64,000 nt of DNA from NCBI RefSeq assembly GCF_001021025.1, contig NZ_CP011541.1:1426001-1490000 (forward strand), in the 5' to 3' direction. This document shows, piece after piece, positions 1 through 64,000 of this stretch; position 1 is the stretch's first letter, and each line of letters begins with the position of its first letter. Source of the stretch: Corynebacterium epidermidicanis. GTDB taxonomy: Bacteria; Actinomycetota; Actinomycetes; Mycobacteriales; Mycobacteriaceae. Below the pieces are notes generated by a model. That model was given only the letters and a program-made list of their open reading frames with translations, did not search any database and had not been told where the DNA came from. The position numbers and the translations under genes were made by a program.

Positions 1-1166
1 ATAGCTTCACCGACGGATTTCATGGTGGTGGTCAGCGTGTCATCGGCGCCGACAAACTTTTCGAAAGCAAAGCGCGGAGCCTTGACTACCACGTAGTCCA
101 GGGTCGGTTCGAACGCGGCCGGGGTGACCCCGGTGATGTCGTTGGTGATCTCGTCCAAGGTGTAACCGATGGCCAGTTTCGCGGCAATCTTAGCGATAGG
201 GAAACCAGTGGCCTTCGACGCCAAAGCGGAGGAACGGGAGACGCGCGGGTTCATCTCGATGGTGATGATGCGCCCATCTTTCGGGTTGATGGCGAACTGA
301 ATATTGCAACCACCGGTGTCCACACCGACCTCGCGGATAATGGCAATGCCCTGGTCACGCATCGTTTGGAATTCGCGGTCGGTCAGCGTCATCGACGGCG
401 CCACAGTCACAGAGTCACCGGTATGCACGCCGAGTGCGTCCACGTTCTCGATGGAACAGACGACCACGACGTTGTCGTTGCCATCACGCATGAGTTCGAG
501 CTCAAACTCTTTCCAGCCGAGGATTGATTCTTCGATGAGCACATTTGCCTCAGGGGACGCGGCAAGACCACCACCCGCGATGCGCTCGAGGTCTTCGTTA
601 TTGTAAGCCAGACCGGAGCCCAGGCCACCCATCGTGAAGGAGGGACGAACGACAACGGGCAAACCGAGCTCTGCGACGGTCTCGTGAACTTCCTCCATGT
701 TGTGGCAGACCCGAGAACGAGCGGACTCGCCGCCGATCTTGGCCACGATGTCCTTGAACATCTGGCGGTCTTCACCACGCTGAATAGCTGGAATATCCGC
801 GCCGATCAGCTCAACGCCGTACTTTTCCAACGAACCGCGACGGTCAAGTTGAATCGCTGCGTTGAGAGCGGTTTGGCCACCGAGGGTAGCCAGTACCGCA
901 TCGATGGGGTGCCCCTGAGCAATTTCCTTTTCAAAAATCTTCTCGATGTATTCCGGCTGAATCGGCTCCACGTAGGTGTGGTCAGCGAACTCAGGGTCGG
1001 TCATGATGGTGGCCGGATTCGAGTTAATGAGGGTCACACGCAGACCCTCCTCTTTCAGCACACGGCACGCCTGGGTGCCGGAGTAGTCAAACTCACACGC
1101 CTGACCGATAACAATCGGGCCAGAGCCGATGACCAGGACGTGCTTAATATCGTTGCGCTTTGGCAT
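1..1166 (-). CDS. carB: Carbamoyl-phosphate synthase large subunit (5' part only)
   Basis: This is the N-terminal third or so of the large subunit that makes carbamoyl phosphate from bicarbonate, ATP and glutamine-derived ammonia for pyrimidine and arginine synthesis. The frame opens at ATG 1166 ([20 protein letters not shown]) behind a GGAAAGG sequence and stays open to base 1, about 388 codons; the usual protein is about 1,100 residues. ATP-grasp features such as [14 protein letters not shown] and [20 protein letters not shown] are readable. It follows carA by 28 nt and is the last visible gene of the pyr operon. The gene is truncated by the window edge, not visibly broken. Confidence 0.97.
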
Positions 1167-1194
1167 GTTCTAGGTACCTTTCCGGGTCACTCGG

Positions 1195-2346
1195 TTACTT
1201 GGCGGAGTTAAGCAGGTTGAAGAATTGATCGAACAGGTCGTTCGCATCGTGCGGTCCAGCAGCAGACTCAGGATGGTACTGCACGGAGAATGCCCGGCCG
1301 TTCTTGAGAGCAACACCTTCTACGGTGCCGTCGTTCAGACAGGTGTGTGTGACGTGTGCTGCGCCAAACTCGGTGTCGAATTCCATGCCGGCCTCCCCTT
1401 CCAGGGCGAAGCCGTGGTTTTGGGAGGTGATGTAGATCGTATTGGTAGTGTGATCCAGTACTGGGATGTTGATGCCACGGTGGCCGAACTTCATCTTGTA
1501 CGTATTCAGCCCCAGCGCACGGCCGAGGATCTGGTTGCCGAAGCAAATACCGAAAAGCGGCAGGTCAGCGCGCAGAATGTCCTTAACTACCGCGACCATT
1601 TCATCAGCTGTTGCTGGGTCTCCCGGACCATTGGAGATGAATACTCCATCCGGGTTGAATTGCTCGATCTCCGCCAGCGGGGTGTTAGCTGGCACCACGA
1701 CGGTCTTAATGCCACGCTTCGCAAAATTGCGTGGGGTGTTTGACTTAATTCCCATGTCGTAAGCGACGACGGTGAATTTAGTGTCGCCATCCGCCTCAAT
1801 GACATAGGGCTTATCGACGCTTACCTCGCTGGCCAAGTCAGCGCCGGCCATCGATGGCTGCGCCTTGACGATCTCCACCAGTTCTTCCTTTGGCTTGAGC
1901 GCATCATCACCGGCAAAAATACCCGCGGAAATTGAACCGTGGTTGCGCAGGTGACGGACCAAGCTACGGGTGTCTACGCCTGAGATACCGATGATGCCCT
2001 GCTTTTCCATTTCGGCGGCCAAGCTGGAGCTGGCGCGCCAGTTGGAGACGGTGTGGGATAGATCCCGAATTACCAGACCAGCTACCCAAATCTTGTCGGC
2101 GGCGTTCTCGTTGTCTTCGGTGTTCCAACCGGTATTGCCGATTTGTGGAGCTGCCGCCACGACAATCTGGCGGTGGTAGGACGGATCCGTCATGGTTTCC
2201 TGGTAGCCGGTCATTGCCGTGGTGAAGACTGCTTCACCCAGGTTGGAACCGGTGGCTCCGAAGCCGAAGCCGCGGAAGGTGCGACCATCAGCGAGGACAA
2301 GAATCGCCGGGACTCGGCCGGTGGAGAGTTGGTCACTGTTGTGCAC
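1195..2346 (-). CDS. carA: Carbamoyl-phosphate synthase small (glutaminase) subunit
   Basis: The 383-residue protein hydrolyses glutamine and passes ammonia to CarB. The N-terminal half is the CPSase small-chain domain (ADGRTFRGFGFGA, FTTAMTGYQE). The C-terminal half is a class I amidotransferase with the nucleophile Cys268 in LFGICFGNQ and His358/Glu360 in QYHPES. The length is normal for the family. It sits between pyrC (63 nt upstream) and carB (28 nt downstream) in a leftward operon, so it is likely co-regulated with pyrR. The first ATG (MHNSDQ) is taken as the start because downstream Met codons would remove conserved sequence. Confidence 0.97.
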   Translation of the reverse strand: MHNSDQLSTGRVPAILVLADGRTFRGFGFGATGSNLGEAVFTTAMTGYQETMTDPSYHRQIVVAAAPQIGNTGWNTEDNENAADKIWVAGLVIRDLSHTVSNWRASSSLAAEMEKQGIIGISGVDTRSLVRHLRNHGSISAGIFAGDDALKPKEELVEIVKAQPSMAGADLASEVSVDKPYVIEADGDTKFTVVAYDMGIKSNTPRNFAKRGIKTVVVPANTPLAEIEQFNPDGVFISNGPGDPATADEMVAVVKDILRADLPLFGICFGNQILGRALGLNTYKMKFGHRGINIPVLDHTTNTIYITSQNHGFALEGEAGMEFDTEFGAAHVTHTCLNDGTVEGVALKNGRAFSVQYHPESAAGPHDANDLFDQFFNLLNSAK

Positions 2347-2409
2347 TGTGGGTATTGCCTTTCGGGAGAAATCTACAAGATGTTTAAGGTCGAGCTTAAA
2401 TGTGTATGC

Positions 2410-3762
2410 CTAATTACGTGGGCTGGCAGCTACGCCATCGACACAAGTGAGGTGTCCGCGCAATATTGTGTGCGTGACCTTGGTATGGAACTCCATACCT
2501 TCATAGGGGTTGTTTTCCGACTTCGAATCGAACTGAGCAGCCTGCGCTGTCCACGTGTAGTCTGGATCGATCAACGTCAGGTTCGCGGGCTCTCCGACTG
2601 CAATCGGCCGGCCGTGGCCAGGAAGCCGGACGATGTCCGCCGGGCGCTCCGACATTACTTTGGCTACCCAGCGCCACGAAGCCAAGCCACTTCGCACAAA
2701 GGTGTCGGCGATAACCGCCAACGATGTTTCCAGGCCAAGCATGCCAGGGCGTGCTCGGTCGAATTCAACGCACTTTTCTTCGGAGCCGTGCGGGGCGTGG
2801 TCGGTGGCTACGCAGTCGATGATGCCGTCGAGGAGGGCTTGGCGCAGAGCCATCGTGTCGCGTTGTTCGCGTAGCGGCGGGTTGACTCGCAGTACGCCAT
2901 CGTAGGATTCCAACAGCTCGTCGGTAAGCACGAGGTGGTGTGGGGTGACCTCGGCGGTAAGCGGAATACCTTTTTCCTTGGCGATCTTAATAAGTTCGAC
3001 GGAGCCTTCGGTGGACGTGTGACAGATGTGGAGACGCGCACCATAGTCCCGCGTGAGCAGCGCATCGCGAGCGACGACAGCTTCTTCAGCAGCCCGAGGC
3101 CAGCCACGAAGGCCGAGACGTCCGGCGACTTCGCCTTCGTGGGCCACTGCCCCATCGGTGAGGTCAATGTCTTCGCAGTGCTGTGCTAGGAGAACATCGA
3201 TTCCCTTGGCGTATTCGATGGCGCGACGCATAATTTGTGCGTTGTGCACGCACTTTCCGTCATCTGAGAACATGCGCACTTTGGCACCGGAACGGGCCAT
3301 CATGCCGAACTCCGTGAGTTCCTTACCCTCCAGGCCTTTCGTAATGGAGCCCACCGGGTGGACATCACACAACCCAATGCTTTGGCCTTTCGCCCACACG
3401 GATTCGGCAATCGTCGGCTGGTCCAATACGGGGTTCGTGTTAGCCATGGTAAACACAGCGGTGAAGCCGCCCTTCGCGGCTGCCGCGGAACCGGTAGCAA
3501 TGGTTTCCGTGTCTTCTCGGCCGGGTTCGCGTAGGTGGACGTGCATATCGACGAGCCCTGGTAGCAATACCTTTCCAGCTGCGTCAATAACTTGATCGGC
3601 GGTCTCGGGGCAGTCCGATCCTATTGCCGAGATGACGCCATTTTCGATAAATAGGCTCGTTGGCTCACCTTCACCGTAAGGCCGGACGTTGGTCAGCAAC
3701 AATGACTCAGCGCTTGCTGGGGAAAGCTGACCGGTAGCGGGGAAAGCTGGTGTTTGACTCAT
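2410..3762 (-). CDS. pyrC: Dihydroorotase
   Basis: This cytosolic amidohydrolase cyclises carbamoyl-aspartate to dihydroorotate, the third step of de novo UMP synthesis. The 450-residue sequence carries the metal-binding [10 protein letters not shown] (His74, His76), HCED near 195, HICHTST near 245 and the catalytic-site ATDHAPH (Asp321). This pattern fits the class I, PyrC/allantoinase-like dihydroorotases of Gram-positive bacteria. The start ATG lies 6 nt after the pyrB stop codon, so translation is probably coupled. Nothing unusual was seen. Confidence 0.97.
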
Positions 3763-3768
3763 GTTCTT

Positions 3769-4689
3769 CTAGGCTCCGATCAAGGTGGTAAACAAAACGG
3801 CCATTCGCACGTGCACACCATTGCTCACCTGCTGCAACACTGCTGTCTGTGGTGCGTCGGCTACGTGGTAGTTGATTTCCATGCCACGCAACATCGGTCC
3901 CGGGTGCATCACGATGGTGTGCTCCTGCAGGGAAGCTAGTCGTTGCTTTGAAAGGCCATAGAGCGTCGCGTATTCGCGGTGGGACGGGAAGAAACCGCCC
4001 TTCATGCGTTCCTGTTGCACGCGCAGCATCATCACTACATCGGCGTTGACGATGGCAGAATCCATGTCGTAGGTGTATGTGACCGGCCAGTTTTCCACGC
4101 CGAACGGCAACAGTGTTGGGGGCGCCACGAGCGTGACTTGCGCACCCAAGGTGGTGAGCAAGTCTACGTTGGATCGCACCACACGGGAGTGCAAGCAGTC
4201 ACCCACGATGGCTACCTTCAGCCCTTCGACGCGTCCCAGGCGCTGACGCATGGTTACGGCGTCGAGTAGTGCTTGGGTCGGGTGTTGGTGGGCACCATCA
4301 CCGGCATTGATGATGGAAGGTCCATCCGGTCCCAACCACTGCGCAACCTGCTTTGCTGCGCCGGAGCTCGGGTGTCGCATCACAATCGCGTCCGCACCAA
4401 TAGCGGCCAGTGTTGCGGCGGTGTCTTTGAGCGACTCTCCCTTCTTCACGGAGGAACTCGACGCCGAGACGTTGATTACGTCTGCGCTCATCCACTTTCC
4501 CGCGGTTTCAAACGAAGAGCGCGTTCGGGTGGAGTTTTCATAGAACATGGTGAAGATCGTGCGGCCGCGAAGGGTCGGCAGCTTCTTCAGTTCGCGACCG
4601 GTTAGTGTGTCGCGGAATTTGTCCGCCTCATCCATCAGCCCGATAATCTCGTCTTTGCTGAGATCTGCGATTGACAAGAGATGTTTCAT
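3769..4689 (-). CDS. pyrB: Aspartate carbamoyltransferase catalytic subunit
   Basis: The protein transfers the carbamoyl group from carbamoyl phosphate to aspartate, the committed step of pyrimidine synthesis. The 306 residues include the carbamoyl-phosphate loop STRTR (53-57) and HPTQALLD (136-143), both diagnostic of ATCase. No regulatory pyrI gene is present, as expected for actinobacteria, so regulation probably acts through PyrR. It lies 23 nt after pyrR and 6 nt before pyrC in the operon. Length and start ([11 protein letters not shown]) are normal. Confidence 0.97.
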
Positions 4690-4712
4690 TGTCTGTTTCT
4701 TCGCCTTTACGG

Positions 4713-5279
4713 TTAGTTCTCTCGAGTGATGGTCACGGCATCGCGACCGTCGATTTCCTGCAGATAAACCCGTACGTCTTCGCCACGGGAGGTAGGAATG
4801 TTCTTACCGACATAGTCAGCGCGAATCGGCAACTGACGATGTCCGCGATCCACCAAGGCAGCCAGTTGAATCATCTCGGGGCGTCCCTCATCGCGCAAAG
4901 CATCGAGCGCGGCTCGGATAGTGCGGCCGGAGAACAACACGTCGTCGACAAGCACGACCGTGGCACCGTCGAGCGGGACGTCGGGTAGGACAGTGGGTTT
5001 GAGGGCGCGGTGCCCGCCGGAACGCAGGTCATCACGGTATAGCGTGATGTCGAGCGAACCCGTCGGAACATTGACGCCGGAAAAGTCGTGGATTTTTGCG
5101 CTGAGACGCTCAGCTAGGGGGACGCCGCCTGACGGAATTCCGAGCAGAATCACGGAACTATTTCCTGGGGCATCCAGGGCAGTCTTTTCAATAATCTGGT
5201 GCGCGATGCGCGCGATAGTGCGCCCAACATCGGCTGCCGAAAGCAGTTCGATCTCGGTTGACGTATCGTTTTCGCTCAT
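4713..5279 (-). CDS. pyrR: PyrR bifunctional pyr operon regulator / uracil phosphoribosyltransferase
   Basis: PyrR binds pyr mRNA when UMP is abundant and also has uracil phosphoribosyltransferase activity. The 188-residue protein contains the PRPP-binding motif [15 protein letters not shown] (about 106-120). It is the first gene of the leftward pyrR-pyrB-pyrC-carA-carB operon. The ATG at 5279 has a near-ideal Shine-Dalgarno, AAGGAGG, 5 nt upstream, and that Shine-Dalgarno abuts a hairpin resembling a PyrR target (separate entry). Autoregulation at translation initiation is therefore likely, as described for mycobacteria; this is inference. Confidence 0.96.
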
Positions 5280-5284
5280 CGTGA

Positions 5285-5312
5285 CCTCCTTCCCCGCCTC
5301 TCTGTGCGGACC
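5285..5312 (-). promoter_or_regulatory. Candidate PyrR-binding RNA hairpin over the pyrR Shine-Dalgarno
   Basis: On the minus strand the leader reads GGTCCGCACAGAGAGGCGGG just before AAGGAGG. CCGC (5309-5306) pairs with GCGG (5297-5294) around the loop ACAGAGAG. A UCC...AGAGAGG core is the recognised PyrR binding-loop signature in Bacillus, and actinobacterial PyrR acts by hiding the ribosome-binding site. The hairpin ends only 2 nt before the Shine-Dalgarno (5291-5285), the right place for such occlusion. Binding itself is inferred. Confidence 0.65.
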
Positions 5313-5420
5313 ATTAAAGGATGTCGAACAATGTGAACACCCCTATGCTAGCAAACTTTAGGACACAACCGATAGGATCGCTTCAGACCACGAAACCTTC
5401 TCACTCAAGGCGCATCGCAT

Positions 5421-6770
5421 ATGAGCTTCAGCACCACGCATTTTGTCCCATTCCCCCGCGAGGACGTCTGGGAGTGGCACACTCGCGCGGGCGCGGTTAC
5501 TCGTCTAACACCCCCGTTTGCGCACATGTACCCGGTCAGCGTGACCGACTCCTTGGCCAGGGGCACCACCACTTTCGCTCTCCCCGGCGGGTTGCGCTGG
5601 GTGGCACGCCACGACCTGACCGGCTACCGCGAAGGGCACAACTTTGTCGACGTCTGTGTCAGCGCACCCATCAAGAAGTTTGCTGGCTGGCGTCACCAAC
5701 ACAGCTTTAGCGACGCCCCCGGAGGCACACTCATTACCGACACCGTCACCACTCGTGTCCCTTCGGCTACAGTACGATCGCTGTTCGCCTATCGTCAGCA
5801 CCAACTTCTAGGCGACCTGGCCACAATTGATTCACTTACTCCCCTGCTAGGTGCCGAATCAACACCCCCGGTAGTAGCTCTTACCGGCTCCCGTGGCCTC
5901 GTTGGCCGCTCACTCATGGCCTTCCTGCAGACGATGGGGATAACAGTAATTCAACTCGTTCGCAGCAAGCCGAAGCCTGGCCAGCGACTGTGGGATCCAC
6001 ATCGTCCCGACCGCGATTTGCTCGCCGGGGTGGACGCGCTGATCCACCTCGCCGGGGAGCCGATCTTTGGCCGATTTAGTGAGAGCCACAAGCAGGCAAT
6101 ATATGAATCTCGGGTGCGGCCTACCTCCGAGCTCGCCCGGCTGGTGTCACAGTCGCCGACCTGCAAGAGTTTCATCGTCGCTTCCGCAATTGGCTATTAC
6201 GGCCCAACAGTTACAGCAACTGCTCCCGCCGCCGAAGACCACCCCAAGGGCAGTGGGTTCTTGGCTGAAGTGGTTGCCGACTGGGAAGCAGCAGCAGCCG
6301 AGGTACAGGCACGGGTGGTGCACGTGCGCACCGGTGTCGTGCTCAGTGGCAGAGGTGGTCTGCTCCCCGTCTTTAAGACACTTTTTTCAGCCGGGTTGGG
6401 CGGAACCCTGGGTTCCGGCACCCAGAACTTGTCCTGGATTGCAATCGACGACCTGGTGGGGATCTACACCCGTGCCTTGCTGGACCCATCCTGGCGTGGT
6501 CCAATCAACGCTGTCGCACCACATCCAGTTACGAACGCGGAATTCAGCAAAATAATCGCCGGACAACTGCGCCGGCCATCTTTTATCCCAATCCCCACGC
6601 TGGGCCCTCGCATCTTGTTAGGAAGCGAAGGCACCCGCGAATTGGTGCTGGCCGATCAAATAATCAGCCCGAGTTTTCTCGCCAATGCCGGATTTAATTT
6701 CCGTTACCCGGAACTCACCCCGGCACTCGCTCACGAACTCGGCGGCGAAGAACTACTCGAAAAGGTCTAG
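5421..6770 (+). CDS. TIGR01777-family NAD(P)-dependent epimerase-like protein with N-terminal SRPBCC-like domain
   Basis: This 449-residue protein has two parts. Residues 1-140 resemble an SRPBCC/polyketide-cyclase-like fold (STTHFVPFPREDVWEW). From about 150 a short-chain dehydrogenase/epimerase domain starts with the nucleotide-binding motif VALTGSRGLVGRS (153-165) and has DALIHLAGEPI and ASAIGYYG. The C-terminus (NAGFNFRYPELTPALAHEL) matches the DUF1731 end typical of TIGR01777 proteins. The substrate is unknown. It is divergent from pyrR and convergent with the PPK2 gene, with the two stop codons sharing CTAG at 6767-6770. The start ATG at 5421 has AAGG about 10 nt upstream. Confidence 0.88.
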   Translation: MSFSTTHFVPFPREDVWEWHTRAGAVTRLTPPFAHMYPVSVTDSLARGTTTFALPGGLRWVARHDLTGYREGHNFVDVCVSAPIKKFAGWRHQHSFSDAPGGTLITDTVTTRVPSATVRSLFAYRQHQLLGDLATIDSLTPLLGAESTPPVVALTGSRGLVGRSLMAFLQTMGITVIQLVRSKPKPGQRLWDPHRPDRDLLAGVDALIHLAGEPIFGRFSESHKQAIYESRVRPTSELARLVSQSPTCKSFIVASAIGYYGPTVTATAPAAEDHPKGSGFLAEVVADWEAAAAEVQARVVHVRTGVVLSGRGGLLPVFKTLFSAGLGGTLGSGTQNLSWIAIDDLVGIYTRALLDPSWRGPINAVAPHPVTNAEFSKIIAGQLRRPSFIPIPTLGPRILLGSEGTRELVLADQIISPSFLANAGFNFRYPELTPALAHELGGEELLEKV

Positions 6771-7615
6771 GAGTTTCGGACGCGTTCCAGTTCTGCAGCC
6801 ACATCAAAATCTGCCTCGGGCCAGTGCAGGTCCATGGAACGAAGCGCGTCAAGCAACAGATACTTCACTACCATGCGGGCATAGGGCTTGTTATCACTTG
6901 GCACTACATACCAGGGGGCTTGGTCGGTGGTCGTCCGCTGAATCGCGATTTCGTATGCCGTTTGGTAGTCATCCCACAGCTGTCGTTCATTGACGTCACC
7001 GGGGTTGTATTTCCAGTGCTTTTCGGGATTCTCCAACCGCTCGATGAGGTTTTCCTTCTGGAATTCCTTGCTGATATGTAGCATGACCTTGATTATCCGC
7101 GTACCGCTTTCGACGAGACGCTGCTCAAAATCGACAATCGCTTGATAGCGACGTTCGATCTCCTCCGCGCTGGAGAGCTGGTGCACGCGATGGACCAGCA
7201 CGTCCTCATAATGCGAGCGGTCGAAGATACCGACCACTCCTGCCTCCGGCAACGCTTTTTCCACCCGCCACAGGAAATCATGACTCTTTTCTTCTTCGGT
7301 TGGCACCCCGAAGGACGCAATATGGATGCCTTGCGGATCCAAGCCAGCCAGGGTGTGCTTGACAGCGCCACCCTTGCCAGAGGTATCCATTCCCTGCAAT
7401 ACGATCAGGACATTGCCCGGATCATTGCCCGCGCGCTTGTTGGCGTACAACAGCTCTTGAAGATCAGCAACCTCGTCTTCGATCTTCGCGGTGGCTTTTT
7501 CAATATCTTTGCTACTGCCACTTATTCCAGGCGTGGAAGCCGGATCGATAGCTGCCAAGTCAACCTCGGGGCCGACAGCGAGGGCGCGTGCTTCTGCAAT
7601 ACTAAAATGGCTCAT
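6767..7615 (-). CDS. PPK2-family polyphosphate:nucleotide phosphotransferase
   Basis: PPK2 enzymes move phosphate between polyphosphate and nucleotides. The 282-residue protein has the Walker A-like loop GMDTSGKGG (75-83), the Walker B-like FDRSHYEDVL (131-140), and lid/tail motifs HWKYNPGDVNER and APWYVVPSDNK, all typical of single-domain PPK2. Whether it phosphorylates AMP, ADP or GDP cannot be read from sequence. It is convergent with the upstream SDR gene by a 4-nt overlap, so no terminator separates them, and it lies just beyond the nusB terminator. It may be monocistronic. Confidence 0.9.
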   Translation of the reverse strand: MSHFSIAEARALAVGPEVDLAAIDPASTPGISGSSKDIEKATAKIEDEVADLQELLYANKRAGNDPGNVLIVLQGMDTSGKGGAVKHTLAGLDPQGIHIASFGVPTEEEKSHDFLWRVEKALPEAGVVGIFDRSHYEDVLVHRVHQLSSAEEIERRYQAIVDFEQRLVESGTRIIKVMLHISKEFQKENLIERLENPEKHWKYNPGDVNERQLWDDYQTAYEIAIQRTTTDQAPWYVVPSDNKPYARMVVKYLLLDALRSMDLHWPEADFDVAAELERVRNS

Positions 7616-7659
7616 GGGACCATTGTAGTGATATAGCTAACTGATTCTTCGAAGGCCAA

Positions 7660-7701
7660 CAAAAAAGACGCCATCGGCCAGCAATTCTGGATCCGATGGC
7701 G
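7660..7701 (-). terminator. Rho-independent terminator after nusB
   Basis: On the minus strand CGCCATCGG and CCGATGGCG (7669-7701) form a 9-bp stem extended by an inner CCAG/CTGG stem. It is followed by a run of six T (7666-7661). It lies 27 nt beyond the nusB stop codon and closes the aroC-to-nusB gene series. Confidence 0.88.
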
Positions 7702-7727
7702 CCTTGAAGTAGCCGTGTTGTTACGAG

Positions 7728-8249
7728 CTAGCCTTCTACCTCCTCGCTGTGTGCCGCTTCTTCGCCAGCTGCGGGTTCATTGCTGGCTACGGCCTTTTTC
7801 AGCTCGTCGCGCTGCGAGAGGACGTCGTCAAGCACGGCGTTGATGTATGGCGGTGCAACATCCGTCGAGTATTGCGCGGCAAGCTCCACACCTTCGACGA
7901 CGGCGGTCTTTGGTGGCACGTCGTCATTGTAGAGCAGTTCCCAGACGGAAAGTCGCAGGATCGCGCGGTCGACAGCCGGGATCCGCTCGAGCGTCCAGTC
8001 TTCGGCGAGCTTCGCGGAGATGGCTTCGTCGATCTCGTCGAGATGTTCGGCTACACCAGACACGATTTCACGGGTGTAGGGAGCAACCGGGGCTACGGGA
8101 GGTTCGGGAAGCCGGGCAAGCTCTACTCGATCAGCTACCACTGCTACGGGATCAACATCCCGGACTTCGGCTTCAAACAGGATGTCCACAGCACGGCGAC
8201 GCGCCTTGAAGCGCGAGCCGTGTCGCTTTAATGAATCTCGATTGCCCAC
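7728..8249 (-). CDS. nusB: Transcription antitermination factor NusB
   Basis: NusB binds boxA RNA with ribosomal protein S10 during rRNA antitermination. The 173-residue protein carries family signatures [17 protein letters not shown] near the N-terminus, [18 protein letters not shown] in the middle and [22 protein letters not shown] near the end. An acidic tail ([14 protein letters not shown]) extends beyond the fold and is common in actinobacteria. It starts 2 nt after the efp stop codon, so efp and nusB are almost certainly one transcript, which ends at the strong terminator downstream. Confidence 0.96.
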
Positions 8250-8251
8250 GG

Positions 8252-8815
8252 TTAGCCGTTGACGCGAGACAGGTAGGAACCGTCGCGGGTATCTACCTTG
8301 ACCACATTGCCGGTCTCGATGAACAGTGGCACCTGGATCTCAGCGCCGGTTTCCAGGGTTGCCGGCTTGGTGCCACCGGTGGAACGGTCGCCCTGCAGGC
8401 CTGGATCGGTGTGTTCGATCTTCAGGTCAACGGAGATTGGCAGTTCAGCGAATAGTGGCTCGCCCTCGTGGAAGGACACCTGAACAACCATGTTTTCGAG
8501 CAGGAACTTAGCACCGTCACCCATGAGGTGCGGAGCAAGCTCGACCTGGTCGAAGGTCTTGGCATCCATGAGAACGTAGGAGGTGCCGTCAAAGTACAGG
8601 TAGGTCATGTCGCGACGGTCAACGGTAGCGGTCTCAACCTTCACACCTGCGTTGAAGGTCTTATCGATGATCTTGCCCGAGACCACATCCTTGAGCTTGG
8701 TGCGGACGAATGCAGGGCCCTTGCCCGGCTTGACGTGCTGGAACTCGATGATTTGCTGAAGCTTACCTTCCATCTTCAGCACGAGACCGTTTTTGAAATC
8801 AGCGGTGGTTGCCAC
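8252..8815 (-). CDS. efp: Translation elongation factor P
   Basis: EF-P relieves ribosome stalling at proline stretches. The 187-residue length is standard. The domain I tip loop reads [12 protein letters not shown] with Lys32 at the position that is modified in some bacteria. No epmA/epmB modification genes are visible here. The end has the family pattern [24 protein letters not shown]. The gene is followed 2 nt later by nusB and preceded by the Xaa-Pro peptidase gene, the usual actinobacterial arrangement. That neighbour acts on proline-containing peptides, so the clustering may be functionally meaningful. Confidence 0.97.
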
Positions 8816-8862
8816 GCTTGTGTTTCTCCCTACTTACCGAACTTGAACTTAGCCGTTTCATA

Positions 8863-9957
8863 CTACACTATGGTCAATTCCTTGCTCATAATGGTAATGA
8901 TCTCAGGCGCGCCGTCAGTAATCAGTAACGAATCTTCGATGCGCACGCCACCCCGACCAGGAACATAAATCCCCGGCTCGATCGTCAACGTCATGCCCGC
9001 AGCCAGCACGCCAGTTCCGGTCTGCGCCGCATACGGTGCCTCGTGGACATCCAAACCCAACCCATGGCCGGTAGAATGCACGAAGTACTCGCCGTAGCCG
9101 GCCGCCTCGATGATGTCTCGGCAGGCCTTATCGACGTCAACGAGCTGCGTGCCTGGTGTTGCCGCGGCCACGCCAGCCAGCTGGGCCTCCAGCACCACTT
9201 GGTAAATCTCGGCGGCGAATTCATCGGCGTGCCCCATGACGAAGGTACGCGTCATGTCAGAGTTGAAACCACGATCATGTGCACCGAAGTCAATGGTTAC
9301 GAGGTCACCTGCGGTTATCACTCGATCTGAAGCCCCATGGTGTGGCTTAGCGGAATTAGGGCCGGAAGCCACGATGGTGTCAAAGCTCGGCCGTTCCGCT
9401 CCGAGCTTGCGCATCCGGTATTCCAAGTCGGCAGCCACGTCGATCTCGCGTCGCCCAACAGCTAGTTCACCAGCGGTCAACAGATCGTCTAGCGCCGTTG
9501 TTGCCAGAGCTGCCACATCGCGCAAACGCTGCTGGCTCAGGTTGTCCTTGACCAACCGAAGTTTCTCAATGACACCACTGACGGGCACCAACTGTACGTC
9601 TTCCGGCGCGGCGGCCTGCAGCTTCTCAAGTTGAGTGACGGAGAGGTAGTCTGCTTCAAACCCCACTCGACGTGGCCCCTGGACAGTCCCCAAGAGGGCA
9701 ACTGCGCTGTTTCGCTCGATCAGAGCCTCGATATCAGGCACTTCGGTAGCGATCTGTGTAGTGTAACGACCATCCGTGCAGATTCGCGCTGTGAGATCCT
9801 TATTTACTAACAAGGCCGCATTGGACCCGGAAAAGTTCGACAGATAGCGCACGTGAGTGAGGTGCGTGACCAAAATAGCGTCGAGACGTTGCGCTGCGAT
9901 GGCGGACGCTAAGGCACGGCGGCGGTTGCTAAAGCGAGTGTCTGCAAAGCTTGTCAT
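8863..9957 (-). CDS. pepQ: M24-family Xaa-Pro peptidase
   Basis: This predicted cytosolic metallopeptidase cleaves at prolyl peptide bonds. The 364 residues comprise an N-terminal creatinase-like domain (about 1-130) and a C-terminal pita-bread domain. The metal ligands are visible: Asp in TIDFGAHD, Asp in SDMTRTF, His in STGHGLGLDVHE, Glu in TIEPGIY and Glu in VRIEDSLL. Whether it acts as an aminopeptidase P or a true dipeptidase is not decidable from sequence; pepQ follows common corynebacterial usage. It lies between aroQ (2 nt) and efp (47 nt). Confidence 0.92.
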   Translation of the reverse strand: MTSFADTRFSNRRRALASAIAAQRLDAILVTHLTHVRYLSNFSGSNAALLVNKDLTARICTDGRYTTQIATEVPDIEALIERNSAVALLGTVQGPRRVGFEADYLSVTQLEKLQAAAPEDVQLVPVSGVIEKLRLVKDNLSQQRLRDVAALATTALDDLLTAGELAVGRREIDVAADLEYRMRKLGAERPSFDTIVASGPNSAKPHHGASDRVITAGDLVTIDFGAHDRGFNSDMTRTFVMGHADEFAAEIYQVVLEAQLAGVAAATPGTQLVDVDKACRDIIEAAGYGEYFVHSTGHGLGLDVHEAPYAAQTGTGVLAAGMTLTIEPGIYVPGRGGVRIEDSLLITDGAPEIITIMSKELTIV

Positions 9958-9959
9958 TG

Positions 9960-10397
9960 TTATGCTCCTTCACGTGCTACGGTCGCCCGCAGCGCAAGTT
10001 CGTACCCTTGAATCCCTAAGCCTACGATGACCCCCCGCGCCAGCGGGCTGAGATAGCTGTGTGCTCGGAACGGTTCACGAGCATGCACATTGGAAATATG
10101 GACCTCGATGAACCCAGCACCCCCAGCTACCTCGGCCAACGCGTCACGTAACGCGACCGAGGTGTGTGTGAACCCGCCCGGGTTAATAATGATCGGCCAC
10201 CCGGCGTCGGCAGCCTCATGAACCCAATCGATCAGCTGGCCCTCGTGGTTGCTTTGGCGGCACTCGATGTCCACACCCAGCTCGGTGGCCAGCCGTTCGA
10301 TACCAGTACAGACATCTTCGAGGGTGGTGGCACCATAGATCTCCGGCTCGCGCTTGCCCAGGCGGTTCAAATTCGGGCCATTGAGTACCAGAATCAT
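9960..10397 (-). CDS. aroQ: Type II 3-dehydroquinate dehydratase
   Basis: This enzyme dehydrates 3-dehydroquinate to 3-dehydroshikimate, step three of the shikimate pathway. The 145-residue sequence has the type II motifs [18 protein letters not shown] (with the catalytic Tyr), [29 protein letters not shown] and [14 protein letters not shown]. It overlaps the aroB stop by 4 nt (ATGA), so translation is coupled. The gene is called aroD in some corynebacterial literature. It is the last shikimate gene of this cluster before pepQ. Confidence 0.97.
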
Positions 10398-11413
10398 CGT
10401 CCATTCCCCTCTCTCGAAATCGCTGCGTAGGCCGCCTGTAGCTCGGCTATGCTGGGTCCGGAGATCCGGGTGGTCTCACCCACGGCCGTGAGTGCGACAA
10501 AGCGGATGTGGCCGTCGCGGTTCTTCTTATCCAGCTGCATGGCGGCCAATAGGTCGTCGAAAAGCCCAAGCCGGTAGGTCACTGGTAGTCCAGCTTTGGT
10601 GAGTAACTCACGTTGCAGGTCGACTACCTCGCTGGCCAATATTCCGCGTGCGTGGGCTAGCTCAGCTTCGAACATCATGCCCACCGCGACTGCGTTGCCG
10701 TGGCGCCAGGAGTAGTTTTCGACCTTTTCGATGGCGTGGCCGAAGGTGTGGCCGTAGTTGAGGACTTCCCGCTCTCCGGCCTCTTTCAAATCCGCCGAGA
10801 CGACCTTGGCTTTGACTGAGATCGCGCGGGCGATAAGTTCCTCGATTGCATCAGTACCCTGAGCAGCAAACACCCGAAGGATTTCCGGATCCGCGATGAA
10901 ACCAGCCTTGATGATCTCAGCCATACCCGAGATGTACTCGGCTTCCGGCAGGGTATCCAAATAGTTCAGCTCAACGAAAACTGCCTCTGGCTCATGGAAG
11001 CTGCCAACGAGATTCTTCCCAGCAGGAGTGTTAATGCCCGTCTTTCCCCCAACTGCAGCATCAACCATGCCGAGCAACGAGGTAGGCACGTGAATGACCG
11101 GGATCCCCCGCATCCACGTAGCAGCAGCGAAGCCAGCGAGATCGGTGGCAGCTCCCCCGCCCAGAGAGACGATGACGTCCCTGCGCCCAAACTCCAGCTC
11201 GGCGAGCCGATCCCAGACAGCGGAAAGCACCTGAACGGACTTGCCTTCCTCGGCATCCGGCACCACGAACTCCGGAAGATCAGCCATGCCGGGCAACTGT
11301 GGTTGGCGGACCAGAAGTGCCTTGCGATCACCGATCTGCGTCACGATGCGTTCGGTCAGGTCGCGTCCTATGTGCACCTCGTACGGGCTGGCGGCGGTCA
11401 CCGAGATCTGCAT
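10394..11413 (-). CDS. aroB: 3-dehydroquinate synthase
   Basis: AroB cyclises DAHP to 3-dehydroquinate using NAD+ and a divalent metal. The 339 residues include the NAD-binding [20 protein letters not shown], the active-site [20 protein letters not shown] and the metal-site [12 protein letters not shown]. It is about 20 residues shorter than many homologues, with the loss apparently in the N-terminal Rossmann region, but all core motifs are present. It lies 17 nt after aroK and overlaps aroQ by 4 nt. Confidence 0.96.
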
Positions 11414-11430
11414 CGTTTTCCTTTTCCCAA

Positions 11431-11952
11431 TTAGTTATGCGTTTCCAAATAGGATAGAACCTCAGCGACCACTTGTTGTGGAGTTCGGTTACTTGTTTTT
11501 GCCCGGAAGCTCGCTACCTCCCGATAAAGGGGGTTCCGGTCCTGCAACAGCTGCAGGTAATGCGCTTGGCGATCATCACTATCCAACACCGGGCGATTGC
11601 TTCCCGACGTCCGCTGCACCCCATCTTCCGCCGATACATCCAGCCAAATGACCTGGTGATCGTCTAGGAGCTCTCTAGTGTGCTCGGTCAAAACCGCACC
11701 GCCACCCAAGCTGACGACACCGGGGCTGGCCAGCGCCTGTTCCACACAAGCCGCCTCGACCTCGCGAAACTTCTGCTCGCCGAGATGCGCAAAAACGTCG
11801 CCACAGGGCTCGCCAAATTGTTGCGCGATCAAGTCGTCTGAATCCACCACTTCTACGGCTAGCGCTCGCGCTAATCGACGAGCAATCGTCGTTTTTCCTG
11901 CCCCGGGAGGGCCCACCAACACGGCCACTGGGCTCTGTGCAGGTTCCGTCAT
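11431..11952 (-). CDS. aroK: Shikimate kinase
   Basis: AroK phosphorylates shikimate at the 3-OH. The 173-residue P-loop kinase has Walker A VGPPGAGKTTIARRLA (13-28), the shikimate-binding DSDDLI, SLGGGAVL, and a lid Arg region around RTSGSNRPVL. The start ATG directly follows the aroC stop codon with no spacer, so the genes are translationally linked. Length and motif order are normal. Confidence 0.97.
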   Translation of the reverse strand: MTEPAQSPVAVLVGPPGAGKTTIARRLARALAVEVVDSDDLIAQQFGEPCGDVFAHLGEQKFREVEAACVEQALASPGVVSLGGGAVLTEHTRELLDDHQVIWLDVSAEDGVQRTSGSNRPVLDSDDRQAHYLQLLQDRNPLYREVASFRAKTSNRTPQQVVAEVLSYLETHN

Positions 11953-13155
11953 CTAAAACTCCAACCGTTGTTCCACGGCAGCAAGATATCCTGCGATGTT
12001 TCGCTTTGTTTCTTCGAGGCTATCGCCGCCAAATTTCGCCAGCACTGCGCGGGCTAATACCAATGCGACCATGGCTTCTGCGACCACTCCGGCTGCGGGT
12101 ACTGCACATACATCGCTGCGTTGATGAATTGCGTTAGCAGCATCTCCCGATGCCATGTCGATGGTGCGCAATGCGCGCGGCACAGTAGAGATGGGCTTCA
12201 TCGCGGCGCGGACTACCAAAGCTTCCCCATTCGTCATGCCACCTTCCAAGCCACCAGCACGATTGCTCAAACGCTTGACTTGGCCGTCTTCTCGCATGAT
12301 CTGATCGTGTGCCTGGGAACCACGCAGGCGCGCTTGCGCGAAACCATCGCCGATCTCTACACCCTTGATAGCTTGGATACCCATCAACGCGGACGCTAGT
12401 TGGGCGTCGAGTCTTAGGTCCCCAGCCACATGCGTACCCAAGCCGACTGGTAGCCCGTGGACCACGATTTCTACGACACCACCAAGGGTATCGCCAGCCT
12501 TCTTCGCAGCATCGATCTCTGCCACCATGGCAGCCTCAGCATCCTTGCCAAACGCCCGAACGGGTGAAGCATCAATCGCTTCTGCGTCGTCGATAGTAGG
12601 CAACGGCCCCGCGTATGGCTCTGAGGCACCAATCGAGATGACATGAGAGACCACATGGACTCCCAATGCCTCGACGAGGAAATTGCGGGCCAAAGTTGCC
12701 GCGGCCACCCGAGCTGCAGTTTCACGAGCGGAAGCGCGCTCGAGCACATTGCGGGCATCATCAAAGTCGTACTTCAACATGCCGGAATAGTCAGCATGTC
12801 CCGGCCGAGGGCGCGTCAAGCGAGCGCCACGGCCAGAAGCAAATGCAGCCTCAATCTCTGGGTCCGCCTGATCAACAGGGTCCGCGGACATGATCGTGGT
12901 CCACTTTGGCCATTCGGTATTGCCGATCATGATGGCCACGGGACTGCCGAGTGTCTTACCCAGACGCACGCCGCTGAGCAGCGTGACTTCGTCGGCCTCA
13001 AACTTCATTCGGGCACCACGACCATAGCCAAGACGGCGACGTGCCAATTGTTTGGCGACCTCAACGCTGGACAGTGATACACCCGCCGGCATGTTTTCCA
13101 CCATGGCGATGAGTGCTTGACCGTGCGATTCCCCTGCTGTTGTCCATTGAAGCAT
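11953..13155 (-). CDS. aroC: Chorismate synthase
   Basis: AroC converts EPSP to chorismate with reduced FMN. Start ATG 13155 ([20 protein letters not shown]) is chosen because the family begins with this sequence; an open frame reaches further upstream to 13194 without homology. The 400-residue product contains [28 protein letters not shown] and [11 protein letters not shown], the FMN/EPSP signatures. It is the first of the contiguous aroC-aroK-aroB-aroQ block, 22 nt after a prepilin-peptidase gene. Confidence 0.97.
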
Positions 13156-13177
13156 GTGGTCATTGTCGCATAAGTGG

Positions 13178-13618
13178 CTAAGCCAAAGACACAAAAACCC
13201 CCTTTAGGTAGGCCCCCGACTCAAGATCACCCACAAAACTAGGCGCCAGAAAGGTAGCGACGAGCATCGAGGGCCCATGGGGCAAACGCCTCCGACGAGT
13301 AACCACGCCTATGAGCACTGTCGTCACGCTCGCCAATGTGACCGCGCACCACCAGACCACCAAACCGTGCGAGGCAGCGACCACCCCCAAGCTCAACGCA
13401 AGTTTTACATCCCCACCACCGGTGCGCCCCAGCAAGTAGAGAGCCGCCCACCCCACACCTCCGGCCACCGTCCACGGACAATTCACTGCAGCTAGGGCAA
13501 TTGTTATCATCGCGGCTGGTACAGTCAGCCAGTTGGGCAGGCGCTGAAAGCAAACGTCATAGCCACACAGTGCCGTGGCCCAGACAATGATCCCCGAAAA
13601 TAAAAGTGTCTCCCCCAC
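13178..13618 (-). CDS. A24-family prepilin peptidase (peptidase domain only)
   Basis: This 146-residue multi-pass membrane protein matches the C-terminal peptidase domain of type IV prepilin peptidases. The two catalytic aspartates lie in [13 protein letters not shown] and in [19 protein letters not shown] is also characteristic. The N-terminal methylase domain of Gram-negative PilD is absent, as in most actinobacterial versions. No pilin or secretion-ATPase genes are nearby, so its substrate is unknown. The start codon is probably GTG 13618. It is wedged between aroE (5 nt) and aroC (22 nt), a conserved actinobacterial arrangement. Confidence 0.85.
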
Positions 13619-13623
13619 GCTGG

Positions 13624-14385
13624 TTAGTGTATCCGCAACGCCTCCTCCAACGCAGCGAACATCTCCGCCTGTGGGGCCCTCTTGCCAGTAAACAACTCGA
13701 ACTGAGCGAAAGCTTGATGCGCCAGCATGATGTGCCCACCCACGGCCTGGGGGGCCCGACGGACCAATTCGGTGGGCCAGGGGTCGTAGATCACATCGAA
13801 CACTGGCGCATGCGGAATTAAATCCGGTAGCGACCGAGACGGCACAGTGTTGATGATGAGGTCACCGTCCAGGTCGCCAGCGTCCAGCGGCTGCCAAGTA
13901 ATCTCGACATCAGCGACCTCAGCTAGTTCGGCAGCGCGATCAGTACGGTTATGCACGTTGATCTTGCTGACACCTAACTGCGACAGGGCCCAAACCACTG
14001 CTCGCGCCGTGCCACCTGCACCCAACAGCGTCACTTCGCGAAACTCCCCGCCAAGCTCCGCCAATGCACCCAAGACGCCGAGGCCATCGGTGTTGTCAGC
14101 CAGCCAGCCGTCGTCAAGGCGCACCAGGGTGTTCGCCGAACCGATCGCACGCGCCCGATCTGTGGCCCGATCTGCAAACGCGAGGGCGGCGAACTTGCCT
14201 GGCATCGTGACAGAAAAACCCGCGTGATCTGCGTGCTTTGCAACGAGCCCCGGCAACTCCTCCGCGGTGCATTCAATTGCGTGATATCGCCAGTCGAGTC
14301 CAAGAGCAGCGTAGCCTGCGTTATGCAAAACGGGTGACAACGAATGGCTGATGGGACTGCCGAGGACTGCCGCGAGCTGCGTCAT
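13624..14385 (-). CDS. aroE: Shikimate dehydrogenase
   Basis: AroE reduces 3-dehydroshikimate to shikimate with NADPH. Start ATG 14385 (MTQLAAVLGSPISHSLSPVL) is supported by AAGGAAG upstream and by homology; the open frame extends to 14463 without conserved sequence. The 253-residue protein has the substrate loop SPISHSLSP, a Lys in the TMPGKFAAL motif, NTDGLGVLGAL, and the nucleotide-binding LLGAGGTARAV. It lies between mltG and the A24 peptidase gene in the leftward cluster. Confidence 0.95.
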   Translation of the reverse strand: MTQLAAVLGSPISHSLSPVLHNAGYAALGLDWRYHAIECTAEELPGLVAKHADHAGFSVTMPGKFAALAFADRATDRARAIGSANTLVRLDDGWLADNTDGLGVLGALAELGGEFREVTLLGAGGTARAVVWALSQLGVSKINVHNRTDRAAELAEVADVEITWQPLDAGDLDGDLIINTVPSRSLPDLIPHAPVFDVIYDPWPTELVRRAPQAVGGHIMLAHQAFAQFELFTGKRAPQAEMFAALEEALRIH

Positions 14386-14413
14386 TGGTTCTTCCTTTTG
14401 GAGCGAGGTCGGC

Positions 14414-15571
14414 CTAACGAGCGCTATCAAGCACACCGTTGTCAATGGAACGCTGGGTGTCACGCTGATGCGCCTCGAAATCGCGGTTAAACACCGTCGT
14501 CCCTTGCTTGTCGATTGTCACAAAGAATAGCCAGTCGCCAGCGGCTGGATTCTCCATGGACTTGAGGGCCTTCTCCGAGGCAGAGGCAATGGGAGTCTCC
14601 GGCAGTCCGTCCTTGGCGTAGGTGTTCCACGGGGTAACGCGCTTGCGATCCTCATCGCGGGTGGCAACCTCCTGCTCGGGCAGGCCGTAGTTGACCGTGG
14701 AATCGAATTCCAGCCGCATAGGTTCCTTCAAGCGGTTCAGGATCACGCGCGCAACCTTGTCGAAGTCGCCAGCTGGTGCTTCCCGTTCCACCAGGGAAGC
14801 TGCGGTGAGCACCTCGTACGGGGTCAAACCCACAGCCTGTGCACGAGCAACAATGTCAGTCTTGGCGTATTGCTCCGCAGAACGAGTCACCAAATCCTTG
14901 AGGATGCTCTGCGCATCGTGCTCCGGATTGATCACGTACTGACCCGGTGCAATTAAGCCTTCCAGGCGCTTCGGATCATTTCCGCGCTTATTGACTGCTT
15001 CCAATGCCCACTGTGGAACACCCAGGCTTACCGGATCCGCTGTGGACGCCACACGTTCAAGATCTGCTACTTTAACGCACTTACTGCCGTTCTTGCAGGT
15101 AACCTGCTCAATCGAGGAGTAAATTCCCTTCCGGGTTTGGCCACCGATCACGCGGACGTCGGAAAGCGTTTGCCCGCCTGGGATCTGCAGCAATTCAACT
15201 GCGTTCTTTGGATCCACCAGCGCAGCAACCGCGGACTCGGCGCTCATGCCTTCTTGTAAGCGATAGAAGCCGGGCTTTACCGACGCCGCCTTGGAGTTCG
15301 CTCCCGCTGCCTTTTGGAAAGCCGCATTGGACTTGACCACGCCTTTGTCCACCAGGGTTGGGCCCAGCTCGGAAACTGTAGAGCCTTCCGAAATCTCCAC
15401 CATCACCGAATTGCCGTTGCCAGCACCCGAATAGTCGCCTGGTCCTGGAGGGTTCGCGCGCATGTAGCCCACCGTAATGACGGAGCCAATCATCAGCAAC
15501 AATGCTGCTACAAGTACCGCCAGGCCGCGCTCCCGGCGCTTGCGGTACTTAGGTTCCATTCGACGCTGCAT
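14414..15571 (-). CDS. mltG: Endolytic murein transglycosylase MltG (YceG-like)
   Basis: MltG cuts nascent glycan strands and probably sets their length. The 385-residue protein has a basic N-terminus (KYRKRRERG), one membrane anchor (about 16-37) and an extracytoplasmic YceG domain. The catalytic Glu is in TAASLVEREAPAGDFDKVAR (about 256-275), followed by ILNRLKEPMRLEFDSTVNYG. It starts 3 nt after the ruvX stop codon, and the order ruvX-mltG-aroE is conserved in actinobacteria. Confidence 0.93.
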   Translation of the reverse strand: MQRRMEPKYRKRRERGLAVLVAALLLMIGSVITVGYMRANPPGPGDYSGAGNGNSVMVEISEGSTVSELGPTLVDKGVVKSNAAFQKAAGANSKAASVKPGFYRLQEGMSAESAVAALVDPKNAVELLQIPGGQTLSDVRVIGGQTRKGIYSSIEQVTCKNGSKCVKVADLERVASTADPVSLGVPQWALEAVNKRGNDPKRLEGLIAPGQYVINPEHDAQSILKDLVTRSAEQYAKTDIVARAQAVGLTPYEVLTAASLVEREAPAGDFDKVARVILNRLKEPMRLEFDSTVNYGLPEQEVATRDEDRKRVTPWNTYAKDGLPETPIASASEKALKSMENPAAGDWLFFVTIDKQGTTVFNRDFEAHQRDTQRSIDNGVLDSAR

Positions 15572-15574
15572 TGC

Positions 15575-16066
15575 TTAGCCTTTCGCGAGATTGGTATTTC
15601 GTGTGTCTAGCCAGGTTTGCAGAATTTCTACGGCAGCCACTTGGTCAATGATGTGTCTGGAATTCTTCGTCGTCCGCCCCGCCGCATGCAGCGAGTTCAT
15701 CGCGGCGACCGTGGTCAGGCGTTCATCTGCCATCCGGACCGGGAAATTGCCACCCATACGACGGTTGATGCGGAACGCGATTTCTTTAGCATGTTTTACG
15801 CTCACCGAGCCGTTTCCTTTAAGGTCGCGCGGCAAACCGACGACTACCTCAACGATCTCGTTTTCCTCAATGAGTTCGATGAGCCTGTCAATATCACCCT
15901 TATCCCGGTCCTTTAAACCAGTTTCGCGACACACAGTCTCAAGGGGCATCGCCAGCGTAGCCATGCGATCGGAATAGGCCACACCAATGCGGGCGGTACC
16001 TACGTCCACACCAAGACGACGCCCAGGGCCTGGGTCGTTCTCGCCGGGAATGTCGGGTTCTACCAC
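15575..16066 (-). CDS. ruvX: Putative pre-16S rRNA nuclease / Holliday junction resolvase-like YqgF
   Basis: The 163-residue RNase H-fold protein carries the family motifs [43 protein letters not shown] and [17 protein letters not shown]. YqgF proteins are implicated in 16S rRNA 5' processing and possibly junction resolution. The GTG start at 16066 has AGAGGA 9 nt upstream. It is the first gene of the leftward cluster that continues to nusB; a 730-nt non-coding stretch with a mobile element separates it from alaS. Confidence 0.93.
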
Positions 16067-16450
16067 GTCACGCTGTCCTCTCCCTCATCGCTTTATTCAA
16101 CCTAACTGTTTTTCCAGGGCTTCGGGGAGACTACGCCCCGCGTGTCATGGACTTTTTGAAGATCTCGGAGCCACTACGCGAATTAATACGAGCTGTTGAA
16201 CGCAATGACAGCTATATCGTCGAATTGTGCGGGAATTGATACCGCGAAGTTGAGGTCGGTGCCATTAGCTCGTGATACTTGGCCACACCAAAGCAGCACT
16301 AACTTACCCAAAAGTGGCCCTTGAGTGCGGTGAAATTCGCCGCAGGGACTTCCGTGACTCCGCGCCGACGGCAACCCTCTTGGTGGCACCACCCAACTTT
16401 CGCCGATTGCCTTGAGATTGCCCAAAATGAGGCGCATTCCGTGGCTACTT
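16067..16450. other. Intergenic stretch between ruvX and a MITE; no convincing gene
   Basis: This 384-nt stretch upstream of ruvX should carry its promoter. An 84-codon minus-strand frame (16437-16183) has no good ribosome-binding site and I recognise nothing in it. On the plus strand a 30-codon frame from ATG 16147 (MDFLKISEPLRELIRAVERN...) looks protein-like but stops early. Both could be gene remnants. No clear terminator or RNA fold was found. Confidence 0.4.
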
Positions 16451-16713
16451 GGGGTAAGTAAAGAAAAGTGTGTCTCTGCTGCGTGATTTCCGCAGCGTTG
16501 TGGGCCTGAAGCCAGTGTTTACTGTTGTCTGGGAGCCGTAGCCCGCTCGATGTCGTCCCTTCGGTGTAGTCGGACTACCGCTGTGGGATTTTATTCATTA
16601 AAAAACGCTGCTCTACGTAGTCGGACTACGCCGAAGCGACGACATAGCACTTATGCAGCACACCCGCACCGCCGACGACACACCGACCGGACACACTGTT
16701 ATTGGCTTAACCC
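16451..16713 (+). mobile_element. MITE-like 263-bp element, copy 1
   Basis: The element begins GGGGTAAGTAAAGAAAAGTG and ends in the complement of a related but worn repeat (GGCTTAACCC). Its interior holds two 29-nt arms (16550-16578 and 16617-16645) that pair around a 38-nt loop, each containing the palindrome GTAGTCGGACTAC. It shares length and layout with the copies at 32178, 36302 (inverted) and 53973. The 8-bp flanks differ, so a target duplication is no longer visible. It lies just beyond the alaS terminator. Confidence 0.85.
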
Positions 16714-16729
16714 GCAAAGGCACTTATCG

Positions 16730-16773
16730 CAACAAAACAAGACCCCGACCCACCAAGAATGGCGAGCCGGGGT
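16730..16773 (-). terminator. Terminator after alaS
   Basis: On the minus strand ACCCCG (16773-16768) pairs with CGGGGT (16747-16742) around a loop that itself contains a GGCG/CCACC partial stem. A T-rich run, TCTTGTTTTGTT, follows. It begins 24 nt past the alaS stop codon. Confidence 0.7.
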
Positions 16774-16797
16774 AGACAATGCCCTTAGGCGCTAGAG

Positions 16798-19464
16798 TTA
16801 CAGCTTTTCCAGCTCGGACTTGACTGCCTCGAAACCTGCAGCGAGACCGTTCGCGTTAGTACCGGAACCTTGAGCCATATCTGGCTTTCCACCGCCACGG
16901 CCATTCACGAACTCGCCAACGACCTTGACTAGGTCACCGGACTTCACTCCTCGGCTCACCGCAGCAGGCGTAGCAGCAACGATATATGGTGCCTTTTCGC
17001 CGTCTTGGACGCCGAGGACGATAACAGCCGCCGAACCCGCAAGCTTGTCTTTCATCTCGGTAGCAATCGTGCGCAGGTCAGACGCTGCTACACCTGCGGG
17101 CAGTTGCGCGGCCACGACGCGGAATCCATTCACGTCGTGCGCGGCTTCCACATATTTCATGGACTTCGCAGCCAATTCGCGACGACGCAAATCTGACAGT
17201 TCCTTCTCCGCTTGCTTAAGCTTCTCACTCAGCTGCGCGATGCGTTCTGGAAGTTCCTCGGTCGGTGCCTTCATGCTCGCCGCTAGTCCAGCTGCCAAAG
17301 CCCGCTCCTTCGAGAGGTATTGGAAACTATCCAAGCCCGAGTACGCCTCAATGCGACGCACACCCGAACCCACAGAGGACTCGCCCAGAACCGCGATCGG
17401 ACCGACCTGCGCGGCATGATCGACGTGCGTGCCGCCACACAGTTCCATGGAGAACGGGCCACCAATTTCGACGAGGCGCACGCGGGAGCCGTAGTTTTCA
17501 CCAAAGAGAGCCATCGCACCCATGGCCTTGGCCTCATCAAGCGACGTCTCGATCGTATTTACTTGCCAGTCGGTATCGACCGCCTGGTTCGCAATGTATT
17601 CGATTTCCTTCAGCTGCTCCGGGGTCAGCGCCTCTGTGTAGTTGAAGTCGAATCGCAGGTATCCCGGCTTGTTCATCGAACCGGCCTGCACGGCCGTTGG
17701 GCCGAGAACCTGACGCAAGGCTGCATGGATCAGGTGCGTTCCGGTGTGCGCTTGGCGAGCCGCGTGTCGCCACTGCTTATCGACGCTAGCGGTGACACTG
17801 TGTCCGATGGCGAGGTCGCCCCCTTCGACAACCGCCTTATGCACCCAAAGCTTCTTGCCGATTTTCTGCACGTCGTTGACGACCAGGCGGGCGTCACCTG
17901 CGACGATCAAGCCACGGTCGCCGAGCTGGCCACCTGCCTCTGCATACATCGGGGTGACATCCAAAATCACTTCGACTTCTTGGCCGGCAGTGGCCACAGA
18001 GAGCTTTTCGCCACCTGCAACCATGCCCAAGACCTTGGCTTCGCTTTCTAGGTTGTCGTAACCAACAAAGTCTGTGGGGTGCTCGTCCACCCATTCACGG
18101 TAGATGCTGAGGTCGGTGTGGCCATGCTTCTTCGCTTGGGAGTCTGCCTTAGCGCGTGCCTTTTGTTCGGCCATCAGGGAGTGGAAGCCGGCTTCATCGA
18201 CCTTAAGTCCGGCCTCGGCGGCCATTTCGAGAGTGAGGTCGATGGGGAATCCGTAAGTATCGTGCAGCGCAAACGCTTCTGCGCCGTTGAGCTCAGTGCC
18301 TCCGGCAGCTTTCACTGCTGCCGCGGCGTCGTCGAAAAGCTTGGTGCCGGACTCGAGGGTACGCAGGAAGGCCTTTTCTTCGTTGATCGCAACGTTGAGG
18401 ATGCGTTCGCGGGACCCAGCGATCTCTGGGTAAGACGGGGTCATCGTGTCCATGATCGTGTTCATGAACTGGGCCATCGTCTCCCCCTGTGCTCCGAGGA
18501 GACGCGCGGAGCGGATGATGCGGCGCAGCAGTCGTCGCAAGATGTAGCCACGTCCTTCATTGCCGGGGGTAACGCCGTCGAGGATGAGCATCATTGCGGT
18601 GCGGGAGTGATCGGCGATGACGCGGAATCGAATGTTGTTTTGTGCGTCAGTGCCGTAGGTTGCACCAGTGAGCTGTTCAGCGATGTCGATGACTGGGCGC
18701 AACAAATCGGTCTCGTAGACATTATCTACGCCTTGGAGCAGGCAGGCGATGCGCTCCACGCCCATGCCGGTGTCGATGTTCTTCTTCGGCAGCGGGCCGA
18801 TGATCTCGAAGTTGTCTTTGCCGATGCCTTCGCCTCGTTCATTCTCCATGAACACCAGGTTCCACACTTCGAGGTAGCGGTTGTCATCGGCAATCGGACC
18901 GCCGTCTTTTCCGTACTCCGGGCCACGGTCGTAATAGATTTCGGAGCAGGGTCCGCACGGCCCTGGCACGCCCATCGACCAATAGTTATCGGCCATGCCT
19001 AGGCGCTGAATGCGCTCAGCTGGGACGCCGACTTGCTTTTCCCAGATCTCGGCAGCTTCATCGTCATCGAGGTAGACGGTGACCCACAGTCGCTCTGGGT
19101 CGAAACCGTAACCACCCTCGGAGATGGGGTTCGTCAACAGGCTCCATGCGTGCTTGATGGCGCCTTCTTTGAAGTACTGGCCGAAGGAAAAGTTACCTGC
19201 CATCTGGAAGAAGGTGTTGTGTCGGGTCGTGATACCCACTTCTTCGATGTCGAGGGTACGCACGCACTTTTGAATCGACGTCGCCGTGCCGTTCGGAAAC
19301 GGTGGGTTTTGTTGCCCAAGGAAGTAAGGCTTAAAAGGAACCATACCGGCGTTAACAAACAGCAGGTTGGGGTCATCCAGGATCAACGATGCGCTAGGTA
19401 CCGCGGTGTGCCCGGCGTTGACGAAGTGCTGAGTGAAGCGTTCCCGAATTTCATGGGTCTGCAC
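16798..19464 (-). CDS. alaS: Alanyl-tRNA synthetase
   Basis: AlaRS charges tRNA-Ala and edits mischarged Ser/Gly. The 888-residue protein shows the class II core at the N-terminus ([30 protein letters not shown]), the editing-domain zinc motifs [11 protein letters not shown] and [10 protein letters not shown], and a C-terminal region ending in the AlaRS-typical [12 protein letters not shown]. The GTG start at 19464 has GAGGA 7 nt upstream. It stands 95 nt after rarA and ends at its own terminator. Confidence 0.98.
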
Positions 19465-19559
19465 GAGGGCGTCCTCTTTTCCGATTTGCGAATAGTCGAT
19501 TGCCTACTTTACCCGGTCTAGTCGCCGGGCTTAACACACACATGCCAAACTGCGTTGGC

Positions 19560-20957
19560 TTAACTGTCGCCGCGAACGATCCTACGCAGGCGCCCCAAAA
19601 AGTCATGCAGTCGCTGCTCTGCCCCATGTGTGGTGGGGTGGTAATACACCGCCGTATCTAGCCCTTCGGGGATGTAGCGCTGAGCGACGACCCCGCGAGG
19701 ATCATCGTGTGGGTACTTATAGCCCACCGCGCGGCCCATCTTCTTGGCTCCTTCATAATGCCCGTCCCGCAAATGAGCTGGCACCGGATAGGCTTTCCCC
19801 TGGCGTACGTCGGCAAGCGCGGAGAAAATCGCAGTAGTAACGGCGTTGGATTTCGCCGCGGTGGCCAAGTGAATTGTTGCGTGCGCGAGCGTCAATTGAG
19901 CTTCGGGCATGCCGATGAATTGCACTGCTTGATGCGCAGCAACGGCCGTAGACAGCGCGGTGTTATCGGCCAGCCCTATGTCCTCGCTGGCCAAAATCAC
20001 TAGTCTTCGCGCGATGAACCGCGGGTCCTCGCCGGCGTCGATCATGCGGGCCAAATAGTGCAACGCCGCATCGACGTCCGAGCCACGGATCGATTTGATG
20101 AATGCGCTGGTTACGTCGTAATGCTCGTCGCCGTCCCGGTCATAGCGAGTCACGGCGCGGTTGATGTTTTCAGCAACTAGTGCTGCGGTAAGCTTCCCGC
20201 CGTCCGGCACGGCCTCCGAGGCGGCATCAAGGTACGTCAATGCTCGGCGGGCATCCCCGCCGGCAAGCTGGACCAGGTTGGCGATGGCTTCGTCGGTTGC
20301 GCGGATACGATTGGCCAGCCCCCGTTCATCCACAAGCGCCCGCCGCAGCACCTCAGTCAATGCCTCAGTGTCCAAGGAATGCAGCTCGATGAGTAGAGAA
20401 CGTGATAGCAGTGGGGCCACCACGGAAAAGGACGGGTTTTCCGTGGTCGCTGCCACCAAAAGCACGGTTCGATTTTCCACCGCGGCCAGCAACGCATCTT
20501 GTTGAGTCTTGGAAAACCGGTGCACCTCATCGATGAAGAGCACGGTTCTGATGCCGTGAATGAGATCGCGGCGAGCATCCGCGATCACACTGCGTACTTC
20601 CTTGACCCCAGAGTTAAGCGCCGACAGACCCACAAAATTGTGACCGGTAGCAGCACTGACCAAGGATGCAATCGTAGTCTTACCAGTGCCAGGAGGCCCA
20701 TAGAGGATGACCGATGCTTCCCCGGAGCCTTCCACCAGACGTCGCAAAGGCTTGCCCGGGCCCAAAATATGGTCCTGGCCCACCACTTCTTCGAGGCTCC
20801 GTGGGCGCATGCGCACCGCCAAAGGGGCATCGTGGCTGGGGTGGAAATAGTCCTGGCTGTGAGAGCTGTGCGTGCGACCCGCTGCGGCGTCGTTATGGCT
20901 GTTCGGACCAGGGGTTTCCGCGGAAGGAAACAGCGAATCTTGGTTCACAACCAACAC
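19560..20957 (-). CDS. rarA: Replication-associated recombination protein A (RarA/MgsA AAA+ ATPase)
   Basis: RarA is a clamp-loader-like ATPase that acts at stalled forks with single-strand binding protein. The 465-residue sequence has Walker [15 protein letters not shown] (about 85-98), Walker [11 protein letters not shown] (139-148), sensor [10 protein letters not shown] and the MgsA C-terminal domain ([33 protein letters not shown]). The N-terminus is uncertain: GTG at 20957 or GTG at 20948 (VNQDSLFPS) are both plausible. Confidence 0.94.
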
Positions 20958-20997
20958 CTACCAATCACGACGTGTGAATCTCCAGTCAAGACTGGAG

Positions 20998-22290
20998 CTA
21001 GAACTCAGCAATTGCAAGCTGGTCGCTCACCGACCGTGCGAAATCGCGCACCGCGGTCATTTCTGACTGCCCTCCCCGCTGCGCAAAACGAGCCAGCGCC
21101 TCAAAGGTTTCGAAAAGGTCACGACGCGCCAAGACGCCACTCTCGGTGCCCGTGCTGAGGAAGGAGGCGGTAAACAGATTGAAGTCTTCCTCCACCTCGG
21201 CGGTGAGGGCAGCTTCCACCTCGACCTCGGGGAAGTCATCCAGACTATCTACCGCACTGACAACCGAGACCGCCTGGTTCATCGACCCGTGGTACAGGTA
21301 GGCGACGCTCGCCAAGGCCCAGCCAATAAGAGCGGCCACGATTCGGCTATGCAGCCGTTCAGTCTCGGCAACCCGAGGCCAAATCTCGCGAACTTCGCGG
21401 CTCCACGCCTCAACGAAGGCATCGGTTTCTTGATCGGAAATGGTCTGCGACGAGACGAACTGTGGGAAACCAGCGATCACGCAGGCCACGTCAAAGGTAG
21501 CGTCGCGGAAGCCCGCCCATTCGTAATCCAGGAACAGTGTGCGTTCAGCGCGCAGGATATTGTCCGGGGAAAGGTCGAATGGGGTGAAGGCACGGTGGTG
21601 GCCAGAGCTGAGGCGGCGTTTCGCTTGGCCGGCGAGTTCTTCGACGACTTCCGGAATAGCCACCCCAGATGAGCGCAACAAGTCCATCCCGATGTCGATC
21701 GACGCCAATAGCGACATATCCCGCAGGTCCTGCAGGTCAGCGGTGTCCGGATGCGCTTTCACCATTCGGCCGAGCAAAACGTTGAAGTCATCTTCGCGCC
21801 CAGCAGTGCCCGCATGCATCTTCCCGATTGCTTGACCTAGGTCACGCACGAGCTGACGACGAAACTCTGGTTCGGAATGGGCCAGCAGTTCTTCGTAGGT
21901 GTCGCTGTGCCCGGCGTCGGTGAGCACGATCAGGCGCTTGTCAATGTCGTATGCCAACAGCACTGGACTTGGCCGCACGTCCTCAGATAGGGAGTTGGTG
22001 AACTGATAGGCCACCACTTCACGCACCAATGCGACGTCGTCAATGCCCTCGCCGGTAGCAGGGATGTATTTCATGACTACAGAGCGCTGCTGCAGGAACG
22101 GGTTTGGTGCCACGCGTGCCCGAAGTACCACGGCGTTGCCGGAACCGCCCAGTTCCTCGACCTCGGATAACGCTTGAGTGCCCCCAAACCTCCGCGTGAG
22201 TAACTCGGCGGAAAGCCTGACGATTTCGTCTGCACTCGGCTTCATCATTCTCCCAACTTGTTGCGCTTTCCGGCTTATGCCTTCTTGCAC
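20998..22290 (-). CDS. Aminoglycoside-phosphotransferase-fold protein of unknown substrate
   Basis: This roughly 415-430 residue protein has an APH/choline-kinase-like fold: a putative ATP-binding Lys in SVVMKYIPA (Lys74), the catalytic loop TPFDLSPDNIL (236-246) and the metal-binding LFLDYEWAGFRD (253-264). The usual HGD of the Brenner motif is replaced by PFD, but the catalytic Asp and Asn are kept, so activity is possible. The start is unclear: GTG 22290, or the tandem ATG at 22248/22245 behind GGGAG. It lies between aspS and rarA, an arrangement I believe is shared with relatives. The substrate cannot be inferred. Confidence 0.75.
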   Translation of the reverse strand: MQEGISRKAQQVGRMMKPSADEIVRLSAELLTRRFGGTQALSEVEELGGSGNAVVLRARVAPNPFLQQRSVVMKYIPATGEGIDDVALVREVVAYQFTNSLSEDVRPSPVLLAYDIDKRLIVLTDAGHSDTYEELLAHSEPEFRRQLVRDLGQAIGKMHAGTAGREDDFNVLLGRMVKAHPDTADLQDLRDMSLLASIDIGMDLLRSSGVAIPEVVEELAGQAKRRLSSGHHRAFTPFDLSPDNILRAERTLFLDYEWAGFRDATFDVACVIAGFPQFVSSQTISDQETDAFVEAWSREVREIWPRVAETERLHSRIVAALIGWALASVAYLYHGSMNQAVSVVSAVDSLDDFPEVEVEAALTAEVEEDFNLFTASFLSTGTESGVLARRDLFETFEALARFAQRGGQSEMTAVRDFARSVSDQLAIAEF

Positions 22291-22378
22291 GACTTATTCT
22301 GCCTGACTATCACCGAAAACCAAAGTGCTCTAGCTCACGCTCCACCCGAATAGTGTCGGGATACACCAGCACAACGAC

Positions 22379-22412
22379 GGGGCGCCACAAGCATTGTGCT
22401 TATCGACGCCCC
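22379..22412 (-). terminator. Probable terminator after aspS
   Basis: Minus-strand GGGGCG (22412-22407) pairs with CGCCCC (22384-22379) around an inner AAGCA/TGCTT stem. The tail (GTCGTTGTG) is only weakly T-rich. It lies 40 nt past the aspS stop codon. Confidence 0.55.
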
Positions 22413-22451
22413 ATCTCACCGCAGCTCTCGGCTAAGAAGAATCCTCTCGGA

Positions 22452-24239
22452 CTACTCCGCTGCCTTCTTCGGCTTCGCGTCTACCCCAGCTTCCTTGCGC
22501 TGGGCCGCGGTAATCGGCGCCGGCGCATCGGTGAGCGGATCTACGCCGCCACCGGACTTCGGGAAGGCAATGACGTCACGGATTGAATCAAATCCACCAA
22601 GTAGGGACACGATGCGGTCCCAGCCGAATGCGATGCCACCGTGTGGAGGCGCACCGTAAGAAAATGCATCGAGCAGGAAGCCAAACTTTTCCCGAGCTTC
22701 TTCTTCGGTGATGCCCATGACCGCGAAAACGCGCTCTTGCACTTCGCGACGGTGAATACGGATCGAACCGCCACCGATTTCATTGCCATTGCAAACGATG
22801 TCGTAGGCGTATGCGGTTGCGTCCCCTGGGTTCTGGTCAAAGGAATCCAGCCACTCCGGTTTTGGAGAGGTGAAGGCGTGGTGCACGGCCGTCCACTTAG
22901 AATTGCCGAGCGCGACGTCGCCGGACGCGGTGGCATCGGCGGATGGTTCGAAAAGCGGTGCGTCGACAACCCACGTAAAGGCCCAGTCGCCTTCCTTGAT
23001 AAGACCGAGCTTGTTGGCGATTTCACCACGAGCCGCACCGAGCAGAGCGCGGGAAGACTTAACGTCGCCGGCGGCAAAGAAGATCGCGTCGCCGGGCTTT
23101 GCGCCCACGTGAGCTGCGATGCCGGTGCGCTCTGTATCGGTGATGTTCTTGGCTACTGGGCCACCTAGCTCGCCGTCTTCACCAACGGTGATGTACGCCA
23201 GTCCCTTGGCACCGCGCTGCTTTGCCCATTCCTGCCACGCATCGAATTGGCGGCGTGGCTGGGATGCGCCACCTTCCATGACGACCGCACCAACGTAGTC
23301 GTTTTGGAACACCCGGAAAGTGGTGTCCTTGAAGAAGTCGGTACATTCGACGATCTTGATGTCAAAGCGCAGGTCAGGCTTGTCGGAGCCGTAGAACTTC
23401 ATGGCGTCTGCATACGTCATCCGTGGGATCGGCGTGGAAATTTCATAGCCGATGAGCTTCCAGATTTCGGAAATGACCTGTTCAGCGAGCGCGATCACGT
23501 CATCTTGGTCTACGAACGACATCTCGACGTCGAGCTGAGTGAACTCTGGCTGGCGGTCGGCACGGAAGTCTTCGTCACGGTAGCAGCGAGCGATTTGATA
23601 GTAGCGCTCCATTCCCGCGACCATCAGCAGCTGCTTAAAGAGCTGCGGAGACTGCGGCAACGCATACCATGACCCTGGCTTCAGACGTGCTGGAACGAGG
23701 AAGTCGCGCGCACCTTCTGGGGTAGAGCGAGTAAGCGTTGGAGTCTCAATTTCGGTGAAGCCGTTCTCATCGAGCACGCGACGCGCAGCCTTGTTCACTT
23801 CCGAACGCAAGCGAAGTGCGTTGCCCTGGGATTCTCGCCGCAGGTCGAGGTAGCGGTAGCGCAAACGAGTTTCCTCGCCGACTTCGCCGGAGTTGGACTG
23901 ATCGTTGATCTGGAACGGCAACGCAGCTGCTTCGTTCAAGATCTCCAACTCGCTAACGTTGACCTCGATATCGCCGGAAGCAAGGTTCGGGTTCTCCGAG
24001 CCAGCAGGTCGAGCCTCCACGACACCGGTGACCTTAACGCAGTACTCGCTGCGCAGGGAGTGCGCGAGCTCGGCGACGGCGCTTTCCCGGAAAACCACCT
24101 GTGCGATTCCAGAACGGTCACGCATATCAATAAAGATAACGCCACCATGGTCACGTCGACGAGCAACCCAGCCCGTCAATGTCACCGATTGGCCAATGGA
24201 TTCCTTACGCAGTTCTCCCGCGAGGTGAGTTCGCAACAC
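22452..24239 (-). CDS. aspS: Aspartyl-tRNA synthetase (probably non-discriminating Asp/Asn type)
   Basis: AspRS charges tRNA-Asp. The GTG at 24239 ([19 protein letters not shown]) is preferred because family members start there and GGAAGGA lies about 11 nt upstream; the open frame continues 29 codons further without homology. The 595-residue product has the OB-fold anticodon domain (about 1-100), class II motifs ([40 protein letters not shown]), the bacterial GAD insertion and the final GIAFGWDRI. Actinobacterial AspRS usually works with GatCAB to make Asn-tRNA; that is family knowledge. Confidence 0.96.
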
Positions 24240-24402
24240 TTGCAGTCGTGTCCTTCCAGCAAAGGTACTTATTTTGTCTTTGGATATCCTACTCTGACTG
24301 GCTTGCGCATTGTCACTCGGCCTCAATAAATATCTGGTCTCAGCTGCGCAACAATTTCCTGCAATAGTGATGCACCCAACGCTGTTTGGCTATATTTAAG
24401 CC

Positions 24403-25281
24403 ATGACTTTTCGTAATGACGCAGATATCAGCGGACACAGCGCCAGCACTGGTGGCGGTGGCCGGGGTGGCATGATTGCTGGTGGCGGTATTGGGTCGCT
24501 GGTACTCGTCGGCATCTTCTTGCTCCTAGGCGGCAACCCTGCCGACATCGGCAGTATCCTGGGGTCGCCACAACAACAGGAACAACAACCTGCCCAGCAG
24601 CTAGAAGGCTGCAACACAGGAGCAGACGCCAATAACCGTGCGGAATGTCGCGTCGCGGCCACCCAGCTCTCAGTTGATCGCATTTGGAGCAAGGTACTTC
24701 CTGAGCAAGCTGGGATTGAATACCGCGCCCCAGAACACGTCGTTGTCTTCAAGGACACCACGCTGTCCGGCTGTGGCATGGCCTCGGCGAAAACGGGCCC
24801 CTTCTACTGCCCTGGTGACCAAAAGGCCTACTTCGACGTCTCCTTCTTTGACATGCTTGAGAAATTCGGCGGCAAAAACGCTCCACTGGCGCAGGAATAC
24901 ATCGTGGCCCATGAGTACGGGCACCACATCCAAAACCTGGAAGGCACGCTCGGTCTCTCCAATTACAACGACCCTGGCCAGGACTCCAACGCGGTTAAGA
25001 TCGAGCTGCAGGCCGACTGCTACGCGGGCATCTGGGCTCACCACGCCGACGACGGAGCAGATGCTCTGATCGAACCAATCACCGACCAGCAAGTTCAGGA
25101 CGCCATGAACACCGCCCGCGCGGTTGGCGACGACAACATTCAAAAGCGCTCGGGTGGCGAGGTACGCCCCGACCTGTGGACGCATGGTTCCTCAGAACAA
25201 CGCATGAATGCCTTCCTGACTGGTTACCGCGAAGGCACGATGAAGTCGTGCGACACCCTCGGCAAGAAGCAATACCGCTAG
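24403..25281 (+). CDS. YpfJ-like neutral zinc metallopeptidase, membrane anchored
   Basis: This 292-residue protein has a glycine-rich start, one membrane segment (about 23-45), a Gln-rich linker, and an extracytoplasmic domain with the zincin motif VAHEYGHHIQ (His170, His174) plus a candidate third ligand Glu201 in ELQADCYAGIW. Cysteines at 70, 82, 124, 136 and 206 could form disulfides. The pattern fits the YpfJ/neutral-zinc-metallopeptidase family, whose substrate is unknown. It is divergent from aspS and ends at a perfect-stem terminator. Confidence 0.88.
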   Translation: MTFRNDADISGHSASTGGGGRGGMIAGGGIGSLVLVGIFLLLGGNPADIGSILGSPQQQEQQPAQQLEGCNTGADANNRAECRVAATQLSVDRIWSKVLPEQAGIEYRAPEHVVVFKDTTLSGCGMASAKTGPFYCPGDQKAYFDVSFFDMLEKFGGKNAPLAQEYIVAHEYGHHIQNLEGTLGLSNYNDPGQDSNAVKIELQADCYAGIWAHHADDGADALIEPITDQQVQDAMNTARAVGDDNIQKRSGGEVRPDLWTHGSSEQRMNAFLTGYREGTMKSCDTLGKKQYR

Positions 25282-25298
25282 AACTAGCTAAGAACTAA

Positions 25299-25356
25299 AT
25301 CAACGCCCCGGTGGGACTGCAATTTCGAAAAAGCGCAGGCCCACCGGGGCGTTGAT
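25299..25356 (+). terminator. Strong hairpin after the zinc metallopeptidase gene
   Basis: ATCAACGCCCCGGTGGG (25299-25315) is perfectly complementary to the segment at 25340-25356, a 17-bp stem with a 24-nt loop holding an inner CTGC/GCAG pair. No long T run follows. It lies 18 nt past the stop codon. Confidence 0.75.
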
Positions 25357-25392
25357 TGTGGCGGTGCAAAGCAATCGGCTGGTTCTGAGGGT

Positions 25393-25427
25393 TGGAAAAG
25401 GGGTCTGGCTCATCAGCCACACCCCTT
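25393..25427 (-). terminator. Terminator after the Pip/YhgE gene
   Basis: On the minus strand AAGGGGT pairs with ACCCCTT around an inner GGCT/AGCC stem (25427-25398), followed by TTTTCC. It lies 23 nt past the stop codon of the exporter gene and faces the metallopeptidase terminator. Confidence 0.75.
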
Positions 25428-25449
25428 AACGTCTGTTTAAGCTACAGGA

Positions 25450-27471
25450 CTAGATCTTTAGCTCTGGGTGAAGCTTTCGCTGCGGGATCAAGCGGTCCCG
25501 GTACGCGCACAGGGAAGAAATTGTGAGCCCGGCTACAAACACTGCTACCAGCACAGTTATCGATTGTCCCAAGCGATGGTCAAGCGCGGAATTCGAGCCG
25601 ATAATCATCTGTCGAATCAAGTTCACCGAATATGTAATCGGATCAAAAGTATGGAACCACTGCAGGAACTTAGGCTGAGTCTCGGGCGGGTACAGGCCAC
25701 CGGAAGACACAAGCTGCAAGGCCATCAGCACCAAACACACCACGCGTCCGGCCGAAGGGCCGAGCAAGGCATTGATCGACTGGGTTAGCGAGACGAAAGA
25801 GATCGAGATGCCGCAAAGCGCGATCCATAAGCCCAGCGAATGAGCGGCGTTGACCCCTAGTAGGAACGTGAGGACTGCCCACACTGCTGTGGCCTGCAAG
25901 CAACCAATCGTAATCGCCGGGAACCAGGACGCGAGCGCTGCGCGGACTGGGAACATACCGGAGTCAACCGCACGTCGTTGGAACGGTCGCAACACCAGGA
26001 ACATGATGGTGCCCCCCATGAACATCGCCAAGGACGCGAAGAATGGCGTGAGGCCGACACCGAACTTGGTCAGTTCCTGACCGGTGTTCGACGTGATAAC
26101 CGATTTGCCGATGACCTGTGACGTTTCCGCCCGTCGAGTGTCGCTGAGTTCAGGGACCTTCTGGGCGCCGTCGGAAAGCTTGAGGCTGAGCTCGCCACTG
26201 CCTTCGTCGAGCTGCACCAAGCCATCACGCAAGGCATTAGCGCCGACAGTGAGCTGCGATGCGCCACCCGCGAGTTTCGTGGTGCCGTCGTTAAGCGTTT
26301 GCGTACCGACGACGAGTTTCCCGGAGCCGTCGGAAAGCTGAGTGAGACCTTGGGCCAGTTGCGCAGAGGCGTCCGTGGCTTGCGCTAGACCGGCGCGGTA
26401 TTCCGCGGTGGGGTCGGAAAGTTGGAATGCCAACGTGGCTGCACCGTTCTTGAGCTGGGTCAACTTCGCTTGAATATCAGAGTCCGGACCGACGCCTTGG
26501 GAATTGGCTTGGGCGATAAGTCCATCAACTTGCGCTGCGAGATCCAGAGCCGCTGGGACGTCCAGTGTTTTGAGCTGGGTGGATATGTTGACTAGTGGCG
26601 CGGTGAGCTGTGCCTGTGCTGTGCCCGCGTTTTGTGCGAGCGAGACGATCTGATCCACACCGGCAGAAATTTGGCTCGCGCCGTTGCCCAGTTGGTCGGT
26701 TGCTCCGCCCAGCTTGGTCATGCCCGTGTTCAATTGAGTTGCCCCGGCGGATGCCTTCTTGATGCCTTGGTCTAGCTCGGCGGCACCAGTCGCCAGCTTG
26801 GCTGCTCCTTGATCGAGCTCGTTGGCACCTTTGGCGAGTTCTCCGCTGCCCGTCGCCAGCTTGTCGGCACCTTCGCGTGCAGTGCCTACCCCATCGTGCA
26901 GCTTTCCGGATCCTTCCGCGGCTTGCTGCATCCCGGCACCGATGGTGTTGAATCCCACCAGCAGCTTATCGGTAACTTGTGAACCGAGCTCGGCATCCAC
27001 CGTGGACACCACTTGGTTAGTCACCTGGTTACCCAGGGCGGTTGCGATCAACCCATTTGTGTTGTTGTAGATGGTATTGAGCTTCGCCGGATGCGGATTG
27101 TCAGACTGTACCGAGGCCACAGAGCGAGAGAAGTCCGTTGGCAGTTCTAACGCGAAGTAGAAGGTTCCGTCCGCGACGCCACGACTTGCTTCTTCAGCGG
27201 TTGCCGAAATGAAGTTCACCCGATCATTCTTCAACAGCTCGGACTGGATTTCCGCACCGGCGTTGATGTGCTGACCTAGAATGTCGGCACCTTCGTCCGA
27301 GTTAACAATGGCAACTGGCATATCTTTCATGCCACCGATCGGGTCCCAATAGGCCCAAGGGAACAGCCCGCCGAAGATCAGCGGTAGTAACACAAGGACG
27401 GCGAATGCGGCTTTCGGGAGTTTTCCGTGGGCAAAGCGGCGAATCTCCGTGCCGAAATGGAAGAGGTTCAT
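25450..27471 (-). CDS. YhgE/Pip-domain membrane protein (ABC-2-like exporter component)
   Basis: The 673-residue protein has an N-terminal membrane segment (about 22-43, LVLLPLIFGGLFPWAYW). A long extracytoplasmic region about 170-460 is filled with x-x-x-Leu-x-x-Gly heptads (GANELDQGAAKLATGAAELDQ), and about five C-terminal membrane segments follow (from about 475). This is the Pip/YhgE architecture, named for phage-infection proteins of Gram-positives and related to ABC-2 permeases. Its ATG overlaps the stop of the preceding ATPase-like gene (ATGA, 27468-27471), so the two are coupled, with GGAG as ribosome-binding site. The substrate is unknown. Confidence 0.85.
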   Translation of the reverse strand: MNLFHFGTEIRRFAHGKLPKAAFAVLVLLPLIFGGLFPWAYWDPIGGMKDMPVAIVNSDEGADILGQHINAGAEIQSELLKNDRVNFISATAEEASRGVADGTFYFALELPTDFSRSVASVQSDNPHPAKLNTIYNNTNGLIATALGNQVTNQVVSTVDAELGSQVTDKLLVGFNTIGAGMQQAAEGSGKLHDGVGTAREGADKLATGSGELAKGANELDQGAAKLATGAAELDQGIKKASAGATQLNTGMTKLGGATDQLGNGASQISAGVDQIVSLAQNAGTAQAQLTAPLVNISTQLKTLDVPAALDLAAQVDGLIAQANSQGVGPDSDIQAKLTQLKNGAATLAFQLSDPTAEYRAGLAQATDASAQLAQGLTQLSDGSGKLVVGTQTLNDGTTKLAGGASQLTVGANALRDGLVQLDEGSGELSLKLSDGAQKVPELSDTRRAETSQVIGKSVITSNTGQELTKFGVGLTPFFASLAMFMGGTIMFLVLRPFQRRAVDSGMFPVRAALASWFPAITIGCLQATAVWAVLTFLLGVNAAHSLGLWIALCGISISFVSLTQSINALLGPSAGRVVCLVLMALQLVSSGGLYPPETQPKFLQWFHTFDPITYSVNLIRQMIIGSNSALDHRLGQSITVLVAVFVAGLTISSLCAYRDRLIPQRKLHPELKI

Positions 27472-28166
27472 GCTTGCTCCTTGAGATCCGAGATGGCGAT
27501 TGTCTCGTCAAAAACATGGTCGACATCGGGGTTTGACGAAGCCACTACGATGGGCAGTTCTTCAGCCACGTCGCGCAAGTGTCCGACAATTTCTTTGCGG
27601 ATATCCAGACTGTGGACTTGATCGATGTCGTCAATGAACAGCATTTGCGGCTCAACTCGAGTCATGAGCGCCAGAATGATTCGCAGATTGAATCGTTGCG
27701 AGGGTGTCAGTTCGCCAGCTTGCGCAGAGGGCTCGCCGGTAAAGTTCAACAGCTCGCGCAGCTCGTGCCAGCGTGCAATCTTGTCGATATCATGCGGCGT
27801 ACGCGCATACCAGGGATTTGACCAAGCGGCGGATTCCCGCACCAAGCTCCGGACAGTGACATTGCGATCTAGGGTGTCAATTTCGTTGACGCCAGCCAGC
27901 GCAATATGTTTTGACCGAGCCCGCGGATTGAGAATTTCCTCGCCCTGATTCGACGTCAGAATAATATCTCCTTGCGCTGGTCGCATTCGACCGGCGAGCG
28001 TCAGCATTGTGGTGGTGGCCGAGGATTCACGCCCGGTACAGATCAAAGTGTACGGTCGGGTGATCTCAAAATCCCTGAGGGTCATACCCGTTTTCAACTG
28101 CAGGTTTCGCACTGCGAGGCTGGCCCGGGGTGACTCAGGGCTTACAGCTTCTTCGTTAGTGGACAC
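27468..28166 (-). CDS. ABC-type ATP-binding protein with degenerate nucleotide site, partner of the Pip protein
   Basis: The 232-residue protein aligns with ABC ATPases but its key motifs are altered. The P-loop position reads TGRESSATTTM (about 44-54) with no GK[ST], the signature position reads LTPSQRF (153-159) instead of LSGGQ, and Walker B is MLFIDDID (175-182) with Asp where the catalytic Glu usually stands. It may bind nucleotide poorly or be structural. GTG 28166 is chosen as start because AAGGA lies 4 nt upstream; the frame stays open further upstream. It overlaps the Pip gene by 4 nt and is divergent from a TetR-type regulator. Confidence 0.72.
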   Translation of the reverse strand: MSTNEEAVSPESPRASLAVRNLQLKTGMTLRDFEITRPYTLICTGRESSATTTMLTLAGRMRPAQGDIILTSNQGEEILNPRARSKHIALAGVNEIDTLDRNVTVRSLVRESAAWSNPWYARTPHDIDKIARWHELRELLNFTGEPSAQAGELTPSQRFNLRIILALMTRVEPQMLFIDDIDQVHSLDIRKEIVGHLRDVAEELPIVVASSNPDVDHVFDETIAISDLKEQA

Positions 28167-28203
28167 TGGTTCCTTCGATTTCCAAGATTTAAGTGGAGGG
28201 TAT

Positions 28204-28257
28204 ACTATCACTTGTAACGAAACAATAGTGCGCGCATATTCCCCAATTTGCAAATTG
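28204..28257. promoter_or_regulatory. Candidate operators between the ATPase/Pip operon and the TetR gene
   Basis: Two palindromic sites lie in this 150-nt divergent region. CAATTTGCAAATTG (28244-28257) is a perfect 14-bp palindrome. TTGTAACGAAACAA (28212-28225) has 4-bp arms and is flanked by ACTA/TAGT. TetR-family regulators normally bind such sites in their own divergent promoters; binding here is inferred. Confidence 0.5.
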
Positions 28258-28316
28258 CACCGCGTACACTTGCCAAAAGCCCTGCACATCCCAACTAAAA
28301 TCGCTAGGAGTTCCGC

Positions 28317-28880
28317 ATGCGCGCCGATGCTCTAGCCCGTCGCCAACGCATCATCTCTGCAGCCCGCGAACTATTAACCACCATGCCGGACATGGCCAGC
28401 TTGGAGGCCGTGGCTAAGCGAGCCGGCGTGGGCATAGCCACTTTGTACCGCAACTTCCCCGATCGCACCTCGCTCCTCTCCACCATTGTCGAGGAGCTTT
28501 TCGGGCAAATTTCGGCTCTACAGACTGAAACCCTAGCCAACATGCCCACCGAGCCAGCCGCCGCCTGGGAGCATTACGCGCGCGGGCTTATCGACCTGGG
28601 CCTAGCCCCTCTCGCCTCGTCTTATACCGCGGAAATGGTAGCCAATTTCCACCCAGACATGGTCCGGCTTCGCGACGCAGTATTGTCCGCGAACGACGAG
28701 ATCATTACCCTTGCGCAAAAGTCGGGCCAAGTTTCCGAACATGTCACTGGCGCGTTCTTTATTCGCGGACTTCTCTCAGTTGCCCGCCCGCACCACAAGT
28801 CGGTATTCCATCTCGACGATGAGTTCACAAACACGCTGGTCGGCGTCTTTTTGTGCGGGCTTAAGAACTTTAAGAGCTAA
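28317..28880 (+). CDS. TetR/AcrR-family transcriptional regulator
   Basis: The 187-residue protein starts with a TetR helix-turn-helix (about 7-55: ARRQRIISAARELL, ASLEAVAKRAGVGIATLYRN, FPDRTSLL). A variable ligand-binding domain follows that gives no hint of its inducer. The ATG at 28317 has AGGAG 6 nt upstream. It is divergent from the degenerate ATPase/Pip exporter operon, so the simplest reading is that it represses that operon and itself. It is followed by the flavin oxidoreductase pair, which has its own promoter. Confidence 0.88.
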   Translation: MRADALARRQRIISAARELLTTMPDMASLEAVAKRAGVGIATLYRNFPDRTSLLSTIVEELFGQISALQTETLANMPTEPAAAWEHYARGLIDLGLAPLASSYTAEMVANFHPDMVRLRDAVLSANDEIITLAQKSGQVSEHVTGAFFIRGLLSVARPHHKSVFHLDDEFTNTLVGVFLCGLKNFKS

Positions 28881-28885
28881 TCCCC

Positions 28886-28931
28886 TTGCATAAACTTCCA
28901 CTAAGCGCTATCATTGTTGACATATCAACAA
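28886..28931 (+). promoter_or_regulatory. Promoter and palindromic operator of the flavin oxidoreductase operon
   Basis: TTGCAT (28886-28891), a 17-nt spacer and TATCAT (28909-28914) form a good sigma-A promoter. The palindrome TTGTTGACATATCAACAA (28914-28931; 7-bp arms, CATA centre) starts at the -10 box and covers the expected transcription start. That is the classic position for a repressor. The regulator is not identified. Confidence 0.65.
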
Positions 28932-28949
28932 CTAGCGAAAGGTTTAGCA

Positions 28950-30062
28950 ATGCAATTCGGAGTTTTCACCATCGGTGACGTCACCACCGATCCAACCACC
29001 GGAAAGACCCCCACCGAAGCCGAGCGCATCCAAGCGATGACCGCTATTGCGTTGAAGGCCGAGGAAGTTGGGCTGGATGTTTTTGCCACCGGCGAGCACC
29101 ACAACCCACCATTCGTTCCTTCCTCCCCGACCACACACTTGGGCTACATCGCGGCTAAGACCGAAAACCTCATCCTTTCGACGTCTACCACGCTGATCAC
29201 CACGAACGATCCAGTAAAGATTGCCGAGGACTTCGCTTTCTTGCAGCACCTCTCCGGCGGTCGTGTTGACTTGATGATGGGTCGCGGCAACACCGGCCCG
29301 GTTTACCCATGGTTCGGCAAAGATATCCGCGATGGCATTCCACTGGCCGTGGAAAACTACCACTTGCTGCGTCGCTTGTGGCGCGAGGAAGTGGTCAACT
29401 GGAGTGGCAAGTACCGCACGCCACTGCAGGGCTACACGTCTACCCCTGCTCCACTCGATGGAGTCGCACCGTTCGTGTGGCATGGCTCGATCCGCTCGGT
29501 GGAAATCGCAGAACAAGCTGGTTTCTACGGCGACGGCTTCTTCCACAACAACATCTTCTGGAATAAAGAGCACACGGCCAAGATGGTCAACATCTACCGA
29601 AACCGCTTTGCCAAGTACGGCCATGGGCAGCCAGATCAGGCCATCGTTGGCCTGGGTGGCCAGGTGTTCATTGGCGACTCTGAGGCGGAAGCCAAGAAGT
29701 TCTTCCGTCCATACTTCGACAATGCACCGGTTTATGGCCATGGACCAAGCTTGGAGGAATTCACCGAGCTCACCCCACTGACCGTGGGCACCCGCGAACA
29801 GGTCATCGAACGCACCATGCAGTTCGCTGACTGGGTTGGCGATTACCAGCGCCAACTCTTCCTCATCGATCACGCTGGTCTGCCACTCGAAGTAGTCTTG
29901 AACCAGATCGAGATCCTGGGCAAGGACGTGGTCCCAGAACTGCGTCGCCGGATGGAAGCACGCCGCCCAGAGCACGTGCCATCTGATCCACCGACCCACT
30001 CCTTCCTCAAGTCACACCCAGAGCACCCTCACTTTCAAGTAATGCCAGGCAAGGAGAGCTAA
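28950..30062 (+). CDS. CE1758-family FMN-dependent luciferase-like monooxygenase
   Basis: This 370-residue LLM-class flavoenzyme probably oxidises a small organic substrate with reduced FMN. ATG 28950 (MQFGVFTIGDVTTDPTTGK) is chosen because it has GAAAGG upstream and begins the TIM-barrel; the frame extends upstream through the operator. Readable motifs include VGLDVFATGEHHNPPF, LSTSTTLITTNDP, LSGGRVDLMMGRGNTG and GFYGDGFFHNN. The next gene, adjoining its stop codon directly, encodes a matching FMN reductase, so the pair is a two-component monooxygenase. The CE1758/CE1759 naming is from memory of the C. efficiens families. Confidence 0.88.
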   Translation: MQFGVFTIGDVTTDPTTGKTPTEAERIQAMTAIALKAEEVGLDVFATGEHHNPPFVPSSPTTHLGYIAAKTENLILSTSTTLITTNDPVKIAEDFAFLQHLSGGRVDLMMGRGNTGPVYPWFGKDIRDGIPLAVENYHLLRRLWREEVVNWSGKYRTPLQGYTSTPAPLDGVAPFVWHGSIRSVEIAEQAGFYGDGFFHNNIFWNKEHTAKMVNIYRNRFAKYGHGQPDQAIVGLGGQVFIGDSEAEAKKFFRPYFDNAPVYGHGPSLEEFTELTPLTVGTREQVIERTMQFADWVGDYQRQLFLIDHAGLPLEVVLNQIEILGKDVVPELRRRMEARRPEHVPSDPPTHSFLKSHPEHPHFQVMPGKES

Positions 30063-30701
30063 ATGCGTCAGGTTGTAATTGTTTCTGCCGGATTATCGAA
30101 CCCATCGACGACTAAGTCGCTGGCAGATCAGCTTGGCAACACCATTCGGGCGGCGGTATCTGCCCGCGGTGAAGCAGTGGAGATCACGCATGTCGAACTG
30201 CGACTGCTCGCAACTGATCTAGCCACCGCACTCGTCACCGGAGGCACCTTGTCGCCGAACCTCAGCGCTGCGTTGGATGCTGTGGTGGAGGCCGATGGCC
30301 TGGTTGCCGTAACCCCGGTGTTCTCCGCCAGCTACTCCGGCCTGTTCAAGATGTTCTTCGACGTGTTGGATCGAGAGGCGCTCGTCGGCAAGCCGACGCT
30401 GCTGGCAGCCACTGCCGGCACGGCACGCCATTCCCTGGTGTTGGATTTTGCGATGCGCCCACTGTTTTCCTACCTAAAGGCCAACGTCATGCCGACGGCT
30501 GTCTTCGCTGCTACGGAGGATTTCGGTGGCGAGCATAGCCGTGAACTCCAGGGTCGAATTCAGCGTGCCGCTGCTGAATTCGCTCCGGCTGTGCTTGCTG
30601 AACGCACGTCTGTAGGCGGCTTGGGTGGAGTACTCGCGGATCGCAAAGCGACAGCTTCCTCGGGCGGTTTCGAAGCATTGCTCTCCCAACATATGGGGTA
30701 G
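30063..30701 (+). CDS. CE1759-family NAD(P)H-dependent FMN reductase
   Basis: The 212-residue flavodoxin-fold protein supplies reduced FMN to the preceding monooxygenase. It has the phosphate-binding start VSAGLSNPSTTKSLADQL, the central DGLVAVTPVFSASYSGLFKMFFDVLD and AATAGTARHSLVLDFAMRPL. Its ATG directly follows the stop of the monooxygenase gene (TAA ATG), so they are translated from one message. No further gene follows before sdaA, 67 nt away. Confidence 0.88.
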   Translation: MRQVVIVSAGLSNPSTTKSLADQLGNTIRAAVSARGEAVEITHVELRLLATDLATALVTGGTLSPNLSAALDAVVEADGLVAVTPVFSASYSGLFKMFFDVLDREALVGKPTLLAATAGTARHSLVLDFAMRPLFSYLKANVMPTAVFAATEDFGGEHSRELQGRIQRAAAEFAPAVLAERTSVGGLGGVLADRKATASSGGFEALLSQHMG

Positions 30702-30768
30702 GTCCTGCATAGCGCGTCGCCTAGCGACGCAAGCCACCGGCAATCGCGCTTTTCGTTAGAATTTGGCT

Positions 30769-32145
30769 ATGACGATTAGCGCGATTGACCTGTTTAGTAT
30801 TGGCATTGGCCCCTCCTCCTCGCACACCGTCGGCCCTATGCGGGCTGCACGACGCTACATCTTGGAACATCCGACCAAGAAGCTGCACGTAGAACTGCGT
30901 GGTTCGCTCGCAGCAACCGGTAAAGGCCACGGCACCGACCGCGCCGTGGTCCTAGGGTTGCTCGGCTACGAGCCCCACAACGTTGATCCGCAGGCCGAGC
31001 CTGCGCCTGGCGCAGACATTCCTACCCATTCCACCCTGGAAAACGGTATCGAGCTAGAGATCATCTTCGATTCGAAAGCCCTGCCTCAGCACCCCAACGG
31101 CATGATTTTCCGCGACACGACACCCGGCGAACCCGCCAATGAGGTGCAGTTCTTCTCGGTAGGTGGCGGCTTTATTCTGTCCGCCGAGGAACTCGCGGAG
31201 CAAGAAAAGGATGGTGGACTGGGCTCGGGCGCAGCCACCACCAAGCGTGGCGACGACGTCCCCTACTACTTCACCACCGGTGCCCGACTCATCTCACTGT
31301 GCCACAAGTACGACAAGTCAGTCTCGGAAATCATGCTCGCCAACGAGATTGCGCTGCACGACGAAGCCAAGATCAACGAGCATCTAGATAACGTGTGGCA
31401 CACGATGAAGGAATGTGCGGAAAACGGCATTAAGACCACCGGGATTCTGCCAGGTGGCCTGAATGTCGCGCGACGCGCCCCGCACATTTACCAGCATCTC
31501 ATGGATCACAAGTCGCTCCAGGAAGGCGATGCCCTTCGCGCCATGGAGTGGGTCAACCTCTATGCACTGGCAGTCAACGAGGAAAACGCAGCTGGTGGAC
31601 GAGTTGTCACCGCTCCCACCAATGGTGCGGCCGGAATCATTCCGGCTGTGCTGCATTATTGCCGTGATTTCGTCGAAGGCTTCGACGATGCCCAGGCGCG
31701 TAAATTCCTGCTGGCAGCAGCTGCTGTTGGTGTCATCATCAAGGAAAACGCCTCTATTTCCGGCGCTGAGGTCGGTTGCCAGGGCGAGGTTGGCTCCGCC
31801 GCCTCGATGGCAGCTGCCGGCCTATGTGAGGTTTTGGGTGGCACTCCGGAGCAGGTTGCCAATGCTGCGGAGATCGCGCTGGAACACAACCTGGGCCTCA
31901 CGTGCGACCCGGTAGCGGGCCTGGTGCAGATCCCATGTATCGAGCGCAACGCCATCGCCGCAGTGCAAGCGATCAACTCGGCCCGCTTGGCTCGACTAGG
32001 CACAGGTATTCACCACGTCTCGTTGGATGACTGTGTGCGCACCATGGCGGCCACCGGCCGGGACATGCTGGACAAGTACAAAGAGACCTCTACTGGTGGC
32101 CTCGCTGTAAACATCGGACTACCGATGAACCACACGTTCTGCTAG
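30769..32145 (+). CDS. sdaA: L-serine ammonia-lyase (serine dehydratase), iron-sulfur type
   Basis: SdaA deaminates L-serine to pyruvate using a [4Fe-4S] cluster. The 458-residue single-chain enzyme starts [20 protein letters not shown], the family hallmark, and contains [20 protein letters not shown] and [20 protein letters not shown] with the cluster cysteines. ATG 30769 is used; an in-frame TTG lies two codons upstream. The 3' end is followed by a terminator hairpin that has been split by a MITE (32178-32440). Confidence 0.96.
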
Positions 32146-32169
32146 CAGCTCAACCAATAATTGAGGCCG

Positions 32170-32177
32170 GGTGCCAT
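32170..32177 (+). repeat. 8-bp target-site duplication, left copy (GGTGCCAT)
   Basis: GGTGCCAT at 32170-32177 and again at 32441-32448 exactly bracket the MITE. A perfect 8-bp direct repeat at both ends is the expected footprint of transposition. Confidence 0.85.
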
Positions 32178-32440
32178 GGGTTAAGTAGAGAAAAGTGTGT
32201 CTCTGATGCGTGGTTTCCGCAGCGTAGCGGCCCTAAAATCGGTTGTTATTGTTTATTGGGGGCCGTAGCCCGCTCGATGTCGTCACTTCGGTGTAGTCGG
32301 ACTACCGCTGTGGGCTTTTATTCATTAAAAAACGCTGCTCTACGTAGTCGGACTACGCCGAAGCGACGACATAGCACTTGTGCAGCACACCCGCACGACC
32401 GGCGACACCCCGACCGGACACACTTTTCTTTACTTAACCC
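32178..32440 (+). mobile_element. MITE-like 263-bp element, copy 2 (with intact target duplication)
   Basis: The left end GGGTTAAGTAGAGAAAAGTG and the right end, read on the other strand, agree in 23 of the first 24 positions. The interior has the paired arms 32277-32305 and 32344-32372 around a 38-nt loop. It is flanked by the 8-bp repeat GGTGCCAT and splits a 16-bp terminator stem between sdaA and hisS. This is the best-preserved copy, and the element has no room for a transposase. Eight-bp duplications and GG-starting ends would suit an ISL3-type or IS256-type helper; that is inference. Confidence 0.9.
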
Positions 32441-32475
32441 GGTGCCATCCTAAAGATTCAGGATGGCACCCGGCC
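32441..32475. terminator. Remaining half of the sdaA/hisS terminator
   Basis: GGTGCCATCCT (32441-32451) still pairs with AGGATGGCACC (32460-32470). Joined to GGCCGGGTGCCAT at 32165-32177 by removing the element and one duplication, the stem becomes a perfect 16 bp. It probably served both convergent genes. Confidence 0.75.
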
Positions 32476-32498
32476 TTCGTTCACTTCAGGTAGAGCTA

Positions 32499-33776
32499 CT
32501 AATCTAGTGCCCGCCGCAGCTCAGCGACGACCTCATCAAGTGCTACGTCTCGCTGCTCATGCGCGGAGAGATCCTTGCAAGCGATCGAATTAGCTTCCAA
32601 TTCCCGGTCGCCGAGAACCAATGCGAAACGCGCCCCAGCGCGGTCAGCGCCCTTCATTGCGCCCTTCAGACCTCGTTCGCCGTAGGCCATGTCGGCGGAG
32701 ATCCCAGCTTGGCGAAGTTCGTTGATGATCGTCACCATGCGTCGTTTCGCCGCAGCTCCCATCGCCACGCCGTACACTGAGACGCGCGCGCCACTGGCAG
32801 CCTGCTTCTGTTCGGCTTGCAGAGCCAACAAGGCGCGGTCAACGCCGAGCCCGAACCCGACTCCAGAGAGCTCTTGGCCACCGAGTTGCGCCATGAGGCC
32901 GTCGTAGCGGCCGCCGCCACCGATGCCGGACTGGGCACCGAGCCCGTCGTGAACAAACTCAAAGGTGGTCTTGTTGTAGTAGTCCAGGCCACGCACCATG
33001 CGAGGGTTGATCTCGTAGGCAACGCCCATGTCGTCGAGGTGCGCGAGCACGGTGTCAAAGTGGGCGCGAGCGGCGTCGGAGAGATGATCGAGCATCAGGG
33101 GAGCATCAACGAGGAGCTCTTTCATTTCTGGGCGCTTGTCATCGAGAACGCGCAGCGGGTTGATATCTGCGCGACGGCGCGTTTCCTCGTCCAACGGCAG
33201 CTTGAAGAGGAACTCCTGCAGCTTTTCACGGTAGGCGGGGCGGCAGGTGTCGTCGCCAAGGCTGGTGAGCTCCAGCCGGTAGCCGGTGAGTCCAATGCTG
33301 CTAAAGCACCGGTCAGCTAGGGCGATCACCTCGGCGTCCAAGGCTGGATCATCGATGCCGATGGCTTCGACACCAACTTGCTGGAGCTGGCGATAGCGCC
33401 CTGCCTGAGGTCGTTCGTAACGGAAGAACGGACCAGCGTAGGTGAGCTTTACCGGCAGCTGACCACGATCCAGCCCGTGTTCGATCACCGCACGCATAAC
33501 GCCAGCGGTGCCCTCTGGACGCAAGGTGACGCTGCGGTCTCCACGATCGGCGAAGGTGTACATCTCTTTGCTCACCACGTCGGTAGACTCCCCGACTCCT
33601 CGGGCAAACAAGCCGGTTTCCTCGAAGATCGGCAGCTCGATATGCTCGTAGCCCGCCAGGTGGGCCTGATGCGCAAAGCCATCGCGCACAGCTAGGAACT
33701 CTGGAGACACTGGTGGCACATAGTCAGGTACGCCTTTGGGCGCCTGGAACGGCTGAAACTTTCGAGAGGTAGTCAC
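32499..33776 (-). CDS. hisS: Histidyl-tRNA synthetase
   Basis: HisRS charges tRNA-His. The 425-residue class II enzyme has the start [17 protein letters not shown], the motif 2 region [17 protein letters not shown] and [20 protein letters not shown], the histidine-binding loop [15 protein letters not shown], and motif 3 [15 protein letters not shown]. It is convergent with sdaA. It follows a metallo-hydrolase gene by 55 nt, the same order as in mycobacteria (ppi, glyoxalase II-like, hisS). Confidence 0.97.
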
Positions 33777-33831
33777 AGTTAAGAAAATATACCCGGTCGT
33801 TCCCGCTGGCTTGTCGACGACCCGCTGTCCC

Positions 33832-34476
33832 CTACCGCAATGACTGCAGGAACGGGTTAGTCATCCGCTCCGCCCGGATGGTGGTGTCGGGGCCGTGACC
33901 TGGTAGCACAGCCAGCTCGTCCGGAAGAGTGAGAACTTGGCTGCGCAGCGATTCCAGCATGTCGTCGTGATTTGAGTCGGCCAGATCCGTTCGGCCGATC
34001 GATCCCTTAAACAATACGTCACCCGAGAAGCACAGCTGCAGCGTAGGCGCTACCAGCAGCACACAACCTGGAGAATGCCCGGGGGCGTGCCGGATTTCGA
34101 ACTCTACCCCCAGCAGGGTCACTGTTTCGCCATGGTTCAAGTGTTGTGGGTTCGGGATGGCGGTCATGTTCTTGGCGTCGAAAAGCTCTTGGGTCTGCAG
34201 GCTTACTCCCTTGCCGTCGCTGAGCATGAATTCGTCGGCTGGGTGGATGTAGACGTTGACGCCAAACCGCTGGGCGAGTTCGCCGGCGTCGCGCGTGTGG
34301 TCGATGTGTCCGTGGGTGAGCACGATGGACTCCAGACGCAATTGTTTGTCCTCAAACATCGTCAGCAGCGGATGCACGGTGTTCATGCCCGGGTCGATGA
34401 CCACGCAGGCGCCGTTGTCGGCGAGCACATAACAGTTAGTTTGGTACGGTCCGGAGGCAAAACCCATCAATTCCAT
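33832..34476 (-). CDS. MBL-fold metallo-hydrolase (glyoxalase II-like)
   Basis: The 214-residue protein has the metallo-beta-lactamase motif LTHGHIDH (53-60), a His in [10 protein letters not shown], an Asp in [14 protein letters not shown] and a final His in [13 protein letters not shown], the complete two-metal set. The GHSPG and SGDVLF motifs resemble hydroxyacylglutathione hydrolase-like proteins, but the true substrate (perhaps a mycothiol conjugate) is unknown. It lies directly upstream of hisS and is divergent from the cyclophilin gene. Confidence 0.85.
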
Positions 34477-34623
34477 GGTGCCCAGTCTAAGCAGTTTTGC
34501 TACCTTGCGGAAGTCCGGCGAGTACCGAGCAAGTAATCTTTAGCGCTGGATATCAATTACTATGTATCAAGCGCAACGTGCGCGGATGCCAACGAAATGT
34601 ACGTCAACGAATGAAGGACCGTG

Positions 34624-35469
34624 ATGTCTTCAAACAAGGAACGTCGCCAAGAGGCGATGCGGGCGCTCGACCGTGAGCTGAAGAGCCGGGACCGGGCAGA
34701 GAAAGCCAAGCCTCTCGGCGTGGTAGCGATGGCAGCGGTAGTCATCCTCGCCCTGGTGGGCGGAATCTGGTTTGCGGCCACCCGCACCAACGAACCAGAT
34801 GCGCCTCAGGCACAATCAACCGAGGCCAGCTCTACGAAGGCTCCAGAAGTCAAACCCCTGGCTATGAAGCGCACAACTGCCCTGCCAGAGACCGTTTCTT
34901 GTGAATACCAAGACGCAGGTACCGCAGCAAAAGCAGTCACGAAACCAACGAAGACCGAAGGCGTTTCGACGACCGGCGAAGTGAAAGTCTCCCTTGACAC
35001 CACTGCTGGCCCAATCGACCTCACGCTCGATCGTTCGGCCTCCCCTTGCACCGTCAATGCCATCGAGCACCTGGCGTACAACGGCTACTACGACAACACG
35101 GTCTGCCACCGCATAACGACGCAGGGAATCTACGTTCTGCAATGTGGCGATCCATCCGGCACAGGTTCTGGTGGCCCCGGGTTCCAATTCAAGAACGAGT
35201 ACCCCACCGATGAAATGGGAGGCACCTCCCAGGTCGTCTACCCACGTGGCTCTATCGCCATGGCAAACGCCGGTGCAGACACAAACGGGTCTCAGTTCTT
35301 CCTGAACTACCAGGACTCCCCACTGGCGGCTAACTACACCTACTTCGGCAAGATCTCGGATGCTGGATTAGCCACCTTGGACAAGGTCGCCGCAGCCGGC
35401 ACCAAGAACGGTGGCGGCGATGGTGCGCCTGCCACCGAAGTTAAGATCAATTCGGCCAAATTAGGCTAA
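34624..35469 (+). CDS. Membrane-anchored cyclophilin-type peptidyl-prolyl isomerase
   Basis: This 281-residue protein has a charged cytosolic N-terminus (KERRQEAMRALDRELKSRDR), one membrane segment (about 37-56), a Ser/Thr/Ala linker and an extracytoplasmic cyclophilin domain from about 115. The domain has the catalytic Arg in VCHRITTQG, plus FQFKNEYPTD, GSIAMANAGADTNGSQFFLN and YTYFGKI. ATG 34624 is favoured over the in-frame GTG 34621 because AAGGA sits 5 nt before it. The gene corresponds in place to mycobacterial ppiB and ends at a strong terminator. Confidence 0.92.
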   Translation: MSSNKERRQEAMRALDRELKSRDRAEKAKPLGVVAMAAVVILALVGGIWFAATRTNEPDAPQAQSTEASSTKAPEVKPLAMKRTTALPETVSCEYQDAGTAAKAVTKPTKTEGVSTTGEVKVSLDTTAGPIDLTLDRSASPCTVNAIEHLAYNGYYDNTVCHRITTQGIYVLQCGDPSGTGSGGPGFQFKNEYPTDEMGGTSQVVYPRGSIAMANAGADTNGSQFFLNYQDSPLAANYTYFGKISDAGLATLDKVAAAGTKNGGGDGAPATEVKINSAKLG

Positions 35470-35493
35470 GAAATAGCAGGACTGCACAAAAAT

Positions 35494-35522
35494 GAGGGAC
35501 GAATCTTCTTCGTCCCTCTTTT
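35494..35522 (+). terminator. Rho-independent terminator after the cyclophilin gene
   Basis: GAGGGACGAA (35494-35503) pairs with TTCGTCCCTC (35509-35518) around TCTTC, then TTTTCTTT follows. This is a textbook terminator 24 nt past the stop codon. Confidence 0.92.
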
Positions 35523-35811
35523 CTTTGGTTAACTCTTGTAACAACAGTAACAAGCTGAAAATTACAAAACGATAAATTTACTCGACCAAAGGCTTCGACC
35601 CCACAGGCGACGTATGCGTGCCAGACGCCAATGAAACTGCAGGCAACTCCTACTTTTCGGACATACATTGCGCCACAAAACTAAGGGGCAATCGTCGCAC
35701 CAAACATGAACAACACCTGAACACCCCAACCCAAAACTGTTGCACAACACCCTACTGGGCATTACGCTGTTGGAAGGTTTACCGCTTCTTCTACACAAAG
35801 GATTTCTTAAT
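35523..35811 (+). promoter_or_regulatory. Upstream region of the small secreted protein gene
   Basis: No gene is evident in this 289-nt stretch. A candidate promoter is TTGCAC (35740-35745), 17 nt, TACGCT (35763-35768), giving a short leader. Far upstream, CTTGTAACAACAGTAACAAG (35535-35554) holds two direct GTAAC copies with a 9-nt period and is also a near-palindrome. GTAAC pairs resemble actinobacterial MtrA boxes, but the distance makes this uncertain. Confidence 0.4.
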
Positions 35812-36183
35812 ATGAAGCTCATCTCCCGCAAGGCCCTGACCGCGACGATCGCAGCAGCTGCTATCTCCACCGCAACGCTGACCGCACCTGCAATGGCTCA
35901 GACCACCACCTCGGTCGCTTCCACGCCTGCAACCACCACCTCTCAGCCTGCTCCTGCTCCTGCAGATACCACGACCACTACTCCTACCAAGGAAAACGGC
36001 TCCTCCGCTTCCGGTTCTTCTGACTCTGACATCTTCAAGGACAAGGACGGCAAAGAGCTCGACGCAGCAGGCAAGATCAAGGTCATCGTCGGCATCCTGA
36101 CCGGTATTGCTTCCGTGTTCACCGCTCTGGTTTCGATCTCCAACAACTTTGATCGCTTTGCAAAGGCTTTCATGCCTCGCTAA
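35812..36183 (+). CDS. Small secreted protein of unknown function
   Basis: This 123-residue protein begins with a clear Sec signal peptide (MKLISRKALTATIAAAAIST..., cleavage likely after AMA at residue 29). A low-complexity Thr/Ser/Pro/Ala linker (30-75) and an acidic patch (SDSDIFKDKDGKELD) follow. The C-terminus is a hydrophobic or amphipathic helix (KIKVIVGILTGIASVFTALV) ending in FDRFAKAFMPR. ATG 35812 is chosen over the upstream in-frame ATG because AAAGGA precedes it. I do not recognise the family. The layout recalls small corynebacterial envelope or pore-forming proteins, but that is only a resemblance. Confidence 0.78.
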   Translation: MKLISRKALTATIAAAAISTATLTAPAMAQTTTSVASTPATTTSQPAPAPADTTTTTPTKENGSSASGSSDSDIFKDKDGKELDAAGKIKVIVGILTGIASVFTALVSISNNFDRFAKAFMPR

Positions 36184-36235
36184 ACTGCCTCGCGCAGTCG
36201 CACACAACTAAGTGCAAGAAGAAGCCTTAGTTTCC

Positions 36236-36270
36236 ACCCGCCCCAAAGCTCACGAGCTGGAGGCGGGTTT
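36236..36270 (+). terminator. Terminator after the small secreted protein gene
   Basis: ACCCGCC (36236-36242) pairs with GGCGGGT (36262-36268), with an inner AGCTC/GAGCT stem, followed by TTTTGTG. It lies 52 nt past the stop codon and 34 nt before MITE copy 3. Confidence 0.8.
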
Positions 36271-36301
36271 TGTGTATCTAATGTCCCAAGAGCGAAAGCT
36301 C

Positions 36302-36564
36302 GGGTTAAGTAAAAAAGAGTGTGTCCGGTCGGCGTGTCGCCGGCCGTGCGGGTGTGCTGCACAAGTGCTATGTCGTCCCTTCGGCGTAGTCCGACTACGT
36401 AGAACAGCGATTTTTAATGAATAAAAACCCACAGCGGTAGTCCGACTACACCGAAGGGACGACATCGAGCGGGCTACGGCTCCCAGACAACCGTAAATAC
36501 TAGCTTCAGACCCACAACACTGCGGAAAACACGCAGCAGAGACACACTTTTCTATACTTGACCC
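36302..36564 (-). mobile_element. MITE-like 263-bp element, copy 3 (inverted)
   Basis: This copy runs opposite to the other three. Its ends are GGGTTAAGTAAAAAAGAGTG on the plus strand and GGGTCAAGTATAGAAAAGTG on the minus strand. The paired arms are 36370-36398 and 36437-36465, again with a 38-nt loop. The flanking octamers GAAAGCTC (36294-36301) and GAAAATTC (36565-36572) match in 6 of 8 positions, consistent with a decayed target duplication. It lies between two terminators, and the next 140 nt hold nothing I recognise. Confidence 0.87.
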
Positions 36565-36698
36565 GAAAATTCGTAGGCGCGGAAAATCACCCTTAGGCAT
36601 GACAGCCACGCCGCTCTGAGAGCACGGGGCACCAGCGATAATCGGCTGGCTCACCACTGTCCTCAACACGCGAGTGGAGCTCCCGTAGATAGGTCAAC

Positions 36699-36762
36699 AA
36701 AAAACACCCCACCCTGGGAGCGCTTGCAGGAGGTGTCCTACAGCTTCTCCCCTGGTGGGGTG
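36699..36762 (-). terminator. Terminator after the 5'-nucleotidase gene
   Basis: On the minus strand CACCCCACC (36762-36754) pairs with GGTGGGGTG (36713-36705) across a 40-nt loop, followed by TTTTTT (36704-36699). It lies 65 nt past the stop codon. Confidence 0.75.
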
Positions 36763-36827
36763 CAATTCATGCGCACAGCTGCGCAGTTAGGTTTGGTTTT
36801 CTCCAAGCCCAACCATTCAAAAGGTGG

Positions 36828-38927
36828 TTAATACACCCAGTCCAGCATTAGAAGCGAATTAACGGCTTCAAGGCATCGCGAACTGGCGCAGGCAGCGTGG
36901 TTCATGAAGTTAGCGATCAACGCCGGGTTGAGGTGATGGAACATACCAACGATTACTGCGGTGAGGCCGAACAGAGCCAGAATGCCACCGCCCAAAGAAG
37001 ATCCCGCAGAGGAGGTCGAAGAACCGGTGCTGCCCGTAGTGCTGCCTGAGGTCGAGCCAGCAGGCTTCTTCACTGCCGCTTCGATTTCGATAGGAAGCTC
37101 AACCTTGGTGCCAGCATCGGTGGTGATGACCAGCGTAGCTGGGCTTTCGATGTCCTGAGGAACCGTCAGCTCGACAGTGGCCTTGCCAGCTCCAGGCAAA
37201 CCTGCCTCGTAAGCCGGGTCGATGTTTGCGGTTTCTTCCACATCGCCCAGCTTGACCGTCACAGTCTTTGCTGGATCACCCACGGTGTAAATCAGGGAAG
37301 AAAGGTCGATCTTCAAAGGCTTGCCAGCAGTTGGGGTGCTTTCAAGGTGCACACCGACGCCGTTCTGGCTAGCACGTGGCGCAAGGTCCTTGTTGGCTTC
37401 GAGGTAATCGATGAGTACCTGGACATCCATCTGTCCGGTGTTTGGCAAGACGGTTTTTTCGTTGCCGAGTGCGCTGAAGCCATCGCCGCCCTGGAGCAGG
37501 AAGGTCGAACCCGCAACGATGTAGTTCTTGGTGAGGTCGATTGGCTTGCCGTCGATAAGCACGCTGGTGACGCGCTTGCCCTGTGGGGCGTCCGGATCGT
37601 AGGTGTAGGTTAAGTTATCGGACCAGCCTAGTGCCAACATTGGGCGTTCAGCATTATCTGGCCTCCACTGCTGCTCCAAGACCTGGACAATGTCGGCACC
37701 GGTGAGGGTGGTGTAGGAAATCTCGTTGCCGAAAGGCTGGGCGGCAAAGGCCTCTGCGTAAGTGACTGCACCCTTAAGCAGGTCAGCACGAACACCACCT
37801 GGGTTCATTACACCCAGGTCAGGTTTGACGCTCGTGGTGTTGGCGATACCCTGCTTCGCGGCTTCGGCGATCATGTTGGAAATCGTCGATTCGACACCGC
37901 GGTTGCTGCCAGCTTCCTTGACGGTACCGTTATTCGATCCGCGGTAGAAGTCGCTGGTCAGTTGCGCTACTTCCTTGTTGCCTTCTTCGGCTGCCTTGCT
38001 CTCGGCATCTGCTACGAGAGCTGCGACCTGAGCATCCGGTGTCGCAGCACAGGCTGCTGCGATTTCGTCGGTGCTGTAGACCTTGGAAGCGATGTTGGTG
38101 ATCTTCTTGGAAGTCGGATCAAAAGTGATATCCAGGTCGGCTAGGCCCTTGCCGTAGTGACCGGCCTGTACCAGCGCGAACTTGGAGCCGTCCTTACGAG
38201 TGATCACCTGGTTGTCAATCAAGTGAGAGTCGCCAGCCATGGCGATGTCCACGAATTCATTGAACATCTCTGGGGTACGGAAGCCCTCGTGGATCAGTGC
38301 AACTACCACGTCAGCCTCGCCGGATTCCTTGAGCTTTTTCGCAGCTTCGTTGGTGGCAGCGTTTGGCTCACCAAAGTCGATGCCCACGATCCCGGCAGGA
38401 GAAACCTTGTCCTTCGTGGTTTCGGTTACGGTACCGACGAAAGCGACCTTTACGTCATTGACTTCCTGGATGGAGTAAGCAGGGAGATCTGGGCTCTCGC
38501 CATAGACGTTTGCGCCAAGGTATGGGAACTCTGCGATGTCGGTTACACGACCAGCGAGATCTGCGTAGCCAGCATCGAACTCATGGTTGCCTACCGCGGA
38601 AGCAACCAAGCCCATAGCGTTGAGGGCTCGCAATGTTGGCTCGTCCTTGAGCAGTGCCGAGTTGAACGCGGATCCACCGATGTTGTCACCCGAAGAAACG
38701 AAAAGCTGAGGCTTGCCATCGGCAGCCTTTGGCAGCATACAAGCCAGCATCGCGGCACCAGGCTCTAGTACTTTTCCGTCTTTAGCAGCTTGCTTAGAGA
38801 TGTGACCGTGGAAATCAGTGATACCAGCGATGTTGAACTCCACCGGTGCGGACTGTGCGTGTGCGGCGGGAGTCATCGCCACGCCAACAGCGAGAGCTGC
38901 GGCGGCAGCAGTTGAAGTGCGGGTCAA
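36828..38927 (-). CDS. Secreted UshA-like 5'-nucleotidase/metallophosphatase, probably damaged at both ends
   Basis: The long frame encodes a two-domain 5'-nucleotidase: a metallophosphatase domain (ITDFHGHI about 36-43, SSGDNIGGS, VGNHEFDAGY) and a 5'-nucleotidase C-terminal domain, then a Ser/Thr/Gly linker and a membrane segment (GGGILALFGLTAVIVGMF). It would release phosphate from nucleotides outside the membrane. Two oddities stand out. The best start, GTG 38951 with GGAG 5 nt upstream and a good promoter, meets TGA as its third codon, so only a weak TTG (38927) remains. The final 22 residues look out of frame (see findings). It may be a recent pseudogene or poorly expressed. Confidence 0.8.
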   Translation of the reverse strand: MTRTSTAAAAALAVGVAMTPAAHAQSAPVEFNIAGITDFHGHISKQAAKDGKVLEPGAAMLACMLPKAADGKPQLFVSSGDNIGGSAFNSALLKDEPTLRALNAMGLVASAVGNHEFDAGYADLAGRVTDIAEFPYLGANVYGESPDLPAYSIQEVNDVKVAFVGTVTETTKDKVSPAGIVGIDFGEPNAATNEAAKKLKESGEADVVVALIHEGFRTPEMFNEFVDIAMAGDSHLIDNQVITRKDGSKFALVQAGHYGKGLADLDITFDPTSKKITNIASKVYSTDEIAAACAATPDAQVAALVADAESKAAEEGNKEVAQLTSDFYRGSNNGTVKEAGSNRGVESTISNMIAEAAKQGIANTTSVKPDLGVMNPGGVRADLLKGAVTYAEAFAAQPFGNEISYTTLTGADIVQVLEQQWRPDNAERPMLALGWSDNLTYTYDPDAPQGKRVTSVLIDGKPIDLTKNYIVAGSTFLLQGGDGFSALGNEKTVLPNTGQMDVQVLIDYLEANKDLAPRASQNGVGVHLESTPTAGKPLKIDLSSLIYTVGDPAKTVTVKLGDVEETANIDPAYEAGLPGAGKATVELTVPQDIESPATLVITTDAGTKVELPIEIEAAVKKPAGSTSGSTTGSTGSSTSSAGSSLGGGILALFGLTAVIVGMFHHLNPALIANFMNHAACASSRCLEAVNSLLMLDWVY

Positions 38928-38956
38928 CCGCTGGAAAATGCGTCAAGACACAAGGG

Positions 38957-39002
38957 CTCCTTGCTCAGGAAAGCTAATAGTTACCAAATTGTTGTATCTC
39001 AA
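38957..39002 (-). promoter_or_regulatory. Promoter and ribosome-binding site of the 5'-nucleotidase gene
   Basis: On the minus strand TTGAGA (39002-38997), a 17-nt spacer and TATTAG (38979-38974) form a promoter. GGAG (38960-38957) lies 5 nt before GTG 38951. The signals point to GTG 38951 as the ancestral start, which is followed by TCT and then TGA. Confidence 0.6.
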
Positions 39003-39022
39003 TCGGTCGCTGTGCGCCCTGC

Positions 39023-39079
39023 AACTTTTTCCTCTTTGACACTTCGCTTGGGGATTTTCCCCAAGCGCTACAAAAAGTT
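39023..39079 (-). terminator. Nested hairpin between relA and the 5'-nucleotidase gene
   Basis: CGCTTGGGG (39045-39053) and CCCCAAGCG (39059-39067) form a perfect 9-bp stem with a 5-nt loop. AACTTTTT (39023-39030) and AAAAAGTT (39072-39079) can form an outer stem. It begins 10 nt past the relA stop codon and probably ends relA transcription, though a T tail directly after the inner stem is missing. Confidence 0.6.
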
Positions 39080-39088
39080 CATTCCTGG

Positions 39089-41380
39089 TTAACCACCTGA
39101 GGTCAGCCGATACACGTCGAACACACCTTCAATATTTCGCAAACGCGTCATCAAAGCTCCCAGCTGCTTAGTATCAGATACCTCAAAGGTAAACTTCGCA
39201 ATCGCAACTCGGTCGTCCGCAGTATGAATATTCAAGGCGGTCGTCGTCAAACGCTCCTCATTGATAACCCGAGTGATTTCCAGCAACAGACCTTGTCGAT
39301 CCAACGCCTCCAGCTGGAGATTTGCCGAGAATACCGAGCTGCCTTCGACTCCCCACGCGACGTCGATTAGGCGCTGCGGCTCCTCGCGCAACTTGGTGGC
39401 GTTGGTGCAATCCGCCCTGTGCACTGAGACGCCTCCACCGCGAGTAACGAAACCGAAAATTTCATCACCAGGCACCGGCATGCAACACTTGGCCAGTTTC
39501 GCCATGACATCGGGGCTGCCCTGCACCAAAATCCCGCTGCCTTCACTGGCCTGGCTCCGAGCGGCACTCTTGGCTTGCACGATTTCGGAAAATGGAGCAC
39601 GCGCGACAAGTGCGTCTTGGGCATCGTCCTCGGAACCAAACAGAGACGTGAGCTGTTCGACGACGTGCTTCGCAGAAATCTGCCCCTCGCCAATCGCCGT
39701 ATACAGGGCATCAACATCCGCATAATTGAGCAGCGCTGCAAGTTCCTTCATGGAATGTGCGTTCAACAAGCGGTGTTTTGGCAAGCCTCCGCGCTGGATT
39801 TCCGCAGCCAACGCGTCGCGCCCCACCTCCAGGGACTCTTCTCTACGTTCCTTGGCAAACCACTGGCGAATTTTGGCCTTGGCCCGGGGCGATACCACGA
39901 ACTTTTGCCAATCTTGGCTCGGGCCGGCGTTAAGGTCCTTGGAAGTAAAGATCTCCACGCGGTCGCCGTTCTTCAGCTGGGATTCCAACGCGACCAACTT
40001 GCCGTTGACCTTCGCACCGATGCAGCGGTGGCCGACCTCGGTATGCACGGCATAGGCAAAGTCCACCGGCGTCGAATTCACCGGCAAATTGATAACGTCA
40101 CCCTTGGGGGTAAACGCGAAAATCTGCTTCGCGGAAAGGTCATAGCGCAACGAGTCAAGGAATTCGTTCGGATCTGCGGCCTCTTTTTGCCAGTCCAGCA
40201 ACTGCCGCATCCACGCAATTTGATCCACTTCCTGCTGATCACCGGAATGCGAGCCCTTGGTTTCCTTATAACGCCAGTGCGCGGCGATGCCGTACTCTGC
40301 GTTGTAGTGCATCTCGTGCGTGCGTACTTGGACTTCCAGCGGTTTACCACCCGGCCCCATCACGGTGGTGTGCAGCGATTTATACACGCCGAACCTTGGG
40401 GCCGAAATGTAATCCTTGAAGCGACCTGGCATGGCGTTATACAACGCGTGAACAGCACCAATGGCGGCGTAGCAGTTATGGATATTATCCACCAGAATTC
40501 GGATGCCGACGAGGTCGAAAATCTCATCAAAGTCACGACCGCGCACGATCATCTTTTGATAGATCGACCAGTAGTGCTTCGGCCGGCCCATCACTTCGGC
40601 CTCAATGTGGTTTTCTTTCAGCGTCGCGGATACCGCTTGGATGATTTCCTGCAGGTAGCGGTCGCGCGATGGGGAACGGTCCGCCACCAGGCGCACGATC
40701 TCGTCATACTTCTTAGGGTACAAGATAGCAAAAGAGAGGTCTTCAAGCTCCCACTTCACCGAAGCCATACCCAATCGGTGCGCCAGCGGAGCGATCACTT
40801 CGAGAGTTTGGCGCGCTTTCTTTGCTTGCTTTTCAGGCGGCAGGAAACGCATAGTACGCATGTTGTGTAGGCGGTCGGCCACCTTGATCACCAACACCCT
40901 AGGGTCTTGGGACATCGCCACAATCATCTTGCGGATCGTCTCGGCCTCCGCCGCAGCTCCTAGCGCGACCTTGTCGAGCTTCGTCACGCCGTCGACAAGC
41001 CGAGCAACCTCGGTGCCAAATTCCTCAGACAGCTGCTCAACTGAATAGTCCGTGTCTTCGACGGTGTCGTGCAGCAACGCGGCCACCAAAGTAGTGGTGT
41101 CCATACCAATTTCCGCAGCGATGGTCGCCACAGCGAGCGGGTGAGTAATGTACGGATCGCCGGACTTGCGAAACACGCCCTCATGCAGGCGCTCAGCCGT
41201 GTTGTAGGCACGCTGCAACACGGCGCCGTCGGCTTTGGGGTGGAACTGGCGGTGAATCGAGAGCAACGGGCTCAAAACCGGGTCGACTTTTGGTTTGCCA
41301 CCGCCGGTGAGGCTGCGAGCCAGCCGTGCAGAAACGCTACGCATGTTAACTTGCTGCTTCTGCTGCTTGCGATCTGCCAT
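39089..41380 (-). CDS. relA: Bifunctional (p)ppGpp synthetase/hydrolase (RelA/SpoT, Rsh)
   Basis: Rsh makes and degrades (p)ppGpp in the stringent response. The 763 residues comprise the HD hydrolase domain ([12 protein letters not shown]; His104-Asp105, Glu108-Asp109), the synthetase domain (about 245-400: [26 protein letters not shown]), a TGS domain (about 430-490: [27 protein letters not shown]), a helical/zinc-finger region with CCMPVPGDE, and a C-terminal ACT domain. Both active sites appear intact. It follows apt by 71 nt in the conserved order secDF-SBP-apt-relA. Confidence 0.97.
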
Positions 41381-41451
41381 GAGTTCCCTCGTTAGTTGTT
41401 CACATCGTGTTCACCTAGGTGATTGCTACGATGCTACTTGAATCCTGCAAC

Positions 41452-42000
41452 TTAGTTATCTTCATTGAGCACGATTATGGGCGCATCGCCGAGCTTTTCC
41501 CGGCCACCGAGCCCCGGGACCTCGAGCACGACCACATAACCGGCTACGATGGCTCCGCACTCACGCAAAAGCTCGGCCGCGGCTCGCAAGGTACCTCCGG
41601 TGGCCAACACATCATCCACCAACACGATCCGCTTGCCAGAGACATCGATTCCGCTCGCTGGGATTTCCAGCGCCGCCGACCCATATTCCAGGGCGTACGC
41701 GCGGGTATGAACTGGTGGTGGCAACTTCCCTTTCTTGCGAATTGCCAAGATGCCCTGGCCCAGTTTGTACGAGACTGCAGATCCCAGCAAGAATCCACGA
41801 GCGTCCAAACCACCGATCATCTCTGCCCCCAGACTTTCCGACGCAGCGGCGAGATCATCAACCAAGATCCGGAAACCTGCGGGATCAGCCAAAACTGGAG
41901 TTAGGTCTTCAAATAGCACGCCGGGTGCTGGGAAGTCCGGCACGAGACGTACCAGCGCGCGCAACGCTTCCGAAGCCGAGTTGTAGGTGGGTTCGCTCAT
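41452..42000 (-). CDS. apt: Adenine phosphoribosyltransferase
   Basis: Apt salvages adenine to AMP using PRPP. The 182-residue protein has [20 protein letters not shown] near the start, the flexible loop region [15 protein letters not shown] and the PRPP motif [24 protein letters not shown] 42000 is preferred: it overlaps the stop of the preceding lipoprotein gene (ATGA) and has GGAAGG 9 nt upstream. An in-frame ATG at 42021 is possible. The order SBP-apt-relA is conserved with mycobacteria. Confidence 0.94.
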
Positions 42001-43616
42001 GGCTTTTTGCCTTCCTGCCATCGCTCCATGTTCCAGCCGATGCCAGATTGAGCGGTATTGACAACAATATTTGCAACATTTTTATCGTAGATCAGGGTGC
42101 GCGGTTGCGAAGCCAATGGGATCACATCCGACTCGTCCCACAGTCGCTGTTCCTCAGCGCGCAGCTTCTCGACGTCCCCGATGTCGCCGTTGATATGACC
42201 GAAGCCAACGTTTGGATCCGCCGCATGTAACAGCGCGTCGATCGTTCCTGGCACCTCAACTTCCACACCCGACGGGGTTTGCTGAATGCGGTGAATGTCT
42301 TCAAACGATTGGTTCTCCACACTGGCATCCACCACGGTGATACCAGCGGGGGCGCACGACGCCGCGATGGCGGCGACCATTTCCTTTTTTCGCTCATCCG
42401 GCCCCAAGTACCCAACTCGGATGGTGACGCCACGTAGTCTCTCCGCAACGGCCAGATCGGTATGGCGATGCTTGGCGATCACGCCCTCCAACTGTGGATT
42501 AATCGAATCCGCCACAGAAGTCAGGTGCGTCCAAACCGGAGGCACCTCCACCCCAGCAGCCTTGGACGACGCAGCTGCCACCGCATTCTGATCGACACAG
42601 GCGGCAAACGCCTGGCGGGCAGGCGCACTGGCGAAAACACCAGCATTCCCAAGCGTCAACTGCTCGGTTAGGTGCCCCGGGGTGCGCTCAATCGTGAAGC
42701 GGTTGTTCGGATCATCTCGGTTGACCCAGCTGACTTCGCCGACCCCGATGAGATCCGCTACTTCCACCGAATTAGCCTGGTTAACCTCAGCCAAGTTGGC
42801 GGACCGTGGCCACATCATGACCTTTTCAATGGAGGCAACGTCACCGTTGAAAGACTCATTGCGCACCAACTGTAACGCGCCATTATCCGCGACTGATGCA
42901 ATCTTGTACGGCCCTGCAGAAACTTGCAGTTCAGGGTCGAAGTGTTTGAGGTCGAATCCTTCCCGCCATACTTTAGCGACCGGCATAAGAGCCCCGGAGT
43001 TCTCAGACTGCAATGCGGCTACCAGCTGCTCCTCACTCATCCCCACTCGGTGCGCGATTGCATGTGAGGGAACCACAGTTCCGGGCCCAAACAAGCTACG
43101 CCACCTCGAACCAACATCTGTCTTGAACACCACCGAGAATTTCTTTTCCCCCGGCGCACATTCTAAGCGATCGACCTGCTCCATTAACGGAACGAGCGAA
43201 TTAAACAGCCCGCGCAGGCTTCCCGCTTTATAAGCAAGAAGGAAATCAGTACAGGTCACTGGGACCCCATCTGAATAGCTAGCAGTGCTGTTAATGGTGT
43301 ACTCCACCCGCTGTTGCGGAGCTGGAATTACCTGGGCAGTTGCAATATCGCGATTCGGGATGAACTGCCCAGACGGGCCCTTGACAAACACCGCAGGAAA
43401 CATCCGACCGCCGATGATATCCGCATTTGTCGACGCCCCCAATGTCGTCGCCGCATTGGTAGTAAGCAGCGGAGTGCCAACGGCATACCCAAAGTGGTCT
43501 ATCGGTGGTTGACTTAATTTCCCTCCACCACAGCTGCTCAACGTGACAACTGCCACCAGCGCCACAGCTATTTTTGCGGCCTTGTTGGTGAGTGAACCCT
43601 TGACAGTTGAAAACAT
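41997..43616 (-). CDS. Family 5 extracellular solute-binding lipoprotein
   Basis: The 539-residue protein starts with a lipoprotein signal peptide ([20 protein letters not shown], lipobox LSSC with Cys29). It continues as a family 5 (oligopeptide/nickel-type) binding protein: [42 protein letters not shown]. No permease or ATPase genes are adjacent, so it is an orphan binding protein; the mycobacterial gene at this locus is also an orphan. ATG 43616 is chosen because the signal peptide begins there. It overlaps apt by 4 nt. Confidence 0.87.
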
Positions 43617-43768
43617 CGCGTCCTTTAACAAGAAATGGGTACAAGCTACGCGCCCGGCCAGTTAAGACTAACTGGATCAAGGCACACGTATCGAGTATAG
43701 GTTTTTCAGCCATCGGGGAGAAAATGCGCCTCCACGTGTTAGAAGCGAACAGCTTAGAGAACAACGAA

Positions 43769-43794
43769 ACCCGGCTGCACGATCGCAGCCGGGT
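43769..43794 (-). terminator. Terminator after secF
   Basis: ACCCGGCTGC and GCAGCCGGGT (43769-43778 and 43785-43794) form a perfect 10-bp stem with a 6-nt loop. On the minus strand TTCGTTGTTC follows. It begins 17 nt past the secF stop codon. Confidence 0.85.
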
Positions 43795-43811
43795 ATCAAT
43801 CCGAAATCGAA

Positions 43812-44960
43812 CTAGGAACCCTGATTCGGGCGCCAGGTTCGACCATTGCCGGTCTTGTCCAGACCTCCAGACGTGTCCACCGGTTTCGCGGGAACGACCG
43901 GGGTAGTTACCACGCGCTTTGCCGGCGACACGCCGTCGATAGGCGCCACTGCAACAGTTGCATCAGGCGTTCCGGCGCGTGCTGCGGCCACCGCAGCGTC
44001 GTGCGCACGTACCTTCTTCTGGCGACGCTTAAATGTCACCAACAGCGGTGTCGCCAACAAGACGGAGGAGAACGCACCTTCGATGATGCCGATGAGCTGG
44101 ACCAACGCCAAGTCTTTCAGCGTGCCGACGCCCATCATCCACACCGCGACCACCATCAGTGCCAGGATCGGCAGTGCCGAAATCACGGTCGTGGAGATCG
44201 AACGCATCACTGTTTGGTTAACCGCCAAGTTCGCCTGTTCGGCATAGGTTCTGCGAGTTGACGCCTCATACCCAGCGGTATTTTCCTTTACTTTGTCGAA
44301 GACAACGACGGTGTCGTAAAGGGAGAACGAGAGGACCGTGAGAAGGCCGATGATAGTCGCTGGGGTCACTTCGAAACCGACGAGCGAATACGTGCCGGAG
44401 ATGACGACGATGTCGACGACGAGAGCCGCGATAGCTGCCACAGCCATGTCCCGCTCGAAGCGGAACATGATGTAGATGAAGACCAAGCCAAAGAAGACCA
44501 GCATCGAAATAATCATTCGGTTGGTAATCGTCGAGCCCCAGGACTCGGAGACTGTCGAGTCGCCGATAGCGTCCGGCGTGGGTTTGCCGGTGGCATCAGC
44601 TGGCGTGAACTTCTCGTAGAGAGCGTTACGTGCGGTGGCGATTTGTTCGTCGCTCAAACGCGGGGTGTGGATTTCCAACGTGCGTGTGTCACCGGCACCG
44701 ACGATTTGAACTAACTGAGGGCTAACATTAGTTGCCTCGGTAAAAGCTTCCTCGACTTGCTCAGTAGTAAGGTTCGCTGCTGGCATGTTCATCTTGGTTC
44801 CGCCCTCAAAGTCGATGCCCATGGTGAACCCACGTAACGCGATAACCAAAATCGAGCCTACAAGCAAAGCGATCGTGATGGAGTACCAAAGCTTGGTGCG
44901 ACCGATGAAGTCGATTCCACCCTCGCCAGTGTAGAGGCGATTCATTGTTGACTGTGCCAT
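43812..44960 (-). CDS. secF: Protein translocase subunit SecF
   Basis: SecF forms the proton-driven SecDF complex that aids Sec export from the outer face of the membrane. The 382-residue product from ATG 44960 (MAQSTMNRLYTGEGGIDFIG) has six predicted membrane segments, the SecF start FRGFTMGIDFEGGTKMNM region, and the SecD/SecF domain SFSLYDTVVVFDKVKEN. A hydrophilic C-terminal tail rich in Ala, Val and Pro is typical of actinobacteria. It starts 1 nt after the secD stop codon; the longer open frame upstream lies inside secD. Confidence 0.95.
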   Translation of the reverse strand: MAQSTMNRLYTGEGGIDFIGRTKLWYSITIALLVGSILVIALRGFTMGIDFEGGTKMNMPAANLTTEQVEEAFTEATNVSPQLVQIVGAGDTRTLEIHTPRLSDEQIATARNALYEKFTPADATGKPTPDAIGDSTVSESWGSTITNRMIISMLVFFGLVFIYIMFRFERDMAVAAIAALVVDIVVISGTYSLVGFEVTPATIIGLLTVLSFSLYDTVVVFDKVKENTAGYEASTRRTYAEQANLAVNQTVMRSISTTVISALPILALMVVAVWMMGVGTLKDLALVQLIGIIEGAFSSVLLATPLLVTFKRRQKKVRAHDAAVAAARAGTPDATVAVAPIDGVSPAKRVVTTPVVPAKPVDTSGGLDKTGNGRTWRPNQGS

Positions 44961-44961
44961 G

Positions 44962-46803
44962 TTAGGCCTCCTCATTCTCAGCGTGGGTGTTGACGCTTGT
45001 CTTTGCTTGCTCAGCCGGTTTATGTTCATCATGGTCGAGCTCGCCGTCGGCACGTCGACGATCAGCCACCTTCATCACCGACGCTAAACCATTGACACCC
45101 GGGCGGGCGAACCAAGGATTTCGAGAGGCGAGGATAACCAACGGACCAGTGAGGAGGAAGGTAATAAGCAAGTCATAAACAGTGGTTAGGCCGAGCGTGA
45201 AGGCGAAGCCCTTGACCTCCCCCACCGCCAGGATGTAAAGCACCACGGCTGCGATGAGCGACACCATGTTACCCGTCACCACGGTACGCTTCGCGCTATC
45301 CCACGCACGTGGCACTGAAGATCGGAAGGTGCGGCCGTCGCGGATCTCGTCCTTGATGCGTTCGTAGAACACGACAAAGGAGTCTGCAGTAGTACCAATA
45401 CCGATGATCAAACCTGCGACGCCCGCCAAGTCTAGCGAATAGCCAATCCATCGGCCTAGCAACACCAATGTGCCATAAACCAGTGCGCCGGAAGCCACCA
45501 AAGTAAACATCGCTAACAGGCCGAATACGCGGTAGTACGCCAAGGCATAGAGCGCCACTGCGATCAGACCTACCAACCCGGCGATCAAGCCGGCTTTCAA
45601 AGATGCCGAGCCTAGGGAAGCCGGGATTGTGGTGGCAGTGCCGCCGCGCTCGCCGTTCTCACCGGCGAAGCTCAATGGCAACGCACCGTACTTAAGGTTA
45701 TTTGCCAAATCCTGGGCCTCTTGCTGTGTGAAGTCACCTGTAATCGAGGTGGCAGAGCCTGCAGGAGTAGCGCTTTGAATAACTGGGGCCGAGATGATCT
45801 GGGAGTCCAGGGTAATCGCTATCTGACGCTGCAAGTATTCCTGGGTGACCTTGGCCCACGTAGACGCGCCCTGCTCACCGCCTTCGGATTTGAAGGAGAA
45901 GTTGATTTCCATCTGGCCGGTTTGAGAATTCAGGCCACCAGCAATTTGGCGATTAGAGTCAATCTCGTTACCCGTTAAACGTTTGCCGGTCACCGGATCA
46001 GTCTGCCCGACGAGTAGCGGGGCAGGCTCTAGCACATACTTGCCTCCCTGGCCGTCACAGGTCACCAATGGTTTGGCAGGGTCGTCAGTTCCGGCGATGG
46101 GATCGAGTTCATCGGTGCACTGCAGCAGGCCTGCCGCGGCGTATTGTTTCGCGGGGTCATCACTTTGACGGTCGTCGCGAAGCATTGCGGTAACTTCTTG
46201 GCGCCGCTGTGTGGCTTCTACCGAGTTGGCTGGTTCTGCCGGAGGGGTCGCGGTGATCTCGCCTGCAGTGAATTTTTCGGCCCCTTCCTCAGTCCCGCTG
46301 TTCAGGGCCTCGACGGTAGTGGTCAGGCTCGCCTTGGCCTGTTCAGGGGTGATCACGCCTTTGGCGATCCAACGATTAGCCATATCGAGCGTCGTGTCGA
46401 GGACTGCCTTTGGTTCCGGATTACCTGGCTGTGCTACGGGACGAAACAGCAGCTGCGATGTCTGTCCCAGGGCCCGGGCTTGAGACGTGTCTTCACCAGG
46501 CACGGTAATCACCAAGGTGTTGCCGTCAGTGACCACGCTTGCGCCCGTGACCCCCATGCCATTGACGCGGTTTTCCAGGATCATTCGCGCTTGAGCAAGC
46601 TGCTCCTTGGTGGGCTCAGCTCCTTGAGGCACAAGGGTCACGCGAGTGCCTCCTTGCAGGTCAATACCCAGTTTAGGCTTGATGCTGTGGTCACCCGTTA
46701 AGAAAATTAACCCGTACACCGTGAGGAGCACTAGGATGAAAAGCCCAATGGCCTGCTTCGGCCACGACCTCCGGCTGGAAATACTTCCGGAACTTGCTGA
46801 CAC
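44962..46803 (-). CDS. secD: Protein translocase subunit SecD
   Basis: SecD works with SecF to pull exported proteins across the membrane. The 613-residue protein has an N-terminal membrane segment, KPKLGIDLQGGTRVTLVPQG, a large periplasmic-type P1 domain with an actinobacterial insertion (about 180-270), and five C-terminal membrane segments with GVAGLIIGIGTTADSFVVFY. The GTG start at 46803 has AAGGAG 9 nt upstream. A 169-nt gap separates it from yajC and contains small repeats. The C-terminal tail is highly charged. Confidence 0.95.
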   Translation of the reverse strand: MSASSGSISSRRSWPKQAIGLFILVLLTVYGLIFLTGDHSIKPKLGIDLQGGTRVTLVPQGAEPTKEQLAQARMILENRVNGMGVTGASVVTDGNTLVITVPGEDTSQARALGQTSQLLFRPVAQPGNPEPKAVLDTTLDMANRWIAKGVITPEQAKASLTTTVEALNSGTEEGAEKFTAGEITATPPAEPANSVEATQRRQEVTAMLRDDRQSDDPAKQYAAAGLLQCTDELDPIAGTDDPAKPLVTCDGQGGKYVLEPAPLLVGQTDPVTGKRLTGNEIDSNRQIAGGLNSQTGQMEINFSFKSEGGEQGASTWAKVTQEYLQRQIAITLDSQIISAPVIQSATPAGSATSITGDFTQQEAQDLANNLKYGALPLSFAGENGERGGTATTIPASLGSASLKAGLIAGLVGLIAVALYALAYYRVFGLLAMFTLVASGALVYGTLVLLGRWIGYSLDLAGVAGLIIGIGTTADSFVVFYERIKDEIRDGRTFRSSVPRAWDSAKRTVVTGNMVSLIAAVVLYILAVGEVKGFAFTLGLTTVYDLLITFLLTGPLVILASRNPWFARPGVNGLASVMKVADRRRADGELDHDEHKPAEQAKTSVNTHAENEEA

Positions 46804-46972
46804 GTCGGTTTTCTCCTTGTGTGTTCACATTGGTAAGTGTTGCTGCGCCGCTTCCCGCACGATCAGCGAACATGATCGGTGAACATGGTCGGAAAAGCTG
46901 TTCGGGAAAGTTGCCAAATTTTCATGCTACTTCACTATGCACACCCGGCCACGGTTACGGTGCGGATTAGTG

Positions 46973-47230
46973 TCAGGACGTTTTCTTAATAATTGCGCGT
47001 CGTTCCCACGTAGTGGCAACTCCAGGAGCGACTTCCAGTCCGACAACTTCCTCAGTCAAGGTCACTACCTTTCCGTGTAATCCGGACGCGGTGACCACTT
47101 GATCTCCGACAGCAAGGCTAGCTTGAATGGCGTTGATTTCCTTGATTTGTTTGCTGCTCCGAAGCGAATTAAGCACTACTGGGATCGCCAATATAATCAG
47201 CATCACCAGCAATAGCACGGATTGGTTCAT
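46973..47230 (-). CDS. yajC: Preprotein translocase subunit YajC
   Basis: YajC associates with SecDF. The 85-residue product from ATG 47230 (MNQSVLLLVMLIILAIPVVL) has one N-terminal membrane segment and the conserved cytosolic part INAIQASLAVGDQVVTASGL and GKVVTLTEEVVGLEVAPGV. A GTG at 47248 would add six residues but lacks a ribosome-binding site, whereas GGGAG lies 11 nt before the ATG. It lies between ruvB and secD, the conserved actinobacterial order. Confidence 0.93.
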   Translation of the reverse strand: MNQSVLLLVMLIILAIPVVLNSLRSSKQIKEINAIQASLAVGDQVVTASGLHGKVVTLTEEVVGLEVAPGVATTWERRAIIKKTS

Positions 47231-47273
47231 GTATAGCTCAACTCCCACAATGGTTTCGATGGAAAATCTCTTG

Positions 47274-48392
47274 CTAGAACTCTAACTGGTGTATTTCGGT
47301 GTAAGCCCCTGGGGCCTCCGGTGGCGCCTGGAGCCCCAAGTGGTTCCAAGCGGCGGACGTCGCCACTCGCCCACGCCCTGTGCGAGCAATCAGGCCGGCG
47401 CGCACCAAGAATGGCTCACACACTTCTTCCACCGTCGCAGGCTCCTCGCCGACTGCGACGGCCAAGGTTGTCAGCCCGACCGGTCCGCCCCCATGCCCTT
47501 TGATCAGTGCATTGAGGACCATTCGATCAAGCCGGTCAAGTCCCAAATCGTCTACATCAAAAACGATGAGCGCGGCTTTGGCGGCACCTAGATCGATGTG
47601 GCCATCCGCGTGAACCTCGGCGAAGTCGCGCACTCGACGCAGGAGTCGGTTCGCAATTCGCGGGGTGCCACGAGAACGAGAGGCGATCTCGTAGGCTGCA
47701 TCGCCGTCGATCGTAACGCCTAAGATACGGGCGGCCCGTAGCACGACCTCGGTCAAATCTTCATCATTGTAGAACTCCATCTGCGCCACGAATCCGAAGC
47801 GATCCCGTAATGGTCCGGTGAGCATTCCAGAGCGCGTAGTAGCCCCGACCAAGGTAAAAGGCGCAATTTCTAGTGGGATCGAGGTCGCCCCTGGCCCCTT
47901 ACCCACGATCACGTCAATTCGAAAGTCCTCCATCGCCATGTAGAGCATTTCTTCGGCAGGCCGAGCGATGCGGTGGATCTCATCGATAAACAGCACGTCG
48001 CCTTCAATGAGATTGGACAACATCGCCGCCAAATCTCCCGCTCGTTCCAGAGCTGGTCCGGAGGTCATCCGCAGGCTAGCCCCCATTTCCTGCGCGACGA
48101 TCATTGCCATAGTGGTCTTACCCAACCCGGGGGGCCCGGAAAGCAGCACATGGTCGGGCACTACCCCGCGCTTGCGGGCACCGGTAAGCACCAGGTCCAA
48201 CTGGCTTCGAACCTTCGGTTGCCCGATAAATTCATCGAGGCTTTTCGGACGCAGACTGGTTTCAACGTCTTGTTCGCCTGCCAACGCGTGCGCCTGAATA
48301 GCTGAGTCTGGATCGCGCACCGAACCCGCATCCGTCGCGCGTGGTGGCAGCCCTCCAGGAATGTCGAATACAGTTTTTTCTACATCTGACAT
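47274..48392 (-). CDS. ruvB: Holliday junction branch-migration ATPase RuvB
   Basis: RuvB is the AAA+ motor that drives branch migration with RuvA. The 372-residue protein has [20 protein letters not shown], Walker [16 protein letters not shown], Walker [10 protein letters not shown], sensor [18 protein letters not shown] and the winged-helix end [19 protein letters not shown]. It starts 6 nt after ruvA in the ruvC-ruvA-ruvB operon. About 20 N-terminal residues are non-conserved, as is usual in corynebacteria. Confidence 0.97.
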
Positions 48393-48398
48393 AGCAGG

Positions 48399-49004
48399 TT
48401 ACTTCTTTCCTAGATAAGCCAATGCGGCTCTGAGCGCCTGCGAGGTATTGGCCACCGGCGCGTCGTCAAGCACTGCATTCAGCGCATCTACGGCTGCCTT
48501 TTCGTTGAATCCAAGCCCGACCAGCGCAGCAACCACCTGCTCGTTATCGATATCCCCACTCCCGGCTGGTCGTTCAGCAGTTGGGGTCGGCGTAGCCGTA
48601 GCAAACGCTGTGACCTTGTCCTTTAGTTCGACGACCATACGATCTGCCATCCGCTTGCCGACGCCCGGGATCCGCTGCAGCGCCTTGGCATCCGAATGCG
48701 TAATAGCATTGGCTAGTTCCTCAGGGGTGAGCATCGCCAACGCAGCCATCGCTAGCTTGGGACCCAGCCCAGAAACGCTCTGCAAGACACTGAATAGTTC
48801 ACGAGAGGTGGCATCTGAAAACCCGTAGAGCAACATTGCATCTTCACGCACAACCATGGTGGTGAGAATTCGTGCCTGCTCCCCACGCTTCAAAGTGCCC
48901 AATGTCCGCGGGGTGGCGGCGAAGAAATAGCCCACCCCGCCGCACTCGATCACGGCGCCGGATAGCTCAATAGCTACGACTTCTCCGTTCAGCGATGCAA
49001 TCAC
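48399..49004 (-). CDS. ruvA: Holliday junction DNA-binding protein RuvA
   Basis: RuvA tetramers clamp Holliday junctions and recruit RuvB. The 201-residue protein starts MIASLNGEVVAIEL (OB fold), carries the helix-hairpin-helix stretches LQSVSGLGPKLAMAAL and LQRIPGVGKRMADRMVVELK, and ends with the RuvB-binding domain III (VVAALVGLGFNEKAAVDALN) after a Thr/Pro-rich linker. The start codon directly follows the ruvC stop codon. Confidence 0.97.
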   Translation of the reverse strand: MIASLNGEVVAIELSGAVIECGGVGYFFAATPRTLGTLKRGEQARILTTMVVREDAMLLYGFSDATSRELFSVLQSVSGLGPKLAMAALAMLTPEELANAITHSDAKALQRIPGVGKRMADRMVVELKDKVTAFATATPTPTAERPAGSGDIDNEQVVAALVGLGFNEKAAVDALNAVLDDAPVANTSQALRAALAYLGKK

Positions 49005-49670
49005 TTATTTGCTCCTTGATGGCTTGGTAATCGAATGGCTAATCACCGGTGTGTGGGCGGTGCGAGAACGACGCTGTTCATTAAAGCTTGCTTTAGCTTG
49101 GCCCAGTTTCCGTTGCTGTGATCGCGCATGTTGAGCGAGTTCCGTTGCGGAGACACGCTGACGCTCCAGCATTGGTGCCCGCCAGCAATGACATACCGCC
49201 AAGGCGAGCGCGTCAGCGGCGTCCGCTGGCTTGGGAGGCTCGGAAAGACCCAGAATCCTGGTAATCATCACCGTCATCTGTTTCTTATCGGCTCTACCGT
49301 TGCCGGAAATTGCCTTCTTCACTTCACTAGGAGTGTACATATGCACGCTAATCCCCCGCTCAGCTGCCGCGAGAACCAGGACTCCCACTGCATGAGCGGT
49401 ATGCATGACCGTAGAGACGTTGCCACGCTCAAAAATCCGCTCGATTGCAACGACGTCCGGTTGGTAGTCATCGAGCCACTCCCGAACTGCGGTGCTCAGC
49501 CGCAGAAGCCGCTCCGTAAGTTCAGCTGTCGCCGGGGTGCGCACGACGCCAACGGCGATTGGGTAAATCGCCCGACCGGTGCCAGTTTGCACCACCGAGA
49601 GGCCACACCTAGTAAGACCAGGGTCAATACCCATCACTCGTAGTCCAGCACCAGCCACTAACGCTCTCAA
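49005..49670 (-). CDS. ruvC: Crossover junction endodeoxyribonuclease RuvC
   Basis: RuvC resolves Holliday junctions. The RNase H-fold motifs are readable: MGIDPGLTRCGLSVV (first Asp), VVAIERIFERGN (Glu), YTPSEVKKAISGNGRADKKQ and the acidic PADAADALALAVCH. The C-terminus after about 185 is a basic tail (RSQQRKLGQAKASFNEQRRS) longer than in enterics. The start is uncertain: TTG 49670, or GTG 49658 a few codons later. It heads the ruvCAB operon. Confidence 0.93.
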   Translation of the reverse strand: MRALVAGAGLRVMGIDPGLTRCGLSVVQTGTGRAIYPIAVGVVRTPATAELTERLLRLSTAVREWLDDYQPDVVAIERIFERGNVSTVMHTAHAVGVLVLAAAERGISVHMYTPSEVKKAISGNGRADKKQMTVMITRILGLSEPPKPADAADALALAVCHCWRAPMLERQRVSATELAQHARSQQRKLGQAKASFNEQRRSRTAHTPVISHSITKPSRSK

Positions 49671-49867
49671 CTTTCACCACGTCTGCCCTGCTTTCCCTTT
49701 GGCAAGACAAAGCTAGGCATTGAATTAAAACATGATCCAGGGCTAATTTAGCACAACTTTTCGAGTCGCTCGCCTTCGCGAAGCACCATTACGATTCTCC
49801 ACCAATGAGACTGCCATAGAGTCGAATGAAGTAACCAAAACTGTAAACTAATGCCGAACTGATTGGG

Positions 49868-50810
49868 GTGAAATCCTTGGGACGCATCTACGACATGGGA
49901 CTGGTCGATATTCAGCGCATCGCGCTTCTCACCAACCCTACCGCCGTCGGCTCGCACGGCGCCGTCCATCGGGCTGCGATCGCACGCCAGCGCTTTAACG
50001 ACGCCGGGATCGACGTCCTAAGTATCCAAGGTAAAGATGTCGAAAGTTCGAAGCAGCTGGCAGCTGAGATGATTGCACATCCGGACATCGATGCCCTCGT
50101 TCTATGTGGTGGCGATGGATTGGCCAACTGTTGCCCTGGAAACCCAAGCCAACTCCCTCAAGCCATTGGGCTTGATCCCTGCCGATACCGGAAGTGACCT
50201 AGCTCGATCTCTCAATATTCCAGAACACCCTGAGCGCGCCGCCGACGTTATCATGCGAGGTTTTTACACCACTACCGACTTGGGCAAGGTCCACGACGGT
50301 AAGGGCACTTCCATGTGGTCCTCCACGATCGCTGCTATCGGCACCGATGCACATGCTGCCCAAAAGGCCCGCCAACTAAACCCACGGCTAGAGTCATTGC
50401 GCTACCCCTTAGCTGCAGCTAATTCACTGCCTCATTTCCGCGGACACCGGGCCAAGATCGTCCTTGACCTTGAACGCGTAATTGAGGGCGAATTTGCGCA
50501 GATCAGGATTGGAAACACACCATATTACGGTCAAGGAATGCGGATGTGCCCCGACGCAAACCACCACGATGGCTTGCTGGACATCACGATGGTGCGGCCA
50601 GCGCCTAGGCTGCAGGCATTTCGCGATCTCGCTCGTGGATACGTCCGAGGCATCAAAGATCTGCCCAACGTGTCCTTCGCGCAGGCAGCGCACATCTCGC
50701 TGGAAAAGCGAGGGCAACCGATCACTGCGGACGGCGAGCCGTTTGCCAATGACAAAGCAGAGTTTGAGGCTCTGGAAGGTGCGGGGCGTTTTCTAGTGCC
50801 AAGGCCCTAA
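49868..50810 (+). pseudogene. Diacylglycerol kinase-like (DagK/LCB5 family) gene, frameshifted
   Basis: Two overlapping frames together encode one lipid kinase-like protein. The first (from GTG 49868 or ATG 49895) reads IQRIALLTNPTAVGSH up to LVLCGGDGLAN. The second continues VALETQANSLKPLGLIPADT, then GSDLARSLNIPEH, and ends AEFEALEGAGRFLVPRP at 50810. Removing one base, T50129, joins them as GGDGLANVALETQ, exactly what the DagK catalytic domain expects. The kinase motif GGDGT appears as GGDGL and the PAGTGND motif as PADTGSD, so the protein may already have been divergent. It stands alone on the plus strand between ruvC and yebC. Confidence 0.82.
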
Positions 50811-50986
50811 AACGATCTCCAAATTGTGTAGGCGCCGAATCGAATGCGGCACGAGTATCACCCAACGAGCTACCTTTGCTAACTGCCTTTGAAATTGCGC
50901 CTGTAAATATGTGCAACCTCAAAGGCAATCGGCATCGTAGTAGTAATTAGACGCGAAATTTGACCCAACAAAAGCCAAACCCCAAA

Positions 50987-51011
50987 CCCGGTCGGCAAAA
51001 TGCCAACCGGG
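50987..51011 (-). terminator. Terminator after yebC
   Basis: On the minus strand CCCGGTTGGC (51011-51002) pairs with GCCGACCGGG (50996-50987), one mismatch, around ATTTT. It is followed by TTTGGGGTTTGGCTTTTG. It lies 15 nt past the yebC stop codon. Confidence 0.75.
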
Positions 51012-51026
51012 CCAGAAGGCGACTTG

Positions 51027-51782
51027 CTAGCTAGCGTCGAGTTCAGCCAAAACTTCGTCGGAAAGCTCCATGTTGGTGTAGACGTTTTGGACGTCGTCGG
51101 AATCTTCGAGTGCGTCGACAAGCCGGATGATTTGGCGGGCACCGTTTGCGTCCAGCGGTACGAGCACGGAGGCGCGGAAGTCAGAGTCGAAATCGTCGAT
51201 GTCGATGCCTTCAGCAGTCAGGGCCTCTTTCACCGCGGTCATGTCGGCGGCCTCGGAAACAACCTCGAAGCGATCGTTGGCGTCATTGACTTCTTCAGCC
51301 CCTGCATCGAGCACAGCCATGAGGACATCGTCTTCGCTGAGCTCGCCCTTCGGTACGAACACCACACCCTTGCGGGTGAACATGTAGGCCACGGAGCCGG
51401 ACTCGGCCAGGTTGCCGTTGTTTTTGTTAAAGGCGGTACGTACTTCGGTGGCCGCGCGATTACGGTTGTCGGTCAGACATTCGACCAGGATGGCGACACC
51501 ATTGGGGCCATAACCTTCGTACATGATCGTTTCCCAGTCAGCGCCACCGGCTTCTTCGCCCGAACCGCGCTTGCGGGCGCGCTCGATGTTGTCATTAGGA
51601 ACCGAGGCCTTCTTGGCCTTCTTGATCATGTCATCCAACGTTGGGTTTGCGGTTGGATCGCCACCACCGGTGCGTGCTGCAACCTCGATGTTCTTAATAA
51701 GCTTGGCAAATTCTTTACCTCGCTTGGCATCGTTGGCTGCTTTCTTGTGCTTAGTAGTAGCCCATTTGGAGTGGCCTGCCAT
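51027..51782 (-). CDS. yebC: YebC/PmpR-family regulator / translation factor
   Basis: The 251-residue protein has the invariant start [20 protein letters not shown] and the family stretches [19 protein letters not shown], [20 protein letters not shown] and [13 protein letters not shown]. YebC proteins have been described as DNA-binding regulators and, more recently, as factors that help ribosomes at proline-rich stretches; which applies here is unknown. It follows pdxT at 152 nt and is followed by its own terminator. The order pdxT-yebC-ruvC is conserved in actinobacteria. Confidence 0.95.
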
Positions 51783-51889
51783 GTGACACTTACCTTTCGT
51801 CGCGCCGTACGCCCATATTGCGACGCCCGACAGTTCATGTATTCCTCAAGCTCCGGAAACCCGACCTGCGCAACGCATGAAGAACTCCC

Positions 51890-51921
51890 GGGAGCGTATC
51901 GGCTTGCAATTATACGCTCCC
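51890..51921 (-). terminator. Terminator hairpin after pdxT
   Basis: GGGAGCGTAT (51890-51899) is complementary to ATACGCTCCC (51912-51921), a 10-bp stem. An overlapping smaller hairpin, CCCGCTTCGCGGG (51919-51931), lies nearer the pdxT stop codon. The T-rich tail is poor on the minus strand, but on the plus strand ATTTTATTT follows the smaller hairpin. Confidence 0.55.
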
Positions 51922-51934
51922 GCTTCGCGGGATT

Positions 51935-52537
51935 TTATTTAGCCTTCTTTGCGTCCCGCACCATCTGCAAGAAGTACTCATGCACACGGGTATCTCCCGT
52001 GACCTCTGGATGGAAAGACGTAGCCAAGATATTTCCCTGGGTAACAGCCACGATCGCATTCGCATTGGGCCCATCGGGCACACGAGCCAAAACCTTTACC
52101 CCTGGACCTACTTCCTCGATCCACGGAGCCCGGATAAATACGGCGTGAACAGACTCCTCAATCCCCTCGAAAGCCAAGTCGGCTTCAAAAGAATCCACCT
52201 GTCGGCCAAAAGCGTTACGACGCACCGTCGCGTCCAACGCTCCAAAACTCACGGCATCAGGACGGGTATCCAAGACTTTGCTTGAGAGCAAGATCATGCC
52301 AGCGCAGGTGCCGTAGGCCGGTAAGCCGTCGGCAAGCGCGGCACGAAGTGGCTCATAGAGTCCCCCGATTGTCAGCAATTTGGACATCGTAGTGGATTCA
52401 CCACCGGGCAAAATGATGCCGTCGATGCCTTCCAAATGCTCGATTCGACGCACCGCGCGGTGCTCGATTCCCAACGCATCCAAAGTGCGTTGGTGCTCTG
52501 CTACTCCGCCCTGTACTGCAAGAACGCCAATAATCAT
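51935..52537 (-). CDS. pdxT: Pyridoxal 5'-phosphate synthase glutaminase subunit
   Basis: PdxT hydrolyses glutamine and passes ammonia to PdxS for PLP synthesis. The 200-residue class I amidotransferase has GVLAVQGGVAEHQRTLD, the substrate loop LPGGESTTMSKLL, the nucleophile Cys78 in YGTCAGMILL and the catalytic His176/Glu178 in SFHPEVTGD. Its ATG shares one base with the tesB stop codon (TAATG), so the two are coupled. Its partner gene pdxS lies 1.8 kb away, beyond tesB, a DUF3817 gene and a mobile element. Confidence 0.96.
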   Translation of the reverse strand: MIIGVLAVQGGVAEHQRTLDALGIEHRAVRRIEHLEGIDGIILPGGESTTMSKLLTIGGLYEPLRAALADGLPAYGTCAGMILLSSKVLDTRPDAVSFGALDATVRRNAFGRQVDSFEADLAFEGIEESVHAVFIRAPWIEEVGPGVKVLARVPDGPNANAIVAVTQGNILATSFHPEVTGDTRVHEYFLQMVRDAKKAK

Positions 52538-53397
52538 TACTTTTCCTTCAGTGTGTTCAACGGGATGGGTTGCTGCCCTGGAGGCAAGGACCGAGTCAAA
52601 CCTTCCTGTGTTACCACCGCGACAAGGTTCCCGGATGCATCGAAAATCCGTCCATGGGTCAGTGCGCGGCCATCTGAGGCGGAAGGCGAAACTTGATCAT
52701 AGAGCAGCCATTCGTCCGCGCGAAATGGTCGCAAGAACCACATGGCGTGGTCCAAAGATGCTTCCTGCACTTCGATTCCAGGATGGGGAACGAGTGCCGA
52801 CTGCAACAAGGTCATGTCAGACATATAAGCCAAAGTGCAGATGTGGAACATGTCGTCGTCAGGCAGGCGGTTTTTGCTCTTGAACCACACCACCTGCTGG
52901 CTTGGAGTGTCTGGATTATGTTCGAATTGGTCCTCTGGAACATACCGAATATCCCATTCGTTCCATTCGTCCAGCAGCGCCAGCGTGGTGCGGCGCATGG
53001 TGGTAGTGTCCATGTGAATATCTTCCGGCCGGGGGACGTCGCGCATCCGGTCCATGTGTTCGAGTCCCACTTGCCCGCGGCGATGAAAGCTGGCTTGCAT
53101 GATGAAGATGGTGCGACCTTCCTGAACAGCCTTGACCTGACGGGAACAAAAACTTCCACCGTCACGCACACGATCTACGATGTAAATGGCAGGATCGCTA
53201 GACTGTCCTGGCGCGATGAAATAGCCGTGGAGTGAATGGACCAGGAACTCATCACTGACCGTGTTGACAGCGGCGACCAACGCCTGGCCCGCTACCTGGC
53301 CACCAAACGTGCGCGTAAGTGCCGACTCAATGGCTCGGCCTCTGAAAATGTCCTTATCGATTCGCTCGAGGTCAAGGATCTGCTCAATCTTTGCCAT
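52537..53397 (-). CDS. tesB: Acyl-CoA thioesterase II
   Basis: The 286-residue double-hotdog protein hydrolyses acyl-CoAs. The N-terminal half has RTFGGQVAGQALVAAVNTV, SLHGYFIAPGQ and RDGGSFCSRQVKAVQEGR. The C-terminal half has SDMTLLQSALVPH, ASLDHAMWFLRPFRADEWLL and GRALTHGRIFDASGNLVA, including the expected Asp/Thr/Gln region. It lies directly upstream of pdxT; the order pdxS-tesB-pdxT is typical of mycobacteria and corynebacteria. The physiological substrate is unknown. Confidence 0.93.
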   Translation of the reverse strand: MAKIEQILDLERIDKDIFRGRAIESALTRTFGGQVAGQALVAAVNTVSDEFLVHSLHGYFIAPGQSSDPAIYIVDRVRDGGSFCSRQVKAVQEGRTIFIMQASFHRRGQVGLEHMDRMRDVPRPEDIHMDTTTMRRTTLALLDEWNEWDIRYVPEDQFEHNPDTPSQQVVWFKSKNRLPDDDMFHICTLAYMSDMTLLQSALVPHPGIEVQEASLDHAMWFLRPFRADEWLLYDQVSPSASDGRALTHGRIFDASGNLVAVVTQEGLTRSLPPGQQPIPLNTLKEK

Positions 53398-53510
53398 TAC
53401 TCGCCTTGTTCTTCGTCGATGGAGTTATCGTCGTACACTATGTTTCCATAACCCGCTGGCTACCTGTGCGATAGGCCGTACTCGCCGGCAGTTAGATATC
53501 GTTATTAGCC

Positions 53511-53972
53511 ATGACACCACGCAAACTGTATTCTTCGCTGGCCTTCGCTGAGATGGTGACCTGGGCTCTGCTGCTTCTCGGCATTGCCTTGAAATATTCC
53601 GGGGTCACCCCCGTCGGCGTCCGCATCGCCGGGCCAATTCACGGCTTCACCTTTTTGGGTTTTGGTGCCACCACCCTGTTGATCTGGATGAATAATCGCT
53701 GGCCAGCAGTCCGAGGCGTCCTTGGGCTGCTGTCAACTATCGTCCCATTCGCCACCGTGCCCTTCGAAAAGAACACCGAAAAGGCCGGGCTTCTCGACGG
53801 CCGCTGGCGGTTCCAAGACCCCGCCGAACAGCCTAACGGTCTTCTCGATCAGCTCCTGGCTTTCATAGTTCGTAAGCCGCTACTGGCCGCAGTAATCATT
53901 CTCGTGGCCGTAGTGATCGTCTTTACCGTCTTGCTTTCCTTGGGCTCCCCGCTGGAAGCGCTGCGCAGTTAA
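53511..53972 (+). CDS. DUF3817-family integral membrane protein
   Basis: The 153-residue protein has about four membrane segments: 11-29 (AEMVTWALLLLGIALKY), about 45-60 after a conserved HGFTFLGFGATTLL, about 66-85, and a C-terminal one (AAVIILVAVVIVFTVLLSL). The YSSLAFAEMVTW...GPIHGF pattern is characteristic of DUF3817. Function is unknown. It is divergent from tesB and points toward pdxS, and its TAA stop directly abuts MITE copy 4. Expression signals are weak. Confidence 0.8.
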   Translation: MTPRKLYSSLAFAEMVTWALLLLGIALKYSGVTPVGVRIAGPIHGFTFLGFGATTLLIWMNNRWPAVRGVLGLLSTIVPFATVPFEKNTEKAGLLDGRWRFQDPAEQPNGLLDQLLAFIVRKPLLAAVIILVAVVIVFTVLLSLGSPLEALRS

Positions 53973-54234
53973 AGGTTAAGTAATGCAAAGCGCGTCTCAG
54001 ATTCGTGTTTTCCGCACCGAAGGAGTCCTAAACCCAGTATGCGTTGTTTCCGGAGAGCTATAGGCCGATCGCCGTCCCCTCGGTGTAGTCGGACTACCTT
54101 CGTGGAGTGTTATTCAACCAAACAGGCAGATCTTCGGAGTCGGACTACACCGAAACGACGACATAGCACATGTGCAGCAAATCGGCCTGGTCGGCTACCC
54201 GTCGACCGAACCCACTCTCCTTGACTAAGCACCC
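53973..54234 (+). mobile_element. MITE-like 262-bp element, copy 4 (diverged)
   Basis: This is the oldest-looking copy. It begins AGGTTAAGTAATGCAAAGCG and ends CCTTGACTAAGCACCC, still recognisable as the shared ends. The central stretch keeps GTGTAGTCGGACTACC (54084-54099) and GAGTCGGACTACACC, and ends in the shared CGACGACATAGCAC. It starts on the base after the DUF3817 stop codon. No flanking duplication is seen. Despite many substitutions, the internal open frame is still uninterrupted. Confidence 0.78.
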
Positions 54235-54257
54235 GGTTGGTTAGATCAACGGTAGCG

Positions 54258-54302
54258 AAAATCCCGATCAGCACCTCATCATTTTCGAGGGCTGACCGGG
54301 AT
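54258..54302 (-). terminator. Terminator after pdxS
   Basis: On the minus strand ATCCCGGTCAGC and GCTGATCGGGAT (54302-54261) form a 12-bp stem with one mismatch, with inner CCTC/GAGG, followed by TTT. It lies 30 nt past the pdxS stop codon and 27 nt from MITE copy 4. Confidence 0.85.
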
Positions 54303-54332
54303 ATCCTTTGAGACCTGACTACTTAGCTCGGT

Positions 54333-55229
54333 TTACCAACCGCGTTCTGCGAGGCGATGTGGCACTGGTTCGTCATCAACGTTGATGCCGACCATGGCTT
54401 CGCCTAGGCCTCGGGAGACACGAGCGATGGTAGCTGGATCATCGAAGTTCTGAGTAGCCTGGACGATTGCCTTCGCGCGAGCCTCTGGGTTGCCGGACTT
54501 AAAGATACCGGAACCGACAAACACGCCCTCTGCGCCGAGCTGCATCATCATCGCCGCATCAGCAGGGGTAGCAATGCCACCAGCGGTGAACAACACTACC
54601 GGCAGCTTGCCTTCACGGGCTACCTCGCGCACCAGCTCGTATGGCGCCTGGAGCTCCTTGGCTGCTACGTACAGCTCGTCTTCGGCCATGGACTTCAACC
54701 GGTTGATCTCGGCACGGATCGTGCGCATGTGAGTCACCGCGTTGGACACGTCGCCGGTGCCTGCCTCGCCCTTGGAACGGATCATCGCAGCACCTTCGTT
54801 GATGCGGCGCAGGGCCTCCCCAAGGTTGGTCGCACCACACACGAAAGGCACGGTGAAATCGAACTTGTCGATGTGGTTAGCGTAATCTGCTGGCGAAAGG
54901 ACCTCAGACTCGTCAATGAAGTCAACCCCAAGAGATTGCAGGACCTGCGCCTCCACGAAGTGTCCGATACGCGCCTTTGCCATCACGGGGATAGAAACCG
55001 CATTGATGATACCTTCGATCATGTCTGGGTCAGACATACGGGAGATGCCACCCTGGGCGCGAATGTCAGCTGGCACTCGTTCCAGAGCCATAACTGCGGT
55101 GGCCCCGGCATCTTCCGCGATCTTTGCTTGTTCTGGGGTGACCACGTCCATGATCACTCCGCCCTTCAGCATTTCTGCCAAACCACGCTTGACGCGCGCG
55201 GTACCCACTGCAGGTTCAGTATTAGTCAC
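54333..55229 (-). CDS. pdxS: Pyridoxal 5'-phosphate synthase lyase subunit
   Basis: PdxS condenses ribose 5-phosphate, glyceraldehyde 3-phosphate and ammonia from PdxT into PLP. GTG 55229 ([20 protein letters not shown]) is chosen because GAGAGGAA lies 7 nt upstream; the frame continues to 55271 without homology. The 298-residue protein has [20 protein letters not shown], the Schiff-base Lys85 in [13 protein letters not shown] and [19 protein letters not shown]. It stands alone here, with a terminator on its 3' side. Confidence 0.96.
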
Positions 55230-55369
55230 GATTAGATTCCTCTCCCAGCTTGCGCCAGATGCCGTCAACAATGTTTTCTATGTTAGACGTTCTCGTACAG
55301 CAACTGTTCAATGTGTCGGTGTTAACTAGAAAAACAATGGCTGTTCTAAGCTAGGAAAGTACCGGCGCG

Positions 55370-55810
55370 CTAGCTCGGCAGCTCGTAATATTCCGGCAAC
55401 CTAGCAGTGCCACCCAAGCGAAAAATCCGTACCAATGGACGGGTGCGCAATGCCCTAGTGTCAGTTACTGCGTCATTGTAAAAGCGGTGCGCCAGCTGGA
55501 CGCGGGCGGAAGCATCAACCAACAACGGGTGCGTCTGTCCTGAGATCGCCGCAAGCAATGCCCGTTCGGCCTGAGAACGCTGCTCGAAATTGTTTACTTC
55601 CAAGGGTCGCGCCAGGGCTGTTTCCGCCTCGCGCGCCGCCTGCGGGACCAATGCCTGTGCCACTACTGCTCGTCGATCCAGAGCCGCCCCTAAATTATTG
55701 CGAGCAGTATCGACGCGAATATGGAGGCGATTTAAGCGCTGGGCGGTGAAGTATGCCCACGCCAGAAAGAACGTCAAACAGACGGCAATCGCAAGGTAGC
55801 AAAGTGTCAT
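55370..55810 (-). CDS. Short LemA-like membrane protein
   Basis: This 146-residue protein has an N-terminal membrane segment (about 3-21, LCYLAIAVCLTFFLAWAYF). A helical stretch resembling LemA follows (LNRLHIRVDTARNNLGAALDRRAVVAQALV and LAHRFYNDAVTDTRALRTRPLVRIF, quoted in separate parts). It ends in RLPEYYELPS. LemA proteins are usually longer, about 180-200 residues, so this is a shortened or divergent relative, and the family call is tentative. It overlaps the pimA stop by 4 nt (ATGA), so it belongs to the phosphatidylinositol mannoside operon as its last gene. Confidence 0.7.
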   Translation of the reverse strand: MTLCYLAIAVCLTFFLAWAYFTAQRLNRLHIRVDTARNNLGAALDRRAVVAQALVPQAAREAETALARPLEVNNFEQRSQAERALLAAISGQTHPLLVDASARVQLAHRFYNDAVTDTRALRTRPLVRIFRLGGTARLPEYYELPS

Positions 55811-56904
55811 GCTCTTCCCTTCGCGGTCACCGGTTGGCCGTCCGCAACTGCGTCATATACTCTCAGGATCTCCTGTCCGACGACTTCCCAGTCGAATCGA
55901 CGACATCGCAGTTGTCCAGCCGCCTGCAAGCTCGCGACCGCCGTCGGATCGGCCAAAAGCTCGTCCAACACGCGAGCCAGAGCGAGCGGATCACCAGTTC
56001 GAAACACTCGACCAGCAGGTTGCTCCGAATTTGACGCCAGCACATCCCGAAACGCCTCGAGGTCACTAGCCACCACAGCGCAGCCGGCTGCCATCGCCTC
56101 CACGAGTACGATCCCAAAGCTCTCCCCGCCCAAGTTTGGTGCCACGTAGATGTCTGATTGTTGGAGCACGCGGATCTTCTCTGCGTCGTCGACACGCCCC
56201 AGGAACGTCGCCTCGCAGTCTGGGCGCGGCTGCCCGCTCCCGACGACCACAAACTCGCACTCGTGCTTCATCAGCTGCCTAGCCTGGCACAACACGTCGA
56301 GTCCTTTGCGCGGTTCGTCGGTGCGCCCCAAAAACACCACTTGTGGCTTTGCCTTGCGAACAGGCCGCGGATCCGCGCGAAAAGCGCCCGTGTCGACGCC
56401 GTTTGGAATAAGAACCGGGTCTCCGCCCAGGTTTTCCACCTGCCACCGGCGCGCCATCTCGGACACGGCGATGCCACCACGGATTTTTTCGAGCATCGGT
56501 CTAAGCCCCGGCGTAGCTAATTTCAGTAGCCGAGATTCCGTAGCCGAAGCATGATAGGTCGCCACAATGGCGCCCTCAGCGATTCGCAGCGCTTGCATCG
56601 AAAAACTCGGCGCGTTGGGTTCGTGGATGTGCAAGATGTCGAAGCGTCCGTCGTCGATAAAGCGCCGCAGCAGCCTGGTCACTCGTGGACCTACGGCCAG
56701 ACGCGCCACCGACCCGTTATAGGGCACCGCGAATGACGCCCCGCCCGGCACGACGAAGTCCGGAAGCGTCGCGGCATCCGTCGCGGGACCAATAACCCGC
56801 ACCTCATGCCCTTGCCCCAATAGATAGCGCGCTAAGTCAAGGATGTGGGCTTGAACCCCGCCGGGCTCGTCAAACGAGTACGGACAAACCAACCCAATTC
56901 GCAT
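55807..56904 (-). CDS. pimA: Phosphatidylinositol alpha-mannosyltransferase PimA
   Basis: PimA adds the first mannose from GDP-mannose to phosphatidylinositol on the cytoplasmic face of the membrane, starting PIM/lipomannan synthesis. The 365-residue GT4 enzyme starts MRIGLVCPYSFDEPGGVQAH, has HIHEPNAPSFSMQALR, the acceptor/donor region VVFLGRTDEPRKGLDVL (about 208-224) and the donor-binding GGESFGIVLVEAMAAGCAVV. It is 28 nt after the acyltransferase gene and overlaps the LemA-like gene. Position matches mycobacterial pimA. Confidence 0.94.
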   Translation of the reverse strand: MRIGLVCPYSFDEPGGVQAHILDLARYLLGQGHEVRVIGPATDAATLPDFVVPGGASFAVPYNGSVARLAVGPRVTRLLRRFIDDGRFDILHIHEPNAPSFSMQALRIAEGAIVATYHASATESRLLKLATPGLRPMLEKIRGGIAVSEMARRWQVENLGGDPVLIPNGVDTGAFRADPRPVRKAKPQVVFLGRTDEPRKGLDVLCQARQLMKHECEFVVVGSGQPRPDCEATFLGRVDDAEKIRVLQQSDIYVAPNLGGESFGIVLVEAMAAGCAVVASDLEAFRDVLASNSEQPAGRVFRTGDPLALARVLDELLADPTAVASLQAAGQLRCRRFDWEVVGQEILRVYDAVADGQPVTAKGRA

Positions 56905-56932
56905 AACACCTCGCCTTTTCGACGTCTATCGC

Positions 56933-57814
56933 TTAAACATCCGCGAGCCAGATCCGCTGCAACATGTGCCAATCCTCCGGATGCGCCTTGATATTGTCGG
57001 CAAAGCGGTTGGCGATGTCTTGAGTCGTGGCTGGCACTGTCGTCACTTTCAACGGCTCAGAAATCCTCAAGCCCCAGCCATTGTCCCGAAAGTGGCAATC
57101 AACGACGTGCAAGGACGCCCCAGTTTCGATCGCTAGCAGTGCTGGTCCTGCTGGGAAACGTGCAGGCTCGCCGAAGAAGTCCACCTCTACCCCATGCTGT
57201 TTGAGGTCGCGCTCCCCGAGCAGTGCGATCGTGCCACCAGCTTCGAGGACAGCTTTCAACTGAGCGAATGGGCCCGACTCCGCAGGATCTGTGGGATGAG
57301 CTAGGACGCTAAACCCTAAGGAAGTACGGAAGTCTACAAAAGCCTCGTACAAAACTTCCGGTTTGAGCTTTTCAGCAACCGTGGTGAATCCCCCCTGCTG
57401 TGCCAGCCATAACCCCGCCATGTCCCAGTTACCACTGTGTGGCAAGGTCAGGACGACTCCTTTGCCTGCTGTCTGTGCTGCAGCGAGGTGCTCGGCACCT
57501 TCGATGCTGTCATTGAGAGCACGCAACAATGAGGGATCTGTGGCCATCCTGGGCAGTTGAAAAGCCTCGATCCAGTAACGGGCATACGATCGCATTGATG
57601 CCTGCACCAGCTTCTTGCTGACATGCTCAGCGCCGACCACCCTGGTCAGGTTCCGTCGAAGCTGCTCCATGCCTTTGCCATCCCCGCAAGCAATATCCGC
57701 AGCACAATAAGCGAGCTTTAGCGCAACCGGTCGAGGTAACCTACCGATCACCCGCCACCCGGCGAGATAGCCGATGGCGACGGGGTTCTGCCACAACTGC
57801 CTAAGCCGGTCCAT
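56933..57814 (-). CDS. Phosphatidylinositol mannoside acyltransferase (PatA-like)
   Basis: This 293-residue LpxL/HtrB-type acyltransferase probably acylates the mannose of PIM, as mycobacterial PatA does. The HX4D catalytic motif is LPHSGNWDMAG (His126, Asp131), followed by AEKLKPEVLYEAFVDFR and ALLGERDLKQHGVEVDFFGE. A short N-terminal hydrophobic stretch suggests peripheral membrane binding. It overlaps pgsA by 14 nt and precedes pimA by 28 nt, the arrangement known from mycobacteria. Confidence 0.92.
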   Translation of the reverse strand: MDRLRQLWQNPVAIGYLAGWRVIGRLPRPVALKLAYCAADIACGDGKGMEQLRRNLTRVVGAEHVSKKLVQASMRSYARYWIEAFQLPRMATDPSLLRALNDSIEGAEHLAAAQTAGKGVVLTLPHSGNWDMAGLWLAQQGGFTTVAEKLKPEVLYEAFVDFRTSLGFSVLAHPTDPAESGPFAQLKAVLEAGGTIALLGERDLKQHGVEVDFFGEPARFPAGPALLAIETGASLHVVDCHFRDNGWGLRISEPLKVTTVPATTQDIANRFADNIKAHPEDWHMLQRIWLADV

Positions 57815-58484
57815 TATCGCCTTCGTTGCGCGGGGCCTTCGGATGTTCAGTAGCGCCGGCAGGCGCCGCGATATGACGCGAGCCCACCGGGTCTTTCTTT
57901 GCGATCAGCAGCCGTTGGACAATCGTGGCAACCGACCCGACCGCTAGAATCCAGAGAGCCACATCGATTGCATAAGGCACGCCGAGGCCGGTCAGGCCAA
58001 TCCCAGCCAAGCCAAGAATCAAGCGTTCAGGGCGTTCAACGAGCCCTCCGACGACTTTGATGCCACCAGCCTCAGCTCGTGCTTTTACATACGAAATAAC
58101 CTGCGAAGACACCAGCACGATCAGCGCTGCGCACACGAGGGCCTTTGGCGCCTCATAGGTGTAGATCAGCCACCAAATAATGGCAGCAAAGAGCGCTCCG
58201 TCGGTGACACGGTCACAGGTAGCATCCAAGGTGGCTCCATAGACGGTGCCACCGCCCCGCATGCGGGCCATTGTGCCGTCAATCATGTCAAACGCTGTAA
58301 AGAGACCCGAAAGCACTGCTGCCCACACCAGCTGATCCATCGGGATGAGCACCACGCAGATCAATGATGCGATCAGCGTGCCGGCCACCGTCACGCCATT
58401 GGGCGTCCACCCGATTTTCAAGAAAGCCTGGGCTACCGGCTCGACGACCGCAGCAGCCGGTTTTCGGCCATGCACGCTAAGCAT
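57801..58484 (-). CDS. pgsA: Phosphatidylinositol-phosphate synthase (CDP-alcohol phosphotransferase)
   Basis: This enzyme makes phosphatidylinositol phosphate from CDP-diacylglycerol and inositol phosphate, feeding PIM synthesis. ATG 58484 gives 227 residues with six predicted membrane segments. The CDP-alcohol phosphotransferase motif D-G-x2-A-R-x8-G-x3-D-x3-D is complete: Asp69, Gly70, Ala73, Arg74, Gly83, Asp87, Asp91. The start overlaps the HIT gene by 8 nt; the open frame further upstream lies inside that gene. Context (HIT, PatA-like, PimA) supports the inositol-specific assignment over a glycerol-phosphate one. Confidence 0.94.
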   Translation of the reverse strand: MLSVHGRKPAAAVVEPVAQAFLKIGWTPNGVTVAGTLIASLICVVLIPMDQLVWAAVLSGLFTAFDMIDGTMARMRGGGTVYGATLDATCDRVTDGALFAAIIWWLIYTYEAPKALVCAALIVLVSSQVISYVKARAEAGGIKVVGGLVERPERLILGLAGIGLTGLGVPYAIDVALWILAVGSVATIVQRLLIAKKDPVGSRHIAAPAGATEHPKAPRNEGDNGPA

Positions 58485-59094
58485 GCGCCCGTCCTGGAAA
58501 GTCCGGGTGTGCTGACCACACCTGAGCCAGCAGTGACCGAGTATCCTTGAGCAGCTGCGGCAGCACTTTTGTTCCGCCAAGCACAGTCATGAAGTTTGCA
58601 TCTCCGCTCCAGCGGGGAACAATATGCAGGTGGATGTGCTCGGCAACTGAACCACCGGACGCTTTCCCCAGGTTAAATCCGACGTTGAAAGCGTCCGGAG
58701 CAGAGACTTCTTTGATGACCTTTACGGCAGTTTGCGCGAAAAGCATCAGCTCCGCCATTTCTGTCGGGGTGAGTTCTTCCAAATTCGCGACTTGTCGGTA
58801 GGGCACGACCATGCAGTGCCCAGAGTTGTAGGGGAAGAGATTGAGCACGCAATACACCTCATTGCCACGAGCAACGACAAGTCCGTCTTCGTCGGGCAGG
58901 CTCGGGATCTCCACGAACGGGTTCGACCTCTCACCCGATTTCCGGGCGGATGAAGCGATGTAGTCCATCCGATACGGAGCCCATAAGCGCTGCAGACGAT
59001 CCGGCTGACCTGCACCGCTATCGGTGTAGGATGTGGCGCCGTGAGCCGGATTGTTTGACGGAGCTGGTTCCGGGACGTCAGCGTCGTGCGGCAA
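58477..59094 (-). CDS. HIT-domain protein (probable Ap4A phosphorylase type)
   Basis: The histidine-triad protein carries [17 protein letters not shown] with the HxHxHxx motif and upstream [17 protein letters not shown]. The mycobacterial homologue at this locus is described as a diadenosine tetraphosphate phosphorylase. The start is uncertain. TTG 59094 has GGAG 4 nt upstream and gives 205 residues, overlapping the end of thrS by 17 nt; GTG 59130 would add 12. The N-terminal about 35 residues are non-conserved. It bridges thrS and the phosphatidylinositol genes. Confidence 0.88.
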
Positions 59095-61129
59095 GACGCT
59101 CCTCGTTTGGCTGCTCGTTGTTTCGCTCACGCACCCAATTCTCAATCAAGCGCACGGCTTCTTCAACCGGCACCCCATTGATTTGGGTGCCATCGAGGAA
59201 GCGGAACGACACCGCATTGGATTCAACGTCGCGCGCACCAGCCAACAACATGAATGGCACGCGTGCCTGAGTGTGGTTGCGAATCTTCTTCTGCATGCGG
59301 TCATCTGAGGTGTCTACGTCCGCACGCAACCCGCGAGAACGCAGCTGCTGTGCGACACCCTCGAGGTGCTCTGAGAAGTCACCGGCGACAGGAATACCCA
59401 CGACTTGATGTGGCGCCAACCATGCTGGGAATGCACCTGCGTAGTGTTCCAGGAGCACGCCAAAGAAGCGTTCAATAGAACCAAACAGGGCGCGGTGGAT
59501 CATGATTGGGCGCTGCTTGGTACCGTCCGGTGCGGTGTATTCCAGGTTAAAGCGTTCCGGCAGGTTGAAGTCCAGCTGGACCGTCGACATCTGCCAGGTA
59601 CGGCCAATGGCATCGCGGGCTTGCACGGAAATCTTCGGCCCGTAGAATGCTGCGCCAGCTGGATCTGGGACCAATTCGAGGCCCGAGCGCGTAGCAACTC
59701 GCTCGAGGATAGTAGTGGACTTCTCCCAAATTTCATCGGATCCGACGAACTTGTTCGGGTCCTTGGTGGACAACTCGAGGTAGAAGTCGTCGAGACCGTA
59801 GTCTTTGAGCAGCGAGATGATGAATTCGAGTACCGAGGTGAGTTCGGCTTCGAGCTGATCTTCGGTGCAGTAGATGTGGGCATCGTCCTGGGTAAAACCA
59901 CGGGCGCGGGTGAGTCCGTGGATTACACCCGACTTTTCGTAGCGATACACAGTGCCGAACTCGAACAAGCGCAGTGGCAGTTCACGGTAAGAACGGCCAC
60001 GCGAAGCAAAAATCAGATTGTGCATCGGGCAGTTCATCGGCTTCGCGTAGTAATCCTGCGGCTGCTTCGTGCAGTTGCCATGCTCATCATATTCGCCGTC
60101 GAGCTGCATCGGAGGGAACATGCCGTCCGCATAGAAATCCAGGTGACCCGACTTCTCAAACAGATCACCCTTGGTGATGTGAGGCGTGTTGACGAAAGAA
60201 TAGCCAGACGCAATGTGTCGGCGACGTGAGTGTTCTTCCATTTCCAGGCGGATGATGCCACCCTTTGGGTGGAACACTGGGAAACCAGATCCGATTTCGT
60301 CGGGGAAACTGAACAGGTCAAGTTCGCTGCCGAGACGTCGGTGGTCGCGCTTTTCTGCCTCTGCCAGCATGTCTTGGTACTCGTCCAGGGCTTCTTTGGA
60401 CTCCCACGCGGTGCCGTAGATGCGTTGCAGGCCAGCCTTGGACTGATCGCCGCGCCAGTAAGCGGCTGACGAACGCGTCAGCGCAAAAGCAGGAATGTAC
60501 TTGGTGGTCGGCACGTGTGGACCACGGCAGAGGTCATACCACTCAACCTCGCCAGTACGTGGATTAACGTTCGAGTATGCCGTGAGTTCGCCACTGCCGA
60601 CTTCCATGGCTTCGTCGGAATCGGCGTCAACATTGCCCTTGTCCTGGATGAGCTCCAGTTTGTATGGCTCATTTGCATACTCTGCTTGCGCCTCGGCCAC
60701 ATCTGCGTATGCTTTGCGCTCAAACTTCTGGCCAGACTTAATGATCTTCTTCATGGCCTTTTCGATGTTGGCCAAATCTTCCGGAGTAAACGGCTCTTCG
60801 ACATCGAAGTCATAGTAGAAGCCATTTTCGATCGCAGGTCCGATACCTAACTTGGTTCCTGGGAATAGCTGCTGCACCGCCTGGGCCAATACGTGGGCTG
60901 TGGAGTGGCGAATAACCCCTCGGCCTTCCTCAGTGTTGGCTGGGATTGGGGTGAACTCCCCCTCGGTGCTTGGCACGAATGAGAGGTCCTTAATGGTGCC
61001 ATCAGCCGCTTTCACGGCGACGATTGCTTCCGGCCCTTTATTGGGCAGATCCAGCTCTCGCATGGCCGCACCAACGGCAACGCCTGCAGGAACTAGAAAT
61101 GCCTCATGGGCAATGTGGGGGGTGGTCAT
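59078..61129 (-). CDS. thrS: Threonyl-tRNA synthetase
   Basis: ThrRS charges tRNA-Thr. ATG 61129 ([20 protein letters not shown]) gives 683 residues; the open frame upstream to 61246 has no homology. It has an N-terminal TGS domain, an editing domain with [17 protein letters not shown], the class II core ([20 protein letters not shown] with the zinc Cys, [20 protein letters not shown]) and the C-terminal anticodon domain ([20 protein letters not shown]). It heads the operon thrS-HIT-pgsA-patA-pimA-lemA-like. Confidence 0.97.
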
Positions 61130-61356
61130 GGGTAGAGGCGCTCCTTCTTGCGCTCGATGCAACGCGGCAAACCTGGCCGATTGCAGTGTCCTAGTATCCC
61201 AACCACTCACGCTCGCCCGCAGCGACGACATCAAAACAAGGCACATGCGCTTATCGACGCCATCGGTAAAACGACTACCGCATTGACGTCGAAAAGCGCA
61301 CTGGCATGATCGCTACAGGGCAACGCCTGAGTTGCTGTGTGCTTAGGATATTACCC

Positions 61357-62592
61357 CTATTGGTGTTCCCCTAGCAGCTCGGCACCCCAGTAGTCGCTCT
61401 CGGACTGGACTCCTGGCGGGATAAAGAATACCGCGGAACCGATGTGAGTAATCCACTGGTTGAGCCGATCGCCTTCGTCAAGTCGCTGCTGGATCGCTTC
61501 AAATTGGAGCTTAGGATTCTTCTGGAAGCAAATGAAAACAAGCCCAGAATTGCTCAGCTGTTCCGAACCTGGCTCAGGTGGCAGGTCATAGTTGTAGGCG
61601 CGGCGCAGGATGCGCTGTTCTGGATGGTCCGCTGGCGGATGCGAGCGCGCCATGTGGCTCATGGGGTCGATGACCGGTAGTCCGAAAGAGTCAGTTTTAG
61701 CAAAGTCAGCTTGGTCAAACTCTTCGTCTCCGGTCAAGGGAGCGCCGTTGGAAAGCTTCCGCCCCATGGAGACCTCCCGCGATTCTCGGTCAAGGATCTC
61801 CCAGGTATCCAGGTTCATTGCAATACGACGAACTACCATGCACGAACCATTGCGCGCCCAGTCGGGTCCCTCATCAATCCAGACCTGATCGAGTTGCTCC
61901 TCCGGAGTGCGCGGGTTCACCGTGCCATCCACCTGACCAAACAGATTCCGCGGGGTTTGCCCCTCATCTTTGGCGCCGTAGGCATGGAGGAAGCCACGCT
62001 GTACCCATTTGGTAGCCACGTAATCCGCACCAGCTCGAACCATGTGTCGGGTGGCATGTGCGAGCATGAGTGGGTCATCGCAGCATAGCTGCACGACAAG
62101 ATCTGCTTCGCCCCACTTGGGGTCGAGTTTGTCCCGACTATATTGCTTGATCGGCGCTAGCCAATCCGGGCGCTGGTCTTGAGCACCAATAATGTCGAAA
62201 AGCCGAGGGCCGAACCCGCAAGTAATCGTGAGATTCGCGGGGGTATCGGTGAGCTCCGGCTCCAAGTCTCCCAGCGGTGTTTGGCCAGCACACAGTCTGG
62301 ACGCATCAGCGGTCCACAGTCGTAACAGTCGGCGGATCCCGGCTTTGTCCACGCCCGCCCGCACGGTAAACGCAATGAGATTGAGATTTGCCTGCGCTGG
62401 CGTGACCACTCCCGCTTGGTGAGTTCCAAAGAACTCCACCTTTTCCTCGTGGAGTACCCGAATTGGGCTAATCGACGTCCCTGGGCCCGGCTGTCTCGAC
62501 GGCTGTTCGGATGCGCAGGCTGCAAGAGTGCCTGCCGCCACCGTCGTGGTGGAGGCAGTGAGAAAAGCGCGTCGCGAAAGCTGCTTAGCCAT
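61357..62592 (-). CDS. DyP-type heme peroxidase, Tat-exported lipoprotein
   Basis: The 411-residue protein starts MAKQLSRRAFLTASTTTVAA, a twin-arginine signal (Arg7-Arg8) ending in a lipobox LAAC (Cys26), so it is folded with heme before export and then lipid-anchored. The DyP motif appears as FGQVDGTVNPRTP, and the proximal-His region as MARSHPPADHPEQRILRRAY. It resembles EfeB and related deferrochelatase/peroxidases. It overlaps the PCuAC gene by 8 nt and is third in an operon with two copper-binding proteins. Confidence 0.92.
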   Translation of the reverse strand: MAKQLSRRAFLTASTTTVAAGTLAACASEQPSRQPGPGTSISPIRVLHEEKVEFFGTHQAGVVTPAQANLNLIAFTVRAGVDKAGIRRLLRLWTADASRLCAGQTPLGDLEPELTDTPANLTITCGFGPRLFDIIGAQDQRPDWLAPIKQYSRDKLDPKWGEADLVVQLCCDDPLMLAHATRHMVRAGADYVATKWVQRGFLHAYGAKDEGQTPRNLFGQVDGTVNPRTPEEQLDQVWIDEGPDWARNGSCMVVRRIAMNLDTWEILDRESREVSMGRKLSNGAPLTGDEEFDQADFAKTDSFGLPVIDPMSHMARSHPPADHPEQRILRRAYNYDLPPEPGSEQLSNSGLVFICFQKNPKLQFEAIQQRLDEGDRLNQWITHIGSAVFFIPPGVQSESDYWGAELLGEHQ

Positions 62593-63199
62593 GGTTGTGG
62601 GCTACTGGCGTCTCGGTCATCCCGGAGTTGCCCTGCACACCACCATTCGCGCCATAGTTTTCCTGTCCGGAAGCGATGGTGCGGACGGGTACGTCCATCA
62701 CCACTGGAGCGACGCCACCGTCGAAGTTAAGAGTTACCTTCACGGTGTCACCTGCGTTAATCGGTGCTGCGAGGTCCATGATCATGAGGTGGTCACCACC
62801 AGGCTTGAGCTCGTAGGTACCACCGGCTGGGATTTCCACACCCCCCTGCTTCATCTGCATGACGCCATTGACGACCTCATGGATCTCATGCTTGGCCGCC
62901 CCGGTGTCCGTGGTGAAAGAAACCAAGTGCACGGGCTGCTTGGTGCCATTGTGGATGGTGCCAAAGATACCGGTCATGTCTTTGTCTGCTGGCTTCGCCT
63001 TGACGTAGCCTTCTTCAAAGGCCACCGAATCACCATGGGAATGCTGCGAGTTCTTCGCGGTAGCGCTCTTACTTGCGGTTGGGGCCGCAACCGTGGCCGC
63101 GGTGTCGGTTTTGATGTCCGAATCCTTCTGGGAGTTGGCACAGCCGGCCAGACTCAACGCCGCCAGTGCTACCGCAGCAAACGAATTAATTTTCTTCAT
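62585..63199 (-). CDS. PCu(A)C copper chaperone lipoprotein
   Basis: The 204-residue lipoprotein (signal MKKINSFAAVALAALSLAGC, Cys20) has an extracytoplasmic PCuAC domain with the Cu(I) ligand pattern EIHEVVNGVMQMK and GGDHLMIMDL. Such chaperones deliver copper to cytochrome oxidase or other envelope targets. Histidines in a linker (SQHSHGDS) and at the C-terminus (VAHNHG) may bind further copper. It lies 5 nt after the CopC gene and overlaps the DyP peroxidase gene. Confidence 0.92.
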   Translation of the reverse strand: MKKINSFAAVALAALSLAGCANSQKDSDIKTDTAATVAAPTASKSATAKNSQHSHGDSVAFEEGYVKAKPADKDMTGIFGTIHNGTKQPVHLVSFTTDTGAAKHEIHEVVNGVMQMKQGGVEIPAGGTYELKPGGDHLMIMDLAAPINAGDTVKVTLNFDGGVAPVVMDVPVRTIASGQENYGANGGVQGNSGMTETPVAHNHG

Positions 63200-63204
63200 G
63201 ATGA

Positions 63205-63816
63205 TTACTTCCTTTTCTTGGCAATCAAAACAATGCCGCCGATGATGGCAGCAAGCACAATAACAATCAGCCCAATACCGATTGCGAGGTAAGTACCAGG
63301 CGAGATCGGCGACTCACTAGAAGACACCGCGTCTGCGGGACCCACGCGTTGCGACGTCGCAGCTGCAGCGCTACCGTTCGTCGATACGGCAGGCGCTCCC
63401 GAGCCTCCAGCCGCGCCGGCGACTTCGAAAGTGGTCATGCCACGCGTAGCGTGCCCATCCGACGACGTGAGCTGGAAACCAATCTTGTAGCGTCCAGGAC
63501 CCGGATTAAGACCTTCGGGTACTGGGAGTTTCACTACTTGCTGATCCAACTGCGGGGTTGCAGAAAATAGCACCTCACCAGTAGTTTCATTACTCAGAGC
63601 GACAGTGTTGAAAGAATCCTTCGGCACACCGGAAAACTCCAAAACCACTTCTCGAGGAAACTCTGAAACCACAGATTTATCTGCAGGCTGTGCCTTCATC
63701 ACCACATCGTGGGCCGCGGCAGTGGGAGCAGCGGCAAGTGACCCCACAATCAGAGCGGAAGCCACCAAACTTGCGACGCGTTTTAGTGAAACTGGCAAAT
63801 TATCGACGCCTTTCAT
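63205..63816 (-). CDS. CopC-domain copper-binding envelope protein
   Basis: From ATG 63816 (MKGVDNLPVSLKRVASLVAS) this 203-residue protein has a Sec signal whose likely cleavage (TAAA/HDVV) leaves His36 as the mature N-terminus, the usual Cu(II) ligand of CopC. SSDGHATRGMTTFEV supplies another typical His. A Ser/Ala-rich linker leads to one C-terminal membrane anchor (YLAIGIGLIVIVLAAIIGGI) and KKRK. No CopD domain is fused. It is the first gene of the copC-PCuAC-DyP operon. Confidence 0.9.
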   Translation of the reverse strand: MKGVDNLPVSLKRVASLVASALIVGSLAAAPTAAAHDVVMKAQPADKSVVSEFPREVVLEFSGVPKDSFNTVALSNETTGEVLFSATPQLDQQVVKLPVPEGLNPGPGRYKIGFQLTSSDGHATRGMTTFEVAGAAGGSGAPAVSTNGSAAAATSQRVGPADAVSSSESPISPGTYLAIGIGLIVIVLAAIIGGIVLIAKKRK

Positions 63817-64000
63817 ATTGACTGTGCTCGATATTGTCCCGCACAATCGGCCAGGGTCAAAACTCCAAGACCTCATCGCGGGGCAACTACTAGTCGGCTA
63901 CGAGTGCCAAATAGTTCCGAGATGTTTCCCTCACTCTAGCCCCGTAGACACCCAATCTTGCATATCAACCAGTTGAAACACGCCCCAGCCCGACACCCCA
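63817..64000. other. Non-coding end of the window upstream of the copper operon
   Basis: This 184-nt stretch should hold the promoter of the copC-PCuAC-DyP operon. I see no complete gene, clear copper-regulator operator or RNA structure in it. Open frames that cross it are not supported. Confidence 0.4.

Follow-up and report, generated by a model that had tools for sequence, protein, structure and literature searches.

What kind of element is the 263-bp repeat that lies between two convergent genes at 32178..32440, what moved it there, and where does its interior come from? The window, by which we mean the whole stretch of 64,000 nucleotides analysed here (positions 1426001-1490000 of the one-contig, 2,692,072-bp genome of Corynebacterium epidermidicanis), holds four such elements, and on reading the sequence we found each of them at the place and with the ends that an earlier note had reported, namely at 16451, 32178, 36302 (inverted) and 53973. 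Copy 1 (16451..16713, + strand) lies between ruvX (15575-16066, - strand) and alaS (16798-19464, - strand); copy 2 (32178..32440, + strand) separates the convergent genes of an sdaA-type L-serine ammonia-lyase (30769-32145, + strand) and hisS (32499-33776, - strand); copy 3 occupies 36302..36564 on the - strand; and copy 4 (53973..54234, + strand), located between a DUF3817 gene and pdxS, is an older, diverged member of the group that is 76% identical to the consensus. Copy 2 begins with a 24-bp terminal inverted repeat of the IS1249 type (32178..32201, + strand) and ends with its 24-bp counterpart (32417..32440, - strand), and the exact 8-bp target duplication proposed for it, GGTGCCAT, is indeed present on the left (32170..32177) and on the right (32441..32448). 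The duplication is imperfect at copy 3 (6/8 bases) and lacking at copies 1 (2/8) and 4 (4/8).

The family proved to be larger than the four copies first noticed. A core pattern of the element occurs at 63 places in the genome and its backward control at none, the 24-bp terminal repeat occurs at 73 places within 3 mismatches (control, 0), and nhmmer run on sequence fetched around those places returned 78 non-overlapping hits, from which we count at least 53 MITE copies, 49 of them full-length and four slightly truncated (406583, 740190, 913210 and 1749736). The full-length copies are 63-97% identical to the 263-bp consensus and span 249-271 bp; the fixed length that had been ascribed to every copy does not hold, and at this size none has room for a transposase, as had been pointed out. 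Their intergenic position is borne out by the finding that 0/52 classified copies reach more than 30 bp into a called gene (the gene calls were home-made, and 1 of the 53 lies at a locus edge). Listing the flanking octamers of the 49 full-length copies revealed exact duplications of 8 bp in 16 and of 7 bp in two, and none of 4-6 or 9-12 bp. Seven or eight of the 8 flanking bases agree in 22/49, whereas 2000 re-pairings gave 0.5 such copies on average and never more than 4, which rules out chance as the source of the 8-bp duplications; fewer than 7 of the 8 match in the other 27. The gene gaps that hold the 52 classified copies are convergent in 21 cases, tandem in 26 and divergent in 5, compared with 47, 152 and 70 among the 269 gene junctions in these loci, counting those that bear a MITE. 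Gene-less, bounded by 24-bp terminal inverted repeats, flanked by an 8-bp duplication, dispersed, intergenic and present in many copies, the 263-bp element is a MITE, and we regard this class assignment as firm.

A few copies have surroundings of their own kind. Those at 740165-740429 (L045 5965-6229) and 1749736 (L063, about 2537) are without a left repeat of their own and abut an inverted terminal repeat, which for the former is the right end of the host's IS1249 relic described below; the copy at 2171610-2171872 has a 79-bp perfect direct repeat on both sides; and copies 18820 and 731413 have 75 identical bp in common in their right flanks. These 79-bp repeats and 75-bp flanks are perhaps tRNA genes. 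Copy 1 of the window (genome 1442451-1442713) and the copy at 208708-208970 resemble each other more than any other two of the 49, their 95.4% being the highest pairwise identity between full-length copies; the two are 96% identical over 50 bp of left flank and differ in their right flanks, as though one copy had taken some adjacent DNA along when it moved.

The ends of the MITE point to the insertion sequence that moved it. Three elements of 1403-1411 bp in other genomes of the genus (L003, L007 and L008) carry both MITE-type ends; the genes of L007 and L008 encode IS1249-family transposases (NF033544, 508 and 513 bits at a cut-off of 300), that of L003 is split, and 8 of the 9 loci first drawn by their common ends (L002-L010) contain an IS1249-type transposase reading, complete or in part, L009 ending at a contig edge. 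Over 45 bp of the consensus, made up of the right terminal repeat and about 21 bp inside it, identity to the right ends of three IS1249-type elements is 87-93%. Exact 8-bp duplications also flank 49/59 IS1249 sites in other species, a set of distinct sites obtained from 79 loci by dropping 17 without both ends, 2 duplicates and 1 without a transposase match, and in which one site (L004) has doubtful ends. In corynebacteria, Tn5432 is bounded on either side by IS1249 (PMC8304765). The MITE is firmly assigned to the IS1249-type IS of the IS256 family, its likely helper, and of the ISL3- and IS256-type helpers that the earlier note had offered, the latter was the right one, more specifically its IS1249 branch.

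With a probability of about 0.88, we read the family as a non-autonomous IS1249-type derivative with a captured palindrome, moved in trans, settled beside terminators and spread after gene loss. The MITE would accordingly consist of an IS1249 left end, a captured palindrome of about 124 bp (consensus 85-212) and an IS1249 right end (213-263), the origin of the left end being apparent in its 24-bp repeat and presumed for positions 25-84. A palindrome would have entered an IS1249 between its gene and its right end, a deletion would then have removed the transposase gene, and the short form would have spread, IS1249 transposase acting in trans to move it and to make the 8-bp duplications. Movement in trans with 8-bp duplications had been proposed before, and the 16/49 exact duplications and IS1249-type ends with the same duplication length, both of which are observed, argue for it. 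Three long forms of about 566-714 bp (~877075-877711, 1729602-1730315 and 1856149-1856714) carry IS1249-type ends together with the palindrome, which sits before the right end and has lost part of its length in two cases, and match the transposase N-terminus weakly (E 2.5e-4 to 0.04); they are likely intermediates of the origin of the MITE. The case for the IS1249 leader as the source of positions 25-84 of the MITE is weak, their likeness to the IS1249 left ends of other species not being significant (median z 0.2, best 2.6).

Like the copy number and the terminator-facing position discussed below, the nature of the interior goes beyond the earlier note, as it is a palindromic repeat separate from the MITE that also recurs without IS1249 ends. 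A covariance model (R1), built from 18 units of which some were taken from MITEs, gave at least 150 matches in the host genome, both strands counted and 150 of 519 candidates scored. In the window, R1 marks units in copy 1 (16535..16659, + strand, 119.9 bits), copy 2 (32262..32386, + strand, 120.7 bits), copy 3 (36356..36480, - strand, 124.5 bits) and copy 4 (54057..54178, + strand, 99 bits), those in copies 2 and 4 being among the units used to build it. All 29 non-MITE units examined are 122-125 bp long (one of them, the standalone unit 2006392, after hand-trimming from 129 to 124 bp), and pairing in register from both ends extends over 31-39/44 positions in 28 of them and over 16/44 in one. 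Stem pairs 22 (CG in 18 units, AT in 10), 36 (CG in 17, AT in 10) and 38 (GC in 17, TA in 9) vary on both sides, and position 4 and some others are mostly mismatched.

Subtracting from 30 listed units the 7 that lie in IS1249-ended elements and the 1 split by an IS leaves a standalone set of 22, or about 20 independent cases because 104955, 105253 and 105502 lie in one local duplication. The 22 have sharp ends at which conservation stops, and no flanking duplication of more than 3 bases. By their fourth base, one end is of the T kind and the other of the G kind in 19/22 (10.8 expected, p 4e-4), and in 15/22 the end hexamers are exactly GCTTCA and GCTGCA. A minisatellite (unit 10-60 bp) is found within 200 bp of 15/22 standalone units as opposed to 6/49 MITEs and 4/88 control points, and the two flanks of standalone units differ in composition, with on average an excess of G in one (mean skew +0.18) and of C in the other (-0.25), the skew of MITE flanks being about 0. 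At L029 2499-3417 and in L040, L050, L104 and L107, palindromes stand between minisatellites whose unit sequence differs from one side to the other. We also note that the segment of the genome from 0.94 to 1.66 Mb contains MITEs and no standalone palindrome among the matches listed (150 of 519 candidates scored). A REP/RAYT system was discarded as a candidate, the Y1 transposase PF01797 having 0 matches in the genome though it was matched in 5/14 control genomes. A rather unlikely reading is that the palindrome is itself a mobile unit, of an undescribed kind, that enters or creates minisatellites, one copy of which joined an IS1249 to yield the MITE, with its arms maintained in the dispersed copies; its near-constant length, its sharp ends, its two types of end (GCTTCA and GCTGCA, which give a mismatch at a fixed stem position) and the lack of a target duplication would fit. 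Such a unit might be transferred as a single strand folded on itself.

Within the MITE, divergence is lowest in the arms of the palindrome, which change slowly, with selection, homogenisation and low mutation as candidate causes. In the 38 younger copies the arms diverge by 1.5% and the left part by 10%, and private changes affect 6/2204 arm cells vs 97/7771 elsewhere; among the 37 copies found by their terminal repeats, taken without the aberrant copy 655584, the corresponding figures are 12/2146 and 49/3194 (p 9e-4). The statement that old copies keep their arms is biased because 11/49 copies were not found by terminal repeats, and more weight is given here to the test on copies that were. 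Slowly changing arms, and the 21/52 classified copies in convergent gaps, would also suit a repeat that is mainly a structured element functional in the host, spread by IS1249 ends and now kept for a useful hairpin, whether it acts at RNA ends, in organising the chromosome or in binding protein. We hold this to be rather unlikely. The test for constraint on the arms weakens with copy 655584 included (23/2204 vs 57/3277, p 0.04), and homogenisation between copies would serve as an explanation too. An excess of pair-keeping changes among the 38 younger copies (28/78, p 1.5e-4) was set aside, as it vanished when each distinct change in 48 copies was counted once (GT 11, AC 12, WC 4 and other 44, out of 42, 42, 6 and 180 possible), so that selection on pairing as such is unsupported. 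Finally, copy 2 and its surroundings hold no promoter-like site and one terminator-like site (0.5 expected), and Rfam at gathering score gave 0 matches in the window and 0 in 16 palindrome-bearing loci, which also speaks against a known structured RNA family, the alternative raised at the outset.

Where the MITE inserts provides a further link to IS1249. A home-made terminator detector, which requires an A-tract and whose cut-offs were set after seeing MITE pre-insertion sites, found terminators pointing at the MITE and starting within 70 bp of its right end in 30/49 copies and of its left end in 15/49 (Fisher p 0.004); the same detector was positive at 92/549 random intergenic points and at 54/234 points located 25-130 bp past gene ends (p 5e-7 vs the MITE right end). 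The IS1249 sites of other species served as an independent check: a terminator faces the right end at 35/59 and the left end at 16/59 (p 7e-4), 28 sites being positive on the right only and 9 on the left only (p 0.003), compared with 49/337 points drawn at random from these loci. With the score at its strictest, the right/left difference is gone for IS1249 (9 vs 8) and stays for the MITE (11 vs 3), and insertions that share a genome are not independent of each other. Given the right-end bias in both data sets, a preference and an orientation common to the MITE and its presumed helper are indicated, and we consider it well supported that both prefer terminator-adjacent sites with the right end facing the hairpin. 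The MITE would then have inserted beside intrinsic terminators as IS1249 does, target choice being the putative cause of what is a statistical tendency.

Copies 1, 3 and 4 of the window score as terminator-positive on the right. Copy 2 is not scored as terminator-facing because the hairpin that abuts its right end, GGTGCCATCCT-8 nt-AGGATGGCACC (32441..32470), has no A-tract; in the rebuilt site, this hairpin and the left flank formed one longer palindrome before insertion. At several others of the 22 rebuilt pre-insertion sites a terminator-like hairpin begins at the duplication, and the 22 fold more stably than control (-28.3 vs -23.0 kcal/mol, p 0.006); the folding energies of right and left MITE flanks differ weakly (p 0.07). 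Insertion inside a stem was dismissed as a general rule, pairing in the duplicated 8 bp being that of the control (0.60 vs 0.57). Closeness to terminators might alternatively result from selection against insertion elsewhere, in promoters or genes, with no target choice involved, and the rarity of MITEs in divergent gaps (5/52, for 70 of 269 junctions) and their frequency in convergent ones (21/52, for 47 of 269) would agree with this. Selection on position alone, however, does not account for the asymmetry of both the MITE and IS1249, in which terminators face the right end roughly twice as frequently as the left one, and a terminator was present at only 54/234 of the points past gene ends; we find this explanation doubtful.

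Of 242 genomes of the genus, 148, the host included, have IS1249-type matches, which are weak in some cases. The only close reading found in the host genome (739381-740119) has internal stops and is a broken relic, the right end of which runs directly into a MITE without a left repeat. Since this reading is broken and no pair of full-length copies is more than 95.4% identical, the MITE family is probably immobile in this genome at present. The best named transposase matches on plasmids are about 60% identical and annotated IS1249, so the helper is to be seen as a relative of IS1249 proper. One of two further weak matches in the host is a transposase with an open 450-aa gene that belongs to a different branch of the IS256 family (NF033543, 393 bits; genome ~2038135-2039583, L070 2736-4184), and the IS concerned lies inside a standalone palindrome, where it splits GTAGTCGGACTAC and has a 9-bp duplication, TAGTCGGAC. 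That some other IS256-type or ISL3-type element with coincidentally the same ends was the helper is highly improbable, for although this open gene of another IS256-family branch is present, the ends of its element (GAGGGTGTCAGATGG..) differ from those of the MITE, and the loci with MITE ends yield IS1249-type readings, which bear on an ISL3-type helper indirectly.

The IS1249 derivative thus described was found whole in its own genome only. In blastn, 36/151 genomes of the genus gave a match (at most 5 candidates scored per genome), the other 35 matching pieces of 24-52 bp that nearly all lie at the element ends. The core pattern, sought in 242 genomes, has its 63 places in the host and one 3-mismatch place in each of three others, which we take as chance because R1 finds nothing outside its own genome (241 other genomes, stricter filters, 14 candidates scored per genome listed); the search of other genomes of the genus to which the first description pointed thus recovered the element in none of the 241. 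Plasmid and phage records contained nothing resembling the MITE, the core pattern was absent from genome_contigs, and palindrome patterns were absent from genome_contigs, where they represented one of two arm types, and from viral_contigs, the own or very near records being perhaps left out of these collections. Empty sdaA-hisS sites, likewise anticipated, do exist in other species: in the five readable of 11 orthologous loci, matched pieces are 98-171 bp apart as opposed to 456-518 bp in the window, and the element is therefore absent from those five. The flanking genes of the nearest orthologous locus are 77% identical, and these empty sites are at species level; like the lack of an Rfam match, they favour the reading of the earlier note.

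Compared with known systems, the MITE resembles IS1249 (IS256 family; NCBIfam NF033544) in its 24-bp ends, its right end of about 45 bp, its 8-bp duplications and its terminator-facing position, and differs from it in having no transposase gene and in carrying a palindrome for which R1 finds no match in other genomes of the genus, IS1249-bearing ones included. Bacterial MITEs such as RUP, BOX, ERIC and QMITE (PMC10969869, PMC3049150) and MITEAba12 (PMC6382973) are similarly short, gene-less, intergenic, foldable and present in many copies, with inverted ends and target duplications; unlike them, the present element is IS1249-derived and has a separate repeat as its interior. The main text of a review of bacterial MITEs mentions neither IS256 nor Corynebacterium. 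Among the titles found on IS insertion beside terminators, none deals with IS1249, and the nearest precedent among them is that of IS elements reported to target REP palindromes, among them ISRm5 of the IS256 family (PMC1525189). The IS256-family element that lies inside a palindrome at ~2038135-2039583 recalls this situation, whereas the palindromic unit described here, in contrast to REP as presented there, measures about 124 bp, has two kinds of end and occurs in a genome without a Y1 transposase match. Pneumococcal SPRITE repeats (PMC3049150) are likewise hairpin repeats near gene 3' ends but are themselves terminator-like, whereas the MITE adjoins a separate terminator. Neither a MITE of IS1249 nor this palindrome was found in print in the open-access library searched, and the family is new to us.

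A terminator-adjacent, oriented preference would go some way to account for the places in which IS1249 and its passengers come to lie, and whether an IS256-type transposase chooses its targets becomes a question that can be tested. What makes an otherwise ordinary MITE unusual is a hairpin that also exists alone. Sharply bounded and present in 1/242 genomes searched, the palindrome is well suited to the question of how such repeats originate in bacteria and whether they come to serve their host.
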